64,000 bases of DNA from Pseudidiomarina insulisalsae (GTDB lineage: Bacteria > Pseudomonadota > Gammaproteobacteria > Enterobacterales > Alteromonadaceae). The translations under genes were made by a program, and so were the position numbers. The notes beneath the pieces were generated by a model that made no database searches, was not told the DNA's origin, and was given only the letters and a program-made list of their open reading frames with translations. This document shows positions 1 to 64,000 of the stretch, piece by piece (within the stretch, counting starts at the first letter, position 1; every line of letters starts with the position of its first letter). The stretch is taken from NCBI RefSeq assembly GCF_003987065.1, contig NZ_PIPY01000001.1, positions 62,001 to 126,000 of the forward strand. The letters are read 5' to 3'.

Positions 1-1463
1 TGTATTATTACGACGGCAAGTACAAAGTCGTCGATATTAGCGCTGACGAACAGTCGTCCTGGCAACAGGCGCTAAACCTGCCGATGCATCTGCCAGCGGT
101 CAATAACTTACTTCCGGAGAACTTTGAGCTGGTCGCTGAAACCCAGCCTGAGAAACCTGAGGTGGTCGTTGAGCAAGACGGTATTACGGTATGGCATTAT
201 CCCAGTGAGGACTTTGCTGACCAGCCGCGCGGCTGGATGAGCATTCATATGAACTACCCGAATGCTTTACAGTCAGCTAAAGCCGATGTCTTACTATCGC
301 TCTGGCGTGACCTTTACAACCTGCAACAAAGCGCGCTCGCTACTGAGGCGGGTATTGCAGGTATGAACCTGAGTCTGGCGGCGAATACCGGCCTGACATT
401 GCGCGTAGGCGGCTTTACCGATAAACAGCCGGTATTACTCGAGCAAGCGTTAGCCGAGCTGATAGTTAGCGTGAATGAACAGAACTTCACACAGGCAGTC
501 GACCGCTACGTGCGCGCCTTGCAGAATCAAGACAAGCAGTTCCCGTTCTATCAGGCCTTCGGTGCTTATAACCGTCTTATCCGCGAAGGTAACTTTAATA
601 CTGAGCAATTGATCAGCACCGCGCAGTCACTGACGGCGAACGATCTTGAAGTGTTTATGCATGAGTTTTTGCAGCAAAACAACACCCGTATCTTTGCGTT
701 TGGCAATTACAATCAGGCCGCGCTGGAAAACGTTGTTGCGAAAGTCGCCAACGCCCTGCCCGCCGAGCGCCAGAATGTTGCCTATGAAACGGCTGCCTTC
801 TGGCTGCCACAGCAGGACAAGACGGTGGTCTGGCAAGAGGATATTGACGTTGCCGATGTCGGTCTGATTGATGTTCACGTCAATCCGACGCCGGGCTATG
901 CCACGTATGCCGCAGCTACCGTATTGAAGGGACACTTCAGCAATGTCGCGTTCGATCGCTTACGCACTGAAGAGCAATTGGCGTACGCGGTGGGTGGCAC
1001 CGCTACGCGACTCGATGATTACACAGGGTTTGCCATGTATATTCAGACCCCGGTGAAAGACGTGGCCGCGATGCAGGCGCGCTTCGATGCATTCCGCGAC
1101 GAGTATGCAACTGTGCTGGCGGAACTGACCGAAGCCGAGTTTGAGCAGCTTAAGAGCAGTACGCTGGTCACTTTAAAAGAGCCGCCCAAGAATATGTCAG
1201 AAGAAGCCGCTCCACTCATCAGTGACTGGTATCGAGAGGAGTTTGAATTTGACAGCAAGCAGCGCCTGATCGACGCAGTTGAACTGGTGACGCTGGCTGA
1301 TGTTCGCAAGTTTTACCAGGACACCATGCAAAACCCGTCTGCGGCGCGCATTAATGTACAGATGCGTGGCACTAAGTTTGCTGAGCAGCCCTTTGCCGAG
1401 TTTGCTGAACAAACCACGGTTGAGCAGTTAAGCGAGTTTCATGAGCAGATGAAAAAACAGTAG
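1..1463 (+). CDS. M16 (pitrilysin/insulinase) family metallopeptidase, C-terminal part
   Basis: This is the C-terminal 486 or so residues of a zinc-dependent M16 peptidase that degrades peptides, usually in the periplasm. The frame is open from base 3 through the stop at 1461-1463, so the start, signal peptide and the HxxEH zinc site lie outside the window; an ATG at 84 is internal, not the start. The visible part corresponds to the inactive second half of the pitrilysin fold. The motif LRTEEQLAYAV (near base 960) matches the conserved LRTEEQLGYAV of protease III and insulysin. In E. coli ptrA sits between recC and recB; here recC and recB are adjacent about 33 kb away, so this gene is not in that arrangement. 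The family is clear; the exact orthologue (ptrA or another M16) cannot be settled without the N-terminus. Confidence 0.9.
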   Translation, partial: YYYDGKYKVVDISADEQSSWQQALNLPMHLPAVNNLLPENFELVAETQPEKPEVVVEQDGITVWHYPSEDFADQPRGWMSIHMNYPNALQSAKADVLLSLWRDLYNLQQSALATEAGIAGMNLSLAANTGLTLRVGGFTDKQPVLLEQALAELIVSVNEQNFTQAVDRYVRALQNQDKQFPFYQAFGAYNRLIREGNFNTEQLISTAQSLTANDLEVFMHEFLQQNNTRIFAFGNYNQAALENVVAKVANALPAERQNVAYETAAFWLPQQDKTVVWQEDIDVADVGLIDVHVNPTPGYATYAAATVLKGHFSNVAFDRLRTEEQLAYAVGGTATRLDDYTGFAMYIQTPVKDVAAMQARFDAFRDEYATVLAELTEAEFEQLKSSTLVTLKEPPKNMSEEAAPLISDWYREEFEFDSKQRLIDAVELVTLADVRKFYQDTMQNPSAARINVQMRGTKFAEQPFAEFAEQTTVEQLSEFHEQMKKQ

Positions 1464-1493
1464 CTAGCCCTTAGAGCGACTGCGGGAGCAACG

Positions 1494-1521
1494 TTGGGAA
1501 CAGTAGTTTACCTGTTCCCAA
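1494..1521. terminator. Hairpin between convergent genes
   Basis: A 10-bp perfect inverted repeat (TTGGGAACAG at 1494-1503 and CTGTTCCCAA at 1512-1521) with an 8-nt loop lies between the rightward peptidase gene and the leftward DUF3300 gene. There is no clear T-run on either side, so it may be a weak or Rho-assisted terminator for both strands. Confidence 0.5.
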
Positions 1522-1544
1522 TCGCGCTGCGTCATAGCCGCAAA

Positions 1545-2891
1545 TCAGTCAATCTCGCGATGATCTTTCTTCGGCTTCGCCCCGCGCTCGACCCGTTTCA
1601 CCGGGCCGCGCTCAACCGGCGTCGGCTGCTGGCGTACTACGGGCTGACTTGGCTTCGATTCAAAGCGCGGCTGCTGCCGTACCACCGGCTGACTTGGCTT
1701 GGATTCAAAGCGCGGCTGCTGCCGTACCACCGGCTGACTCGGCTTCGATTCAAAGCGCGGCTGCTGCCGTACCACCGGCTGACTTGGCTTGGATTCAAAG
1801 CGCGGCTGCTGCCGTACCACCGGAGCGACCGGTTTTTGCTCCATGCGTGGTTCATTTACCCGACGCATGCGCGGCTGGGCCTCGGCTTCGAGTAAGCGGC
1901 GGCGTAACTCAACCTGCGGTGGCCGCTCTTCTTTCACCGGTGCTCCTATCACCCGACCGGGCGGTGTTTTGCGCTCCAGTTGCGGCGGATTACGCACTAG
2001 TTCACGGTGCCGGTAATCAACATTGCGGCGATGGCGTGGGTCATGGCGCCAACGATCGCCCTCGCCTGGTCGCGGATGATCATAGTAATCACGGCGATGA
2101 CGGCGGTCACGATGGCGATCGTGATAATGATGGTGATGAATCACCACGTAACGGTGAGCCCAGTAAAAGTCGCTGAAAAAATACCAATGCGGTACATGGT
2201 ACGAAAGCGACCAGCGAATACCGCTGCCATAACTTACTGACATGCCCCAGCCGTCCCAGTAGACAGGGGGACGATGGTGCCACCAGGAGCCGTACACATA
2301 GCGGCTGTCATATACCGGTACATAAACGATTTCGCGGCGCACCGTATGAATACGAATCGCGTCGCGCTCACGGGCGACGGCCACATGGTCATCACTCCGC
2401 AGGTTACCGGCGGCATAGGCGCGATCCCGCAGCAATTGAATACTGGCAAGCACATCTTCTTGCTGCGCCAGAAATGCCTCACCCACCGCTTGCGTCCACT
2501 GCAAATCTTCACTCATCTGGCGTAGCACATCCGGAGTCGCCACTAAAGCTTTCACGCTGGGATCCCAGTCCTGAGCATCCGCAGCTGCCAGGGCTCGCTC
2601 CGCGGAAAGATGCTGATGTTCGCGCGTCCAACGCTCGGCCTGCACGACTTCCAGTGGATAGGTCGCGGCAATCAGAATATGTGAAAGTAAGCTATCAGGG
2701 TAAAGCGCGATGGGTGCCAGCATGCGATCTAAGTCAGCGCGCTGATAAACACCATCAACAGCATAAGCGGTATAATTCGGCGCTTCAGCATAGGCGTTTG
2801 GCACCGTAGTACAACCGACGGAAGCTGCTAAAGCCAAGGATACGACACTTAACTTCAACAACGGTAATCTGGCTTGTTTAAACTGTCTCAT
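1545..2891 (-). CDS. DUF3300 domain protein with C-terminal 15-residue tandem repeats
   Basis: An exported protein of 448 residues. The first ~27 residues form a signal sequence with a Cys in ASVGC that could be a lipobox, although the -3 position is Ser. Residues ~50-250 carry the DUF3300 signature (LDRMLAPIALYPDSLLSHIL, then YVPVYDSRYVYGSWWH). A His/Tyr/Arg/Asp-rich stretch follows at ~250-290, then an Arg/Pro-rich tail containing four copies of a 15-residue repeat at ~360-419. DUF3300 has no established biochemical function; related proteins are cell-envelope lipoproteins. The start at 2891 has a good GGAGG sequence 7 bases upstream. The polyhistidine-rich segment suggests metal binding or surface association, but that is inference. 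The gene stands alone, convergent with the M16 gene. Confidence 0.85.
   Translation of the reverse strand: MRQFKQARLPLLKLSVVSLALAASVGCTTVPNAYAEAPNYTAYAVDGVYQRADLDRMLAPIALYPDSLLSHILIAATYPLEVVQAERWTREHQHLSAERALAAADAQDWDPSVKALVATPDVLRQMSEDLQWTQAVGEAFLAQQEDVLASIQLLRDRAYAAGNLRSDDHVAVARERDAIRIHTVRREIVYVPVYDSRYVYGSWWHHRPPVYWDGWGMSVSYGSGIRWSLSYHVPHWYFFSDFYWAHRYVVIHHHHYHDRHRDRRHRRDYYDHPRPGEGDRWRHDPRHRRNVDYRHRELVRNPPQLERKTPPGRVIGAPVKEERPPQVELRRRLLEAEAQPRMRRVNEPRMEQKPVAPVVRQQPRFESKPSQPVVRQQPRFESKPSQPVVRQQPRFESKPSQPVVRQQPRFESKPSQPVVRQQPTPVERGPVKRVERGAKPKKDHREID
1635..1823. repeat. 45-bp tandem repeats, four copies, alternating in 90-bp pairs
   Basis: Four head-to-tail 45-bp units at 1635-1679, 1680-1724, 1725-1769 and 1770-1814, followed by a 9-base partial copy. 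They encode the 15-residue unit RFESKPSQPVVRQQP of the DUF3300 protein. Units 1 and 3 share TTCGATTC where units 2 and 4 share TTGGATTC, so the array seems to have grown by duplication of a 90-bp pair. The repeat is open in several other frames, which creates long spurious reading frames here. Confidence 0.95.
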
Positions 2892-3013
2892 GAGTGAGCC
2901 TCCGTATGGTGGATGGACTTAACCATCGTTACTAGTATAGACGCAGGCGTCACCGAAAAAGTGACCGAAGGTATGTAAAGCGAAGGTAAAGCGTCATCGG
3001 GCTGGCTAAACAA

Positions 3014-3039
3014 GCCGCCGTCCGGACTCGGACGGCGGC
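3014..3039 (-). terminator. Terminator hairpin after the S46 peptidase gene
   Basis: An 11-bp perfect GC-rich stem (GCCGCCGTCCG / CGGACGGCGGC) with a 4-base loop lies just past the stop of the leftward S46 gene. Read leftward it is followed by a T-rich stretch (TTGTTTAG), fitting an intrinsic terminator. Confidence 0.75.
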
Positions 3040-3047
3040 CAGTCCTG

Positions 3048-5204
3048 TTACTGAATGCCTAGCTCTTTCAAAAGGTTATCAGCATCGTCTACCTGCTCCA
3101 TTTGCCACAGCATAAAGCGACTGTCGACCTGAATCGAACGGGTGTTATCAATATTAAAATCCCAGTCCGAGATAATTGAATCAAGGGTTCCGTCAAATGC
3201 CAGTCCCACCAGCTCTGCTTTACCGTTAAGTACTGCAGAACCAGAGTTACCTCCGGTAATATCCAGCGTCGCCAGGAAGTTCACCGGCACCGAGTCGAGG
3301 CTGGCGACATAATAGTCACCAAAGTCTTTTGCCGCGATGGCATCCAGTTGTGCTTGCGGCGCGTTGAACTCACCCTCACCGGTAGCCTTTTGCATAATGC
3401 CGCGCAAGGTAGTAAACGCTGTCCAGGCGGTACCATCGTAAGTGCCATGGTCACGTCCGGTCACAGTGCCGTAGGTCACCCGCAAGGTGCTATTGGCATC
3501 CGGATAAACCGCTTCGCCCTGCTCGTTCATGAAGGCAATTTTTGCTTTCATATAATTGGCATAGGCTTGCTGAATGTTGCCCGATAACTCTTCGGCGCGG
3601 TCCTGTTCGGCTTGTTGCTGCGGGTACAGGGCAACTGCGGCTTTAATAAAGACATCGTCACTGTCAGCAAACTGACTGGGTTTGGCTTCCAGTAACTCGT
3701 TCCGGGTTGCAAGTTCAGTAAGGTCTGTCTCGACGTACCATTTAGCAATGAGTGAGCGCAGCTCGGCATCACTCATGTTGTCCTTGAGGCCCAACGCATT
3801 GTCAAAGGTTGTGTCACGCTGGTCAGCTGGTACTTGCAAGTAATTTTTCAGATTATAAAAATCGAGCGCCTGCTCAACACTGGCGGCAAAGCTACGATCC
3901 AGACCGGCCATATAGGCACGGTAGCGTGGCAGATCACGTTCCTGGTAGCCCACTTCACGCTCGGCATCCGCTTTAGTTTGCTCCTGGCTGAGCTTATAAA
4001 GCGCCTGCGCGACACTTAATAAGCGCGGCGTCGCCAGTGAGCGGTAGTAATCATTGCGCTCGCGTTGATGACGTTCGGCCAGCAATTGCTCAATCGCAAT
4101 CAGATCATCGGCATAAGCCGCACGGTTTGCCATGGAACTGTTAACCCATTCGGTCAGCGCCGCATACTCCGCTTTTTTGCGCGCCAGCAGGTCGCTGTTG
4201 GCATAACTGTCTAGCATACCCTGGCGATTTTTCAGGTAATTGTTCAGGCCCGCGACGCGACTGGCATATTTTAACTCGGCATCTTTATTATCGACGGTTT
4301 GTGCGGCAATAATGTCCAGATTATCGCGAAAGCGCTCGACCATGTTGGGATAACTCCACTCGAAGGTATTCTCCACCTCGCTGGGCAGACGGTGACGGTT
4401 CGTACGCCCCGGGTAGCCAAGCGCCATCACAAAGTCACCCTCATCAAGCGCCTCCTGACTAATCGTCAGGTGATGCTCAGGCTGATAGGGCACGTTGTCT
4501 TCTGAATATTCTGCCGATTCGCCTTGCGGGCTGACGTAGGCGCGATAAAACGAGTAGTCACCGGTATGCCGCGGCCACATCCAGTTGTCGGTATCACCAC
4601 CAAACTTGCCGACGCCCTCAGCGGGCGCGTGCACCAACCGGACATCCTTAATTTCCAGCTGCTTGATCAGATAGTATTCCAGGCCACCATAAAACGACGA
4701 CACACTGCAACGATGTCCTGCGTCCTCTTCACAGGCCGCAACAATGCGCTTGTAGTTTGACTCAATAGCGTCCACCCGTGCCTTACCGGTCAATTGAGCT
4801 GTCGCCGCATCAATAACCTCTGCGGTGACGTTCTCAACCGCTTTGGTGACGTAAATACGTGAACCTGGCGCCGCAGCGACTTCCTCTGCCATAGTTGCAG
4901 CTAAAAAACCATTTGCGAGTAAATCATTCTCAGGCGTGGAGTTGTAGGCAATGCTGTTGTACACACAATGGTGATTGGTAACGACCAGGCCCTGAGGTGA
5001 GACAAATGAGGCCGAGCAGCCCCCTAAACTAACAATCGCGCCCATAGGAAACTCGGTCAGCCGGGTCAGGGTGGCCGGGTCTAATTCTAAACCGGCAGCT
5101 TTTAACTGGCCGGCGATTTCCGGAAGTTGTTGCGGCATCCACATGCCTTCATCGGCAAGCGCACTGGTGCTAAGCAGTGCAAGAGCTAGTAATGACTTTT
5201 TCAT
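3048..5204 (-). CDS. S46 family dipeptidyl-peptidase (DPP7-like)
   Basis: A serine exopeptidase of about 718 residues that removes dipeptides from peptide N-termini in the periplasm. The start is placed at MKKSLLALALLSTSALA, a normal signal peptide, rather than an in-frame ATG four codons upstream (5216). The chymotrypsin-like triad is visible: His in TNHHC near the N-terminus, Asp in the GGDTDNW region, and Ser in GGNSGSAVLN near the C-terminus. In this family the residue 18 positions after the catalytic Ser sets specificity: Arg in acidic-residue-specific DPP11, Gly in broad hydrophobic-type DPP7. Here that residue is Gly (LAFDG), so a DPP7-like preference is inferred. The gene follows a two-component system on the same strand with a 72-bp gap and has its own candidate promoter. 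Confidence 0.92.
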   Translation of the reverse strand: MKKSLLALALLSTSALADEGMWMPQQLPEIAGQLKAAGLELDPATLTRLTEFPMGAIVSLGGCSASFVSPQGLVVTNHHCVYNSIAYNSTPENDLLANGFLAATMAEEVAAAPGSRIYVTKAVENVTAEVIDAATAQLTGKARVDAIESNYKRIVAACEEDAGHRCSVSSFYGGLEYYLIKQLEIKDVRLVHAPAEGVGKFGGDTDNWMWPRHTGDYSFYRAYVSPQGESAEYSEDNVPYQPEHHLTISQEALDEGDFVMALGYPGRTNRHRLPSEVENTFEWSYPNMVERFRDNLDIIAAQTVDNKDAELKYASRVAGLNNYLKNRQGMLDSYANSDLLARKKAEYAALTEWVNSSMANRAAYADDLIAIEQLLAERHQRERNDYYRSLATPRLLSVAQALYKLSQEQTKADAEREVGYQERDLPRYRAYMAGLDRSFAASVEQALDFYNLKNYLQVPADQRDTTFDNALGLKDNMSDAELRSLIAKWYVETDLTELATRNELLEAKPSQFADSDDVFIKAAVALYPQQQAEQDRAEELSGNIQQAYANYMKAKIAFMNEQGEAVYPDANSTLRVTYGTVTGRDHGTYDGTAWTAFTTLRGIMQKATGEGEFNAPQAQLDAIAAKDFGDYYVASLDSVPVNFLATLDITGGNSGSAVLNGKAELVGLAFDGTLDSIISDWDFNIDNTRSIQVDSRFMLWQMEQVDDADNLLKELGIQ

Positions 5205-5263
5205 GAATTCACTCATAGTTATAGTTATTGAACGAGAGGGAAGTTAATAAAAGGTTGGTCACC

Positions 5264-5292
5264 ATCATTGACGCAAGTACGACCGATGTCAA
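5264..5292 (-). promoter_or_regulatory. Candidate sigma70 promoter for the S46 peptidase gene
   Basis: Read leftward, TTGACA (complement of 5287-5292) and AATGAT (complement of 5264-5269) are separated by exactly 17 bp. The -35 box is a perfect consensus and overlaps the stop codon of the response-regulator gene, so the peptidase gene can probably be transcribed independently of the two-component genes. Confidence 0.45.
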
Positions 5293-5948
5293 CGGTTATC
5301 CGAAGCGCTGAGCAGACCCAACTCGATAGCTTTAAGAACCGCACGGGTGCGGTCGCTCACGCCTAATTTTGCCAATATGGTCGAAACCTGATTCTTTACC
5401 GTGCCAGTTGACTTAAACAGACACTCAGCAATTTCCTGATTGCTCAGCCCTGCGGCTAACAGGCGCAGCACTGCCAGCTCTTTATCGGTAAGCGGCTCTG
5501 TCAGTTCTTCAGTGCCGCTTTTCGAACCTGATTGCAAGCCTTCGACAATGCGGTGAGTGAGTGTGGGCTCAAGCCAGGTACCACCTTGATGCAGGCATTC
5601 AATGGCTGCCACCAGCGTCTCCAACGACACATCTTTTAACAAATATCCCTTCGCGCCCGCCTTAATCGCAGCCATGATGCTGGTGTGATCATCAAAGGTG
5701 GTGAGCATCAGTACCGGAATACCCGGATACCGTTGCTGCAGCTTTGTGACGGCCTGAATCCCATCACACTCCGGCATGCGAATATCCATCAGCACGACAT
5801 CCGGCACATACTCCGCGACCTGTTCCAGCGCTTCATTACCGTTGGCGGCCAGCGCTACCACGTCCACCTCAGGAGCAAGTGCTAACAAACTTTGCAGCCC
5901 TTGACGCACCAGGTTTTGATCATCTACCAAGATCACTTTTATGCTCAT
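5289..5948 (-). CDS. NarL/FixJ family response regulator
   Basis: A 219-residue two-component response regulator. The receiver domain (1-~120) has the acidic pair Asp9-Asp10, the phosphoacceptor Asp55 in VVLMDIRMPE and the conserved Lys in YLLKD. A linker leads to a C-terminal LuxR-type helix-turn-helix (LTDKELAVLRLLAAGLSNQE, then GTVKNQVSTILAKLGVSDRT) that binds DNA. The start is fixed by the 4-bp ATGA overlap with the upstream kinase stop, giving MSIKVILVDDQ; an in-frame start 11 codons earlier would run well into the kinase gene. Partner: the adjacent histidine kinase. Target genes are unknown; the S46 peptidase just downstream is a plausible one. Confidence 0.93.
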   Translation of the reverse strand: MSIKVILVDDQNLVRQGLQSLLALAPEVDVVALAANGNEALEQVAEYVPDVVLMDIRMPECDGIQAVTKLQQRYPGIPVLMLTTFDDHTSIMAAIKAGAKGYLLKDVSLETLVAAIECLHQGGTWLEPTLTHRIVEGLQSGSKSGTEELTEPLTDKELAVLRLLAAGLSNQEIAECLFKSTGTVKNQVSTILAKLGVSDRTRAVLKAIELGLLSASDNR

Positions 5949-7090
5949 GATTGTTCTACCGGCAACGAAATACGGATACAAAATTGCGGCGCGGTCGTGA
6001 GCGCGAACGAGCCTTTTAAGGCATGCACGCGATCGCGCATGCCTTGCAAGCCATTACCGAGCTCAACGGTGGCCGTCGGCCCTCCGTTGTCACTCATCTG
6101 CAGGTTAAAATGGCGGTCGCTGAGTTGCGCAGCGATACGCAAACAGTTGCCCCGCGAGTGCCGGACGAAGTTGGTAATCGTCTCTTGCACTATCCGCACC
6201 ACTGCCTCAGCGACCTCGACCTGTGCCAGTTGCAATCCGGGATCAAGGTCGAGTTCAATGCGTTTATGCGGAGTTGGTATTAGCAACTGTTCCAGTAATG
6301 GCTTCAGCGGCATCGCCGCCGAAGCTCTTATTTCTGAGACCGCCTCGCGCACGTCGGCCAGTAATAACTTCGCTATTCCCTGGCTCTGCTGTAGCAGTTG
6401 CTTAACCTCACCTTCGCTTTTGCGTTCAGCGACCTGCAACTGGATTGCCAGAGCGGTCAAATGGTGGCCGAGCAAGTCATGGATATTGCGGGCAATGCGG
6501 GTGCGTTCCTGTCGTTTATTGACTTCCGTAAGTAGCTTTTGCGTGGCCCGAAGTTCACGGTTTAGCGCTTGCTCGCTCTCCCGCGCGCGTTGCTCGCGTA
6601 GCTGACTGCCCATCATCAGAATGGCAAATAAATGAAATGCCCAGAATAGCAGGCTGGTCAGCCAGGCATCCTGCTGTTGCCAGTGCAGCTGGAAAATCAG
6701 CGCATGAGGAACGTTGATCAACGCCGCTATCAGCACCGAGTTACGGATGGTGAAAAAATAAGGTAGCTGCGCGCACCACATCGTTAACAAAATCGCCAGA
6801 AAATTCAGTGGCAATAACCAGAACAGGATGTAGACACAGAGCAGCTGTAATAGCAGTAACAGATACCGGCTTGTGGGTTCAAACTTTAGCGATTGCTCCT
6901 GGGTGGCCTTGGCGAACGCAACAATGTAGACGACAAAAAGCAGCAGTGCTCCCCACCAGGACGCGGAGAAAAGGGCCGAGTCTGGCCGCCCGGCGATCAG
7001 CCAAAGCGACATCGTTGCCAATAACGCCCAGGTCAGCAGGCCTGCCCAGCGTTCTATTCCAAAGTCATTGAGTGAATGTTTAATCTGCAT
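5945..7090 (-). CDS. NarL-type (HisKA_3) membrane sensor histidine kinase
   Basis: A 381-residue sensor kinase. Residues ~17-160 are largely hydrophobic, with about five or six membrane segments and no large periplasmic domain. A coiled region (~165-195) leads to the HisKA_3 dimerisation domain with phosphoacceptor His204 in ARNIHDLLGHH. The ATPase domain shows an N-box (QETITNFVRHS), a G1-type DNGG and the later GNGLQGMRDRV. The architecture resembles DesK/LiaS kinases, which sense membrane or envelope state through their transmembrane segments. It is translationally coupled to its response regulator by an ATGA overlap. The signal is not deducible from sequence. Confidence 0.92.
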   Translation of the reverse strand: MQIKHSLNDFGIERWAGLLTWALLATMSLWLIAGRPDSALFSASWWGALLLFVVYIVAFAKATQEQSLKFEPTSRYLLLLLQLLCVYILFWLLPLNFLAILLTMWCAQLPYFFTIRNSVLIAALINVPHALIFQLHWQQQDAWLTSLLFWAFHLFAILMMGSQLREQRARESEQALNRELRATQKLLTEVNKRQERTRIARNIHDLLGHHLTALAIQLQVAERKSEGEVKQLLQQSQGIAKLLLADVREAVSEIRASAAMPLKPLLEQLLIPTPHKRIELDLDPGLQLAQVEVAEAVVRIVQETITNFVRHSRGNCLRIAAQLSDRHFNLQMSDNGGPTATVELGNGLQGMRDRVHALKGSFALTTAPQFCIRISLPVEQS

Positions 7091-7173
7091 AGATCATGTG
7101 CCAGCTATCGACGATCGAAGTTTAGCCAGATTAGCCTGAATCGCCGGCACATGCCTATGCCAAAAGTCACTAT

Positions 7174-8526
7174 TTAAACGACACCCTGATCAATCATCGC
7201 ATCCGCCACCCGTCGGAAGCCGGCAATATTGGCGCCCAGCACCAGATTGTGCGGGTGACCGAATTCTTCGGCCGTGTGTTGCGCGTCGCGGTAGATACGG
7301 CGCATGATGCACTGCAATTGCTCATCGACTTCATCGGCGGTCCAGCGCGTCATGCTGGCGTTTTGCGCCATTTCCAACTGACTGGTCGCCACCCCGCCAG
7401 CATTGGCTGCTTTGCCCGGACCAAAAGCGGTGCACTGTTCGACAAACAAGTCGACGGCGGCTTGGGTACAGGGCATATTCGCCCCCTCAACCACTGCTTC
7501 AATACCGTTTTCCAATAAGCATTGCGCATCGTGCTCGTTCAGTTCATTTTGCGTCGCACAGGGAAAAGCAATATCAGCTTCATAGCGCCAGATCGCCTCG
7601 CCATCGTCAGGGTAGTCTTCAGTGGCGGTGTATTCGGCATCATCATGGGTCTCACAATACTCAATTAAGCGCCCATGCCGAACCTCTTTAATCTCTTTCA
7701 CTAAGTCAAGATTAATGCCTTGCGGATGATAAATCGTACCGTTGGAGTCTGAGCAGGCAATCGGCTTGGCACCCAGCTCATACAGTTTTTGCATGGTGTA
7801 AATAGCAACATTTCCTGAACCCGACACCAGACAACGTTTCCCTTCCATCGACTTATCGCGGTGATTCAAGAGCTCCTGCGCAAAATACACACAACCAAAA
7901 CCGGTCGCCTCGGTGCGCAGTGCCGAGCCGCCCCAAAGCTTACTTTTACCCGTCATAACACCATCAAAACGATTCATCAGGCGCTTGTATTGCCCAAACA
8001 TGTAACCGATTTCACGCGTACCTACACCGATATCACCAGCTGGCACATCAGTATGCGGACCTATGTGGCGATGTAGTTCGGTCATAAATGACTGGCAAAA
8101 ACGCATGATTTCGGCGTCTGATTTACCTTTCGGATTAAAGTTAGCGCCGCCCTTTCCGCCACCAATTGGCAACCCGGTCAACGCGTTCTTAAAGATTTGT
8201 TCGAAACCGAGAAACTTGACGATACTGGCATTGACGCTCGGATGGAAACGCAAGCCACCTTTGTAAGGCCCTAACGCTGAGTTAAATTCAATACGATAGC
8301 CTTTATTGACCTGAATTTTGCCGTCATCGTCGACCCAGGGTACGCGAAACATAATCTGCCGTTCAGGCTCCAGCAAGCGCTCAATGATCGAGTGTTGACG
8401 GTATTTCGGATTCTGCTCCAGTACGGGCGCCAGTGACTCCAGTATTTCTTCTACCGCCTGATAAAACTCGGTTTGGGCCGGACTGGTTCTTTTTAATTGT
8501 TCAATGCTGTCATGGATATAAGTCAT
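7174..8526 (-). CDS. gdhA: NADP-specific glutamate dehydrogenase
   Basis: A 450-residue glutamate dehydrogenase of the hexameric short type, interconverting 2-oxoglutarate plus ammonia and glutamate with NADPH; it links nitrogen assimilation to the TCA cycle. Visible signatures are GYRIEFNSALGPYKGGLRFH, the active-site region LPIGGGKGGANFNPKGKSD, and DVPAGDIGVGTREIGYMFGQ with a catalytic Asp. The nucleotide-binding domain begins at about residue 230 with VSGSGNVAIY. Full length for the family. Its start codon overlaps the stop of the upstream serine-hydrolase gene by four bases (ATGA), so the two are almost certainly co-transcribed and translationally coupled. Confidence 0.97.
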   Translation of the reverse strand: MTYIHDSIEQLKRTSPAQTEFYQAVEEILESLAPVLEQNPKYRQHSIIERLLEPERQIMFRVPWVDDDGKIQVNKGYRIEFNSALGPYKGGLRFHPSVNASIVKFLGFEQIFKNALTGLPIGGGKGGANFNPKGKSDAEIMRFCQSFMTELHRHIGPHTDVPAGDIGVGTREIGYMFGQYKRLMNRFDGVMTGKSKLWGGSALRTEATGFGCVYFAQELLNHRDKSMEGKRCLVSGSGNVAIYTMQKLYELGAKPIACSDSNGTIYHPQGINLDLVKEIKEVRHGRLIEYCETHDDAEYTATEDYPDDGEAIWRYEADIAFPCATQNELNEHDAQCLLENGIEAVVEGANMPCTQAAVDLFVEQCTAFGPGKAANAGGVATSQLEMAQNASMTRWTADEVDEQLQCIMRRIYRDAQHTAEEFGHPHNLVLGANIAGFRRVADAMIDQGVV

Positions 8527-10223
8527 TCGTCCTCCTTGTCCTCGATACGCGGCGCCGGCAGATTTTGACCACCTTGTAATAAATTTAGTTGGGTTGCCGC
8601 GCCTTGCTCTGGTAATTCGAACTCCATGACGATACCAAACTGCTCACTAAATAAAACCGCCGGACTGGAAGCTTCGACTAAAAATGCCGACTGATTGGTG
8701 GCCTGTGCCGTAATTCCCGCATCCGTATGGCGAATACTAATCACAAACCCCGGCTGCAGTTGATAGTCGCCAACCAGGCGCGCAATTTGTGCATCATCAA
8801 GTGTGATCGCCTGGCGTACCTGTACCTCCTCACTGATTTTTTCACTGTAATCAGGCATGTTCTGATCGGCCGGATAAAAATTAAGCCCCTCAACAGCGCC
8901 GTTGGCGTCACGCAATACCTCAAAATAAGTCAGTGAGTCGGTATAAACGAACTGATCATCGCCGACATAACGCAGCGCAAAAGCCTGACCGTCGCCACGT
9001 TTACTGTAAAGTGAATTGTCACGCGAGAAAATCACCCGCGAGGTTTGCTCATCCACCCGATAAGTTCCGATGATCGCGTCATGCAACTCTGGTGGCACAT
9101 CTACCGTTGCTTTTTCGATAGGGAATGGCTGATCAAGTGCAATGCCAGCCAGTCGCATGGCCGTCTCGCCTGCGCCCATGCCCGGCGCCATACGATTGCT
9201 CAGCACCACCACCGACAGCTGTGTTTCAGGTAGCCACAATGCATAGGCATTAAAACCGTGAATCCCGCCACCGTGGCTAATCATTGAATGACCTTGCAAG
9301 GTGCTGACACCGACGCCATAGGCATAATCATTCAGTCCACTACTGGCATCGATCATTTGCTGATAACTTTGCTCAGAAAGTACTTCGCCACCGTGTAAAG
9401 CGCGCTGCCAGCGGTCCAGCTCAGTTGCTGTTGCCGAGAATGCGCCAGCAGCGTGGGGCTGTGTCATACTGATATAAGGAGCATTGATAAAGCCATCTTC
9501 AAACATATACCCGGGCACCCGACCGGGAACGATTTCCGCGGCATGGAAGTAGCCGGTTTTTTGTAACTGCAGCGGCTGTAGCAGTTGCTCGTCAATGAAC
9601 GCATGCCAGCTTTTACCACTAAGCTCTTCAATCACCGCACCAAGCACCACATAGCCTGAATTACTGTAACGCCAGTCCTCGCCCGGAATAAAATGCAAAG
9701 GCAGATCACTGGTTAACGCGATGATCTCTGCGGCGGTCACGTCAGCACGGATACCATTACCCATCATATACTCACTGTTATCGGTGTAACTGGGCAGGCC
9801 TGAGGTATGGTTCAGCAACTGGTGAATGGTTAATTCTGGCTCGTGAAAGTCCGGTAGGATGGTGCCCACCGCATCGTTAACACTCAGCTGGTTCTGTTCT
9901 GCCAGCTTTAAAATCGCGGCAGCGGTCAACTGCTTGGTCACCGAGCCAATTTTTAAAATATGCTCAGGCGCCATCGCCACACCCAACTCGAGATCAGCCA
10001 TGCCACGGACGCCCGAGTAGAGCTGCTCACCTTCGCGCGAAATCATCACCGTAACGCCGGGCGCATCATTCTCATAAATGGCGTCCAGTGTGGCATCAAA
10101 TTTCTGAGTTAACGCACTTGGTTGCGCCGCCGCTGGTGATTCTGCAGCAGGTGGCTCGACAGCAGGCGTACAGCTGATTAGACTCAGTAACAAAACAGGC
10201 AGAATCAGGTTTTTAGTAGGCAT
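8523..10223 (-). CDS. Class C beta-lactamase-like serine hydrolase lipoprotein
   Basis: A 566-residue exported serine hydrolase of the beta-lactamase/penicillin-binding-protein-like superfamily. The N-terminus is a lipoprotein signal with lipobox LISC (Cys18), then a Pro/Ala-rich linker. Catalytic motifs are SVTK (Ser94, Lys97), YSN in DWRYSNSGYVV, and SHGGGIHG in place of KTG. The last ~200 residues form a beta-rich C-terminal extension, common in EstB/Pab87-like peptidases and esterases. The substrate (D-amino-acid peptide, ester or peptidoglycan) cannot be told from sequence. The start has AAGGAG seven bases upstream. It precedes gdhA with a 4-bp overlap, an unusual partner. Confidence 0.9.
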   Translation of the reverse strand: MPTKNLILPVLLLSLISCTPAVEPPAAESPAAAQPSALTQKFDATLDAIYENDAPGVTVMISREGEQLYSGVRGMADLELGVAMAPEHILKIGSVTKQLTAAAILKLAEQNQLSVNDAVGTILPDFHEPELTIHQLLNHTSGLPSYTDNSEYMMGNGIRADVTAAEIIALTSDLPLHFIPGEDWRYSNSGYVVLGAVIEELSGKSWHAFIDEQLLQPLQLQKTGYFHAAEIVPGRVPGYMFEDGFINAPYISMTQPHAAGAFSATATELDRWQRALHGGEVLSEQSYQQMIDASSGLNDYAYGVGVSTLQGHSMISHGGGIHGFNAYALWLPETQLSVVVLSNRMAPGMGAGETAMRLAGIALDQPFPIEKATVDVPPELHDAIIGTYRVDEQTSRVIFSRDNSLYSKRGDGQAFALRYVGDDQFVYTDSLTYFEVLRDANGAVEGLNFYPADQNMPDYSEKISEEVQVRQAITLDDAQIARLVGDYQLQPGFVISIRHTDAGITAQATNQSAFLVEASSPAVLFSEQFGIVMEFELPEQGAATQLNLLQGGQNLPAPRIEDKEDE

Positions 10224-10323
10224 GGTAAGCTCCTTGGTAATTTTTTAATCAATACTAGTCCAGCCTGCCGCAAGTTGCCGTTTTTTCTGTCATTTACCAA
10301 TGCAAGCATTTAGGAGATCTGCC

Positions 10324-10896
10324 GTGTGTGGAAGGATGAATGTCATCGCTGCGCCCATTGCCCAGTATTTGCGCGAACAGCTTCAGCTTAACTTCAGCAC
10401 CCACGACAATACCGATCTCAGGCCCACCCAGCGGGTGGACACGCTGATGGTCAGCAGCAGCGGCTGGCGCCAGATCCCGACGCACTGGGGCATTCAACCA
10501 CAGTGGGCCAAACGTTTGATCATAAACGCCAAAGTTGAAACCGCCGCTGAGAAAAAAACCTTTCGCCAGGCATTTCAGCAATCGCGCTGTCTCGTACCTG
10601 TGAGTGGCTGGTATGAATGGCGGGCCGAACAACATGGCAAGACCAAATATTACTTCAGTGCTGCTGATGGTCAGCCGTTATTTATGGCCGGTATGGTATT
10701 TCGCAGCGACGACGGCCCGCGACTGGTCACCTCTACCACCGCGCCGACCGTTCGCTGTGCGCAGTATCACGATCGCATGCCATTGCTGATCGAGCATGAC
10801 GCGCTCGATTATTGGATGCATGCTGACATTGAGCAGTTACCTGCGCTGTTTCACGCGTTTCCTGATACGGCCCTCCGCATTAACGCTTCGGCATAA
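10324..10896 (+). CDS. SOS response-associated peptidase family protein (SRAP, YedK/HMCES)
   Basis: A 190-residue SRAP protein that forms a thiazolidine cross-link with abasic sites in single-stranded DNA and so shields them. The start is GTG at 10324, not the upstream ATG at 10300: AGGAG lies seven bases before the GTG, and only this start puts the catalytic Cys at position 2 (MCGRMN) after Met removal. Other active-site residues are Asn68 (INAKVET), Glu98 (SGWYEW) and His149 (YHDRMP). No CTG-N10-CAG LexA box was seen in the 100 bp upstream, so SOS control is not supported here. The gene is divergent from the serine-hydrolase gene and convergent with the nuclease gene. Confidence 0.95.
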   Translation: MCGRMNVIAAPIAQYLREQLQLNFSTHDNTDLRPTQRVDTLMVSSSGWRQIPTHWGIQPQWAKRLIINAKVETAAEKKTFRQAFQQSRCLVPVSGWYEWRAEQHGKTKYYFSAADGQPLFMAGMVFRSDDGPRLVTSTTAPTVRCAQYHDRMPLLIEHDALDYWMHADIEQLPALFHAFPDTALRINASA

Positions 10897-10898
10897 AA

Positions 10899-10924
10899 AA
10901 AGCGCTGACCTGGGTCAGCGCTTT
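10899..10924. terminator. Bidirectional terminator between SRAP and nuclease genes
   Basis: A perfect stem AAAGCGCTGAC / GTCAGCGCTTT with a short loop starts right after the SRAP stop. An A-run precedes it and a T-rich stretch follows, so it can work on both strands for these convergent genes. Confidence 0.85.
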
Positions 10925-10947
10925 GGTATTAGCACTACGCGTTGGCG

Positions 10948-13473
10948 TTATCGCGTCACCTTCAGGCGACGACGCGTCAGCGCCAGCAGCAGGGTGCTCA
11001 GTCCCAGCCATACCGGGAAAGAACCGCTGGTGGTCGCGTGATCAAGGTTCGGTACTTCTTCCTCGGCAGGAGGCGCTGAACCACCTTCATCCACGTCCGG
11101 ATCGCCACCGTCATTGTCGCCAGTGTCACCAGCTTCCGTCGCGATAGCTACCACCACAGGATCATGATCCGAACTACGGTACGGGTCAGCATTGTAAAAG
11201 TTGTTCTGATTGAACTCACTCTTGTATTCAATGTTGTAGTCAAAGACGGTCGGTTCATCGGCATTAATATGCCAGTTTGCTACCGCCACTACTTTTGCTG
11301 TCAGGCTTTCTGAGGCCAGTGCATGATCAAGTGAACCTGCCAGGCCTTCATACACATAGGTGTAATTCTCAGCACCCAGTTCAGCCAATTTCAGATCGGT
11401 CATACCGCCGTCAATCAACGCCTGAATAGGGTCTTCCATGCCATAAGCATTAAGGTCACCAATGATCAGTACATCTGTCACATCGCGGCCGGTGGGGTTA
11501 CCCTCAATCCAGCTCAGTAAGGTCTCTGCGGCGGCCACACGTGTAGCATTCCAGCAGCCCTGGCCATCGCCACTCTCCTGATCGCCCGCTGCGGCATTAT
11601 CGCTGCACCCACCTTTCGAGCGGAAGTGATTGACGATCACGGTCACTTCATCTTCGTTGACCAGGTCATGGAAGGTCTGCGCAATCGGCGGACGATTGCC
11701 AAAATCAAACGGCGCATCAGTAGTGAATACCGCGGTACCCGTTTCCGCCACACGATCAGTGCGGTACATCAGCGCGTTCGTGATCGAGTCACCACCCACG
11801 TAATCGGCACCTTCGAATACGACAAAATCCCACTCGGCCTCGCTTTGCGCGTTAACTTCGGCGGTTAACTGTGCAATGGCACTGTCTTCGCCAAAGCCAT
11901 CGTTCTCAATTTCATTCAGACCAACGATATCAGCGTTCAGGCCGATAATCGCTGCGACCAGCTTCGCTAACTGACGGTCATATTCAGCGACTGAGTCTGC
12001 GCCACGGTCGGTTGGGAAACCACCGCCCTGGCCGTCACCATTATAAAAGTTTTCAACGTTAAACGAGGCAATCCGTAAATCGCCTTCGGCGGCGAGTTCA
12101 GGCTGCTCGGTTCGTGGATTGGTAGCCACATACTGCAGGTCAGCAGTTGGTACTAAACGGTACTCACTGAAAGAGTAATTAATGACACCGGTTGGGTTGG
12201 TAATTTCGGTACCCAGGCGTAGCGGATTCAGCGCACTCAGGTCACCCGCAGGAAACGGCACAGATTCCGGGTTACTGCCACTACGGGCATCGTCAATAAG
12301 GAACGCGTTGAGCGCGATATTCACGTCGTTATTTTCGGCCGGCGCTGCTACCTGCGTTGGCGTATACAAACGCTCTTTAGCAACCCAGAACTCACCGTAA
12401 CGCCCTAAAGTATCGGTATTGGTTACCACCACCGGATGACTTACGGTTACCAGCATACCTTCAATCGCTTCAAAGTCTGCCATGCCGCTGACAGGTAAAC
12501 TTAAGCTGGCCGCACTGACGCTTTCGCCAGAGGCACACACGGTGATACCGGTAAGATTACTGATTTGCGTGGAGTCATAATATTCACTGACGGTACCGGC
12601 CAGACGCACCCGGTCACCAACTTCGACCTGCGTGTCCTGATGATAGACAAAAATACCTTCTGATGTGCTCGCGTCGCCGTCCTGGTCAGCGTCTTCTTCT
12701 TGTAAGAAGAACCCACCTAAGGAGCCACTTCCGCCTTGATGGTCGGCAGTAACAATTGCCTCGATCACGACTTCAGAGTCAACCATAGGGCTACTAAAGC
12801 CTGCCCCTTGTACCGCCGAGATCAGCGTCGCGCTGTCGCCACATGCGCCAAACTCTGGCGCTGGCTCAGGCTCAGGCTCCGGCTCTGAAGCGCCATAACC
12901 TAAGTGCTGACCTAAGTCTCCGAAGCTATCGCGGGCAAAGGTATCGAACTCAACGTGCGGCTGATAAGCATCACTTGGGTCGGTATCACCGCTGATGATA
13001 CTGTCTTTGCGACGCAATGTTTGCTCAGCCATGGCTACGCCTTCGCTGGCCCAGTCTTCGTCAACGCCTACTTGTCCCATGGAGTCGACCACAGCAGTAC
13101 CATTTTTTAGTACCAGCGCGTCGTTACCGTTGTAATAAAGATTACCCGTTTTGTCGGCAGCTGCCTGAATCTCGGCACTGGCCTGCGGATGTGCGACGAC
13201 AAAAATACCGTTGGCAGGTAAGGTGCCTTCCAGCGGCACGGTATTACCAGCTTCAGTGTCACCGTTGGAGTAAATTTCCAGCACGTAGGTGCTTAAATCG
13301 ACTTCGGTACTACCGGCATTAAAAAACTCGACAGCCTTGTTGTTCGAGCTACCTTCGATATACTCAGAAATGATGATGTCCGCATTAGCTGCGCCGCTCG
13401 CAAGTAGCGCAGATAATGCGATTGCTAAGTTATGACGTTTTATAGTCCATTCTCTTATCGTTATGTAATCCAA
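10948..13473 (-). CDS. ExeM/NucH-type secreted endonuclease with lamin-tail domain
   Basis: A large extracellular nuclease. After a signal peptide ending ...SGAANA comes a lamin-tail domain (IIISEYIEGSSNNKAVEFFN), then an OB-like region, then an endonuclease/exonuclease/phosphatase domain with RIASFNVENFYNG, GLNEIEND, GDLNAYG and SSDHDPVV. The C-terminus has a Gly/Asp-rich linker, a hydrophobic helix and a basic end (LTRRRLKVTR), resembling a GlyGly-CTERM sorting tag processed by rhombosortase in type II secretion. Likely role: degrading extracellular DNA for nutrients or biofilm turnover. The N-terminus is uncertain. The only usual start in frame is a TTG at 13473 without a ribosome site. 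Removing one base from the A4 run (complement of 13438-13441) would give an ATG-initiated MDYKRHNLAIALSALLASG. Confidence 0.88.
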   Translation of the reverse strand: MDYITIREWTIKRHNLAIALSALLASGAANADIIISEYIEGSSNNKAVEFFNAGSTEVDLSTYVLEIYSNGDTEAGNTVPLEGTLPANGIFVVAHPQASAEIQAAADKTGNLYYNGNDALVLKNGTAVVDSMGQVGVDEDWASEGVAMAEQTLRRKDSIISGDTDPSDAYQPHVEFDTFARDSFGDLGQHLGYGASEPEPEPEPAPEFGACGDSATLISAVQGAGFSSPMVDSEVVIEAIVTADHQGGSGSLGGFFLQEEDADQDGDASTSEGIFVYHQDTQVEVGDRVRLAGTVSEYYDSTQISNLTGITVCASGESVSAASLSLPVSGMADFEAIEGMLVTVSHPVVVTNTDTLGRYGEFWVAKERLYTPTQVAAPAENNDVNIALNAFLIDDARSGSNPESVPFPAGDLSALNPLRLGTEITNPTGVINYSFSEYRLVPTADLQYVATNPRTEQPELAAEGDLRIASFNVENFYNGDGQGGGFPTDRGADSVAEYDRQLAKLVAAIIGLNADIVGLNEIENDGFGEDSAIAQLTAEVNAQSEAEWDFVVFEGADYVGGDSITNALMYRTDRVAETGTAVFTTDAPFDFGNRPPIAQTFHDLVNEDEVTVIVNHFRSKGGCSDNAAAGDQESGDGQGCWNATRVAAAETLLSWIEGNPTGRDVTDVLIIGDLNAYGMEDPIQALIDGGMTDLKLAELGAENYTYVYEGLAGSLDHALASESLTAKVVAVANWHINADEPTVFDYNIEYKSEFNQNNFYNADPYRSSDHDPVVVAIATEAGDTGDNDGGDPDVDEGGSAPPAEEEVPNLDHATTSGSFPVWLGLSTLLLALTRRRLKVTR

Positions 13474-13616
13474 GTTGCATGTGCGGGGTCACTATAGCGC
13501 ACTTTTTATAACAACTTAATGACTTTTTATGACAAGTGGATGACACCTACGCAACGCCAGAATAACTACAAGAATCACCACACGAATAACCGCCAGACTG
13601 AGTGAGTTTTGATGTT

Positions 13617-14315
13617 ATGTCCCATGATTTTATCGAAGTGTACGACAACGCTCTGAGCAGCGACTTTTGTGAAAGCTTTATCGAGACTTTTGAACAAAGC
13701 CCACACTTGCAGCCCGGTCGCACTGGGGGTGGGATCGATACCAGTAAAAAGCTCAGCACCGACCTGTATCTGAATCAGCACCCTGACTATCAACGCCAGC
13801 TACAAACCATTATCAGTGCAACTGAACGCTGCACGGTTGAGTATTTTAAAAAGTATCGCTTTGCACTGATCGCGCCGGTGGCATTGCAGGTTCGTCATCC
13901 ACAAACCGGTGAGGCGGTGGCACTTACCCATGAAAACTTTGACGAGGTCGCAGCAGGAAATGAAGCCGCCTACATGCAGTTTCTATATCGACTAGGGCCC
14001 ATCCAGGCACAAAAGTATTTACAGGGTAAGGGCAATTATAATTACTGGCATTGTGAGGTATTTCCGGAAAAAGGCAGTGTCGAAGCTTTACACCGTAGTT
14101 TGTTGTTCATGTTTTATCTGAATGACGTCAAAGAAGGCGGAAGCACCGACTTTTATTATCAGAACCGCAGTATTTCGCCGCGCCAGGGCCGCATGGTCAT
14201 TGCACCGGGTTATTTCACCCATACCCATCGTGGCAGTGTCCCCTTGTCGGGCGACAAGTACATTCTGACCAGTTGGATCTTGATGAAGTCAGGCGCGCAA
14301 CTATTCGGGACATAA
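13617..14315 (+). CDS. Putative 2OG-Fe(II) oxygenase (prolyl-4-hydroxylase-like)
   Basis: A cytoplasmic protein of about 232 residues similar in outline to 2-oxoglutarate/Fe(II) dioxygenases of the prolyl 4-hydroxylase group. The C-terminal half shows a possible metal site HxE in YWHCEV rather than the usual HxD, a strand region LLFMFYLNDVKEGGSTDFYY, and a distal His in FTHTHRG followed by the expected 2-oxoglutarate-binding basic area. No signal peptide. The start is uncertain: ATG 13617 is used; a GTG at 13602 is also in frame, and neither has a strong ribosome site. The substrate is unknown. It stands alone, divergent from the nuclease gene. Confidence 0.75.
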   Translation: MSHDFIEVYDNALSSDFCESFIETFEQSPHLQPGRTGGGIDTSKKLSTDLYLNQHPDYQRQLQTIISATERCTVEYFKKYRFALIAPVALQVRHPQTGEAVALTHENFDEVAAGNEAAYMQFLYRLGPIQAQKYLQGKGNYNYWHCEVFPEKGSVEALHRSLLFMFYLNDVKEGGSTDFYYQNRSISPRQGRMVIAPGYFTHTHRGSVPLSGDKYILTSWILMKSGAQLFGT

Positions 14316-14453
14316 CATCGACTTCAGGCGCAGGGTCGTCAATTAACGCAAGTTTCCCTTCGAAGGTCGGATTTTCCATGTGAACTGCGCTGATTTTTGC
14401 CATAATAACGGGTTCTAAACCGTTGAAAACCCGAGCGCCAGGAGAATGATTCC

Positions 14454-16133
14454 ATGAAGAATCCGCTGTATATTCCCTATGCAGGCCCAAATTTACTAGA
14501 AACGCCTTTGCTTAATAAAGGCAGTGCCTTTACCCGTGAAGAGCGCGCCATGTTTAACTTAACAGGCCTGCTTCCGCCGCGCTACGAGACCATTGAAGAA
14601 CAGGTACAGCGCTGCTACATGCAATATTCAAGCTTCGATACGGCGCTCAACAAACACATTTATTTACGCGCGATTCAGGATAACAACGAAACGCTGTTCT
14701 ATCGGTTACTGCAAGATAATCTGGAAGAGATGATGCCTATCATCTACACCCCCACGGTGGGTGATGCCTGCGAGCAGTTCTCAGACATTTACCGCAGTTC
14801 TCGCGGGCTGTTTATCTCGTACGAAGAACGCGACCAACTTGACGACATATTACGCAATGCCACTAAGCGCAAGGTGAAGGTCATTGTCGTGACCGATGGT
14901 GAGCGTATTCTTGGCCTTGGTGATCAGGGTATTGGCGGCATGGGAATTCCCATAGGTAAACTGAGCCTCTATACCGCCTGTGGTGGCATCAGTCCGGCTT
15001 ATACATTGCCCGTCTGCCTTGATGTCGGCACCAATAATGAAAAATTACTGAATGACCCGATGTATATGGGCGCACGGCATAAACGCATCGACCAGGAAAG
15101 TTACGACGCTTTTATCGAAAAGTTCATGCATGCCATTCGCCGGCGCTGGCCTGAAGCAATGATCCAGTTTGAGGACTTCGCTCAGCCCAATGCGATGCCG
15201 ATTTTACAGCGGTATCGCGACGATTTTCGTTGCTTCAACGATGACATTCAAGGTACCGCTGCGGTTACGGTAGGCACCTTGCTCGCCGCCTGCAAAGTAA
15301 AAGAGGTCGCGCTTAAAGACCAGCGCGTTGCGTTCGTTGGTGCTGGCTCTGCTGGTTGTGGTATTGCCGAACAAGTCATTGCACAAATGGTTGCCGAGGG
15401 GCTGACCGATGCCGAAGCCCGAGAGCGCATTTACATGGTCGACCGGTATGGCCTGCTGACCGAAGGCATGACCGGTTTGCGCGACTTCCAACAGGCATTG
15501 GTGCAACCACACAGCAACTTGCAGGACTGGCAGCATAGTGGTGAGTATGCTTCGCTACTTGACGTCATGCATTATGCCAAGCCGACTATTTTGATTGGTG
15601 TCTCGGGTCAGCCGGGGCTGTTCACTGAGCAAGTAGTGAAGGCCATGCATCAGTACACCGAGCGACCTATTATTTTCCCGCTGTCGAATCCTTCGCGGCA
15701 AATTGAAGCGCATCCAGCGCATGTGATTGAGTGGACCAATGGCGATGCCATTGTCGCCACCGGCAGTCCGTACGAGCCGATTAAATTTAATGGCAGTATT
15801 TATCCCATCGCCCAATGTAATAACAGCTACATTTTCCCCGGCGTTGGTTTAGGCGTACTGGCAGTAAAGTCGCGGGTTATCAGTGATGAGATGCTCATGG
15901 CCGCCAGCAATACGCTGGCCGATGCATCGCCAAGAGCACGGGGCGAGGGCGACATCCTGTTGCCACCTTTGACGCAAATTGCGGAGCTTAGTAAGCGCAT
16001 TGCCTTTGCTGTCGGTAAGGTCGCTCAAGCCCAGGGACATGCCCTGGAAATCACCGATGAGACGCTGCTTGAGCGCATTGACGGGCATTTCTGGACACCT
16101 GAATATCGCTTTTATAAACGTGTCAGCATTTGA
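14454..16133 (+). CDS. maeA: NAD-dependent malic enzyme
   Basis: A 559-residue malic enzyme that decarboxylates malate to pyruvate with reduction of NAD (the scaA/maeA, SfcA type). Signatures: [18 protein letters not shown] at the N-terminus, the Tyr-containing [36 protein letters not shown], the metal-ligand stretch [10 protein letters not shown] and [12 protein letters not shown], and the nucleotide-binding [10 protein letters not shown]. Full length for the family. The start has CAGGAG eight bases upstream. The gene is monocistronic in appearance, with a 138-bp upstream gap in which I saw no convincing promoter. Confidence 0.97.
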
Positions 16134-16202
16134 CCTGAGTTAACTGGCACAAAGCTCGGTTTCCTTGTATGTTGATAATCAAAGGGCAAGGAAATCCGTG
16201 CT

Positions 16203-17183
16203 ATGTGGCAAGTCTCTCATCGCGTTGCGACAATTTGTATTCTACTGGCACTGGCAGGCGCGCCGCTGCCCGTCTGGGCGCAACAAGAAGAAGAGCCGCA
16301 GACGATCGGTGACGATCAGGAACTGATTGACAGTGTGCGTAGTGGTATTCACACGACCGTCAGCGCAACCGCCGCATGGCTCGACTCATTTTTTACCGAT
16401 GCAGTGGATCCCACTGAGTACGATGACGTTTACGGTAGTCTGACCATTGCCCCACAGTGGGATGAGTATGACGGCGTTGAAATCGACTCAAGTTTCCGCG
16501 CCCGGGTAATCCTGCCTCATGCCGAACGCAAGTTCTCCGCTATTATCGGTCGTGGTGATTTTGACGACTTTATCAACGACCAGCAAACCACACGCCCTAC
16601 AGTCATCCGCCGTGAGCAGGCCGACGAAGAGTGGATGGTTGGGCTGGGCTTTGATCCATTGGTGCAAGACGATCACAGTATTTCATTCGGTGCCGGTTTT
16701 CGTGGTGGCTTACAGCTTGACCCCTATGTGCGCGCTCGTTACCGCTTTGATGAAATTATCAATGAGCGCAGTGAAATTCACTTGCAGACGGTGGGTTTCT
16801 GGCGCGATAGCGATGGTTTTGGCGTCGCGCAAACCATTGAACACGATTTCGCGCTTAGCGCGAAGTGGTTTAACAAATTCTGGCTACGTGGCACTTTTGC
16901 CGAGCGTATCGATGGGGTCCGCTGGCATGCTTCAGAGAAGCTCTATTACATTTATCATCATGAGCGTGCATTCGGCGGCGAGGTATGGTGGTACGGCGAG
17001 ACCGAACACCCGGTACCGATGCAGGACTACGGTATAAAAGGCCTTCATCGCTCGCGTTTTCTCCGCGACTGGCTTTATCTGGAAAGCTGGATCGGATTGC
17101 ACTGGCCCCGCGAGTACCTGAGCGAAACACGTAAGCCGCGTTGGCTGGTGGGCATTGAACTGGAACTTCACTTTGGCGACTGA
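16203..17183 (+). CDS. Predicted outer-membrane protein, function unknown
   Basis: A 326-residue exported protein I do not recognise. The signal peptide is MWQVSHRV...APLPVWAQ with cleavage after WAQ. Residues ~25-60 are acidic and helical; the remainder alternates polar and hydrophobic residues with many Trp, Tyr and Arg, typical of a beta-barrel (SFGAGFRGGLQLDPYVRARY, LYLESWIGLHWPREYLSE). It ends in VGIELELHFGD, where an aromatic residue close to the C-terminus resembles a Bam recognition strand. It lies between malic enzyme (same strand) and an NRAMP-like gene (convergent, stop codons one base apart). No function is assigned. Confidence 0.8.
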   Translation: MWQVSHRVATICILLALAGAPLPVWAQQEEEPQTIGDDQELIDSVRSGIHTTVSATAAWLDSFFTDAVDPTEYDDVYGSLTIAPQWDEYDGVEIDSSFRARVILPHAERKFSAIIGRGDFDDFINDQQTTRPTVIRREQADEEWMVGLGFDPLVQDDHSISFGAGFRGGLQLDPYVRARYRFDEIINERSEIHLQTVGFWRDSDGFGVAQTIEHDFALSAKWFNKFWLRGTFAERIDGVRWHASEKLYYIYHHERAFGGEVWWYGETEHPVPMQDYGIKGLHRSRFLRDWLYLESWIGLHWPREYLSETRKPRWLVGIELELHFGD

Positions 17184-17184
17184 A

Positions 17185-18390
17185 TCACCACCATTGTAAT
17201 GCCGCACCAATGCTGCGCGCCCCTAAGCCCATAGCGACCACTACGACAGCTCCTGCCAGCAGATTCTGTCGCAGCGAGTTGCGAAACTCGCCCATCATCT
17301 GGTGATTGCAGGCCCAGAGCAGAAATAACGCCATAATTGGCAATAGCAAGCCATTGGCCACCTGAGCAAACCAAATGACTGAGACCGGTCGTAATTGCAG
17401 CGACGCGATCACTACCCCGATCACGATAATCGCCATCCATGTCAGCCGAAAACGCCAGTCGGTTAACTGCCCTCCGCGCCCAAGAATCCCGCTTAGCGCA
17501 TATGCCGAGGCCAGCGGTGCGGTGAGTGATGACGACAGCCCGGCAGCAAATAATCCGGTTGCCATCAACCAGGTCGCGCTCTCGCCGGCCAGAGGCTGCA
17601 ATGAAGCGCTCAAGTCGGCGGCTCCTTCCAGCGTTATGGAGGTGCCAAAAAATGCCGCTGCAGCAGTGGATACGATGGCAATGGAAATAAGCCCACCGAG
17701 GGGAATCGATACGAAGAGATCGGTACGCGCCTGCGCCAGCTCATGACTGTGGCGCCACTTTTTCGCGGCGCTGGCGGCATGTAAAAAAAGATTATAGGGA
17801 ACCACTGTGGTACCAATAAGGGCGACGACCGTTAAGATCGAGCCGGTTGGCATTTGCGGCATCAGCAGACCGCTGAAAAACGCACTCCAGTCCGGCTGTA
17901 CTAATAGCAAGGTCGCAACAAACGCCAGGCTCATCACCAGTACCAAGGCGATTAAAACCTTCTCCAGCAAAGCGTAGCTGCCCCGCCACAATAAAGCGCC
18001 GGCAATGACTCCCAGCAGTAAAGGTAACCACGCGGCGCGCTCACCAACGATACCCTCGACGCCCATGCTGGCGCCGCTTAGATTGCCTCCCTGATACACG
18101 CTGTTACCAATGACAATGGCAGCAATCACCAGCGCGCTCGCCAACCCGCGCAGCAACGGGTGCGTAATTTGTGTGCGAATGGCCTCGCCCAACCCGGCCT
18201 GTGTAATCACACCCAGCCGAGCGGCCATTTCCTGCAGAATCATCGTTGCCAAAACGGAGAAGACTAACGCCCACAGCAACGCGTAACCAAAGTTGGCACC
18301 GGCAAGACTCGCGGTGACAACGGTTCCAGGCCCAATAAAGGCCGCTGCGACCAGGGTCGCCGGGCCAAAACTAAATTTTTTAAATGGCAC
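17185..18390 (-). CDS. NRAMP-family transporter with non-canonical metal site
   Basis: An inner-membrane protein of 401 residues with about 11 transmembrane helices and the overall NRAMP pattern, including FGPATLVAAAFIGPGTVVTA at helix 1 and TTVVPYNLFLHAA at helix 6. In canonical NRAMPs helix 1 has DPGN and helix 6 has MPH; Asp, Asn and Met coordinate Mn2+ or Fe2+. Here these read GPGT and VPY, so the three classical ligands are absent. It probably belongs to a diverged clade with another substrate; calling it MntH would be unsafe. The gene is convergent with the outer-membrane protein gene and has no obvious partner. Confidence 0.85.
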   Translation of the reverse strand: MPFKKFSFGPATLVAAAFIGPGTVVTASLAGANFGYALLWALVFSVLATMILQEMAARLGVITQAGLGEAIRTQITHPLLRGLASALVIAAIVIGNSVYQGGNLSGASMGVEGIVGERAAWLPLLLGVIAGALLWRGSYALLEKVLIALVLVMSLAFVATLLLVQPDWSAFFSGLLMPQMPTGSILTVVALIGTTVVPYNLFLHAASAAKKWRHSHELAQARTDLFVSIPLGGLISIAIVSTAAAAFFGTSITLEGAADLSASLQPLAGESATWLMATGLFAAGLSSSLTAPLASAYALSGILGRGGQLTDWRFRLTWMAIIVIGVVIASLQLRPVSVIWFAQVANGLLLPIMALFLLWACNHQMMGEFRNSLRQNLLAGAVVVVAMGLGARSIGAALQWW

Positions 18391-18477
18391 ACCTGGCTCC
18401 TTTTGCTGGCCGGTTTCCGGAGAATATGCTAAATCAAATGGTGCCCCTTAAGTTACGCAAACATCAAAAGAGAAGCA

Positions 18478-18945
18478 ATGAATCAAGCAACGATCGAGTC
18501 CCCGTTAGGCCCGCTGCTGATTGTCAGTGACGGAGATGCTATTAGTCGTATTGAATTTTGCTCTGCGCCATTAACTAAAAAGGCTAGCGATATCGTGTTA
18601 AAACGCGCCAGCGCACAACTGGCGTCTTATTTTGCCGGTACTTTAGAGCAATTTGACTTGCCTTTGCGCCCGCAAGGAACAGCATTTCAGCAGCAAGTCT
18701 GGCAGACCCTTGCCAGCATACCCTTTGGCAGCACTACCAGTTACGCAGACATTGCCCGGTCGATTGCCAACCCCAAAGGCGTACGGGCAGTAGGCATGGC
18801 CAACAGTAAAAACCCGTTGGCCATTGTTATTCCCTGTCACCGGGTGATCGGTGCAAATGGACAACTTACCGGCTATGCCGGAGGCATCGATAAGAAAGAG
18901 TGGCTATTACGACATGAGAAAAGCTGGCCGATAGCGCACGGATAA
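18478..18945 (+). CDS. ogt: Methylated-DNA--[protein]-cysteine S-methyltransferase
   Basis: A 155-residue suicide repair enzyme that moves the alkyl group from O6-methylguanine onto its own Cys. The active site is IVIPCHRVIG with Cys120; the preceding helix-turn-helix (TTSYADIARSIANPKGVRAVG) with the Arg finger and the following YAGGIDKKEWLLRHE are also present. No AdaA/AraC domain, so it is an Ogt-type stand-alone enzyme. AGAGAAG lies just upstream of the ATG. Convergent with the regulator gene at 18953. Confidence 0.95.
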   Translation: MNQATIESPLGPLLIVSDGDAISRIEFCSAPLTKKASDIVLKRASAQLASYFAGTLEQFDLPLRPQGTAFQQQVWQTLASIPFGSTTSYADIARSIANPKGVRAVGMANSKNPLAIVIPCHRVIGANGQLTGYAGGIDKKEWLLRHEKSWPIAHG

Positions 18946-18952
18946 AAAAGTG

Positions 18953-19507
18953 TCAGTTGTTGCGCAGGTAATAAAACTCGTACATTGCTTTGGCTTGTGC
19001 CGCAACTTCCTGACGTAGTTCCGCAGGGGCTTTAACTTCCATCTGCGCACCATGACTGAGAATCCAGATCAGCAAGTGCTCACTCAGCTCAGCCTCGGCT
19101 CTCAGGGTGACACCGTCATGGTCAAGCTCCAGTAGTTGCGAGGTGTTGAGCGGATAGGCTTCAAGTTGCCGCTTGAGATTGCGCTCGCAGCGCAACTCTA
19201 CGTTCACTGCCGGGCCCGGGGGCAGACCGTTTCTGCTAACGCCATTAAGCATGCGGTTATTCCGGGTCATGTCGATCAGTGGCAGCAGCGGCGCTTCTGC
19301 CAGCAGACTCCAGCCGTATGGCTTTGTGCGTTCATCAGTGGTTAGCGGGAAAAACTCAGACAACTCAATTAAGTTGCGCTGTATGGTCCGAATACTGACA
19401 TCGACACCATGCTCTGAAAGACGCTCACGTAAGGTGCTAACATCGATCTTCTGTGGCTGTTTCGGTATATGGCGCAACATCAGCAGATAACGCAGAACCG
19501 TTTGCAT
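18953..19507 (-). CDS. WYL-type helix-turn-helix transcriptional regulator
   Basis: A 184-residue DNA-binding regulator. The start at 19507 (MQTVLRYLLMLRHIP) is chosen because AGGGAG lies eight bases upstream; an in-frame ATG 11 codons earlier lacks this. Residues ~20-70 are a winged helix-turn-helix of the DeoR/YafY kind (LRERLSEHGVDVSIRTIQRNLIELSEFF). Residues ~85-180 are a short WYL-like ligand domain with a WCX-like tail (LLIWILSHGAQMEVKAPAEL...QAKAMYEFY); the WYL triplet itself is not present. WYL proteins sense nucleic acids or nucleotides and often control defence or DNA-damage genes. A TATAAT -10 box and a 19-bp palindrome lie upstream, suggesting autoregulation. Confidence 0.8.
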   Translation of the reverse strand: MQTVLRYLLMLRHIPKQPQKIDVSTLRERLSEHGVDVSIRTIQRNLIELSEFFPLTTDERTKPYGWSLLAEAPLLPLIDMTRNNRMLNGVSRNGLPPGPAVNVELRCERNLKRQLEAYPLNTSQLLELDHDGVTLRAEAELSEHLLIWILSHGAQMEVKAPAELRQEVAAQAKAMYEFYYLRNN

Positions 19508-19548
19508 GACTGAACTCCCTTTCCAGGCCAGTGTCGGCATAACGCAAG

Positions 19549-19580
19549 ATTATACCGCCAGTGCGACATGCTATGTCGCA
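19549..19580 (-). promoter_or_regulatory. Promoter of the WYL regulator with overlapping palindromic operator
   Basis: Read leftward there is a perfect TATAAT (complement of 19549-19554). The palindrome TGCGACA-N5-TGTCGCA at 19562-19580 covers the expected -35 position. The same 7-5-7 palindrome occurs at 41580-41598. This placement suits a repressor binding site, most simply for the WYL regulator itself. Confidence 0.55.
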
Positions 19581-19691
19581 GCATTTCATTTTTGTAAAAC
19601 TCGCGCAAACTTTCATCAGAACCATTGTTTTTTGCGCATATCTTGCCCATATACGATACAATAATAGTACATTTAAACCGAGGAACCGACG

Positions 19692-19988
19692 ATGAATCGC
19701 TTAACTCTGATAGTGCTCACAGGCGCGTTGATGATTGCCCCCGCGCAACTCATGGCGCAAAACCAGAATTCACAACAGGGCCAGGAAAAGGCTGAAGATG
19801 CCAAAAAGACTGCTGCTGAACGAAAAGCTGAACTACGCGAGAAAATGAAAGCTGAACACGAGGCGATGAAAGCCGAACGTGAAGCGCAGCGCAAAGCTTT
19901 ACAGGAAGGTGTGCAAGCTAAGAAAGACAATGGCAAAAAGGACGACGGCAAGAAGAAGAAAGATAACGGCGATAACGACAACCGTTAA
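19692..19988 (+). CDS. Small exported KEKE-rich protein
   Basis: A 98-residue protein with a clear signal peptide (MNRLTLIVLTGALMIAPAQLMA, cleavage after LMA). The mature ~76 residues are almost all charged or polar: Lys/Glu/Ala heptad-like helix (AERKAELREKMKAEHEAMKA) followed by a Lys/Asp/Gly/Asn tail. It is likely a soluble periplasmic coiled coil or disordered protein. GAGGAA lies upstream of the ATG. It is divergent from the WYL regulator with the shared palindrome in between. Family and function unknown. Confidence 0.75.
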   Translation: MNRLTLIVLTGALMIAPAQLMAQNQNSQQGQEKAEDAKKTAAERKAELREKMKAEHEAMKAEREAQRKALQEGVQAKKDNGKKDDGKKKKDNGDNDNR

Positions 19989-20100
19989 GCTACACACGAC
20001 GCTTTTTTAGCTGTTCGAAAACTTTTTTAGCGCACCCAATGACTGTAAGGGTACTGATGAGCTCCGGGCTCAGTCACTTCGCTAAAAAGGGTACTCACAA

Positions 20101-20720
20101 ATGAAAAGCATGCTGCCTTTTGGTTTAGTGCTCGCCTTAGCTCTCTCGGTTGTTAATACGGCTGTGGCTGCCGATCTTCCCGCCCATAAAGTTGAACAAT
20201 TCCGTGCGTTTTTGCATGAATTCCGGATTGAAAATAAAATTCCCAGCCTGTCCGTCGCTATTGTAAAGGACGACGAAATTGCGATGCGTGCCGACAACGG
20301 TTTTGTCGTTCGCCCGGTCAAGTGTGACGAGAGCATTACGCTGCGTCAGGTGTTACAAAATCAGGTCCAGGGTGAACTTGGGATCGGCTTTTTTATAACC
20401 CCATTGTATTCGGGCGCCTCTCGAACTGGGTCGAAGAAAATACCGATCAGAGCTGGTCGTACTGGGTGCGCAAGTACGTTATCGAGCCGGCACAATTAAA
20501 CAACATAGCGGCAGGTTGGCGCGATGCCAGCGCGGCCTCGGTACTGACGCATCTGGCAACACCATTTCGCCATGCACCGGAAGAATCTGAGGGTCTGGCA
20601 CTTATCGCGCTTGGCAATACTGATGGCTTGCGTCATGAAGTTGACAGCCTGACTGGCGCCCATATTGAGAAAAACCCGCTGGCCCTGAAATTCCTGGAGC
20701 TGTTTGTCGACGCTAACTAG
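20101..20720 (+). pseudogene. Decayed beta-lactamase-like serine hydrolase
   Basis: Remnant of an exported serine hydrolase. The first reading frame (20101 on) encodes a signal peptide and the family's N-terminal strand (EFRIENKIPSLSVAIVKDDE), then jumps straight to SITLRQVLQ, a motif that normally comes ~60 residues later; the SxxK nucleophile region is missing, so an internal deletion is inferred. At the T6 run 20389-20394 the frame is lost: one extra T would join it to the frame that reads FYNPIVFGRLSNWVEENTDQ and continues to the stop at 20718-20720 (VRKYVIEPAQL). Two lesions make function unlikely. It is unrelated in position to the intact homologue at 8523-10223. Confidence 0.8.
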
Positions 20721-20794
20721 CCTGTTGTTTTTTTTGTGCATGGCAAATAACTTAGGCTACACTGTCAGCACTAAAATAATTAGAAATAGCGGCA

Positions 20795-21823
20795 ATGACA
20801 CAGGCTACCCAACAAGCTATCAGCGCGGCTCCTCCCCTTCAGGAGCCGCGGCAAAACGACTCTCAGCATCGCTGTAAAAACTGCGATAGCGAACTTATAG
20901 GTGAGTTTTGCCATGTTTGTGGCCAGCAGGATCGCCAGTATATTCGCAGTATTTTTGCCGTCGTCGGTGATCTTATGGGGGAGATCAGTCATTGGGATTC
21001 CCGCTTTTATCGCACCCTGGTGGCCTTGTTCATGCGCCCTGCGTTTCTCACCCAGGAATTCGTCAGAGGCAGGCATGCCTCCTATGTGCCTCCGTTACGA
21101 CTTTATTTCTTTATCTCACTCGTTTCTTTTTTAGTACTCACCACACTTATCGACTTTGATAATGTTGGCACCTTAAACTCAGAACTTACACCAGAACAAC
21201 GAGCTGAAGCCGAGGCAGGACTCAAGGCTGCAGAAGAGGCAACAAATCAAACTTTGGAACTGCCCGCGCTGCCAGCCGTTGACGCCAGCGAGGTTGCCGC
21301 TGCGCCACTCGGCAATCTAAAAGTGAGCTTGCCTTTCGCTACCCCTGAGCAGGAACAACAGATTGAGCAGCGTATTCAGGAACTGGCGCAGGAACCGAAG
21401 GTGCTGATTAAACGACTGGTGTCGCTCGCCCCGCAAATGATGTTACTGATGTTGCCGTTCTGGGCGCTGTTTTTAAAACTCATTTACCTTTTCTCCAAAC
21501 GTTTTTATTTAGAACATTTAAGCGCAGCACTACACACGCATGCCTTTTTGCTGTTATCGTTAATGATTCTGACGGTATTGAGCAAGGGCTCACACTGGGC
21601 CAGCGAATGGACCGGTAGTGCACTGATTGAAGATACGGTCGACTGGGCTGAAAATATTCTCCTGGTCTGGATGGTCAGCTATATGCTGTTCACCCAAAAA
21701 TTATTTTATGGACAGGGCTGGGCCATGACTTTGTTTAAGTTCGCTCTCTCCGGCCTGGCGTACATTGTGTTACTGAGTTTTGCTTTCGTCATCATGTTAT
21801 TTATTGGAATATTGACCGCATAG
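20795..21823 (+). CDS. DUF3667-like zinc-ribbon membrane protein
   Basis: A 342-residue inner-membrane protein. Residues ~26-45 form a zinc ribbon with four cysteines (CKNCDSELIGEFCHVCGQQ). A membrane-proximal block follows (FMRPAFLTQEFVRGRHASYV PPLRLYFF, then a hydrophobic helix), then a soluble Glu/Ala-rich region (~130-200) and three or four further transmembrane helices. This matches the DUF3667 pattern, whose function is not established. It is followed 10 bp later by a glycosyltransferase gene on the same strand, implying a two-gene operon, so a role in envelope glycolipid processing is possible but unproven. Confidence 0.8.
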   Translation: MTQATQQAISAAPPLQEPRQNDSQHRCKNCDSELIGEFCHVCGQQDRQYIRSIFAVVGDLMGEISHWDSRFYRTLVALFMRPAFLTQEFVRGRHASYVPPLRLYFFISLVSFLVLTTLIDFDNVGTLNSELTPEQRAEAEAGLKAAEEATNQTLELPALPAVDASEVAAAPLGNLKVSLPFATPEQEQQIEQRIQELAQEPKVLIKRLVSLAPQMMLLMLPFWALFLKLIYLFSKRFYLEHLSAALHTHAFLLLSLMILTVLSKGSHWASEWTGSALIEDTVDWAENILLVWMVSYMLFTQKLFYGQGWAMTLFKFALSGLAYIVLLSFAFVIMLFIGILTA

Positions 21824-21833
21824 AGAAGTTATT

Positions 21834-22871
21834 TTGCCAAATCGAACACCTGTAATTGTTATACCTGCCTACAATCCCGATCAGCGCCTCGTCGACTTAA
21901 TCCGATCCCTGATCGACCTGGCCCCCGATCAAACTCCGATTGTTGTCATTAATGACGGCAGCGATACCACCAGCGTTTTTGATATTCTGGCGGAGTTTGC
22001 GCAAGTCACACTGCTTACTCATGCGCAAAATCGTGGCAAGGGCGCCGCCTTAAAAACCGGCTTTCAGTGGATACTTGAACAGCGTCCAGAGGCCACAGGC
22101 GTTATTACCGCTGACGCCGACGGCCAGCATTTACCGCAAGATATTTTGCGCGTAGCACGTGCGTTTGAACAGCGGCCCAACGCTCTGTGGTTAGGCAGCC
22201 GTGATTTTTCGGCACAGGGTATTCCGTTTCGCTCATGGTTGGGCAATAACTTCGCCCGTATATCATTCCGGTTAGGGCTGAGAATAAACATTCCCGATAC
22301 CCAGACAGGCCTGCGCGGTATCCCCCGCATCCTTCTTGCAGAACTGATTACCGTTAGCAGTGATCGCTACGAATTTGAGCTTGATATGCTGATTATCGCG
22401 AAACGAGTGGGTCTGGAATTTGCCAGTGTGCCCATTGAGACCGTCTACGAGCCGGGCAATAAGACCAGTCATTTTAAACCTCTGCAAGACAGTCTGCTGA
22501 TCTACAAGAAGTTCCTGAAGTTCTCCGGTGTCGGTATTGCCTCCGCTGCCATCGATTATGGTTTATTCGCTCTGATCTATGGTTTCACCGGCGAGATCCT
22601 TCTGGCGATTGCTTTGGCGCGGGTCTGCTCAGGTATCTTTAATTTCAGTCTCAACCGCCAGTGGGTTTTTGGTAAAGGCGGCTCATTGGTACGCGACGCG
22701 AGTCAGTACACGTTACTCGCTGCTACATTAGTCGGAGCGAACTACGTCCTCACAAAGTCGCTACTGTGGCTTGGGGTATCTCCTTTTATCGGCAAGCCCG
22801 TGGCTGAAGTCATCGTTTTTTTAATGAGTTACCGGTTACAAAAACGGTTGGTGTTTCGTTCCTACGCTTAA
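21834..22871 (+). CDS. GT2 glycosyltransferase fused to a GtrA-like membrane domain
   Basis: A 345-residue protein. Residues 1-~220 are a family-2 glycosyltransferase of the polyprenyl-phosphate sugar synthase type (VIPAYNP, VINDGSD, ITADADGQH with the DxD-like metal motif, DTQTGLRG). Residues ~222-345 are a GtrA-like domain with four transmembrane helices (FLKFSGVGIASAAIDYGLFA ... FNFSLNRQWVFG), thought to flip or hold lipid-linked sugars. The start is a TTG at 21834 with GAGAAG five bases before it; no better start exists. Having both functions in one chain suggests synthesis and membrane handling of a sugar-lipid by one protein. Confidence 0.88.
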   Translation: MPNRTPVIVIPAYNPDQRLVDLIRSLIDLAPDQTPIVVINDGSDTTSVFDILAEFAQVTLLTHAQNRGKGAALKTGFQWILEQRPEATGVITADADGQHLPQDILRVARAFEQRPNALWLGSRDFSAQGIPFRSWLGNNFARISFRLGLRINIPDTQTGLRGIPRILLAELITVSSDRYEFELDMLIIAKRVGLEFASVPIETVYEPGNKTSHFKPLQDSLLIYKKFLKFSGVGIASAAIDYGLFALIYGFTGEILLAIALARVCSGIFNFSLNRQWVFGKGGSLVRDASQYTLLAATLVGANYVLTKSLLWLGVSPFIGKPVAEVIVFLMSYRLQKRLVFRSYA

Positions 22872-23209
22872 ATGCGATTCGCATAAATAAAAACACAAAC
22901 TTTCTACATAAATATTCAGGAATAAATTATTCCTTTTGGTCTTGCACAACTTTTTTGCGCTGTGCTAGTCTCGTTCCTGTCGGCCTTGTTGCGTAGTAGA
23001 CTGGGGGTACTCCACCCCCCTTCCAACTTGCCTATACAACCCGCATAGACCGCGTCAAACTGGCGTTTTATTATACAACTTTAATAACTGATATGCTTTA
23101 CAGTGCGGCAAAAATCGCTATTGTTGAGTTGTATACACAAGCAAATCAACTCCAGAACACAATCGATCGACACAACTCAAAATAACGATAATTTATTCAG
23201 GGTGACAAC
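22872..23209 (+). promoter_or_regulatory. Long leader upstream of the TonB receptor gene
   Basis: A 338-bp gap with no gene. It holds a perfect 7-1-7 palindrome GGAATAA-A-TTATTCC (22919-22933), a possible promoter (TTGCAC 22942-22947, 18 bp, TAGTCT 22966-22971), and a G5/C6 hairpin (23003-23020). Three copies of the 8-mer TATACAAC follow, at 23033-23040 and 23072-23079 and, inverted as GTTGTATA, at 23128-23135. A weak Fur-like stretch lies at 23181-23199 next to the ribosome site. This density of elements suggests regulated expression of the downstream three-gene cassette. Confidence 0.4.
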
Positions 23210-25915
23210 ATGAAAAAATACGTTTTATCTTCATTATCCGCCGCTATCGGACTGGCTTTAATGCCAGGCACGGTCGCCTATGCGCAGGAGCAAACCGCAG
23301 AACCTTCAGGTAATGCTGATGAACGCATTACCGTAACTGGCTCACGCTTGCAGCGGACCGAAGCCGAAAGCGCGGCTCCGGTTCAGGTTTTTACTGCAGA
23401 GGACATTGAAGTCTCGGGTGTTACATCGGTCGAACTTATCCTGCAAAAAATGTCAGCCTCGGCAGGTTTTGCCGGTAATCAGAGCAACGCCTACTGGACC
23501 GGTAATGGCTATGGCACCGCGCAGGTAAACCTGCGCGGCCTGGGCATTAATCGTACGTTGGTGTTACTGAATGGGCGCCGTATTGTGAACGGTGGTACCG
23601 GCGCGAACAGTTCCGTTGACCTGAACATGATTCCCGTTGAAGTGATTCAGCGGATTGAAGTGCTTAAAGATGGCGCCTCCGCTATTTATGGCGCTGACGC
23701 CGTAGCCGGTGTGGTCAACATCATCACCAAAAAAGGTTACGAAGGTTTTAGCATTGAAGCCCGCGCCGGTGCGACCGATGACGGTGAAGCTCAGGACCGC
23801 AATGTAAATATGATTATGGGCTCAAGCGGCGACAAGGGCCGGGTGATGGCCACCGTCGGTTATCGCTCCTCCGATGAACTGAATATGGCCGACGCGGCAG
23901 GCTGTGCGCTTGGTGAGCTGACCCCAGGTCAACTCGATTGCTTCGGTAGCTCCAGCACCATCGGTGGCCGTGCCACTATTCTGACAGGCCCTAACGCTGG
24001 CGACCGCATCAACTTTAATCAGGATCCAAACGGCGACGGTGACTTCTACGAACCCTACAGCTCAGCGGAGCACAATTTCGCCTTCTTCCCCTATCTTAAC
24101 GCTGTGAACCCCATCACCAACTGGAATTTCTCTACCTTTGGTGACTATCAGCTAACCGCCGACACAACAGTGTTTGCCGAAGTTTTATATAACAATCGTC
24201 AATCGGAGCAGTTAGCAACTCCGGGGACGCTACGCGGTATTGAGTTTGCCGCTGATCATCCAACCAATCCGGTCGGTGAAGCGATTCGTCTGGATGGTCG
24301 TCGTCTGCTTGAAGGCGGTCCGCGGATCTTTTTCCAGGACGTAAATACCTTCCGTACCGTAGTTGGTTTAAACGGCTACTTCAGTAATGGCTGGCAATGG
24401 GATGTGGCTTACAATTACGGTCGCAATACCGCTATCGATGGCATGACCAATATCGTCAACATGGAACGTCTTGAGCAAGGGCTTGACGCCGACAACTGTG
24501 GTAGCAACGGTGTACCCTGCATTGATCTGTTAGGTTACGGTGGCATCTCGCAAGAGGCGCTCGACCATATTATGTTCCGCACTACCGATAATGGCGGTAA
24601 CGAACAACGCTCACTGTCAGCCAACATTTCCGGCGACTTATTTGACCTCCCTGCGGGATGGGTTCCGTTCGCTGTTGGTGTTGAACACCGTAAAGAAAAA
24701 GGCTGGCGCCATCCCGATTCTTCTATCGCGGCTGGTATCATGAATACCAATCAGGCAGAACCGATCGAGGGTAACTACACAGTCGATGAAGTTTATGCTG
24801 AAACCGCAATTCCACTGTTGCGCAATCAGGACTTTGCCAAAGATCTGACGCTGGAGCTTGCCTATCGTTACAGCGACTACGATAGCTTCGGTAGCGACGG
24901 CAACTACAAAGTTGGCTTGCAATGGCGCATTAACGATAGCTTTAAAGTTCGTGCAACACAGTCGACGGCCTTCCGTATTCCGAATATTCCTGAATTATTC
25001 GGCGGCGTTGCGGAAGGTAACCTGACCACCACGGATCCTTGTGATGGATGGGACCAGCCTGGCGCTGATCCAACCGTGGCAGCAAACTGTCAGGCCGACG
25101 GTGTACCAGCAGGTTACACCCAGTTCGGCGCAACCGTACTGACCACAGTCGGTGGTAACCCGGATCTGAAACCTGAAGATGCCGAAACCTTTACTGCTGG
25201 CTTTGTCTGGGACGTGAATGCTGTTGAAAACCTGCAAATCACCATGGACTACTTCAATATTGATATTGAAGATGCTATTCAGACCATTCCAGGTTCTACC
25301 AAGCTGGCTGCTTGCTACAACTCGGAAAACCTTTCGCATCCGTTCTGTAGTGATGAGCACTTTACCCGTGACTCGCTGACTGGCGACATTAACTTCCTCT
25401 CTGCCCAGCCTACGAATGCGGCAACAGAGAAAGTGTCAGGTGTCGACCTGGCAGTGTTCTACAAAACCAACCTGAGCGGCTGGGAGAGTGACTTCTCGTG
25501 GAACATGAGCTATCTCGATGAATATACCTTTGCACCGTTTGCCGGTGCGCCTGAAATTGAATATGCAGGGTACATTACTGGCGGCCGTGGTAGTTATACC
25601 AATTTGCGTTCGAACGCGACCGCGACCTTTGTGAAAGACGCCTGGCGCGTGCATTACGGCGTGCAGTACATCGGCCGCGCTGACGATATCAACGCATCAC
25701 CTGGTGATATTGGCGACCATGCTCCAAGCGTGTTCTATCACAACCTGCAAGGTACTTACTTCCTGAACAATAACTTCAGCATCACTGCGGGTGCGAATAA
25801 TTTGTTCGACAAGGAGCCGCCTTACATTCAGAGCTGGACCGATGCAAACACCGATACTATGACGTATGATTTACTAGGTCGTCAGCTTTACCTGAAAGTC
25901 CGGTATAGCTTCTAA
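23210..25915 (+). CDS. TonB-dependent outer-membrane receptor
   Basis: A 901-residue outer-membrane receptor. Signal peptide MKKYVLSSLSAAIGLALMPG...AYAQ, then a TonB-box-like ITVTGSR, a plug domain (VQVFTAEDIEVSGVTSVELI ... VNLRGLGINRTLVLLNGRRI ... VIQRIEVLKDGASAIYGADA), then a 22-strand barrel ending in ...RQLYLKVRYSF with terminal Phe. The plug resembles receptors widely used by Alteromonadales for large substrates, so the ligand is not certain. Two PepSY-type genes follow on the same strand, which argues for a metal or siderophore complex that is later reduced. GGGTGA precedes the ATG. The 338-bp leader carries several candidate regulatory elements. Confidence 0.92.
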   Translation: MKKYVLSSLSAAIGLALMPGTVAYAQEQTAEPSGNADERITVTGSRLQRTEAESAAPVQVFTAEDIEVSGVTSVELILQKMSASAGFAGNQSNAYWTGNGYGTAQVNLRGLGINRTLVLLNGRRIVNGGTGANSSVDLNMIPVEVIQRIEVLKDGASAIYGADAVAGVVNIITKKGYEGFSIEARAGATDDGEAQDRNVNMIMGSSGDKGRVMATVGYRSSDELNMADAAGCALGELTPGQLDCFGSSSTIGGRATILTGPNAGDRINFNQDPNGDGDFYEPYSSAEHNFAFFPYLNAVNPITNWNFSTFGDYQLTADTTVFAEVLYNNRQSEQLATPGTLRGIEFAADHPTNPVGEAIRLDGRRLLEGGPRIFFQDVNTFRTVVGLNGYFSNGWQWDVAYNYGRNTAIDGMTNIVNMERLEQGLDADNCGSNGVPCIDLLGYGGISQEALDHIMFRTTDNGGNEQRSLSANISGDLFDLPAGWVPFAVGVEHRKEKGWRHPDSSIAAGIMNTNQAEPIEGNYTVDEVYAETAIPLLRNQDFAKDLTLELAYRYSDYDSFGSDGNYKVGLQWRINDSFKVRATQSTAFRIPNIPELFGGVAEGNLTTTDPCDGWDQPGADPTVAANCQADGVPAGYTQFGATVLTTVGGNPDLKPEDAETFTAGFVWDVNAVENLQITMDYFNIDIEDAIQTIPGSTKLAACYNSENLSHPFCSDEHFTRDSLTGDINFLSAQPTNAATEKVSGVDLAVFYKTNLSGWESDFSWNMSYLDEYTFAPFAGAPEIEYAGYITGGRGSYTNLRSNATATFVKDAWRVHYGVQYIGRADDINASPGDIGDHAPSVFYHNLQGTYFLNNNFSITAGANNLFDKEPPYIQSWTDANTDTMTYDLLGRQLYLKVRYSF

Positions 25916-25983
25916 AGTACCTGCCCGTTGCCACCTCGACCGGGGTGGCAACATCATTATTCTGAGACATTTTGAGGTAACTC

Positions 25984-26715
25984 ATGACGCAGGTAACGCG
26001 TTCAAGCCGCTGGCGAGTCTGGCATCGCTGGCTTTCACTTATCTTTGGTATCCAAATGGTGCTGTGGAGCATCAGTGGCGCCTACATGGTCTTTTTCGAT
26101 CTCGACTATATTCACGGTGACCATCTGGTGCAGGAAATCACGCAGCCGGTTCCGGCGAATATTCAGGTCGCGCCAGTCGACGAGGTTCTCGCCGCTTACC
26201 CGCACACGCAAAGCCTGACGCTGGAAACACTATGGCTGAACGGCCAGCAACAAGCAGTGTACAAGCTTGACGGGCATCAGGGCGAAATGCTGCTAAATGC
26301 TACGACGCTCACAACCGTGCAGCTCGACGAGGCGGCCATTGAAGCACTCGCCAAGCGCTATTATGCGCTGCCCGACCCGCAAATAAGCTCGGTGGTGTAC
26401 CTCACCGAGAATCCGCCCACTGAACTCAACCCGGCACTGTTACCCATCTGGCAGGTTAACTTTGATGACTTTGGCAATACAAGCCTGTATCTGTCCGAAA
26501 CCACAGGCGAAATGCTGGTCAAGCGCCATACGTTTTGGCGCGGCTTCGACATTTTCTGGATGATTCACATTATGGATTATGAAGATCGTGTCGACATTGA
26601 GAGCTGGTGGTTACAAGCCTTCATTATCGGCACCTTTATTCTGATGATCACCGGAGCGGTACTGCTGGTATATACCATTAGCTTTAAACGTAAGCCGCAA
26701 GGAGGTGCAGTATGA
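25984..26715 (+). CDS. PepSY-associated membrane protein
   Basis: A 243-residue inner-membrane protein of the PepSY-TM group. It has an N-terminal transmembrane helix (LIFGIQMVLWSISGAYMVFF), a periplasmic PepSY-like region (~40-180) and a C-terminal helix (AFIIGTFILMITGAVLLVYT), with conserved His in the WRVWHRW and MIHIMDY segments that could bind haem. Such proteins accompany siderophore receptors, where they are thought to help reduce the ferric complex. It follows the receptor gene by 68 bp and overlaps the next gene by 4 bp (ATGA), so the pair is coupled and may form a complex. Confidence 0.85.
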   Translation: MTQVTRSSRWRVWHRWLSLIFGIQMVLWSISGAYMVFFDLDYIHGDHLVQEITQPVPANIQVAPVDEVLAAYPHTQSLTLETLWLNGQQQAVYKLDGHQGEMLLNATTLTTVQLDEAAIEALAKRYYALPDPQISSVVYLTENPPTELNPALLPIWQVNFDDFGNTSLYLSETTGEMLVKRHTFWRGFDIFWMIHIMDYEDRVDIESWWLQAFIIGTFILMITGAVLLVYTISFKRKPQGGAV

Positions 26716-28352
26716 TGCGCTTTATGCAATGGTTGCACCGTTGGGTCAGCCTGATTCTGATTATTCAGGTACTGCTATGGATTATTAGCGCTGCGGTATT
26801 CAGTCTTATGGGCCACCACGGCATGTCAGGGCATCAATACATGCGCCATGTCCACCCGCCAATATTAGAAAAAACAGCCCCGGTCTGGCCACTGGAAAAT
26901 GTTCGTAAGAGCTATCCTGATGCTGATTCCATCGTACTCCGCAGCGTGCTTGGGCAACCACAGTATCAAATCAAGCAAGAAGATAACTGGGTTTATCTGA
27001 ACGCGCGCGATGGCCACATCTGGCAAACCGATACTGAGCTGGCCACGCGCCTGGCAGAGGCGAGTTATAATGGGCCTGGCGAGGTCACCGACGTCACTGC
27101 CATTACCAGCACTGATGAAGTCATTGACTGGCAGGGCAATGGTTTTCGTGTCGATTTTGCTGATGATCTGAATACCCGCGTGTACGTTGACGCCGACTCC
27201 GGTCAAATTATTGAACACCGAAATACCCTGTGGGTCATTGCTGATTGGGCGTTCCGCTTGCATTTCATGGATTACAGTGGTGAGCGTAGTTTTAATCACT
27301 TGTTGATCTGGAGTGCCGGCCTGTTCGCGCTCTGGTTCTCATTATCCGGCTTGATCCTGTTACTGCGTAATATTGCCCAAGGTGACTTTAACCCACGACG
27401 CAAGCCAACCTGGCTTGAGCAGTTACAGCGCGACCAGCAACCTATCGCCAGTAGCTGTGGCGGCGGCGGCACCTGCGGCTTATGCAAAGTCACTTTTACC
27501 GGTGACCAAATTCCGGCAATAACACCGGCAGAACGGTCGATGTTGAGCGCAGCGGAAGTTCAGGGCGGTCTGCGTCTGGCCTGTCAGCACCGGGTACGGC
27601 CGCAGGACGAAGTAGAGCTGGCCAACGCAGATGTTGCAACCCATCAGCTAACCTTAGTAAACAAACGCGATCTGACACCGAGTCTTACCGAGTTGACGTT
27701 TACCGCTGAGCGCGCCATCGACTATGCCGCAGGTCAGTTTATGCAGTTCAAAATTCCGCACAAGGAAGCAGCACTGACCCGCCATTATTCCATGGCGACC
27801 AAGCCAGGTAGTAATCAACTGGTATTTACCGTTCGCCATATGCCAGCGCCCACGGCCGATTTGCCACCGGGAGTAGGCTCAACTTTCCTGTGTCAACTGC
27901 AGCCCGGCGATCAGGTAGAGGCCATAGGTCCGTTTGGTGACTTTGTACTGAGTTCACAACCACAACGTAAGCAAGTGTTTATTGGTGGTGGTGCCGGTAT
28001 AGCGCCCTTGCGCGCGCTTATCCAGGCGGAACTCGATGCGTCGCAACCACGCGACTGTGTTTTCTTTTACGGTGCACGTAACAGTAACGAGCTATGTTAT
28101 ACCGGTGAATTCAGCGTTGCTGAGGCGGTAGATTACACGCCGGTGCTTTCTGAACCTGCTGCCGGTGACAACTGGACCGGACCCGTAGGCTTTGTGCACA
28201 CGGTCGCAGAACAGTGGTTAGCAACGCAGGATGTGCAAACGCTGGATGTTTATGTCTGCGGCCCACCGCCCATGCTCAAGGCGACGATGGCAATGCTTGC
28301 AAAAGCAGGCGTACCCCGCGATAACATCCGCTTTGACGACTTTGGTATTTAA
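26712..28352 (+). CDS. PepSY membrane domain fused to NqrF-like [2Fe-2S]/FAD/NADH reductase
   Basis: A 546-residue fusion. Residues 1-~225 are a PepSY-TM unit with helices at ~10-32 and ~195-219. Residues ~245-305 are a plant-type ferredoxin with ligands Cys249, Cys255, Cys258 and Cys291 (CGGGGTCGLC ... LACQHR), the CX5CX2C spacing of NqrF. Residues ~310-546 are an FAD/NAD(P)H reductase: RHYSMA binds flavin, GGGAGIAPLRALI and CGPPPML bind NADH. Electrons should flow NADH to FAD to [2Fe-2S] and across the membrane via the PepSY part. Inferred role: a ferric-chelate or periplasmic reductase for the substrate of the upstream receptor. It is not NqrF itself: the other Nqr genes are absent and the N-terminus differs. 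Confidence 0.88.
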   Translation: MMRFMQWLHRWVSLILIIQVLLWIISAAVFSLMGHHGMSGHQYMRHVHPPILEKTAPVWPLENVRKSYPDADSIVLRSVLGQPQYQIKQEDNWVYLNARDGHIWQTDTELATRLAEASYNGPGEVTDVTAITSTDEVIDWQGNGFRVDFADDLNTRVYVDADSGQIIEHRNTLWVIADWAFRLHFMDYSGERSFNHLLIWSAGLFALWFSLSGLILLLRNIAQGDFNPRRKPTWLEQLQRDQQPIASSCGGGGTCGLCKVTFTGDQIPAITPAERSMLSAAEVQGGLRLACQHRVRPQDEVELANADVATHQLTLVNKRDLTPSLTELTFTAERAIDYAAGQFMQFKIPHKEAALTRHYSMATKPGSNQLVFTVRHMPAPTADLPPGVGSTFLCQLQPGDQVEAIGPFGDFVLSSQPQRKQVFIGGGAGIAPLRALIQAELDASQPRDCVFFYGARNSNELCYTGEFSVAEAVDYTPVLSEPAAGDNWTGPVGFVHTVAEQWLATQDVQTLDVYVCGPPPMLKATMAMLAKAGVPRDNIRFDDFGI

Positions 28353-28376
28353 CTCGCAAAGATAAGCACGCAAAAA

Positions 28377-28404
28377 TAAGCGCCTGAGTCACTTCAGGCG
28401 CTTA
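28377..28404. terminator. Hairpin after the PepSY-reductase gene
   Basis: A perfect 11-bp stem TAAGCGCCTGA / TCAGGCGCTTA with a 6-base loop, 24 bp past the stop codon. An A5 run precedes it but the rightward side lacks a T-run, so it may act with Rho or protect the 3' end. Confidence 0.6.
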
Positions 28405-28551
28405 AATCCCCCACCTTACTACGCCGATTAAGTGGTTTGTCCTTCCCATTTTCAATTCCATGTATACTAATGATAGCTATGACGCTACTTAGCAATACAC
28501 GTAAAAGTCAAAATTATGTTATAGTAGCTACTCATCACGACAGGAACCTTT

Positions 28552-29466
28552 ATGCAGGACGTTCAGCCGCCTATGGAACATTCAGTACCGCTACCAAAGC
28601 TACCAGGCATGTTTTTCCGTTCGTTGTTTACTGTAGCCCGTAATGATCAGGCTGAAGCAGCGGCCTGCGAACTTCGCGACGAGTTTACCGCACCGGGCCT
28701 CACCCAAACGCAGGTGGCGCGTTACAAAAACGCCTTTGACGGCTTCGTGAGCGAAGTACCACTGACGCTGATGTATTGCCTTGCGCAACGGGTTCATCTG
28801 GCGCAGATGCTCGGCGATGAATTCCCCTGGCCCGCGCCGGGTCTGGTACATGTCCGTAACGAACTGGAACAGCATGCGCCGATTCAGCTTGAGCAGCGCT
28901 TTCATATCAAAGCCAGCATCCAACTTCCCGCCCGCGGACCGAAAGTATCGCCACGGCGACTAAGACCTTTGTTCACTGTTGAGTTTTATCAAGACGAAGA
29001 CAAGGTCGTCACCTGCACAAGCGAATATCAGGTCATGCCCAAGAGTAGTGGTAAAGCGACGACGTCTCGCGAGAAAAAACAGGGGCAAGCTCCGGCAAAT
29101 GACTGGCAGGAAATCGGGCAATGGTCATTAACGACCGCCAGCGGCCGTGACTACGCACGCCTGTCCGGCGATTTTAATCCGATTCATTTGCATCCGCTGT
29201 TGTCACGCTGGTTTGGTTTTGAGCAACCCATTATTCACGGAATGTATATGGCAGGCCGCGCTCAGGCCGAAATTGAAAGCCGCTATCAACGCCCGGTAGC
29301 ACGCATTGATGTTACCTTCAAGCGCCCGGTGCCCTTGCCTGCAACCATTGGTTTGTGGCAACAAGGTGACGAGCATTGCGGCAGTTATCAGGTATGTGGC
29401 GCTGAGGATTTCCTGCAGCGCCTGGAAGGAAGTTATACGCTTGTCGCAAATAAAGAGCGCGCTTAA
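28552..29466 (+). CDS. MaoC-like hotdog-fold protein
   Basis: A 304-residue protein whose C-terminal half (~180-300) is a MaoC-type hydratase domain: DYARLSGDFNPIHLHP contains the catalytic Asp/His pair and FGFEQPIIHGMYMAG completes the site. The N-terminal half looks like a second, degenerate hotdog. Family members hydrate or dehydrate acyl-CoA or acyl-ACP thioesters; the substrate here is unknown. No signal peptide. A 199-bp gap with a hairpin separates it from the upstream reductase, so it is probably its own transcription unit. Its stop codon shares bases with the stop of the convergent acylase gene (TTAA, 29463-29466). Confidence 0.85.
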   Translation: MQDVQPPMEHSVPLPKLPGMFFRSLFTVARNDQAEAAACELRDEFTAPGLTQTQVARYKNAFDGFVSEVPLTLMYCLAQRVHLAQMLGDEFPWPAPGLVHVRNELEQHAPIQLEQRFHIKASIQLPARGPKVSPRRLRPLFTVEFYQDEDKVVTCTSEYQVMPKSSGKATTSREKKQGQAPANDWQEIGQWSLTTASGRDYARLSGDFNPIHLHPLLSRWFGFEQPIIHGMYMAGRAQAEIESRYQRPVARIDVTFKRPVPLPATIGLWQQGDEHCGSYQVCGAEDFLQRLEGSYTLVANKERA

Positions 29467-32006
29467 CGCACGCTCTCTCCTGTCAGGGTTACCTGCTCTG
29501 CTGCGGCACTGGCAATATCGTCATTGTTAAAATGTAACGGACGTAATTGCGGCTCTGACGAGTACAACAAGGTTTGATCCAGATAATGATCAGAGTCGCT
29601 GTCAGAGGCTTGCGAGTAGGTAAGCAAGCCATTGGCGACCGGACCCTCTTCGGTAAATTCCATCGCAAACATCCAGCTGGAACCATAAGTAATATGATAA
29701 CCGCCAGCAGTCGCGCTTAAGTCAGAGCCTGGCAGCAATGGGTAAGTATGACGCGGTAATAAAGTACCGTCATTACCCATATTACTACGGAAGACATTAA
29801 AGCCTCCTTCAATATTATTGGCCCCGCCCCACGGCAGCTTCTGACCCGATGGCATACCGTTTGGAAGACTGCGCTCAACGAACTGCACTTCAGCTAACGT
29901 GGCGTCGACCGCCAGTCCGGCATTTTCAATACGCTCCTGCGCAGTGGCTAGTTGCTGCAACACAACGTCGTTCGCCACCATGGTATTCGGTGTTGTTAAT
30001 GGCTGCGCCGGATCGAATGCCACTGCCCACTGCGGGTTACGACGGAACTCCGTCGCAAATTCGCGGAACGTCATGGCGCCTGTACTGTTCAGATTCATGC
30101 GTCCGTCAAACTGGGCCAACGCCGCACAGCTCGTGGAGATGTCGATGCTGTTGCCGCTTGCGCTCATGACCGGCGTCGTTCCCTGTGCCTGACAGTGAGC
30201 GACCAGATCGGCCAATAGCTCTTCAGATAACCAGGTACGATTATTGATCAAACGATCAACCAGGTCGGCACGGGTGAACTTGCCATCCACTGAGCCACCT
30301 TCGGCCAGCATTTTCTGGCCCAGACGTGAACGGAACGATTGCTGATTACCGACCGGTCCCCACAACGGTGAAACCCCTGTAATCGGCGCAGCCGGATTGG
30401 TCAGCCAGTAGCTGTCATTCGAGTTTTGGACGAAGTCATTGCGCTCAAGCTGCGGTGCTTGGGCGAAGGGGACAGTTCCCTGCGGCAGATATAAGCTATC
30501 GTCTCCCGGGAAGATAAAGAGCCCTGCTTGCTGTGACAGGCCCTGATAAAGCGCATTCTGACTCCACGCGGCTAACGCCTCGGGAACGATGTTGGGCACT
30601 GATGAGCCATCAGTGAAAAATGCGTTGCCCTCGCGATCGACTGCCATCGCGTTATTAAAAACGGTGCCGGTGTTATCGACAAAGGTCTGCTTATAGCTAT
30701 CAATGCCATCCGCCAGATTCATGCCCAGCCAGTGATCAAATAAATCATAATTGGGCAGGTTGGCGTCATGCAATGCGTAGGCAACTTGCTGACCTGTCAC
30801 CGGGTCGGTGCCCCACGGCAAGCCATTTGGAATGACAATAATGGGGCCAAACTCACTGTGATAACTGGAGCGTTGTAAGGTCATGAAGGTGCCCGGGCCG
30901 GTGGCGACCTGAATTTCATGCGCTTGCTTGCTCATTGCAACCGGCTCTCCGTCAAGCATATAGGTGGTGCCGCTGGCGTCACTGGTATCGAGCGTCAGCC
31001 GATGAATCGTAAAGCGTGAAGCGGTAGAGAAAGTATGCGTCCAGGCAACATCTTCATTGAAACCAATGTTGACGATACCAGGCATGCCCGACAATGAACC
31101 ACCCACGACTTTCAGCTCACCCGGAATCTCAATACCGAACTGCCAGAAGCGTTGATTACCCGTATGCGGGAAATGCGGGTTGGCAATCAGCATGCCTTGC
31201 CCGGTGGCACTTAAGTCTCTGCCAATCGCCCAGCCATTCGAGCCGGACTCCGTTGGGTTGGTGTCGGGGACCTCAGCATGCAACGCAGCCACAGGTGCCG
31301 CTGACATGGCTTCGCCCGTTTCTTTATTGATTGCTGCGCTGGCTTGATTTGGCGGAATGGCGAGGAATAACGGGCCAGTGAAGTTAGCGGCGCCGGGCAA
31401 TAAGGCGACGCCCTGCGCATAGGTCATGAGATCAATAGGCGTAACAGGCTGTACCCAGGGCTGGCCAGCGCATGCCGGCGCAATATTATCGACGCCGGTA
31501 TCAGCAAGGTATTTGTTGTAACCCGCGGCGTAGCCGGTGATTAATGCTTGCGATTCTTCGCTTATCTGATCAAAGCCTTGTTCGGCATTATCGCGGATAC
31601 CCAACGCAAGATAACCAAAGTCATTGAGGATATTGTCCGAGTCACCACTGCCGGGAACACGGTCAGGGCCGAAATACATCGCGCGCTGCGAGTTAAACTT
31701 GATGATCTGATCGGCCAGAATGCAAATATTGTCACGTGCGAATGAATAGCCGACACCAAAACCCAGGCTTTCGAGATTGTCAGCGGTAACATAGGGTACG
31801 CCGTAGTCGGTCCAGGTGACGTCGGCACTTAGCTCGCCATCAGGCGCGAAGGCAACTAAACCGGCCGGTTCAGGGTTGGTAATGACGACGTCCTCGACCG
31901 GATCCGGATCGTAGCCGTCGCCGCAACCAACCAGCGTAAGAGTGCCTGTAGCTACCAGTAGCGCCAGTAGCGCCAGTAGCCGCGGCTTAAATCGTTGTTC
32001 TGCCAT
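29463..32006 (-). CDS. Penicillin acylase family lipoprotein (Ntn hydrolase)
   Basis: An 847-residue exported Ntn hydrolase that cleaves an amide-linked acyl chain; relatives act on penicillins, acyl-homoserine lactones or cyclic lipopeptides. The signal ends in the lipobox LVGC, so it is probably a lipoprotein. The alpha chain precedes ESGSNGWAIG, where the Ser of SNGW becomes the N-terminal nucleophile after self-cleavage; the beta chain follows, with conserved Asn in NSNDSYWLTNP. If the substrate is an acyl-homoserine lactone, the protein would quench quorum signals, but sequence alone does not decide. A short 9-bp direct repeat (TAGCGCCAG) in the signal-peptide coding region makes the LLALLAL core. 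Confidence 0.9.
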   Translation of the reverse strand: MAEQRFKPRLLALLALLVATGTLTLVGCGDGYDPDPVEDVVITNPEPAGLVAFAPDGELSADVTWTDYGVPYVTADNLESLGFGVGYSFARDNICILADQIIKFNSQRAMYFGPDRVPGSGDSDNILNDFGYLALGIRDNAEQGFDQISEESQALITGYAAGYNKYLADTGVDNIAPACAGQPWVQPVTPIDLMTYAQGVALLPGAANFTGPLFLAIPPNQASAAINKETGEAMSAAPVAALHAEVPDTNPTESGSNGWAIGRDLSATGQGMLIANPHFPHTGNQRFWQFGIEIPGELKVVGGSLSGMPGIVNIGFNEDVAWTHTFSTASRFTIHRLTLDTSDASGTTYMLDGEPVAMSKQAHEIQVATGPGTFMTLQRSSYHSEFGPIIVIPNGLPWGTDPVTGQQVAYALHDANLPNYDLFDHWLGMNLADGIDSYKQTFVDNTGTVFNNAMAVDREGNAFFTDGSSVPNIVPEALAAWSQNALYQGLSQQAGLFIFPGDDSLYLPQGTVPFAQAPQLERNDFVQNSNDSYWLTNPAAPITGVSPLWGPVGNQQSFRSRLGQKMLAEGGSVDGKFTRADLVDRLINNRTWLSEELLADLVAHCQAQGTTPVMSASGNSIDISTSCAALAQFDGRMNLNSTGAMTFREFATEFRRNPQWAVAFDPAQPLTTPNTMVANDVVLQQLATAQERIENAGLAVDATLAEVQFVERSLPNGMPSGQKLPWGGANNIEGGFNVFRSNMGNDGTLLPRHTYPLLPGSDLSATAGGYHITYGSSWMFAMEFTEEGPVANGLLTYSQASDSDSDHYLDQTLLYSSEPQLRPLHFNNDDIASAAAEQVTLTGESVR

Positions 32007-32092
32007 GGTGTTTTACCTGTTTTGTGTTGTTTTTATGTTTTGCTTTTTTATTGCTCAAGTATGGCCGCACTCGCCCTTAGTCGCAAGGACAT

Positions 32093-32512
32093 TTAGACTA
32101 ACGGCTTTTGTCGCATTGATTTGATATCGCCGCGTTTTTTCTTTTTCTCGACGCGCCGCCTCTGACTGGCTTTACTTGGCTTGGTGGGGATCCGCCGTTT
32201 CTCGACCCGGTTCACACTTGCGACCAGCTCAACGAACTGCTGCACTGCCAGCTCGCGATTTTGGGCCTGACTACGGGTGGCCTGCGACTTAATAATAATT
32301 TTGCCACTTGGTGTAATGCGATGATCACGCTTCGCCAGCAGACGCTGTTTATAAAAATCGGGCAAAGATGAAGCGGAAATATCGAAGATCAGTTGCGCGG
32401 CGGTAGCCACCTTATTCACATTCTGGCCGCCGGCACCGCTGGAGCGAATAAACTGCCACTCAATTTCCGTTTCAGGAATACTCACACGCTGCGAAATTTG
32501 AATCTCACTCAT
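32093..32512 (-). CDS. arfB: Alternative ribosome-rescue factor ArfB (YaeJ)
   Basis: A 139-residue release-factor-like hydrolase that frees peptides from stalled ribosomes lacking a stop codon. The GGQ loop is in RSSGAGGQNVNKVATA, and the C-terminal tail is strongly basic (SQRRRVEKKKKRGDIKSMRQ), as needed to sit in the empty mRNA channel. Its ATG lies 8 bp inside the recD gene, with AGAGGAGC just upstream, so it is co-translated with recD. Length is normal for ArfB. Confidence 0.95.
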   Translation of the reverse strand: MSEIQISQRVSIPETEIEWQFIRSSGAGGQNVNKVATAAQLIFDISASSLPDFYKQRLLAKRDHRITPSGKIIIKSQATRSQAQNRELAVQQFVELVASVNRVEKRRIPTKPSKASQRRRVEKKKKRGDIKSMRQKPLV

Positions 32513-34436
32513 GACGCTCCTCTGCTATTGTCAGCCCGCCGCTGCGTTCAATCCTCCGTTGCGTCGCCGCAATGACGCGCTCGGCCGAGCGATACACCAG
32601 TGTGAGTTGCTCGCTGGCACGGGTAATACCAGTATAGAGCAATTCTTTGGTCAGAATCGGCGAGTCGTGCTCCGGCAGCACTACCACAGTATGGCTGAAT
32701 TCCGAGCCCTGCGACTTATGAATCGTCATCGCGAATGCGGTTTCCAGATGTGTCAGACGTGACGGTAACAGCCAGCGCAGGCGACCATTGCTACCACGGA
32801 ACAGAACCCGTAGCGGTTGCTGCGGATCGAGCTGAACCGCCAGGCCAATATCGCCATTACGCAAGTCCACACTGTAATCGTTCTGAGTAATCATCACCGC
32901 GCGTCCGGCAAACCATTTATCGGCACTGACGGTGTCGCCGAACAACCAGAGCGTGATGAGCTGATTCAGCCGCTCGACACCCCAATCGCCGCTACGTACT
33001 GCAGCCAAAACCTGAAAGCGCTCCAGTTGCTGCAGCAACTGTTCACCCCAAACATCAACGTCGGTTCCGGGCCCCTGTGCCAGCAATTGCAACAGCGGGC
33101 CGTAGCCTTCACTTACCAGCTCGCGGAATCTGCGGGAACCACTGCTGTTAATCGACATAGCATTTATATTGGCCAGAGCAGGGTTTTCTGCCGCCATACC
33201 CCGGGCATCCGCTAACCAGCGTTCGAGCCATTGCGTCTGCTGCGCGTTAATTTCATGCGCCAGCTTACCGATGCCCCGCTCCGCGTCAAAGCGACGGCTC
33301 TCATGCAACATAACGGTATGCTGCAAGTAGGGCCAGCGTGCGGCGCCGGCGTCATCAATAGAGTCCTCGGGTAACGGAATACCGTGTGATTGCGCCAGCC
33401 AATCGGCTAATTCCCGCTGATAGTGGCCCTGCTCTGCGCCTTCACATAACTGACCCAATACCGCGCCCGCTTCTACCGAGGCCAACTGGTCTTTATCGCC
33501 GAGAAGAATAAGTCTGGTTGCGGGCGCCAGCGCTTGTGTCAGTGCCGCCATCATTTCAATATCAACCATCGATGCTTCATCAACAATAACCACATCAGCC
33601 AGCAATGGGTTACGTCGATTATGCCGGAATTCCCGGCTGTGCCCTGAGCTGCCAAGCAAACGGTGCAAGGTTACCGCTTGCCGTTCAGTGATAGTGTCAA
33701 CCAGATCCTCGGGCAAGTTCTGTAATTCTTTTTCAATAGAGCTGGTCATTCGGGCTGCAGCCTTACCAGTTGGCGCTGCCAGGCGAATACGCAGTGGTGT
33801 CTGTTGTTCGCGATGTTGTTGCAAGGTAGCTAATAGTCGCACCACCGTATAAGTTTTCCCGGTGCCCGGCCCCCCGGTAATAATGGTAAAGCCACTGCGC
33901 GCCGCCATTGCACACGCCACTCGCTGCCAGCTCAGTTGGCTGCTACTCCCAAAAAGTGCATCAAGGGTCTGCTTCAGAACTACCGGGTCAAGCGCGGTAA
34001 TATTCTGGCAGCGCGCCAGTAAGTCGTGCCTGATGATCTGCTCATAGCGCCAGTAACGACGCAAGTAAAGCCGTCGGTTTGCGCTTAGAACCATGGGTGA
34101 ACTTGCCACATTGACAGCCGCTGAGGCCGCCAATAACTCGGGCCAGTCGTTGGTTATCAGTGCCAGCGCTTGCTCAGCAGAGAGACAGGCGTGACGACTT
34201 TCATGCGAGGCATGCTCCGGTGGTAGTTGCAGCACAGCGTTGGCATTGCGACGCAGATGCTGTAAGTCGAGACAAGGATGGCCGTGGCCGAGCTGGTGAC
34301 TGGCCAGCGCAGCAAAAAATGCGACCTCCTCTGCCGATTCGCCCAATTTCTCAAGCACATACTGGGCCAGACTCAGATCAATGGCGCGCAACCATTTATG
34401 CGCATACCAGGTGCGCAAAATCGTCATCAACTGCAT
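32505..34436 (-). CDS. recD: Exodeoxyribonuclease V alpha subunit RecD
   Basis: A 643-residue SF1 helicase subunit (5'-3') of the RecBCD recombination and repair complex. Walker A is ITGGPGTGKTYTVVRLL; the DEAD-like DEASMVDIEMM and the C-terminal MTIHKSQGSEF (motif V/VI region) are present. The start is placed at 34436 (MQLMTIL) because AGGAGG precedes it by four bases; it overlaps recB by 10 bp. In-frame codons 8 triplets earlier lie on the ribosome site. The order recC-recB-recD-arfB is continuous. Confidence 0.95.
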   Translation of the reverse strand: MQLMTILRTWYAHKWLRAIDLSLAQYVLEKLGESAEEVAFFAALASHQLGHGHPCLDLQHLRRNANAVLQLPPEHASHESRHACLSAEQALALITNDWPELLAASAAVNVASSPMVLSANRRLYLRRYWRYEQIIRHDLLARCQNITALDPVVLKQTLDALFGSSSQLSWQRVACAMAARSGFTIITGGPGTGKTYTVVRLLATLQQHREQQTPLRIRLAAPTGKAAARMTSSIEKELQNLPEDLVDTITERQAVTLHRLLGSSGHSREFRHNRRNPLLADVVIVDEASMVDIEMMAALTQALAPATRLILLGDKDQLASVEAGAVLGQLCEGAEQGHYQRELADWLAQSHGIPLPEDSIDDAGAARWPYLQHTVMLHESRRFDAERGIGKLAHEINAQQTQWLERWLADARGMAAENPALANINAMSINSSGSRRFRELVSEGYGPLLQLLAQGPGTDVDVWGEQLLQQLERFQVLAAVRSGDWGVERLNQLITLWLFGDTVSADKWFAGRAVMITQNDYSVDLRNGDIGLAVQLDPQQPLRVLFRGSNGRLRWLLPSRLTHLETAFAMTIHKSQGSEFSHTVVVLPEHDSPILTKELLYTGITRASEQLTLVYRSAERVIAATQRRIERSGGLTIAEERHE

Positions 34437-37400
34437 AGGACCTCCTGTCCGGCGAAGCATTCCTCCAGTCGCTCAATCAGTTCGCGGGGCGGCCGGTAAT
34501 AAAACGCGCCTTTGCTCTGCGCCTGATAACCGCGCAGAAACAGGTAAAGACTTCCCCCCACATGCTGATCGTAGTCGTACGCTTTACCCAGACGTGACTT
34601 CAACAGTTTATGCAAGGCCAGGGTATAAAGCACAAACTGTAAGTCGTAGCGGCTTTCCAGGATCTTGTGCTCCATCGCCTCGCTGGTATAAGCGCTTGCA
34701 TCAGGGCCCAGATAGTTTGATTTATAATCGGCCACGTAATAGGTGCCCCGCCATTCAAATACCAGATCAATGAAGCCTTTGAGCATGCCGTTAAGCTCGC
34801 GTTCCAGTACCCGCGGCCGCGATTTATCCGGCAGCACGTACTGGCACACCAGCGCATCGAGCTGCGCGGCACTTACTTCACGCGCAGGGAACCAGAACTC
34901 TGGCTCAGCCTGGTACCGTTGCAGCTCAGCCAGCTTCACCGCGACACTGTCGTCGCCCAAACTAAACGGGGTGTGCAGATAGTCGTATAACCAGTTATGC
35001 AGCGCCTGCTGTTGCATCTCATCGCTGCTGTGGCGCAACTGCTCGTTTAACCAGGCCTGGCACTGGACTGCACTTTGGCCTACCCGGCCAAACCCTTCTG
35101 TTGCGGCATTTTCAAGCAGTTCGTGCAAAAAGGTGCCAGCCTCTGCGCCGCGCGGAAAGCCATGAATCGAATCTGCCACCGGTTGCTGCGGTAATTCTGG
35201 CGGTGCGTCATGGCGCCCTTCTTTGAGATTCGCTTCTTGCGGCGCTTCCTCGGCAACCCATTCGCCGTAGCGCAGCGCACTGTAGCTGGCCATCCACCAA
35301 GGCTTAAAGCCGAAGCCAGCAGGTAAGGTCCGGTAGTCGAAACTCTGCCCGGTGGTCATCGGTGGCCGGTAGTGGCTCAATGCTTCGGCAACGGCAGGCA
35401 AATCGCAACTGTATTCGCCAAGTGAGAAATCAGGCGTTGCGTTGTCCTCTGCGCCATCACTAAACAAATAATGCAGTGCTGAGTTTGCCAGTTTGTTGTA
35501 CCCCGCCACCGCGATAAACGTTGCGTATTGTGCCCGCGTAGTGGCTACATACAGCTTGCGCAATTCCTCGGCAAAAGCTTCCTCTTTTACCCGCGCAACT
35601 GCTTCTTCATCGTCTTTATCAAACACTATCGCCAGCTTCCCCTCAGCGTCATGGTAGCGCTGCGGGAACTGCATGCGGCTGTCGTCACGGCCACGACTGA
35701 CAAACGGCAAAAATACCAGCGGATATTGCAGGCCTTTCGATTTGTGAATGGTGACCACCTGAATGAGCTCCGCATCACTCTCCAGGCGTACCTGCAGCTC
35801 GGCGTTACTGGCGCGATTATTATCCTGCTGTGCCTGGTCGATATGCTCCAACAAAAACCGTAATAAACCATGCACGCCCTCGACATGCTGCGCCTGTTGC
35901 TGCAACAATTCCGCCAGGTGCAGCAGGTCAGTCAGTTCACGCTCGCCGTGGTCTTGGCTCAGCAAGCGTGCGGGCACGCCGAAGTCGTGCAGTAACTGCT
36001 GCAACATAGCCAGCACCCCACGCCGTTGCCAGGTCTCATGATAGTCGCTAAAACGCACCGCAAACTCGTCCCAGCGTAATTCATCAGCATTGATCTGCTC
36101 GATTTCGGCAAGGTTGAGACCTAATAGCTCGCAGCCCAGAACACCTCGTAAGCGCCGGGGGTCCCGGGGATACGCACAGGCGTTTAAGAGTGTGTAAAGT
36201 TCCAGCGCCACGCGACCGGCAAAAACGGAATCCCGCTCGGACAAATAGACGCTGCGTAACTGACGTTTGCGCAGCGCTTGGCGGACCAACTGCGCCTGAT
36301 AACCGGTACTGACCAGTATTGCGATGTCCTGCGGTTGCACCCGCTGTAGTTCACCGCTGTCGCGGGTTAGAAAACCTGTTTCACTGTCGTTCAACAGGGT
36401 CACGATGTATTCTGCAAAAGCCTCAGAAATGGCATTATCGAGCTCGGCATTATTCCCCGTCATGCCGCTTAGATTCAGAATTCCCAAGGCTTTTTGGCGG
36501 TCACCCTGTACCACGAACTCTTTTTTCAGACCATTTGCGGCGACCCGGTAAAACGGCATTTCGTTACTGCCGTCGGGCTTTTTAAAGCGAAAAGCGCCCT
36601 GCGGACTCTCTTCAGCCCGGGAAAACAGCTCATTGATACTATTGACCATCTGTGTGGTCGATCGAAAGTTAGTTCCCAGCGTATGATGGCGGCCAGTCGT
36701 GGCCCGCCGCGCTTGCAAATATGTGAATATATCGGCGTTACGAAACGAATAGATCGCCTGCTTCGGGTCGCCGATAAGAAAAATCGCGGTCCCCTCCGGC
36801 GTTGCGTCAATCTGATAAATGCGATCGAAAATCTCATATTGAACCGGATCGGTGTCCTGAAACTCATCAATCATCGCAATCGGAAACTGCTGACGTAACT
36901 GCGCAGCCAGACGACCATCGTCTTCGCGTAGGGCGTCGCGCAAGCGCGTCAACATATCATCAAAGCCAATCTCGGCCCGCTGCTGTTGTAACAGTCGGAA
37001 GCGCAACTGCAGCCAGTTTGCCGCATGACGCAGCACCGCCGGCTCAGGATCAGGTAACGCCGCGATGGTCTGCGCAAGCTCTGCCAGTAACTGCGGTAGT
37101 TGCAAATGCTCCGGCTGCAGCGGTGTTTTACAAACAGCATGCAGCCCTTCTGGCGTCAGGCGTGCTTGTGCGCTACTGGTGAGTTCCGGAAACAATGGCG
37201 CCTGATGTTCCGGCGCTTCGAGTTCGGTTATCCATTCGGCAATTTTTGCTAACCAGCCGTTTAAGTGATCACGCCGTAACTTGCGGCCATCCACTTTTAC
37301 GCTGTCACCTATTTGCGCGACAAAGTGCTGCTGGAAATCCTCAAGGGCTGCCCGCCAGGTGTGAGGATCATGAAACTGCTCCTGTAGTTCGCGCTTCGCC

Positions 37401-38089
37401 TGCAGGTAGCTATCGATAATCGTGAGACCTTGTGGATCACCCTGAGCACGCACATGTTGCAGCTCGCGGCAACGGGCAACAATGGCATCAGGGGTTTTGA
37501 AAATACGCGTCAGGAGACTAAATTTATCCAGCTCAGCATTGCTCAGGCTGGCAATAAAGGTGCGCCAGTAATCCTGCGCTGCCTGCTGCCATAGCAGACT
37601 GTTATCGGTGTTGAGCGTTTGGGTAAACAAGCTACCACTGGCAAAGGCATGCTCACTTAACATGCGATTACACCAGCCATGAATGGTCGATACCGCTGCT
37701 TCATCCATTTGCTGTGCAGCCAGCTCAAGAATTCGGGCCTGCGCCGGCCAGTCCGCTGGCGCATAGGCAGCGCGCAGGCCGCTTAGCAGTTGATCCTCAG
37801 CATCCGTCTCGCTACGGAAGAACGCTGCGGCTTCAGTAAGCCGGGCGCGAATACGATCACGAAGCTCTTCGGTCGCCGCATCGGTGAAGGTCACGACCAG
37901 AATCTCCGGCGGCGACTTCATGCGTCGGCCCGCCTCCTGCTGCCCCTCATCCTGTGGGTCGTGACCCAGCACTAAACGTAAGTACAGGGCGGCAATGGTA
38001 TAGGTTTTCCCGGTACCCGCGCTTGCCTCGATCAGATGGCTGTTACGCAGCGGAAAATTTAACGGCTGCAGTTGTTGCGGAGCAGTCAT
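34427..38089 (-). CDS. recB: Exodeoxyribonuclease V beta subunit RecB
   Basis: A 1220-residue UvrD-like helicase-nuclease, the catalytic core of RecBCD. Walker A EASAGTGKTYTIAALYLRL at the N-terminus, Walker B IDEFQDTDPVQYEIFD mid-chain, VTIHKSKGLQYPLVF as motif V, and a C-terminal RecB nuclease domain with FIDLVFEW and the catalytic DYKSNYLG. Length is near the E. coli protein. The start overlaps the recC stop by 4 bp (ATGA). In E. coli ptrA lies between recC and recB; here they abut. Confidence 0.97.
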   Translation of the reverse strand: MTAPQQLQPLNFPLRNSHLIEASAGTGKTYTIAALYLRLVLGHDPQDEGQQEAGRRMKSPPEILVVTFTDAATEELRDRIRARLTEAAAFFRSETDAEDQLLSGLRAAYAPADWPAQARILELAAQQMDEAAVSTIHGWCNRMLSEHAFASGSLFTQTLNTDNSLLWQQAAQDYWRTFIASLSNAELDKFSLLTRIFKTPDAIVARCRELQHVRAQGDPQGLTIIDSYLQAKRELQEQFHDPHTWRAALEDFQQHFVAQIGDSVKVDGRKLRRDHLNGWLAKIAEWITELEAPEHQAPLFPELTSSAQARLTPEGLHAVCKTPLQPEHLQLPQLLAELAQTIAALPDPEPAVLRHAANWLQLRFRLLQQQRAEIGFDDMLTRLRDALREDDGRLAAQLRQQFPIAMIDEFQDTDPVQYEIFDRIYQIDATPEGTAIFLIGDPKQAIYSFRNADIFTYLQARRATTGRHHTLGTNFRSTTQMVNSINELFSRAEESPQGAFRFKKPDGSNEMPFYRVAANGLKKEFVVQGDRQKALGILNLSGMTGNNAELDNAISEAFAEYIVTLLNDSETGFLTRDSGELQRVQPQDIAILVSTGYQAQLVRQALRKRQLRSVYLSERDSVFAGRVALELYTLLNACAYPRDPRRLRGVLGCELLGLNLAEIEQINADELRWDEFAVRFSDYHETWQRRGVLAMLQQLLHDFGVPARLLSQDHGERELTDLLHLAELLQQQAQHVEGVHGLLRFLLEHIDQAQQDNNRASNAELQVRLESDAELIQVVTIHKSKGLQYPLVFLPFVSRGRDDSRMQFPQRYHDAEGKLAIVFDKDDEEAVARVKEEAFAEELRKLYVATTRAQYATFIAVAGYNKLANSALHYLFSDGAEDNATPDFSLGEYSCDLPAVAEALSHYRPPMTTGQSFDYRTLPAGFGFKPWWMASYSALRYGEWVAEEAPQEANLKEGRHDAPPELPQQPVADSIHGFPRGAEAGTFLHELLENAATEGFGRVGQSAVQCQAWLNEQLRHSSDEMQQQALHNWLYDYLHTPFSLGDDSVAVKLAELQRYQAEPEFWFPAREVSAAQLDALVCQYVLPDKSRPRVLERELNGMLKGFIDLVFEWRGTYYVADYKSNYLGPDASAYTSEAMEHKILESRYDLQFVLYTLALHKLLKSRLGKAYDYDQHVGGSLYLFLRGYQAQSKGAFYYRPPRELIERLEECFAGQEVLCS

Positions 38090-41000
38090 TCTTGTTCCTC
38101 CTGAGCCAGAGCCAGTAACAGAGGCCGGTACACTTCGGTGACGAACTGCACACTGCGGGGAGTATCCGGCAAGCTGCCATAGTCCGGATAAAAACGCGCC
38201 AGATAGCGCGCTTTACGGCGCAGTGGCGGGTGTCCTGCACGGCTGTTACCTTCATCATAGGACTGCCGGGCTGCATCATTCATAAACGCATAGGCTTCAC
38301 TGGCAATAAACTCTCTCGGCCCATTTTTTAGCGACTCGCGCCATCCAGCAAGAACCAGTTCATAATGCCATGGCAAGGGCTCGCGAAGTCCTGTTTCTGC
38401 CCAACTGAGTAGGCGCTCCAGATCAGCGCTGGCCTGCTCACGGGCGAGGGCCGGCAGACTGAGCTGACCTTCAGCGCTAATCAACACCGTGCGACAGCTC
38501 ATCTGAGTATTCAGCAGTAAATGTTCCAACCAACTGCCAGCGAGTTTCTCATAACGCGCCTTGCCTCTTTTATCGATCAGGCGCGACGCTGACAGCTGAA
38601 TCCGCACATGTTCCCCCACCGCATTGCTGCGCACGCCGTTAACAGCGTCCTGCACCCTTAAGCCACTGTCGGCACCAAATTGTAACGCCAGCGGTGGCTG
38701 TACCTGTGGATAGGCCAACACGTGCGGTTGCATGTGTTCCCATAAAGCCTGCCCGTCAAGTAGCAGCTGTTGCTGCTGATCCAGACCCGCCGCCCCCGCA
38801 CTCAGCTGGCCCTGACGTTGCATTTGCCCCAGCAAAGCCATCATTTGCTCCTGCCACTGCAAGGCATCGTCACCGGCATCGACACACTGCAGCAGCGACG
38901 CACTGAGACGCTCCAGCAGCTGCCAGCGCACCAAACCGTCGAGGGCAAAGGTTTCTTCATCGTGATTATCAACACGCGTGTCAGGCAAGTAACATTGAAA
39001 GCGCTGGTTCATCAGCCAGCGCGCCGGCTCAATAAAAAAGTTCTGCAGCTGACGCAGACTTACTGGCCCGTCAGGCAGCCAGGTCGGTAAGCTTTCGGAA
39101 GGCACGGCGGCCGTCGGGGCACCCAGGTGCAGTGCATGCCATTCGTGCGCGTAACTAAAATAATCGTCTCCCGCGGCCTGGTCGGTAAAGTACGCCGGGT
39201 TAAATGGCTGCAAAAAATGCTCCTGAACTTCTGCTTTATAACCTAACTGCAGTAAGTGATCGCGTAACTGACTGACTAAAACGGACGGAGGTTTTTCAGT
39301 ATTGTCTTTAATGCTGCGACCGCACCAGCTCAGATAAAACCATTGCCGTGCCGATAACAGCGCCTCTAAAAACAGATAACGATCATCTTCGCGGCGCGAA
39401 CGGTCGCCAGGACGGCGGTCAAAGGCCATCAGGTCAAAATCAAAAGGTTTACGTTGGCGCGGATAGTCGCCGTCATTCATGCCCAGTAGAAATACGCCTT
39501 TAAAAGGAATCGCGCGCATTGGCATTAAGGTGGCAAAGTTTACGCTACCGGCCAGAAAACGTTGATTCAGCTGATGCTCGTCAACTTTCGATAACCAGCT
39601 CTCGAGTACTACCGTAAGCGGTACCTTCTGGTCATAGTTCGCGGCTTCTACGGCGTCAACCCAGTTGGCAAGTTGGCTTTTTAAGCGGCTCACAACCCAG
39701 GCGTCGTCATCATCGTCGGCAGCGAACAGCTCCTCTACAAGTGCAGTAAGGTAGTCGTTCCATTGCGCTGGCGTATAACTTTGCCGGCTGTGCTGAAACA
39801 CCCCATCCAACACCTTTACCAGCTGATGCAAACCGCCAGCGGCATTGGCGGCCAGGCCACCGACTTCCGGATAAGGTTCATCGCCTAACCAGTCACTTTC
39901 AGCCTGTTCGACTTGTCCAACGGCATAGCCGAGCAGCATACGGCGCAACCCGAACCACCAGCTGTTACGACCCTGTGCTGCCGGTAAGCCTAACTGTTCA
40001 CGATGCTCACCGTGCAATGCCCAGCGTACCCCCGCTTCCTGCAGCCACAACTGTAACTGCTCAACATCATCAGCGCTCAGCGCAAACCGTTCTTGTACCG
40101 CGCGCACCTGCACAATATCGAGTAATTCACTGGCGGTGGCCCGCTCGACACTAAGTTTCAGCGCGTACTCCAGTGCCAGTAAAATCGGGTGACGATGACG
40201 CACGCCCTGGTCGGCGATGGTGAAGGGAATGCGGCGCGGATCCGTGGCTGGGTAGCGACCGAAAACTGCCTGAATATGAGGCGCGTAATGGTCAATGTCA
40301 GGCACCATGACAATAATATCACTGGGCTGCAAATCCTGATGGCGGCTAAATAGCTCCAGTAGCTGGTCATGTAATACTTCCACTTCGCGTTGTGGGCTAT
40401 GACAACTGACAAATTTAAGTGAATCATCCTGATGTTGCTGCCAAAACGGACGCGCCTCACTAATGCTGCGCAGATGCAGAATGTCAGACTGTAACTGGTT
40501 CAACGCCGTGTCTGGCGTTCCTGTTTCGTCAAACAGATCAAAATGAAGATCGCCGTAGCGCCCGACATGTTCCTGCGTCGCATCATAAGCGTCGAGCATG
40601 CGAATATAGTCACCGCCCTGTTTGCCCCAGGATGCCAGCAGTGGATGGGTCTCGGTATGTAAATTCGCCAGCTCAAGCTCAGCCTGGCCGGGTTTCCGGC
40701 GTTGTCGTTTGCGCTTAATCTCGCGTAATTCATCACGCCCGGAAATGCTGTCCACCCAGAAATGCTGGCAGGGGTTATGGACGCATAAAATCACCTGACT
40801 GCAATGTGCCAGCGCGTTCAGCACTTCAATCATTTGTTGCGGCAGGCTTGAGATACCAAAGACAATGATTCGCGCCGGTAGTCCCGCCGGACGTTCAGCG
40901 TGACGAAGGGTCTGCGCGCGTGCGATAAAGCGTCGATGTAACTGTGCCCGGTCGCTTAAGCCCTGGTCGCCGACATCACGACAGATTTCCTGCCATAACA

Positions 41001-41514
41001 ACACCTGCCAGATACTGTCGGCATCAGCTGCAGTGGCGGTACCCGCCGCCCAGTCTGCTAACCAGTCGGCGCGATACATCTGATACTGATCATATAAGTC
41101 AGCCAGGCGCTCACATAACTGATAGAGCTTACGTTGATCGCTGTCGTCACGCATATAGTTTGCCAGTGCTGCAAACTCCGGTCGGCTTAGCATAGGGGGG
41201 AGCAGTCGTAACAGGCGCCAGGTCAGCCGATCTTTATCAAACGGTGAGTGACGCGGCAGGTCGTGGCCTAATACCGCCCGGTACGCCTGCCATTGAAAGC
41301 GCGCTGGTAACGTCACGTCAACCATGGTGGCAATACCCAGCGCCTCGGCCCAATGCCGTTTCAGCCACTGCGCGATACCATTGGACTGCACCAGCACACA
41401 TTCGGCATCAAGGGGATCAAGAGGTGCAATCCGTGTGATCTCGACAACCAGTTGCGTCAGTTCCTCTAACTTATGGCTGTGGGCGACGATTAATCCTGCG
41501 CGTTGTTCACTCAT
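38086..41514 (-). CDS. recC: Exodeoxyribonuclease V gamma subunit RecC
   Basis: A 1142-residue structural subunit of RecBCD, a helicase-like protein with degenerate ATPase motifs that recognises Chi. Recognisable parts include IVAHSHKLEELTQLVVEI at the N-terminus, QSNGIAQWLKRH, VFGISSLPQQMIEVLNAL and the central PMRAIPFKGVFLLGMNDGDY PRQR. CAAGGAGAGG precedes the ATG. It is the first gene of the operon; the 108 bp upstream hold the second TGCGACA-N5-TGTCGCA palindrome. Confidence 0.96.
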   Translation of the reverse strand: MSEQRAGLIVAHSHKLEELTQLVVEITRIAPLDPLDAECVLVQSNGIAQWLKRHWAEALGIATMVDVTLPARFQWQAYRAVLGHDLPRHSPFDKDRLTWRLLRLLPPMLSRPEFAALANYMRDDSDQRKLYQLCERLADLYDQYQMYRADWLADWAAGTATAADADSIWQVLLWQEICRDVGDQGLSDRAQLHRRFIARAQTLRHAERPAGLPARIIVFGISSLPQQMIEVLNALAHCSQVILCVHNPCQHFWVDSISGRDELREIKRKRQRRKPGQAELELANLHTETHPLLASWGKQGGDYIRMLDAYDATQEHVGRYGDLHFDLFDETGTPDTALNQLQSDILHLRSISEARPFWQQHQDDSLKFVSCHSPQREVEVLHDQLLELFSRHQDLQPSDIIVMVPDIDHYAPHIQAVFGRYPATDPRRIPFTIADQGVRHRHPILLALEYALKLSVERATASELLDIVQVRAVQERFALSADDVEQLQLWLQEAGVRWALHGEHREQLGLPAAQGRNSWWFGLRRMLLGYAVGQVEQAESDWLGDEPYPEVGGLAANAAGGLHQLVKVLDGVFQHSRQSYTPAQWNDYLTALVEELFAADDDDDAWVVSRLKSQLANWVDAVEAANYDQKVPLTVVLESWLSKVDEHQLNQRFLAGSVNFATLMPMRAIPFKGVFLLGMNDGDYPRQRKPFDFDLMAFDRRPGDRSRREDDRYLFLEALLSARQWFYLSWCGRSIKDNTEKPPSVLVSQLRDHLLQLGYKAEVQEHFLQPFNPAYFTDQAAGDDYFSYAHEWHALHLGAPTAAVPSESLPTWLPDGPVSLRQLQNFFIEPARWLMNQRFQCYLPDTRVDNHDEETFALDGLVRWQLLERLSASLLQCVDAGDDALQWQEQMMALLGQMQRQGQLSAGAAGLDQQQQLLLDGQALWEHMQPHVLAYPQVQPPLALQFGADSGLRVQDAVNGVRSNAVGEHVRIQLSASRLIDKRGKARYEKLAGSWLEHLLLNTQMSCRTVLISAEGQLSLPALAREQASADLERLLSWAETGLREPLPWHYELVLAGWRESLKNGPREFIASEAYAFMNDAARQSYDEGNSRAGHPPLRRKARYLARFYPDYGSLPDTPRSVQFVTEVYRPLLLALAQEEQE

Positions 41515-41579
41515 TTGCTATCCTCTCCTTGCATGCGGTTCATCCTACCCAAACATGCAGCGGTAGGCTAGCAACTTAG

Positions 41580-41598
41580 TGCGACATTTGGTGTCGCA
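41580..41598. promoter_or_regulatory. Palindrome TGCGACA-N5-TGTCGCA between recC and a lipoprotein gene
   Basis: The same 7-5-7 inverted repeat seen at 19562-19580 upstream of the WYL regulator. It sits 24 bp before the rightward lipoprotein start and 66 bp before the recC start. Read towards recC, TAGCCT lies 9 bp beyond it, comparable to the 7-bp offset of TATAAT at the other site. It could control either or both divergent genes. Confidence 0.5.
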
Positions 41599-41622
41599 CA
41601 GACAGCAAAAAGGAATCCCGTT

Positions 41623-42159
41623 ATGAAACTTGTAAACCTTTTAATCGTTAGCTCTTTAGCGCTGGGTCTGTTGGGCTGCACTCCTGAAAAGGCCGACGAA
41701 ACACCGCCGATGAAAATAGCCGAGGGTGCATCCGCCATCTATAATTTTGCTCACCCTGCACCCAATCATCTGGTGGGCGGCCAACCCGAACAGGATGAAG
41801 TCGCCGCACTGGCAGACAGCGGCGTCGATGCCATCATTAATTTGCGCAGTCATGCCGAAATGACAGATATCCCCGAAGCACAGTGGGCGACGGCCAACCA
41901 AATAGCATATTTTCATATTCCCGTAAGCGGTGCTGAAGACCTGAACCGCGAGACCGTGCGCGTTTTCCATGAGACCATGCAGCACAATCAGGACAAGACC
42001 CTGTTTATGCACTGTGCCAGCAGTAATCGGGTTGGCGCTTTAATGGCGCTGCGCGCCGCTTGGTACCAGGACGTATCCGCTGCAGACGCGCTTGAACTCG
42101 GCGAGCGTTACGGCTTGACCAGTCTGCGCGAGCGCGTAGAAGAGCTGCTCAACAATTAA
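41623..42159 (+). CDS. DSP/PTPase-like (beta-lactamase-hydrolase-type) lipoprotein
   Basis: A 178-residue protein with a lipoprotein signal (SLALGLLGC, lipobox LLGC) and a phosphatase-fold domain similar to the DUF442/fused DSP-PTPase group. The N-terminal part has LVGGQPEQDEVAALADSGVD AIINLR, and the active-site loop reads FMHCASSNRVGALMALRA. The loop is Cys-X4-Arg; classical tyrosine phosphatases have Cys-X5-Arg, but short loops are known in this subgroup. Membrane anchoring outside the cytoplasm makes protein-phosphatase activity doubtful; the true substrate is unknown. AAGGA precedes the ATG. It is divergent from recC and carries the shared palindrome upstream. Confidence 0.8.
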   Translation: MKLVNLLIVSSLALGLLGCTPEKADETPPMKIAEGASAIYNFAHPAPNHLVGGQPEQDEVAALADSGVDAIINLRSHAEMTDIPEAQWATANQIAYFHIPVSGAEDLNRETVRVFHETMQHNQDKTLFMHCASSNRVGALMALRAAWYQDVSAADALELGERYGLTSLRERVEELLNN

Positions 42160-42164
42160 TTTTG

Positions 42165-42173
42165 TGCTAGAAT
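42165..42173 (+). promoter_or_regulatory. Extended -10 promoter for trhO
   Basis: TGC-TAGAAT forms an extended -10 element just past the lipoprotein stop, ~60 bp before the trhO start. No convincing -35 was found, which is acceptable for an extended -10 promoter. Confidence 0.4.
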
Positions 42174-42233
42174 GCGCGCGCAATTTTTGACCTCGGATTT
42201 GCGATCCGAACCGCCAAAAGAAGGAAGTAACTG

Positions 42234-43160
42234 ATGTATATTTGCGCCGCACTCTATAAGTTTGTGGAATTTAATGACTTTGAAGCTGTTCGCCAGCCGC
42301 TGTATGACTGCATGGCGGAGAATGACGTGAAAGGCACTCTGCTGCTGGCCCGTGAAGGCATCAACGGCACCATTTGTGGTACCCGCGAAGGTATCGATAA
42401 CGTACTTAACTTTTTGCGCGCGCAAGAGGTGTTTCGCGATATCGAGCATAAAGAATCGCCCAGTGACACTCAGGCGTTTTACCGCACCAAGGTAAAACTG
42501 AAAAAAGAAATCGTCACCATGGGCATTGACTGGGTTGACCCGAAAAATGTCGTTGGAACTTATGTCGACCCTGCTCAGTGGAACGATCTGATCCGCGACC
42601 CTGAAGTTCTGCTGATTGATACCCGCAATGATTATGAGTTCGCGGTAGGCACGTTCGAAGGCGCTATTAATCCGAAAACCGATACCTTCCGTGAGTTTCC
42701 CCAGTACGTTAAAGATCACCTTGACCCGGAAAAGCACAAGAAAGTCGCCATGTTCTGCACCGGAGGCATTCGTTGTGAGAAGTCGACGGCTTACTTGAAG
42801 TCACTCGGTTTCGAAGACGTGTATCACCTGAAAGGCGGTATTCTGAAGTACCTGGAAGAAGTACCTGAAGATGACTCCACCTGGCAAGGCGACTGTTTTG
42901 TCTTCGATCAGCGCGTCACCGTTCGTCATGGTCTGGCACAGGGTGAGTACGACCAGTGTTATGCCTGTCGTATGCCAATTACTGAGACCGAGAAAGCGTC
43001 AGAGCATTATCAGAAAGGCGTGAGCTGCCCTCATTGTTATGACAAGACGACGCCTGAACAAAAGCAACGGTACGCCGAACGTGAAAAGCAGATCCAACTC
43101 GCCAGACAACGCGGCGAGCAGCACATCCGCGACGGCAAGCTTGAGGAAAAATCGATTTAG
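42234..43160 (+). CDS. trhO: tRNA uridine(34) hydroxylase TrhO (rhodanese family)
   Basis: A 308-residue rhodanese-domain protein that hydroxylates U34 of tRNAs in an oxygen-dependent step towards 5-methoxyuridine/cmo5U. N-terminal acylphosphatase-like region ([16 protein letters not shown]), central rhodanese domain with [20 protein letters not shown] and the active Cys175 in [12 protein letters not shown], and a C-terminal Cys-rich segment (CYACRMPIT ... SCPHCYD) typical of YceA/TrhO. Full length. AAGGAAG lies upstream of the ATG. Confidence 0.95.
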
Positions 43161-43191
43161 GCAATCGTCGCAGCAGACTTCTCGTCGGGGC

Positions 43192-43231
43192 TTGAAAAGG
43201 TCTATACTGACTCTTATGTTTTAGTATAGAC
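43192..43231 (+). promoter_or_regulatory. dps promoter with a 9-bp inverted repeat around the -10 box
   Basis: TTGAAA (43192-43197) and TATGTT (43215-43220) are 17 bp apart, a good sigma70 layout. A perfect inverted repeat GTCTATACT (43200-43208) and AGTATAGAC (43223-43231) with a 14-bp spacer brackets the -10 box, so a dimer bound there would block RNA polymerase. The regulator is not known. Confidence 0.55.
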
Positions 43232-43266
43232 ATCAAGTTTTTACGTTATCCAACAAGGAGTCTGTA

Positions 43267-43743
43267 ATGCAACAATTAAACGTAATTGGTCTTGACCAGC
43301 AGCACGCCGAAAAACTCGCTGACAAGCTCAATACATTGCTGGCGAACTACCAGATTTTTTACATGAATGTGCGCGGTTTTCACTGGAACATTAAAGGCCA
43401 GGAGTTTTTCGAGCTGCACGCTAAGTTCGAGGAAACCTACAATGATCTGCTGTTGAAAGTTGACGAAATTGCAGAGCGTATTCTGACGCTGGGTCAGCGG
43501 CCACTGCATGCCTACTCAACTTACATCAAAAGTAGCGAAATTGAAGAAGTAAAAGACATTCACGACGGAAAGACCTGCGTTCGTGAGATTCTTGATAGTT
43601 ACTCGATCACCATCCGCCTGCAACGTGAACTGTTAGCGCTGGCCGGTGATGCTGGCGACGAGGGTACCTCGGCTTTAATGAGTGATTACATCAAAGAACA
43701 GGAAAAAACAGCCTGGATGCTAACCTCTTACCTAGGCTCATAA
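43267..43743 (+). CDS. dps: Dps-type ferritin
   Basis: A 158-residue dodecamer-forming miniferritin that binds iron, uses hydrogen peroxide to oxidise Fe2+ and protects DNA. The inter-subunit ferroxidase ligands His39, His51, Asp66 and Glu70 keep the exact spacing (12, 15, 4) of characterised Dps proteins (RGFHWNIKG ... LHAKFEETYNDLLLKVDEIAE). The N-terminus is short, without the Lys-rich tail that binds DNA in E. coli Dps, so it is closer to the MrgA/Dpr kind. AAGGAG lies six bases before the ATG. A strong terminator follows. Confidence 0.95.
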   Translation: MQQLNVIGLDQQHAEKLADKLNTLLANYQIFYMNVRGFHWNIKGQEFFELHAKFEETYNDLLLKVDEIAERILTLGQRPLHAYSTYIKSSEIEEVKDIHDGKTCVREILDSYSITIRLQRELLALAGDAGDEGTSALMSDYIKEQEKTAWMLTSYLGS

Positions 43744-43755
43744 CGCCCTCTCCGC

Positions 43756-43789
43756 AAAAACCAGTGCAATTGTATTGCACTGGTTTTTT
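43756..43789 (+). terminator. Intrinsic terminator after dps
   Basis: Stem CCAGTGCAAT (43761-43770) / ATTGCACTGG (43774-43783), three-base loop, then T6 and an A5 run before the stem; the A and T runs extend pairing. A textbook intrinsic terminator. Confidence 0.92.
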
Positions 43790-43844
43790 GCTATGCTGAA
43801 TTCAGTTATTCCGCACACGAATAAAGCTATAAAAGGAAAGTTTC

Positions 43845-44042
43845 ATGAATAAAGTCATTGGAATTATCTTGCTTGTGGTAGGTATTATCTTGCTGTATTT
43901 CGGCTATGAGGCTTATAACTCGCCGGCGTCGGAAATTTCTGAAGCTGTAACGGGACAGCCCACCGACAACGCCATGTGGTATCTCATTGGCGGTGCCATT
44001 GCAGTCATTGTTGGTCTTTACGGTGTCATCCGCGGCCGCTAA
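43845..44042 (+). CDS. DUF3185-like small membrane protein
   Basis: A 65-residue protein with two transmembrane helices (IGIILLVVGIILLYFGYEAY and WYLIGGAIAVIVGLYGVI) joined by a short polar loop, matching DUF3185. Function unknown. AAAGGAAAG lies upstream of the ATG. Flanked on both sides by terminators, so monocistronic. Confidence 0.85.
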   Translation: MNKVIGIILLVVGIILLYFGYEAYNSPASEISEAVTGQPTDNAMWYLIGGAIAVIVGLYGVIRGR

Positions 44043-44076
44043 GCAAAGCGTATAGCACGACTGCAAAAACTATCAT

Positions 44077-44105
44077 AAGCCAGCGTTATCGACGCTGGCT
44101 TTTTT
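44077..44105. terminator. Terminator between the DUF3185 and MFS genes
   Basis: Stem AAGCCAGCGT / ACGCTGGCTT with a 5-base loop followed by T4. The T-run overlaps the stop codon of the leftward MFS gene, so it serves the rightward gene. Confidence 0.85.
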
Positions 44106-45450
44106 AATCTTGCTGCACGTTCGGCAAGGTTAATGCGCGGAAGCCAGCCATTAAGCCAAGTAGGATCAGAATCGCCATGACTGCCTCTACGCCGGCATAG
44201 GCATCGACCGCGCCCAGCACAATACCAAGCAACAGAACGACGCCAATAACCGTATTCGAGACTGCGGTTAGCTCGGCGCGATTGTCCTGTGTAGCCATAT
44301 CAACCAGATAGGTTTTTCGCCCTACCCGGGCACCGTGGTGCGCCACTGCGGCAATGAAAATAAGTAAGCCGGCAACCCAGGGTTGCGCCAACCAATGACT
44401 GGCCTGGGTATAGAGCACAAGACCAGAGACCATCACCGAGATAGCCATGAAGGCGGCAGCCGCCATTACATGATGACTGGCACTGTCAGACCATTTACCC
44501 CAGAACCTGCCGGCTAACATGCCGGCAATGCCGTTGGCGAGCATTAAGCCACCCAGGCTGGTCAGGCTTCCCTTACCACTACGCTGAATCATCACCACGA
44601 TATAGGGAATGGCAAAGGCCGACGAAACCAACAGCGCACGGGTTAGTACAAAGCTGCCAAACTGCTTGTCCTGCCACAGTAAGCGTATAGATTTTAATGC
44701 TTCAATCAGGGCATTGCCGCCGCCTTCTGTAGCGCCTGGTACCTCAGGTACCTGCGCATAGGTAACCGCCGCAGCCAGCCAGAGCATAGCGGCAAAACCG
44801 AGTAAGGCGGTGAAAATAAGGGTATTCCCCTCACTCACGGAACTGTTCAGCAAGGTCGGTGAAAATAACACGACCAGTGCGGTTAATACCGACAATAGCC
44901 CTGCCACTGAGGCCGCTATCCCTGACAAGCGTCCACGTCGGGTTTTGGAAATCGTTTTCCCCTCGACGTCCTTAATTGATACCGAGCAGACGCCGCGGGA
45001 CAAACTAAACACCGTTAACAGAATAATGATAGCCCAGCCTAAAGCGCTGTCGCGTAGTGTCAGTACACTGAATAACATCCCCACCAGTGCCAGCGCCTGC
45101 CCGACACTGCCAAACACCCAGAACCATTTACGAATGGGCGTTTCACGCAGTTGCTGGGCAATGATCAGTTGCGGTAATAGCGCCAGCGACTCGCGCAGCG
45201 GCACCAGCGCACTGATAAATACCGAGGGAGCACCGAGCGTCGACAAGATCCATGGCAACACCAACCGGGCGCTGACCAGAGAGTCACCAAGCTTGGTCAT
45301 ACTCAAAGCAATAATATGCGCAAGAAAAGCTTTCGGCTGATCGTCGCAGGCAGACTCAGGAATATCCTTACAGACCCGTGCGTCCTCGTCTTCAGCAAGG
45401 TAGCCGTAGATCTTCCTGGTTAGTTCAGCTGCTTCGGCGCGCTCGCTCAT
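44104..45450 (-). CDS. Major facilitator superfamily transporter, last gene of the thiamine operon
   Basis: A 448-residue inner-membrane transporter with about 12 helices. A ~45-residue acidic cytoplasmic N-terminus precedes the first helix. MFS-type loops are visible (RGRLSGIAASVAG; LAGRFWGKWSDSASHH between helices 8 and 9). The substrate is not shown by sequence. Context suggests thiamine or a precursor, since it lies downstream of a TPP-riboswitch-controlled receptor, PnuT and kinase. AGGAAG precedes the ATG, and the gap to the kinase gene is nine bases, so it belongs to the same transcript. Confidence 0.85.
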   Translation of the reverse strand: MSERAEAAELTRKIYGYLAEDEDARVCKDIPESACDDQPKAFLAHIIALSMTKLGDSLVSARLVLPWILSTLGAPSVFISALVPLRESLALLPQLIIAQQLRETPIRKWFWVFGSVGQALALVGMLFSVLTLRDSALGWAIIILLTVFSLSRGVCSVSIKDVEGKTISKTRRGRLSGIAASVAGLLSVLTALVVLFSPTLLNSSVSEGNTLIFTALLGFAAMLWLAAAVTYAQVPEVPGATEGGGNALIEALKSIRLLWQDKQFGSFVLTRALLVSSAFAIPYIVVMIQRSGKGSLTSLGGLMLANGIAGMLAGRFWGKWSDSASHHVMAAAAFMAISVMVSGLVLYTQASHWLAQPWVAGLLIFIAAVAHHGARVGRKTYLVDMATQDNRAELTAVSNTVIGVVLLLGIVLGAVDAYAGVEAVMAILILLGLMAGFRALTLPNVQQD

Positions 45451-45459
45451 ATTCGCTTC

Positions 45460-46278
45460 CTATTCCGTAATGCGTTGCAAATGGTGATGTAATTCGTACC
45501 AAAGTTGATTAACGACAGCAACCAGCTCACGCCAGTTATCGAGTGTCTGGCGCTGTACCTGAAAGCCCGACGTAGCCTCGTAGGCATTAATAAAAGCGTT
45601 GCACTGGTGTCGCTCAAGATCATTTGCTGCCATGGTATTAGCAAGATCAAAATAGCGTTCGCCGAGTCCTGAATACTCCCAGTCGATGACCCTGGGGGTT
45701 GGGTTCAGAAACACGTGATGCAGGCCAAGGTCATTGTGGCAAAAGACCGGATGCGCAGCGAAGCTGTCAAGCAGCTTACGAAAGCCGCGCAGGCGCTGGG
45801 TAAACTGGCGCGCATGTTCGGCGTCAAACTCAGCAAGCTGCTGACAATAACGATTCAGGCGTTCGCGTAACGACCACACCGGAGCCTCCACACTAACCCG
45901 GTGAATATGTGCCGATAAGTCAGCCAGTTCTCTTAACTTATCTGCCATCGGAATATCGGTATGAGCCAAATCAGGCTCTTTCAGAAAGACCTGCAAGACC
46001 AGTCCCTGCGTTGCGTCATAATGAATAATTTCGGGGGCGAGGTTCAGTTGTGCCAGTTGTCGCTGCACATGCACCTCCTGGTCACGATCAAGACCATAGG
46101 GGTGGTCGAAGCGGAACTGCTTCAGAATATAGTCAGTTTTAGTGGTGGTGATTTTATAGACGTTATTCGCAACGCCGCGTAAAAGGGGCTCAGCTTTGAT
46201 GACACCATGAATTGGGAGGCTATCTAACCACTGCTGCTGCATTGCTGTTGTTCTGTCCTCGTTGTTTGCCATTGCCAC
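45460..46278 (-). CDS. Phosphotransferase, probable thiamine kinase
   Basis: An aminoglycoside/choline-kinase-fold protein of about 272 residues. Catalytic loop FCHNDLGLHHVFLN (Asp, Asn) and metal-binding VIDWEYSGLGERYFDLA are present, with an N-lobe lysine in TDYILKQFRF. Relatives phosphorylate thiamine (ThiK), choline or sugars; thiamine is inferred from the riboswitch operon and the neighbouring PnuT, since trapping by phosphorylation suits a facilitator. The start is not settled: GTG 46278, ATG 46272 and ATG 46242 are in frame and none has a good ribosome site. The first two overlap pnuT by about 50 bp. Confidence 0.82.
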   Translation of the reverse strand: MAMANNEDRTTAMQQQWLDSLPIHGVIKAEPLLRGVANNVYKITTTKTDYILKQFRFDHPYGLDRDQEVHVQRQLAQLNLAPEIIHYDATQGLVLQVFLKEPDLAHTDIPMADKLRELADLSAHIHRVSVEAPVWSLRERLNRYCQQLAEFDAEHARQFTQRLRGFRKLLDSFAAHPVFCHNDLGLHHVFLNPTPRVIDWEYSGLGERYFDLANTMAANDLERHQCNAFINAYEATSGFQVQRQTLDNWRELVAVVNQLWYELHHHLQRITE

Positions 46279-46847
46279 ATCGCGTAAAACACCAGTATAA
46301 GGTATACGAAGAAAAGTGCACCCGTGATCACAAAGCCTTTACTGCTGTACAGGTAAACGTAAACAGCATCAATGACCAGCCAATACCACCAGTTGGCAAA
46401 CTGCTTACGGGTCAGTAACCAGGTCGCGAACAGCGAAAATACCGTGGTGTAAGTGTCCAGCCATACCGCATCAGCATCGGTATAGTGCTGCATGGCCAGC
46501 GCGATGCCAGCGGCGATCAGTGTCAATGCGACAATCCAGCGCAAGTGCCAGAACCATGACAGTTCCCTCACCTGCGTGGCGTCTTTTTGTGCTTTGCCAT
46601 AACGCCACTGCCAGTAGCCATAGGCGGCCATGACGATATAAAAAATCTGCAGCAGGGTTTCCATGTACAACTGCGCAGTGAACATTAAATAAGTATAAAT
46701 CGTGCAACTGATAGCGGCGGCGTACCAGCACCACAGCGACTGGTGCGCGGCCAGCACCAGATAGGCAATGGCCAGCACCACGGCACTCCATTCCAGCCAT
46801 GATGTTGCAGCAATTTGCTGCATAAGATCAGAAAGTAGTGCCGCCAT
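46224..46847 (-). CDS. pnuT: PnuC-family transporter, thiamine type (PnuT)
   Basis: A 207-residue inner-membrane facilitator with seven helices. PnuC-family marks: YIVMAAYGYWQWRYG and the aromatic helix NWWYWLVIDAVYVYLYSSKG. PnuC proteins carry nicotinamide riboside; PnuT carries thiamine and is usually found under TPP riboswitches with a TonB receptor and a kinase, as here, so thiamine is the preferred substrate by context. It follows the receptor gene by 23 bp on the same strand. Confidence 0.88.
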   Translation of the reverse strand: MAALLSDLMQQIAATSWLEWSAVVLAIAYLVLAAHQSLWCWYAAAISCTIYTYLMFTAQLYMETLLQIFYIVMAAYGYWQWRYGKAQKDATQVRELSWFWHLRWIVALTLIAAGIALAMQHYTDADAVWLDTYTTVFSLFATWLLTRKQFANWWYWLVIDAVYVYLYSSKGFVITGALFFVYLILVFYAMWQWQTTRTEQQQCSSSG

Positions 46848-46870
46848 CAGTCAGTTCCCTTACCTCAGCA

Positions 46871-48982
46871 TCAGAAGTTGTAGTTCACGGTTATGCCGAC
46901 CCGACGCGGCTCGCCAAACTGCTCATAGGTTTCAGCGACGTATTCTTTACGCGGGTCATTGCCAAAATAGAAGCCGCGAATGCCGTAGTCCTCGTCGGTC
47001 AGGTTGCGGCCCCACAGGCGCACTTGCCAGTTGCCCTGACGCCAGGTCAGATGGGCATTTAGCAACGCCATCTCGTCGGCGCGGCTCATGTGCGAGTCTG
47101 AGTAGTAGAAGCCATCTTTACCATCGACTGAAAGCCCTGCTTGCAAGGCATCACTCAACTGATAGTTAAGACCCATGTTGAACTGATAACCCGGCGCATG
47201 TGCCATCTCGCGACCGGTCATATCAACGCCGTCTTCGGTCACAAAGCCGTCGATCTCTGTTTCCAGCAGGCCGAGGTTAGCGAAGGCCTCCAACTGTTCC
47301 GTCGGACGGTAGTTCAGCTCAAGCTCAGCGCCATACGCCGTTCCTTCAGCGGCATTCTGAATATAACCGACAAAGCTTTGATCACGATTCACCCAGCCTT
47401 TCAGTTGCACATCGTCACGCTGATGCGCAAAGGCCGCCAGTTGCATGCTGAGTTTGCCGTCGGCACTCACGCGTTTGTGACCCAGCTCAAGACTGCTCAG
47501 TAGCTCCGGCTCGAAGGTCGCGCGCTCAAGTAAGTAGTCACGCAACTCAACCAGGGTAGTGTCCTGCACTTTGCCCAGCGCATCGCCATTAACACCACCA
47601 GCTTTATAACCGCGTGCCAGCGTTGCGTACCAGATTACGTCACTTTGAGGTAAGTAACTCAGGCTTAAACGACCGCCCCACATGGTATCTTCCGGCGTTG
47701 CCGTTACTTCGTTACTGTCCTGATAACTATTGTCGTAGCGCTCCAAGCGGCCACCGGCACTTAAGCGCCAGCTGTCACTCAGGTGCTGAACCAACTCACC
47801 ATACACCGCGTGGTGACGGCTGTCGTAATGACTGGTGAAGAGATCAGGGCTATAGATATCCCAGTTAAAAAAGTCACGCTCGAGCATTTCATCGCGGCGA
47901 TAATGATACCAACCGGCGACCCAGTCTGTCGGGCTACCTAAAAGCTGTAGCGGCTCGCGGCTGACCAGACGCGCTTCAAAGGTATGGTCCTTACGGTCAC
48001 GGTGATAGGCATCAAACGAGCTATACTCCCAGCCCGGTGCGATACCTTCATAGGTCCAGTCTTCGTCGTAGCTGTAAACACTGTCAGCACTCAGGTAACT
48101 GTAGGCAAGTTCCAGCTCGGCAGTCTGCCAGCCATTGAATGACAGCGCAAAACGCGCCGCGCGGGTGCGCAGATCATCTTCGCCTGGCTCATCGGATAAG
48201 GTAGTGCGATCGTTATCCAGCGAGAAGGCGTCGTAACCGTTGTCCTGGCGAAGAGCATGTACTGTGGTACGTAACTGCCAGTGCTGGCTAAGTTCAGTGT
48301 ATAAATTCGCGCGCAGGTTTCGCTCAGAACGGCGATTGGTGTCGTCACGGCCTAAATAAGTATTCTCGATGAAGCCATCATCGCGTTGCTGAAATACACT
48401 CAGGCGCCCGCGGCCCAGGCGCTCAAGCTCGCCACCAATGGCAAAACCGCCGCTCAGGCCATCATAATTTGCCACGCCCAACTGCCAGACACCGCTGGTT
48501 TCAGCGCCGGGCATGGTGCTTTCCAGCACCATCATGCCGGCCATCCCGTCCGCACCGAAACGGCCACTTTGCGGCCCACGGTAAACTTCAACCTGACTGA
48601 TATCAAACAGCTGCGCCGCCTGCGCAAGCCCGCTGTAGTTAATACCATCAATCAGTAAGCCCACTGAAGGCTGAATGGGATCAACAAACTGACTGCGTTC
48701 ACCCACACCACGGATTTGAATAAAGCGGGCACGCGAGGAACCGCCGGAAAAGTTGACATTGGCAAGGGCATTCAGCGTTGACTCAAGGTGCAAGGCACCG
48801 CGCTCAGCGAACTCCTCGGCTACCAATGCGGTGACACTAGTGGGCGCTTCCTGCACCGTCATTTGTCGAAATTCACCGGAAATGGTGATGCGCTCTACAG
48901 CCTTGGCATCGGCGTCATTGCTTTGTGCCTGGGCAGCCGTCACGCTGGTAAGTGCCGCGAGGGCAAGAACTTGGTACTTCAT
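46871..48982 (-). CDS. TonB-dependent receptor for thiamine (inferred)
   Basis: A 703-residue outer-membrane receptor with signal peptide MKYQVLALAALTSVTAAQA. A TonB-box-like RITISGEF leads to a plug (QEAPTSVTALVAEEFAERGA ... IQIRGVGERSQFVDPIQPSV ... VEVYRGPQSGRFGADGMAG) and a barrel ending in VGITVNYNF with terminal Phe. The gene is headed by a TPP riboswitch, which assigns it to thiamine or thiamine-phosphate uptake (established for such receptors in other Gram-negative groups). It leads the receptor-pnuT-kinase-MFS operon. Confidence 0.93.
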   Translation of the reverse strand: MKYQVLALAALTSVTAAQAQSNDADAKAVERITISGEFRQMTVQEAPTSVTALVAEEFAERGALHLESTLNALANVNFSGGSSRARFIQIRGVGERSQFVDPIQPSVGLLIDGINYSGLAQAAQLFDISQVEVYRGPQSGRFGADGMAGMMVLESTMPGAETSGVWQLGVANYDGLSGGFAIGGELERLGRGRLSVFQQRDDGFIENTYLGRDDTNRRSERNLRANLYTELSQHWQLRTTVHALRQDNGYDAFSLDNDRTTLSDEPGEDDLRTRAARFALSFNGWQTAELELAYSYLSADSVYSYDEDWTYEGIAPGWEYSSFDAYHRDRKDHTFEARLVSREPLQLLGSPTDWVAGWYHYRRDEMLERDFFNWDIYSPDLFTSHYDSRHHAVYGELVQHLSDSWRLSAGGRLERYDNSYQDSNEVTATPEDTMWGGRLSLSYLPQSDVIWYATLARGYKAGGVNGDALGKVQDTTLVELRDYLLERATFEPELLSSLELGHKRVSADGKLSMQLAAFAHQRDDVQLKGWVNRDQSFVGYIQNAAEGTAYGAELELNYRPTEQLEAFANLGLLETEIDGFVTEDGVDMTGREMAHAPGYQFNMGLNYQLSDALQAGLSVDGKDGFYYSDSHMSRADEMALLNAHLTWRQGNWQVRLWGRNLTDEDYGIRGFYFGNDPRKEYVAETYEQFGEPRRVGITVNYNF

Positions 48983-49054
48983 GGATTATTTCCTCAACTT
49001 CTGGTTCAGAAACAATCCGGTCGGGCAGGATTCTAATGGACTAAAAATGTTAGC

Positions 49055-49152
49055 TACCATCCCTACGCCAGTATTAACCGGATCAGGTGCAAAGGGTTCG
49101 CATCGTGCATCTCAGCCACTCCGTACAAGCTGTACAGGGGCACCCCTTGGTA
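49055..49152 (-). ncRNA. TPP riboswitch (THI element)
   Basis: Read leftward, the element begins GGGGTGCC, continues GGCTGAGATGCACGATGCGA, ACCCTTTGCACCTGATC and ends CTGGCGTAGGGA, matching the TPP-binding core (CUGAGA, ACC-UGAU and GCGUAGGGA). The P3 arm holds a TGTACA-type hairpin. A small AATCC/GGATT hairpin lies between it and the receptor start and may be the switch between off and on states. High thiamine pyrophosphate should turn the operon off. Confidence 0.96.
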
Positions 49153-49179
49153 ATTGCGCTGCGCAGTATAACAGCGAGT

Positions 49180-49878
49180 TTATATGAAGGCTAGTGCGTC
49201 GCCATAGAGCTGGTCCAGAGGCAGCCCGCGGTTGTGGAACTCATCGCGGATCACACGTACCATCTCAAACCGACCCGCCACGTAAATATCAGCCTCACTC
49301 AGATCCGACTGCTCGGCCAGGACCGCATGGTGAACCAGGCCCACAGCACCGTGCCAGCCCTGTTGGGCTTCCTCGACCACCGGGCGGTAATAAAAGTTGG
49401 CATGTTGCTCGGCCAGCGTCTTCAGTTTGTCATCATAGTACAAGTCACCCGCCTTGCGTCCGCCCCAATACAAGGTAATAGGGCGCTGCGAAGCCGAGCG
49501 CAGGTGCGCCTGCAAAATCGACCAGGCATAAGAAAAGCCCGTGCCCCCGGCTATCAGAATAAGTGGGCGCTCACTGTCACGACGATAATTGGCCGCGCCT
49601 AAGGGCGCTTCAATGGTTAGCTCGCCCTGCTTACGCATGCGCTCAATGACTTCCATCGCATAGGGGTTATCCGGGGTAGCACCAATATGTAATTCCAACT
49701 GGCCCGTTACCGACGGACAAGAGGCGATCGAGAACGGGCGTTTATCACGCTCACTCATCACTACCTGCAGGTACTGTCCGGCAGCGAAATCAATCGACTC
49801 CGGCAGCTTTAGCACTACACGATAAACGTTCGGCGACAAGGTTTCCAGCGTTGTCACCTGGCATAACAGTTGTTTCAT
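49180..49878 (-). CDS. fre: NAD(P)H-flavin reductase
   Basis: A 232-residue FNR-family enzyme that reduces free flavins with NAD(P)H; the flavin then reduces ferric iron and other acceptors. Signatures: RPFSIASCP for flavin/riboflavin contact, [16 protein letters not shown] for nucleotide, and the C-terminal VAGRFEM. Full length. Its ATG overlaps the ubiD stop by 4 bp (ATGA), the ubiD-fre pairing found in E. coli and relatives. Confidence 0.95.
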
Positions 49879-51362
49879 TGAGTTGCTTCGTCCTGTTGCA
49901 GAATTCCGAGGTCGTCCCAGATAGCATCGACGCGTTTTTTTACCGCCTCGTCCATCTCAATCGGCACACCCCACTCTCGTTCGGTTTCACCGGGCCATTT
50001 ATTGGTGGCATCCATGCCCATCTTCGATCCCAACCCGGAAACCGGACTGGCAAAATCAAGATAATCAATCGGCGTATTCTCCACTAACACCGTATCACGC
50101 GCCGGATCCATGCGCGTGGTCATGGCCCAGATCACATCTTTCCAGTCGCGCGCGTTCACATCATCGTCGCAGACAATCACGAACTTGGTATACATAAACT
50201 GCCGTAAGAACGACCATACGCCCATCATGACGCGCTTGGCGTGACCCGCATATTGTTTCTTCATGGTCACCACAGCTACCCGGTAGGAACAACCCTCTGG
50301 CGGCAGATAGAAGTCAACAATCTCCGGGAATTGCTTCTGTAATAAGGGCACAAACACCTCATTCAGCGCGACGCCCAGAATCGCCGGTTCATCCGGCGGG
50401 CGCCCCGTGTACGTCGAATGGTAGATAGGCGCCTGGCGTTGCGTCACATGCGTCACGGTAAACACCGGAAAATCATCCACTTCGTTGTAGTAGCCGGTAT
50501 GGTCGCCGTAGGGCCCTTCCGGTGCCATTTCACCCGGCTCAATATAGCCTTCCAAGATAATTTCAGCGTGCGCCGGCACCTGCAAATCGTTGCTCACGCA
50601 TTTTGCTACTTCCGTTTTGCCATCACGCAGCAAACCAGCAAAAGCATATTCAGACAAGGTGTCCGGCACTGGTGTCACGGCGCCCAGAATCGTTGCCGGA
50701 TCAGCCCCCAAGGCCACCGCGACCGGAAAACGCTCACCCGGATGCGCCCGCTGCCACTCCTGAAAATCGAGCGCGCCACCGCGATGCGATAACCAGCGCA
50801 TGATCACTTTGTTCTTACCCAGCAGTTGCTGACGATAAATGCCCAGATTTTGGCGTTCTTTATGTGGCCCTTTCGTCACCGTCAGGCCCCAGGTAATCAA
50901 TGGCGCCACATCGCCCGGCCAGCAATGCTGAATCGGCAGTTGTGTTAAGTCGACCTCATCACCGCTAAGTACCACTTCCTGACAAGGCGCCTTTTTCAGC
51001 TGCTTCGGCGACATGCTCAGCACTTTTTTGTACATCGGCAGCAAATTCAGTGCGTCGCGAAAGCCTTTCGGTGGCTCTGGCTCTTTCAGAAAGGCCAGTA
51101 ACTTACCCACGTCACGCAATGCCGCCACCGACTCCTGACCCATACCGAGCGCGACTCGCTCAGGCGTGCCGAACAAGTTGGCCAATACCGGCACCGAATG
51201 CCCTTTGACATTTTCAAATAAAAGCGCCGGCCCACCAGATTTTAACGTGCGATCGGAAATCTCCGTGATCTCCAGATAAGGATCCACTTCCATAACAATA
51301 CGCTTTAGCTCACCACGCTGTTCAAGCAGCGCAATAAAATCTCTCAAGTCCTGATATTTCAC
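49875..51362 (-). CDS. ubiD: 4-hydroxy-3-polyprenylbenzoate decarboxylase
   Basis: A 495-residue prenylated-FMN-dependent decarboxylase of ubiquinone synthesis. [20 protein letters not shown] at the N-terminus, [34 protein letters not shown] (substrate/prFMN region) and DATNKWPGE are characteristic. The start is GTG 51362, aligned with E. coli UbiD and preceded by GAGGT eight bases away; a GTG five codons earlier (51377) is the alternative. Requires UbiX for its cofactor; ubiX is not in the window. Confidence 0.95.
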
Positions 51363-51481
51363 TCGGCCTGACCTCACTGCGACGAATTAGCGCAGAGTAT
51401 ACTGGTTTTTGCGGTTGTTTTCAGCGCTGTAAAAGTGCGCTAGGCTTAAACGCAAGGTACGCCAAGGATGATCACAACATT

Positions 51482-52486
51482 ATGCCCGAATCTCTCATCG
51501 CTTTTGTCGTAATAGGTTTCTTTACTGCTTTACTGACCTTAGTAAGCTTACTGCCACTGTCTGAGCGCCCATTCTGGCTGATCCGCGTATGGGATTTCCC
51601 GCGTCTGCAATTAACTGCGGTCGCGGTTATTTTGCTGGCAGCCAGCGCCCAATGGCTGCCCATGGAACACCCGGCCACCTGGGTACTAATAACACTGCAG
51701 CTGGCTTGTTGTGCCTGGCAGCTCTGGTGGATATTCCCTTACACCCCGCTGGGAGAGCGCTGCGTCCAGCGCTACGTCAGAAAGCGCGACGAAAGCAAAG
51801 TCGAAGAGCACCTGCGCATTATGGTCGTTAATGTTTTTGAGCATAACCGCGACGCGGTCGAGCTCATTCGCATGGTTAACCGCGAGCGCCCCGACATGAT
51901 TGTCGCTGTTGAGGCTGATGACTGGTGGGAAAAGCAGTTCACCGACATTGAGGATGACCTACCGCATGTCGTGCGCGTACCGCAAAACAACCTTTACGGC
52001 ATGATGCTTTACTCAGTATGGCCATTAAAAAATGTCACTGTGGAAAATCTGGTTGAGGACAAGGTACCGTCCATCCACGCAAATATAGAAATGCCGGGCG
52101 GCCGTGTGGTGCGTATCCATTGTGTGCATCCCGCCCCTCCTGCGCCAGCCGAACATGACACCACAAAGCCGCGCGACCGCGAGTTATTAAAAGTCGCCGA
52201 TATGACGCTCAAAGAAAATGGCCCCATTATCGTCACCGGCGACCTTAACGACGTCGCCTGGTCAGGCACCACGCGGCAGTTTCTGCGCACCAGCAAGCTA
52301 CTCGACCCACGCATGGGCCGTGGCCTCTACAATACCTTCCACGCCAAAGTACCTTACCTACGCTGGCCCCTGGATCACCTGTTCCACAGCGAGCACTTCA
52401 TGCTGGTCAAAATGCGCCGCCTCCCCAAATTCGGCTCAGATCACTTCCCCCTTCTCATCGAACTCGCGCTCAAACGCGAAAGCTAG
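51482..52486 (+). CDS. Endonuclease/exonuclease/phosphatase family membrane protein
   Basis: A 334-residue protein with three N-terminal transmembrane helices (to about residue 90) and a C-terminal EEP-fold domain: LRIMVVNVFEHNRDAVELIR, GPIIVTGDLNDVAWSGTT and SDHFPLLIEL hold the metal and catalytic residues (Asp, Asn, His). Such YafD-like proteins are anchored in the inner membrane with the catalytic domain likely outside. Substrate unknown. Divergent from ubiD; a 520-bp repeat-rich gap separates it from rho. Confidence 0.85.
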   Translation: MPESLIAFVVIGFFTALLTLVSLLPLSERPFWLIRVWDFPRLQLTAVAVILLAASAQWLPMEHPATWVLITLQLACCAWQLWWIFPYTPLGERCVQRYVRKRDESKVEEHLRIMVVNVFEHNRDAVELIRMVNRERPDMIVAVEADDWWEKQFTDIEDDLPHVVRVPQNNLYGMMLYSVWPLKNVTVENLVEDKVPSIHANIEMPGGRVVRIHCVHPAPPAPAEHDTTKPRDRELLKVADMTLKENGPIIVTGDLNDVAWSGTTRQFLRTSKLLDPRMGRGLYNTFHAKVPYLRWPLDHLFHSEHFMLVKMRRLPKFGSDHFPLLIELALKRES

Positions 52487-52502
52487 CCTTCGGCTTTTGG
52501 GC

Positions 52503-52604
52503 GAGTTCAGGGTCCACAGGCTTGAGGACGCCGTGAACCCTTCCCTGGGGGCTTGACTGCCGCATCCCTGCGGCAGACACCTCAAGCCTATGGACCCTGA
52601 ACTC
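52503..52604 (+). repeat. Repeat copy A: core with 25-bp complementary arms
   Basis: Left arm 52503-52527 and right arm 52580-52604 are reverse complements with one mismatch; the shared core lies between. The arms begin GAGTTCAGGGTCCA and do not resemble the arms of copies C or D. Confidence 0.9.
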
Positions 52605-52615
52605 ACCTTGCGCCC

Positions 52616-52656
52616 TTCGCTGGGGGCTTGGCTGCCGCATCCCTGCGGCAGACACC
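52616..52656 (+). repeat. Repeat copy B: truncated core
   Basis: Contains CTGGGGGCTTGGCTGCCGC and the hairpin as in copy A, but lacks the GACGCCGTGAA start and a matching left arm. It sits between two 21-bp direct repeats and looks like a partial duplication. Confidence 0.8.
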
Positions 52657-52752
52657 TCAAGTCTTTGAACTCTAACTCACCCTGCGCCCTTCGCTTGAGC
52701 CTTTGACCGTCGCGATGCGTAACGCATCGAAGGCATGGTGGTGATAGTAAGT

Positions 52753-52831
52753 CGATTTGCGAGGGTGTGCGCCCCCAGGGATGCGGCGCCCAAGCCCCCA
52801 GGGATGGGTTCACGGCGTCCCTCGGAAATCG
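52753..52831 (-). repeat. Repeat copy C, opposite orientation, 13-bp arms
   Basis: Arms CGATTTGCGAGGG (52753-52765) and CCCTCGGAAATCG (52819-52831) pair with one mismatch and flank the reversed core (GTGTGCGCC ... GGTTCACGGCGTC). Confidence 0.85.
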
Positions 52832-52887
52832 GGCTGCTAAAAGCAGCGAAAGCCAAGGAGCGGATCGCTCAGGAGGCGCGGTGGTTT

Positions 52888-52981
52888 CGCGGGATTGATT
52901 CCCTAGGGTGTGCGCCGCAGGGATGCGGCGCCCAAGCCCCCAGGGAAGGGTTCACGGCGTCCCTTGGGAATCAATCCCGCG
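52888..52981 (-). repeat. Repeat copy D, opposite orientation, 21-bp arms
   Basis: Arms CGCGGGATTGATTCCC (52888-52903) and its perfect complement (52966-52981) continue inward past one mismatch for four more pairs. The core is nearly identical to copy C, while the arms are unrelated to those of A and C. Confidence 0.9.
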
Positions 52982-53006
52982 GAATCACCGGAGCCGGATG
53001 ACTCGA

Positions 53007-54272
53007 CTAAGACTTCTGGCGCTTCATGGCGTCGAAGAATTCGTCGTTGGTTTTGGTCATTTGGAGTTTGTCGATGAGGAATTCCATGGCTTCGGTTTCG
53101 CCCATTGGGTGGACGATTTTGCGCAGGATCCACATTTTCTGCAGCTCGTCCTGTGAGGTGAGCAGCTCTTCGCGACGGGTGCCGGAACGGTTGAAGTCGA
53201 TGGCCGGGAAGACGCGCTTTTCGGCGATTTTGCGGTTCAGGTGGAGTTCCATGTTACCGGTGCCCTTGAACTCTTCGTAAATGACTTCGTCCATTTTCGA
53301 GCCGGTATCGATAAGTGCTGTGGCGATGATGGTCAAACTGCCACCTTCCTCGACATTACGCGCGGCACCGAAGAAGCGCTTCGGCTTATGTAACGCGTTT
53401 GCGTCAACACCACCGGTCAGAACTTTGCCTGAGCTTGGAATCACTGTGTTGTAAGCGCGTGCCAGACGGGTAATTGAGTCGAGCAAAATAACCACATCTT
53501 TTTTGTGTTCAACCAGACGCTTGGCCTTTTCAATAACCATTTCAGCAACCTGCACGTGACGGCTTGCTGGCTCATCGAACGTTGACGCTACGACTTCGCC
53601 TTTTACCAGGCGGTGCATTTCAGTCACTTCTTCCGGGCGCTCGTCAATTAACAGCACCATCAACACACATTCCGGGTGGTTGGCTGCAATCGACTGGGCA
53701 ATATTCTGCAGCAACAGGGTTTTACCTGCTTTCGGTGGCGCGACAATCAGGCCACGCTGGCCTTTACCAATCGGTGATGCCAGATCCAGAACGCGAGCGG
53801 TGATGTCTTCGGTAGAACCATTACCGCGCTCCATGCGCAGACGTTCGTCGGCATGCAGTGGTGTAAGGTTTTCGAAGAGAATCTTGTTGCGGGAGTTTTC
53901 AGGCTTGTCGAAGTTGACTTCACGAATCTTTAGCAGAGCGAAATAGCGTTCGCCTTCTTTTGGCGGTCGTATTTTGCCGGCTACGGTGTCACCGGTACGC
54001 AGGTTGAACCGACGGATTTGGCTGGGTGAGACGTAGATGTCGTCAGGGCCGGCAAGGTATGAAGAGTCTGCCGAGCGTAAGAAGCCGAAACCGTCCTGCA
54101 AGATTTCCAGTACCCCATCGCCATAAATATCTTCACCGCTTTTTGCGTGGGCTTTGAGGATGGCAAAGATAATATCTTGCTTGCGGGTACGAGCCATGGC
54201 CTCAAGGCCCATGGATTCTGCGAGCTGTACAAGCTCATTTACTGGTTTATTTTTTAATTCTGTCAGATTCAT
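53007..54272 (-). CDS. rho: Transcription termination factor Rho
   Basis: A 421-residue hexameric RNA helicase that ends transcription at unstructured C-rich RNA. N-terminal helical domain [20 protein letters not shown], cold-shock-like RNA-binding domain ([30 protein letters not shown]), Walker [13 protein letters not shown], Walker [17 protein letters not shown] and Q-loop [21 protein letters not shown]. Near-identical length to E. coli Rho. A 224-bp leader separates it from trxA; a long leader is common for rho, which is often autoregulated by attenuation. Confidence 0.98.
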
Positions 54273-54445
54273 AAGAAGGGTATGACTTTAGTGTCCTGAG
54301 AAACAAAGGGTTAGATTCAGTTTATAGCTTTAGGGGTTTGCTATCTGGCTGCCGTAAGGCTGGCAACCTGAAGAAATATGTTTGAAAAGTAACACCTAAA
54401 CGGCGCTTCGTCCAGTTTTTTGCCGTATATTTAAGCTAAAGTTCA

Positions 54446-54486
54446 CGAAAACGTCACCAAACCTTGCGGTCTGGCAACGTTTTTCG
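54446..54486 (-). terminator. Candidate terminator after trxA
   Basis: CGAAAACGT (54446-54454) pairs with ACGTTTTTCG (54477-54486) with one bulge, and inner bases (ACC/GGT) extend the hairpin. It begins 10 bp past the trxA stop; only a weak T-rich stretch follows. Confidence 0.4.
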
Positions 54487-54496
54487 CAACTCACCA

Positions 54497-54823
54497 TTAC
54501 AGGTTCTGTTCAATAAACTCGGCTAATTGAGCTTTTGACAACGCACCTACTTTGGTTCCGGCAACTTCACCGTTTTTGAACAGCAATAACGTTGGGATGC
54601 CGCGAATGCCGTACTTCGGTGGGGTCTGGCTGTTGTGGTCAACGTTCAGTTTACCAATAGTGATGCGATCGCCGTACTCATTGGCAATGTCGTCAAGAAT
54701 CGGGGCAATCATTTTGCATGGTCCACACCACTCGGCCCAAAAATCGACAAGTACTGGCTTATCTGAATTGAGTACATCTGCCTCAAAAGTATCATCACTT
54801 AGCTGAACAATTTTATCACTCAT
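54497..54823 (-). CDS. trxA: Thioredoxin
   Basis: A 108-residue cytoplasmic thiol-disulfide reductant. Active site WCGPCK with Cys33 and Cys36, cis-Pro in GIPTLLLF, and the buried Asp in VLVDFWAEW. Full length. GGAG lies six bases before the ATG. The candidate promoter is between trxA and the divergent rhlB. Confidence 0.97.
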
Positions 54824-54865
54824 GGTAATCTCCGCTGCTGAATTCGCGTGAAATAATAAAACACT

Positions 54866-54894
54866 ATTATTTCTGTTTTTGAATGTTAGCGCAA
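54866..54894 (-). promoter_or_regulatory. Candidate trxA promoter
   Basis: Read leftward, TTGCGC (complement of 54889-54894) and AATAAT (complement of 54866-54871) are 17 bp apart, about 40 bp before the start codon. Confidence 0.4.
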
Positions 54895-54911
54895 ACTGGT
54901 ATGCTTACGCT

Positions 54912-56207
54912 ATGAGTAAAACACACCTTACAGAGACACGCTTCGCCGATCTCGACCTGCATCCGCAGGTATTAACTGCTTTGAACAAGGCTGGCTTTGA
55001 ATATTGCACGCCCATTCAGGCTTTGAGCCTACCTGTTGCCCTGAAAGGTCAAGACGTGGCAGGCCAGGCCCAAACCGGAACAGGTAAAACCCTGGCGTTC
55101 CTGATTGCCACCTTTACAACCTTGCTGAACAAGCCGCGAGAGGGCGAAAAACGTTATCCGCGCGCTATTATCATGGCTCCTACGCGTGAACTTGCCATTC
55201 AGATCGCAAACGATGCTGAACTGCTGGCTGATCACTGTGATATGCGTCTCGGTATAATCTATGGGGGCGAAGGTTACGAAAGTCAACGGCAGAAGCTTGA
55301 AGAAGGGGTCGATATTTTGATCGGCACCACCGGGCGTCTGATCGATTACTTCAAGCAGGGTATTTACCAGCTCGATAAAATTGACGTAGTCGTGCTGGAC
55401 GAAGCCGACCGGATGTTCGATCTGGGATTCATTAAAGATATCCGCTACATGTTTAACCGCATGCCAGGCGCCAAAGAACGACAGAGCATGCTGTTCTCGG
55501 CCACCTTGTCGCAACGGGTACAAGAACTTGCCTACGAGCATATGAACTCGCCGACAAAAGTGGAAGTAGAACCCGCACAAAAAACCGGTATCCGCATTAC
55601 CGAAGAGCTGTTTTATCCTTCCAAGCAAGACAAAATTAAGCTGTTACTGACGCTGATTGAAGAAGACTGGCCCGATAAAGCCATTATTTTTGCGAACACC
55701 AAACACACCTGCGAAAAGCTCTATCAGTGGCTCGAGGCGGATGGCCATCGTGTGGGCCTGCTGACCGGCGATGTGCCGCAACGCAAGCGCCTGAAAATAC
55801 TGGAGCAATTTACCGAAGGTTCACTGGACTTTCTGGTGGCAACGGACGTGGCTGCGCGTGGTTTGCATATTCCGGAAGTCAGTCATGTCTATAATTTTGA
55901 CCTGCCTGATGACTTTGAGGACTACGTACATCGTATTGGCCGTACTGGTCGTGCCGGCGCCAGTGGTAAAGCAATTAATCTAGCCTGTGAAGAGTACGTC
56001 TACAATCTGCCAGCCATTGAAGAGTATATTGGCCACGCGATACCGGTGACCAAGTACGATCCTGATGCGCTGTTGACTGATATTCGTAGTCCGCGCCCCA
56101 GCGGCCGTAGACGGACCCGTGGCGGTCGACGCGGTGGTCAGCAACGCCGTGGCAACAATCAGCGCGGCGGTGGCAGCAAACAGTCGTCAGGGAAGCGTTC
56201 GAACTGA
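54912..56207 (+). CDS. rhlB: ATP-dependent RNA helicase RhlB
   Basis: A 431-residue DEAD-box helicase, a component of the RNA degradosome. The start is ATG 54912 ([14 protein letters not shown]), matching E. coli RhlB; an in-frame ATG 11 codons earlier is not used. Motifs: Q-motif [10 protein letters not shown], Walker [22 protein letters not shown] in LFSATLSQ, and [10 protein letters not shown]. The C-terminal tail is Arg/Gly-rich ([20 protein letters not shown]), likely binding RNA or RNase E. Its stop codon shares one base with the gppA start (TGATG). Confidence 0.96.
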
Positions 56208-57145
56208 TGTCTTCCGGTAACGTGCGAATCGCGGCCATTGACTTAGGCTCCAACAGCTTCCATATGCTGATTGCAAAAGCGACCTCGCGCGGTTACCGAA
56301 TTTTGACCCGACAACGCCAAAAAGTACGTTTAGCTGACGGCCTGCAAGCCGATCATACTGTTGAGGACGCCGCGATAAAACGCGGCGTTTCTTGTTTACA
56401 GAGCTTTGCCGAACTCATTGCCCGCTATCAGCCGTTACAGGTGCGCTGTGTCGCCACCGCCACCCTGCGCCTGGCAAAGAACCGCAAGCAGCTTCTGAGG
56501 GCTTTTGAGAAAGCGCTGGGCTTCCCTATTGATGTCATTTCCGGAACCACCGAGGCGAGCCTGATCTATCAGGGGGCAACGGCGGAACTCGACGCGCCGG
56601 ATCAGCCCATGCTGGTGCTCGATATTGGCGGCGCCAGCACTGAAGTGATCGCCGGTGTCGGCACCGAGCCGCATGTGCTGAAAAGTTTAGACATGGGGTG
56701 CGTGGTCTGGCAGAACCGCTTTTTTAAAGATGGACGCATTAATACCGGGCGTTTTCAGCAAGCGACAGCCGCGGCGAGTGCGTTAATACGACCACTGGCG
56801 AGAACCTATAAGGCGCACGGCTGGCAAACGGTATGTGGCGCTTCAGGTACCTTCCGCGCCTTGCAGGACCGGCTGCAGCACCAGTGTCAGCAACAGCCGG
56901 GTCAGCGGCAAATGGACCAGCAGTTTATTCGCGATGCCGCTGCTGCGGCAATTGCCGAGGGCGAGGTGAGCCGCCTGCAAAACTTAGGCATAAGAGACGA
57001 TCGCATCGCGGTTTTTTGCGGCGGTTTAGCTATTCTTGTAGCGGTGGTTGAAGAACTTGGCATAGAGCGCATCGATTTAGCGAAAGGGGCCCTGCGCGAG
57101 GGCCTCGTCCACACCATGTTAGCGCAGCGCGCGGGAGCGCGCTGA
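56207..57145 (+). CDS. gppA: Ppx/GppA family phosphatase
   Basis: A 312-residue member of the exopolyphosphatase/pppGpp phosphatase family. ASKHA-fold signatures: IAAIDLGSNSFHMLIAK, TRQRQKVRLADGL, SGTTEASLIYQGA and VLDIGGASTEVIAG. It lacks the C-terminal HD-like extension of E. coli GppA (~500 residues), so it is the short two-domain form; whether it acts on pppGpp or polyphosphate is uncertain. Coupled to rhlB by the TGATG overlap, as in E. coli. Confidence 0.88.
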   Translation: MSSGNVRIAAIDLGSNSFHMLIAKATSRGYRILTRQRQKVRLADGLQADHTVEDAAIKRGVSCLQSFAELIARYQPLQVRCVATATLRLAKNRKQLLRAFEKALGFPIDVISGTTEASLIYQGATAELDAPDQPMLVLDIGGASTEVIAGVGTEPHVLKSLDMGCVVWQNRFFKDGRINTGRFQQATAAASALIRPLARTYKAHGWQTVCGASGTFRALQDRLQHQCQQQPGQRQMDQQFIRDAAAAAIAEGEVSRLQNLGIRDDRIAVFCGGLAILVAVVEELGIERIDLAKGALREGLVHTMLAQRAGAR

Positions 57146-57146
57146 T

Positions 57147-58154
<1,008 letters not shown>

Positions 58155-59942
58155 CTATGGTTTTTCACTCACATCTTTTAATGAACGGGCAATGCGGATT
58201 TGATTGCGGCCAGCGTGTTTAGCCTGATACAGCGCATTGTCCGCCGCCTCTAGCAACTGCTTGCTTGACGCGTGACCAGGCAGACTGTTGAGCAATGCCA
58301 TGCCTACGCTGACCGTCAGTTTAACCTCTCCGCGCTCAGTTTTAAAAGAGTGAGCACGAATGACTTCAGTCACGGTAAGTACTTTATCATGGCAGCCAAG
58401 CTCCTGAGCGCCCGGCATCAGGACTACGAACTCTTCACCACCATAACGGTAAATACGATCACCTGCCCTACGGAAGTTCACTTTCAGCAGGCGCGCCAAC
58501 TCAACCAGAACTTCGTCGCCGGCCTGGTGGCCCAGGGTGTCATTAATTTTCTTAAAGTGATCAATATCGATCATGACCACGGCAATGTCATAACCGGTGC
58601 GGCGCGCACGACGCACTTCGAGCGGTAAATCTTCATCCAATACGCCACGATTGTAAAGCCGGGTCAGACGATCTTCATTACTTTTCAACTCAAGTCGCTG
58701 ATTCATATCTTTGAGCTTACGCATCAGCGCTTCAAGTTCGGCGGTACGTTGCTTCACTTTGACTTCAAGCCGGGAGTTGAGGCGTTGTTCGACCATAAGC
58801 CGTTCTTTGCGATCTTCATTGAACCGGATTGCCAGAACCAGGCTAAGTAGCATGATTTCAATGGCAGAGCCAATCATAATCAGGTAACGCTGGATAAAGA
58901 ACGAGTCAAGAAAGCCAAGATAGCCAATCGCATTAATAATAATTGCCAGCAACAGCACACTCAGTGCCAGGGTGTAAATGCGCGCGTAAGCAAGCCCTTG
59001 TTGCCACAAGGTAAAGCCCGTCACGATAAGGAAGCTGCTGGCCAGAATTGCCACTACCAGAATCACTGAAATCATCATTTCATAGGGCAGTACCAGCGAC
59101 GCGATAAATGAAAGTCCGCCCGCGATCATAATCCCCTGCAAGCCCCGATGGAGTTTCGGACTGCGGGTTTCAGTCTGGAGTATCTGGCTGGCAACCAGAC
59201 TCGCAAGAATAAAAACGATACTGCCAAATAAAGGAATTGCCTTGTACTGCAGCCACTCAAACCACGGCCACAGGTACTGGTAGCCAGTGCCGTCAAGGGC
59301 GGCCAGCAACAAACCGATAGCAACGATATAGCCACTGTAATAAGCAAAGCGCCGATCGCGCGTTACCACGTAACTGAAGAAGTTATAAATTGCCATACAC
59401 AGCAACAGTCCGAAATACATGCCGGTAGCGGTATTTAACAACTGTTCATCAGCGATCAGGTCGGCGGGCTTCCAGATGCTAAGCGGAACGCGCATGGAAC
59501 TGGTAGTTTCGACACGCAGATAAACACTGGTAGCGGCATGGGATTCGACCGGCAGAATAAAGTTACGGCTGTGTACTTCGCGCTGTGAAAATTCATAGCT
59601 ATCGCCGGTCCGAATGCGATCAATTACCTCACCATTTTGCACAAAATACGCGTCGATTTTGTCGAGCAGGGGATAACCGACACGCAGTTGACGGTCATGA
59701 TCACTGGCTTTCAATTCAAAATAAAACCAATAAACGGCCGAGGTATAGCCAAAGGACGCGCCGTCACCGGGAACCACTTGCCAGTAGCTGGGCGGCTTAT
59801 CGATGAGGCTTTCGATCGAAGCAGAGCCCGACTCGTCCACGTGGTAATAGACAGGCGGCATATCTTCCTGCGCGTGTACAGGCGTTCCATAGGCCAACAC
59901 TGCTGCCAGCAGAATCGAGATTAAGATCGACCATCGCTTCAC
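58155..59942 (-). CDS. 7TMR-DISM diguanylate cyclase
   Basis: A 595-residue inner-membrane enzyme that makes cyclic di-GMP. Signal peptide MKRWSILISILLAAVLAYGTPVHA, a periplasmic 7TMR-DISMED2 domain (~30-180), seven transmembrane helices (~185-385), a coiled coil (~390-430) and a GGDEF domain with catalytic RYGGEEFVVL. An RxxD inhibitory site (RAGD) lies five residues before it, so product feedback is expected. The DISM domain probably senses a small ligand. The start is GTG 59942. It sits between tatD (14 bp) and hemB (0 bp) in the tat-hem operon. Confidence 0.93.
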   Translation of the reverse strand: MKRWSILISILLAAVLAYGTPVHAQEDMPPVYYHVDESGSASIESLIDKPPSYWQVVPGDGASFGYTSAVYWFYFELKASDHDRQLRVGYPLLDKIDAYFVQNGEVIDRIRTGDSYEFSQREVHSRNFILPVESHAATSVYLRVETTSSMRVPLSIWKPADLIADEQLLNTATGMYFGLLLCMAIYNFFSYVVTRDRRFAYYSGYIVAIGLLLAALDGTGYQYLWPWFEWLQYKAIPLFGSIVFILASLVASQILQTETRSPKLHRGLQGIMIAGGLSFIASLVLPYEMMISVILVVAILASSFLIVTGFTLWQQGLAYARIYTLALSVLLLAIIINAIGYLGFLDSFFIQRYLIMIGSAIEIMLLSLVLAIRFNEDRKERLMVEQRLNSRLEVKVKQRTAELEALMRKLKDMNQRLELKSNEDRLTRLYNRGVLDEDLPLEVRRARRTGYDIAVVMIDIDHFKKINDTLGHQAGDEVLVELARLLKVNFRRAGDRIYRYGGEEFVVLMPGAQELGCHDKVLTVTEVIRAHSFKTERGEVKLTVSVGMALLNSLPGHASSKQLLEAADNALYQAKHAGRNQIRIARSLKDVSEKP

Positions 59943-59956
59943 TTGCTTTGTCTTCC

Positions 59957-60745
59957 TTAGCGTCCAAAAAACGAATAACTGTTACGCCGTGTGGCTGTCG
60001 CGAGTTCGGCGCTGGAAATACCGCGCAAATCAGCGACAACACGGGCAATCTCGGGGAGCCAGCAAGGCTCATTCACACTCGGGCGGGGACGTAATGTGCG
60101 CGGCACCAGAAAAGGTGCATCTGTTTCCAGAATTAGGCGCTCAAGTGGAATCTCCGGCACCGCTTTGCGCAGAGCTTCCCCACGTCGCTCATCGCAGACC
60201 CAGCCGGTAATTCCGATATAACATCCTAACTTTAGATACTCTTTCACCTCGGCGCAACCGCTTGTGAAACAATGAGCTAATTTTCTTTGAATTTTTTCTG
60301 AATATTTTTGTAACAATTCTTTTTGTTGAGTAAAAGCGTCGCGCTCGTGCAAATAAACGGGTAGATCTAATTCCGCGGCGACCTCCAATTGCTGCTCAAA
60401 TATCTTCAGCTGAACATCGCGCGGTGAAAAGTCACGGTTAAAATCGAGGCCGCACTCGCCGATTGCGACCACCGCCGGGTGCTGCGCGATTTCAATCAGT
60501 TGTTGCTGTAAATCTGCCGGCGCTGCGCTGGCATCGTGAGGGTGAACTCCCGCGGTGACCATGAGCTGAGGATAGCGTTCCGCCAGCTCACAGGCAGTGC
60601 GGGCTTCGCTCAGGTTCGTGGCAATAACCAGTTGCCCGGTAACGCCAGCATCCGCAGCGCGCTGCAGCACCGCCTCGACGTCATCGTATAAACGCGGGTG
60701 AGTAAGATTTACACCCGCGTCAAACCACTGTGGGGACAGTGTCAT
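59957..60745 (-). CDS. tatD: TatD family deoxyribonuclease
   Basis: A 262-residue metal-dependent hydrolase; TatD is a 3'-5' exonuclease linked to DNA repair and not essential for Tat transport. Signatures: FDAGVNLTHPRLYDDV, VTAGVHPHDA, AIGECGLDFNRDFSPRDVQ, VYLHERDAF and LILETDAPFLVPRTLRPR. Four bases separate it from the upstream 166-residue protein gene, so it shares its transcript. Confidence 0.95.
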   Translation of the reverse strand: MTLSPQWFDAGVNLTHPRLYDDVEAVLQRAADAGVTGQLVIATNLSEARTACELAERYPQLMVTAGVHPHDASAAPADLQQQLIEIAQHPAVVAIGECGLDFNRDFSPRDVQLKIFEQQLEVAAELDLPVYLHERDAFTQQKELLQKYSEKIQRKLAHCFTSGCAEVKEYLKLGCYIGITGWVCDERRGEALRKAVPEIPLERLILETDAPFLVPRTLRPRPSVNEPCWLPEIARVVADLRGISSAELATATRRNSYSFFGR

Positions 60746-60749
60746 AAGA

Positions 60750-61250
60750 TTATTTGATACGGCGCACTTTAATACGCTTATTCAGGCCCTCGCGGCCTAA
60801 GAAAAAGCCATTCAGGACGCCACGTTCAATGTGATAGTCGGCATCAAGGGGCAACTGATAAGTTTGTGAATCGGTTTGCTTCCAGACCTGGCCATTGGTC
60901 AGATAGATAATCCACTTGCCGTAAGGGTCTTTTTCAACTTTTTGCAACGACACGTAAATAGTGTCGTCAGCATCATTGGTCTCGGGCAGACCAAACTGAT
61001 CTTCGGGGTTTCGCTGCGGCCGCTCACTTACCGCGGCTGGTTGTGTATTGCTACGCTGGGCCGCTGGTGCCTCAACGCTCTGGCCGGCTGCTAACTTGTC
61101 ATAACAAACCAACCGCTGCAATGGATTTTCAATACTCGCACATGCTTTTAACTGATCTGCGGCGGGCGCTTGTGCACTAGCGTTTGGAGTCCAAAGAAGC
61201 GCCACGGTTACACAACTGACAACACTCCCCAAACCTAACAATTTCAGCAT
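60750..61250 (-). CDS. Exported protein of unknown function in the tat operon
   Basis: A 166-residue protein with a signal peptide (to about ...NASAQA). A conserved-looking Cys pair occurs in LKACASIENPLQRLVCYDKLA, a motif found in many short exported proteins of proteobacteria. A disordered Pro/Gln/Asn-rich linker (~60-90) leads to a beta-rich C-terminal domain with GKWIIYLTNGQVWKQTDSQT and a basic end (KRIKVRRIK). AGGAAG precedes the ATG. It lies between tatC and tatD; function unknown. Confidence 0.8.
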   Translation of the reverse strand: MLKLLGLGSVVSCVTVALLWTPNASAQAPAADQLKACASIENPLQRLVCYDKLAAGQSVEAPAAQRSNTQPAAVSERPQRNPEDQFGLPETNDADDTIYVSLQKVEKDPYGKWIIYLTNGQVWKQTDSQTYQLPLDADYHIERGVLNGFFLGREGLNKRIKVRRIK

Positions 61251-61276
61251 TTTTTTGCTTCCTACTTCTAGATAAT

Positions 61277-62014
61277 TCAGTCTCGTTCCGGCTCAGCTGA
61301 ACGCGGTGTCCGTTGGTATAGACCAGCAATCACTAAGCCAAGTTCAAATAGCAGCCACATGGGTATCGCTAACAACGTTTGCGAAATAATATCCGGCGGT
61401 GTTAATACCATTCCGACAATGAAAGCCACGACAATGACATAGGGGCGCTTCGCACGCAAGGACTTGACGCTGGTCACCCCTGTCCAGCACAGTAAAATAA
61501 TCGCTACCGGCGTTTCGAAAGCGATGCCAAAGGCCATGAAAATGGCCAGTACAAAGTCCAGATAGCGGGCGATATCGGTGGCGACAGTCACACCTTCGGG
61601 CGCTGCGTTAGCTAAAAAGTTAAGCGCGAGTGGCAACACGACCCAGTAGGCAAACGCCACGCCCACATAAAACAGTAAGGTGCTGGAAATCATGAGTGGC
61701 ACTACCAGGCGCTTTTCACGCTTATAAAGACCTGGTGCGATAAAGGCCCACACTTGCCATAGCAATACCGGAATCGCTAATGCAATGGAGACGACCAGTG
61801 CCAATTTGAACGGCGTAAAGAACGGCGTAGCGACATCAGTCGCTATCAGTGTGCTGCCCTGCGGTAAACTTGCCAGCATGGGTGCCGCCAGCAACTGATA
61901 AAGATCGTCGGCAAAGAACGCGGCCACGGAAAAAATCGCCAGCACCACCAGTACGCCGCGAAGCACGCGACGCCGTAGTTCCAGCAAATGATCAAGTAAG
62001 GGCGACTGACTCAT
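61277..62014 (-). CDS. tatC: Sec-independent protein translocase TatC
   Basis: A 245-residue membrane protein with six helices that recognises twin-arginine signal peptides. [20 protein letters not shown] at the N-terminus, [20 protein letters not shown] and [19 protein letters not shown] are typical. The ATG overlaps the tatB stop by 4 bp. Confidence 0.97.
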
Positions 62015-62394
62015 GATGAAGAGTTCGGTGGCTCGGACTTGCGTTCATCGGACGAAGTGGAATTATCCTGTGTTTTTTCATCACTTTCCGCGGCCGGTTT
62101 TTTCGCATAAGGCCGTTGAACCGCGGCGGCTGCCTGGCGTAACTCAGCCATTGAGCGCTGCAGTTCAGGGGAGAGCTTATCTGCTTCTAACTGTTCCGCC
62201 TTACGCAAGTGTTCATGCAGTTCCTTGATGCGTAATTCATGGTTCAGTTCGGCCTGCACTGAAGTACCAAACGACTTGGCTTTTTGCAGTCCACGCTGCA
62301 ACGCCCGCAGCGCGCCGGGTAAGCGCTCAGGTCCCAACACTAACAGACCGATCAGAGCCACTATCAGCAGCTCCCAGAAGCCAATATCAAACAT
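62011..62394 (-). CDS. tatB: Sec-independent protein translocase TatB
   Basis: A 127-residue TatB: N-terminal helix [20 protein letters not shown], hinge [10 protein letters not shown], an amphipathic helix and a Ser-rich tail. Works with TatC in substrate recognition. Five bases separate it from tatA. Confidence 0.96.
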
Positions 62395-62399
62395 TGCGC

Positions 62400-62600
62400 T
62401 TACGCGTCCTTGTCGTTATCGGACTTGCTATCGACCTTTTTTTGTTCCTGCGATGTAGTACTTTCATCGTCACTTACTGACTTTTTAAAGCCCTTCACTG
62501 CCGACCCCAGGTCGCTGCCCATTGAACGCAAGCGCTTGGTACCGAACAATAAAACGATAATGACAAGTACAATCAATAATTGCCAGATACTAATTCCCAT
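62400..62600 (-). CDS. tatA: Sec-independent protein translocase TatA
   Basis: A 66-residue TatA: helix [20 protein letters not shown], amphipathic [20 protein letters not shown] and an acidic tail; forms the translocation pore. GAGGAAG precedes the ATG. Seven bases separate it from the ubiB stop. Confidence 0.97.
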
Positions 62601-62607
62601 AACTTCC

Positions 62608-64000
62608 TCACCTCGTCTGCGCTGGTTTGCGCCAGCTCATCATTATACTCGTCACGGTGACGATCGCACCAGTCAGTGTCAGCCAGTGGTTTTGATCGGT
62701 GACCCACAGCAACGTGGTCGAGATCAGACCGCCGGCACTTGCCAGCCCCCACCAGAGCCGCCATGCCAGGGTGCTTTGCACCTGCAGCATCGCCTGCGCT
62801 GCCAACTCCTGGCGTGTCACCTGATGTTTGTGGGTTTGCAGGTAGTCGTAAAGCAGGCTTGGCATTTCGGGCATCTTCTCGGCCCAATAAGGGGCCTGCT
62901 CTCTTACCGAGCGAACCACTGCCCGCCACCCCAGCTGCTCTTTCATCCAGCGCTCTAAAAATGGTTTCGCCGTCTGCCACAAGTCGAGTTGCGGATACAG
63001 CGTGCGGCCGAGGCCTTCCACGTACAGCAATGTTTTTTGCAATAATACCAGTTGTGGCTGCACTTCCATTTCAAAACGCCGCGCGGTATTAAACAGGTTC
63101 ACCAGCACATGGCCAAACGAAATATCGGCCAACGGCTTATTAAAAATAGGCTCGCAAACGGTACGTATTGCCGATTCAAAGTCTTCGACGTTAATATGTG
63201 CCGGCACCCAGCCCGAGTCGACATGCAACTCTGCTACTTTGCGGTAGTCACGATTAAAAAACGCCAGGAAGTTTTCCGCCAGATAACGCTTATCTTCACG
63301 ATTCAGCGTGCCGACAATGCCAAAGTCGATGCCCAGGTATTGCGGCTCTTTGGGATTCTTCCGTGACACAAAAATATTACCCGGGTGCATATCGGCGTGA
63401 AAGAAGCTATCGCGGAACACCTGGGTGAAGAACACCTCAACACCTCGTTCGGCGAGCTTTTTCATATCAACGCCCATAGCCATCAGGGTGTCAATGTCGC
63501 TCACCGGAATACCATCAATGCGCTCCATCACCATGACATTGTGGCGGCTATAGTCGCTATACACTTCAGGGATATACAGTAACGGCGAGTCTTCAAAGTT
63601 GCGCCGCAACTGAATCGCATTGGCCGCCTCGCGCGCCAAATCAAGCTCGTCGAGCAAGGTCTTCTGGTATTCTCTGACTACTTCGCGTGGTTTGAGCCGA
63701 CGACCGTCGGGCAGATGCTTGGCGAGCACCGCCGCCAGCGTCTCCATCAAACGCAGATCAGCGTCAATCGCTTTGCGGATGTCTGGCCGAATGACCTTAA
63801 TGACCACATCAGCACCGTCGTTATCGTCGCTCTTCAGGCGCGCCGTATGCACCTGAGCAATGGAAGCAGAGGCCAACGGCGTCACTGAAAACTCGTCAAA
63901 TGCGTCATGTATGGACGTCAGCCCCAGCGAGGCTTCTATCAGTTGCTGTGCGCGCTCACCGGAAAAAGGTTTTACTTTGTCCTGCAGTTTCGCCAGCTCT
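62608..64000 (-). CDS. ubiB: Ubiquinone biosynthesis kinase-like protein UbiB, partial
   Basis: The C-terminal ~463 residues of UbiB, an atypical kinase-like (ABC1/ADCK) protein needed for coenzyme Q synthesis; the N-terminus lies beyond 64000. Visible: [17 protein letters not shown] (the Ala-rich loop and QVH), [43 protein letters not shown] and [10 protein letters not shown] (the kinase-like D and DFG positions). Two C-terminal transmembrane helices ([32 protein letters not shown]) anchor it. Order ubiB-tatABC is as in E. coli. Confidence 0.97.

Follow-up and report, generated by a model that had tools for sequence, protein, structure and literature searches.

A dispersed REP-like repeat of Gammaproteobacteria with copy-specific arms probably works as one folded strand

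The window, which is the whole 64-kb stretch analysed in this study, contains a convergent gene pair in which a gene of the endonuclease/exonuclease/phosphatase (EEP) family faces rho, and the spacer between them holds three full copies (A, C and D) and one half copy (B) of a repeat (Table 1). Copy A begins 10 nt past the end of the EEP gene, and copy D is placed just downstream of the rho stop. The full element is about 120 nt long and forms a three-way junction, composed of a ~26-bp stem made by two arms and of two hairpins. The folded strand, carrying the ANGGAN (GGA) loops, is designated R and the opposite strand F; R is the minus strand for copy A and the plus strand for copies C and D. 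Copy B, whose arm is identical to the A arm at 22 of 27 aligned positions and differs at 5 of 27, was not matched by the covariance model (R1), which was built on alignment A2, that is, on copies of other species.

Table 1. Genes and repeat copies at the EEP-rho junction (positions within the window)
Feature	Position	Strand	Support or detail
EEP (endonuclease/exonuclease/phosphatase family) gene	51482..52486	+	Pfam PF03372, E 8.6e-32
Copy A, full element	52497..52611	- (folded strand R = -)	covariance model 103.2 bits, E 1.8e-23
Copy A, parts	arms 52580-52607 + 52500-52527; core 52526-52581	-	inverted pair, 28 nt, 93%
Copy B, half copy (a hairpin with a single arm, 52656-52681, and no partner arm)	52606..52681	-	direct-repeat families and sequence
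Copy C, full element, outer stem poorly paired	52725..52849	+	covariance model 81.9 bits, E 3.6e-18
Copy C, best-paired arm parts	52753-52765 + 52819-52831	+	13 bp, 1 mismatch
Copy D, full element	52868..52991	+	covariance model 110.5 bits, E 2.8e-25
Copy D, arms	52879-52908 + 52961-52990	+	inverted pair, 30 nt, 90%
Copy D, hairpin 1 (7-bp stem, hexaloop AGGGAT)	52912..52931	+	sequence and model; stem covaries across 66 copies
Copy D, hairpin 2 (GCC/GGC + CCC/GGG stem, hexaloop AGGGAA, conserved bulge TTCAC)	52936..52958	+	sequence and model
rho (transcription termination factor), convergent to EEP	53007..54272	-	Pfam PF07497, PF07498

Exact copies of the core GACGCCGTGAACCC are found at three places in the window (52527 on the plus strand, 52806 and 52948 on the minus strand), and four matches with up to two mismatches were found against 0.47 expected and a maximum of 2 in 100 shuffles. 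Fold z-scores were -7.3 for the copy D stretch and -9.7 for the copy A stretch. Together with the arm scores given below, these values rule out chance similarity and bear out the earlier note, made from the sequence alone, in which A, C and D were described as copies sharing a core. That note had also described flanks that are complementary within each copy and unrelated between copies. Both observations hold, with 25 nt and one mismatch in A, 13 nt and one mismatch in C, and 30 nt and three mismatches in D, and the match coordinates of the covariance model show that the arms reach past the ends quoted there. The model, run over the 64-kb window at E up to 0.1, found no match beyond copies A, C and D.

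Across the whole genome, the core head was found seven times, exactly or with one mismatch, while the hairpin-2 core was found at six places and the covariance model likewise gave six matches. Five of the six cores possess complementary arms. Scores of left against right arm within a copy were 10, 21, 22, 15, 7 and 23, those between copies were at most 8, and no left arm pairs with the right arm of another copy. The sixth core, the first of two lying 64 bp apart on contig C18, has unpaired arms.

Hairpin 1 was found as an ANGGAN hexaloop with a stem in 162 of 205 copies collected from many genomes, by searches that left this loop unconstrained. Scoring of hairpin 1 in 134 copies from named genomes placed GGA at the apex in 116 of 129 hairpins; the other 13 have a different apex, several of them being mis-parsed hairpins with a GGA loop, and five copies gave no hairpin. 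The loop AAGGAT is present in 14 copies. Hairpin 2 has an ANGGAN loop and a conserved TTCAC bulge next to nearly invariant GCC/GGC pairs, and two of its three inner pairs covary (UA/CG and CG/AU). Note that the invariance of the hairpin-2 loop is partly built in because the search pattern fixed part of that loop, and that of the loops in alignments A1-A3 because only copies whose hairpin 1 is ANGGAN were admitted to them. In a census of hairpin loops the repeats themselves dominate, which makes it largely circular. In many copies of Methylotuvimicrobium buryatense (L197-L216), hairpin 1 is split by a second, nested repeat, which forms two hairpins of its own, their AGGA and ATGGAT loops being on the opposite strand.

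The 205 copies of the arm set (134 from named genomes, 71 from this genome and its relatives) are non-identical and have enough flanking sequence, matches close to contig ends having been dropped. An arm score of at least 12 was reached within the copy in 152 of them (110/134 and 42/71, respectively) and in only 42 of 6112 comparisons between left and right arms of different copies, which extends the complementarity described for the window to copies from many genomes. The 53 copies scoring below 12 include some half copies and others that are decayed.

Covariation was measured on 66 non-redundant copies (A3), thinned by shared 12-letter arm words from 98 named-genome copies with an ANGGAN hairpin 1, arm pairing being no criterion. 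The covariation score was 0.79, compared with 0.206 +/- 0.009 after shuffling and at most 0.19 after sliding, and standard pairs fill 89.6% of cells, compared with 57.1% shuffled and 39-45% slid. Changes on both sides were seen at all 26 arm pairs and at all six hairpin-1 pairs. Alignment A2, from which 11 of the 66 copies had been excluded by hand to leave 55, gave the same outcome (0.80), and so did 26 copies from the same genus (A1, taken from 38 after exclusion of 11 tandem repeats and one half copy), with a score of 0.72 against 0.16. The copies are related through descent, and neither these counts nor the wobble counts below represent independent events.

Arms that pair within a single strand tolerate G·T on that strand, and the same pair reads as A·C on the opposite one. 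Imperfect pairs were therefore counted by strand in three sets that have at most one copy in common. On R, the ratio of G·T to A·C was 123:31 in named genomes, 105:21 in this genome and its relatives, and 99:29 in M. buryatense, so that G·T is three to five times as frequent on R as on F. The ratios became 94:25, 70:16 and 61:27 after removal of the three commonest positions of each set, and copies with more wobble on R than on F outnumbered the reverse by 67:10, 50:4 and 40:4. Scoring skipped copies with an arm score below 10 (13/134, 7/71 and 38/99), and the p-values are too small owing to shared ancestry; the direction agrees in all three sets. The excess appears in every arrangement of neighbouring genes (++ 104:27, -- 45:15, +- 80:12, -+ 21:6), and it is therefore not likely to be caused by read-through transcription from neighbours. 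It is weaker inside long ORFs (25:12) and stands at 52:9 at locus edges. Since G·T is in excess on R whichever way the genes run, one strand, that with the GGA loops, appears to be folded and selected.

The same junction was sought in other species, with the EEP gene as anchor for the orthologous spacer. EEP was found in 19 of 26 same-genus genomes. Element copies occupy the EEP-rho spacer in six of them (G000, G002, G004, G005, G007 and G018), G016 has an apparent deletion remnant fusing one arm from each of two copies, and G014 and G020 have only an ordinary terminator-like palindrome. EEP and rho abut (-4 to 21 bp) in five (G010, G011, G017, G019 and G022), and rho was not reached in the other five (G003, G006, G012, G023 and G024). 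One arm might have pre-existed at an orthologous empty site, as the earlier note had considered; neither is present in the five abutting relatives, where the spacer is only -4 to 21 bp long, and these sites may reflect loss as well as original absence of the element.

Copies at the EEP side of the spacer have 25-27 of 28 positions paired within the copy in four species, compared with 17-21 of 28 when arms are combined across species; the close pair G007 and G018 gave 25-26, and one cross-comparison with G004, for which the aligner found no register, scored 2. At the rho side, 24-27 of 28 positions are paired within the copy in five species. Counted without gaps, G007 shares 44% of the third codon positions of EEP with G000 and 84% with G018. 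A second junction (G000 C12 and G016 C20), with surroundings 79% identical, displays 26 and 27 of 28 pairs within the copies and 21 across them. By eye, one additional A in the left arm of G007, compared with G000, has its counterpart in an additional T on the right, and multi-base changes among same-junction copies are mirrored across both arms. Selection for stem formation by compensatory change, one of two explanations offered in the earlier note, is supported by the double-sided changes at all arm pairs, by these compensated differences at the same gene junction across species and by the strand-specific G·T excess.

Several observations concern single sites. The rho-side copy of G007 and G018 (L063 and L062) differs by six mirrored arm changes and three one-arm-only changes, with pairing judged by eye, and the neighbouring copy by three changes of 56, none of them mirrored; a relic arm in G007 retains the G018-like state. 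Steady compensatory evolution leaves this contrast between adjacent sites unexplained. In G002 and G005 (L059 and L060), the EEP-rho spacer contains several partial tandem copies ending inside hairpin 1 and followed by the only full copy, which suggests repeated slippage or deletion at the hairpin.

Arms are not always private to one copy. Among 99 copies of M. buryatense, several arm types recur at many sites. In two arm groups, into which 62 of the 99 copies were placed (7/40 being skipped in one), pairing is restored in 38 of 41 and 23 of 25 double changes, and single changes give G·T:A·C ratios of 26:12 and 16:2. Tandem arrays in G003 and G005 reuse one arm type. The expectation that ordinary repeats carry the same ends is thus right for expanded subfamilies and fails for the copies of this genome, whose arms are unrelated. 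The shared arms of subfamilies and tandem arrays lead us to infer that copies spread with their arms and diverge later.

These data weigh against the other explanation in the earlier note, according to which a new palindrome is built at each insertion site by template switching or hairpin-templated insertion. Unrelated arms in this genome, together with the mirrored one-base indel and multi-base changes, would fit such a process, and template switching is described in the accessible passages of PMC8794818 as creating and maintaining hairpins. The same arms, however, stand at many subfamily sites and in tandem arrays, the empty sites have neither arm, copies at an orthologous junction alter their two arms in step, and the strand-specific wobble excess is not expected from a replication mechanism. 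We consider this explanation very improbable, and it is hard to keep as the sole cause; the mechanism could act as a helper restoring pairing. Template switching as set out in those passages explains multi-base compensatory change in stems of RNA hairpins, but it is a mutation process rather than an element, and we see in it no reason for a strand preference in imperfect pairs. In view of the mirrored multi-base changes and the one-base indel, it may help to restore pairing.

The element is widely distributed. A strict core pattern was found in 18 of 59 genomes (this genome and its relatives), the reversed pattern in none, and two further genomes (G027 and G039) carry the element according to the model although the strict pattern misses them. 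A scan of named genomes matched at least 119 stretches, and the genera among the matches listed include Stenotrophomonas, Marinobacter, Methylomicrobium, Ectothiorhodospira, Microbulbifer, Saccharospirillum, Shewanella, Moritella, Cellvibrio and others. Copy numbers reach 573 in M. buryatense 5G and 235 in Saccharospirillum salsuginis, followed by 141, 93, 72, 45 and 8 in five further named genomes, with a reversed-pattern control of 0 throughout. With stricter filters and eight candidates scored per genome, the model matched 31 of 398 genomes of the phylum, this one included; all 31 belong to one class, in a set whose class make-up is not given. The earlier note, which supposed repeats of this kind to be frequent among marine gammaproteobacteria, is therefore right on this point but too narrow, as Stenotrophomonas, Methylomicrobium and Ectothiorhodospira carry them too. 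According to crude ORF calls, 25 of 304 copies lie inside ORFs longer than 300 aa. Spread via phages or plasmids was rejected, with no match to the element in viral contigs (viral_contigs) and matches of 83% identity in 2 of 72,556 plasmid records. One of the latter, the conjugative plasmid pDCA of Ancylobacter novellus (L217:1501-1551), has a core copy of 83% identity with a haloalkane dehalogenase gene on one side and an ISAs1 transposase on the other.

Arrangement relative to genes and to other copies was also regular. In Stenotrophomonas maltophilia D457, all 17 pairs of adjacent copies less than 600 bp apart are inverted with R outward, at distances of 238-436 bp, and copies A and C in the window have the same arrangement. 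The pairs (L218-L247) sit within a larger conserved frame, with CCACGG.../...CCGTGG inside and CCCCTCGTGG outside. A T-rich stretch is found on R ~76-112 nt upstream of hairpin 2 in this species. Single copies in D457 display no clear replication-strand bias between chromosome halves (11:10 and 12:5, the terminus being assumed at half). The element follows a stop codon in the F sense in 44 of 47 cases among relatives, 54 of 94 in named genomes and 63 of 95 in G062, on crude ORF calls and with the G062 windows chosen for dense F-strand matches.

This position would suit an element acting through the F strand at the 3' end of the mRNA, as a REP-like mRNA stabiliser or a terminator, and a terminator-like palindrome does lie midway between the copies of several S. 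maltophilia pairs. Wobble nevertheless favours R even in the F-sense group (the ++ arrangement above), and no T-run directly follows the element on F or on R, which rejects a simple terminator; we regard action at the mRNA end as quite unlikely. R is antisense to the nearest upstream gene in 44 of 47 cases in the relatives set, which is odd for a functional RNA and speaks against the reading of the element as a folded strand. Neither a clear promoter-like excess nor a T-run was found around the element for an R transcript.

The GGA loops raise the possibility, a tentative one, that R is transcribed and that the dispersed copies, with two GGA loops each, serve CsrA/RsmA as decoys or landing sites. 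A single CsrA dimer could span the distance between the two loops, as in CsrB/RsmZ RNAs; those RNAs are the products of a single sRNA gene or of a few in each genome. ANGGAN loops and GGA apices of the CsrA/RsmA type prevail in hairpin 1 in the proportions given above, unconstrained by the search, and selection on one strand only agrees with an RNA ligand. CsrA/RsmA is named as the candidate reader because RsmA binds a hairpin with 5'-AAGGAU in the loop, as reported for RsmZ-2 in the available passages of PMC4066749, and this loop corresponds to the AAGGAT of 14 copies. CsrB/RsmZ decoy RNAs likewise possess several GGA-loop hairpins, AAGGAU among them according to the same passages; the element differs from them in being a dispersed repeat, in having no clear promoter and in having further conserved parts. 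CsrA is encoded in all 54 carrier genomes tested, but this co-occurrence is uninformative because CsrA is present in 58 of the 59 genomes (own and relatives) regardless of the element. Against a CsrA decoy stand also the lack of a clear promoter-like excess upstream of R, the mostly antisense position of R among relatives, and the conserved TTCAC bulge and GCC/GGC pairs, which CsrA binding leaves unexplained. A still bolder picture, in which the family consists of class-wide mobile RNA-coding repeats, at up to hundreds per genome, predicted docking RNAs for CsrA/RsmA dimers with a freely evolving clamp, that act as a self-spreading sponge for the regulator, seems doubtful to us.

Alternatively, R might fold as single-stranded DNA and owe its movement to a transposase of the Y1 (RAYT/IS200-like) type, a mechanism that has been proposed for REP elements. 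The element does resemble REPs and REPINs in its strand-specific folding, in its dispersal and in the uniformly inverted pairs of D457, and a Y1 gene is present in 12 of 18 carriers in the relatives set. It is present, however, in 24 of 41 non-carriers as well, and six carriers (G004, G008, G030, G034, G045 and G058) gave no Y1_Tnp match. Of 30 loci fetched for 31 Y1 matches in six carriers, one has the core within 1.5 kb of the Y1 gene, and the Y1 gene of this genome is accompanied by other palindromes. Single copies in D457 lack a clear strand bias. Movement of folded DNA by Y1 is thus unlikely in our judgement, a Y1/RAYT-mobilised REP was rejected on these counts, and no mobilising enzyme was identified for the element. 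Five genomes of the same genus (G000 C15:34880-41098, G003 C3, G005 C6, G012 C11 and G016 C21) have a second csrA ~4-18 kb from a Y1 transposase gene, as if this were a variable or mobile region with an extra CsrA.

REPs, REPINs and BIMEs (GTAG and CGTC types), as described in the accessible passages of PMC3733652, are likewise short dispersed intergenic palindromes, often downstream of genes, in inverted pairs and in up to hundreds of copies, and in this wide sense the element is a REP, being a dispersed intergenic palindrome of which the seven named genomes counted have between 8 and 573 copies. It differs in being a three-way junction of ~120 nt rather than 20-40 bp, in sharing one core across many genera of the class, in having copy-specific arms with compensation, and in displaying no link to a Y1 transposase. 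The narrower definitions exclude it. A GTAG tag occurs in 6 of 66 copies (30 nt searched, 5' of and in hairpin 1), and flanking of RAYT/Y1 genes by the repeat, the other mark of REP (GTAG), was seen at the single locus mentioned. REP (CGTC) is delimited in those passages by a stem of 8-9 bp whose first two positions are A/T, a loop of 4-5 and a CGTC/TGTC tag; here TGTC-like letters precede hairpin 1, and the outer pairs are mostly G-C/C-G. The same source describes CGTC-1 dimers of Halothiobacillus neapolitanus in 41-bp palindromes as REPs inserted into a target palindrome. These dimers likewise have two hairpins in an outer palindrome, and their consensus includes 'attcacg' at the place of TTCACGG in the element, so that, compared via the printed consensus only, they are possibly an earlier sighting of one family member. 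An exact search with part of that consensus gave no match in 287 loci.

Other known classes fit less well. Integron attC sites fold as a single strand and conserve structure above sequence; the element forms dispersed copies, not cassette arrays. The attC end boxes RYYYAAC / GTTRRRY are found in 4 of 66 copies against a shuffle mean of 0.42, a small excess, and their absence from 62 of 66 led us to reject an attC site. MITEs are likewise small, non-coding and dispersed, with inverted repeats, but the inverted repeats differ among the copies of this genome, the same terminal repeats being shared only within the M. buryatense arm groups, and no parent transposase was identified. A known Rfam RNA was rejected, as window positions 52300-53200 gave five weak matches, to microRNA and Ysr224 models, that all fell short of the gathering score, and 18 of the 119 named-genome loci gave only one cobalamin riboswitch. 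A literature search that included the core letters, with thin coverage of subscription papers, returned no name for the family.

Taken together, we favour a gammaproteobacterial dispersed, non-coding, REP-like element of ~120 nt that probably acts as one folded strand, be it RNA or DNA. The arms would serve as a clamp in which pairing matters and the letters do not, drifting via paired changes that template switching possibly aids, and the two-hairpin head would stay fixed because it is read by a putative trans-acting factor. Copies presumably spread together with their arms and come to differ as they age; this would account for the copy-specific arms of this genome.

With hundreds of paralogues per genome and orthologues across species, the family makes the compensatory evolution of a long stem directly measurable, and in the same data set the role of template switching in stem evolution can be measured. 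The covariance model would let annotators mark these repeats. The present data indicate a dispersed intergenic repeat that is selected as one folded strand regardless of neighbouring transcription, a property demonstrated, to our knowledge, for few REP-like families. If CsrA reads the two GGA hairpins, a repeat family would be tied to a global regulator.
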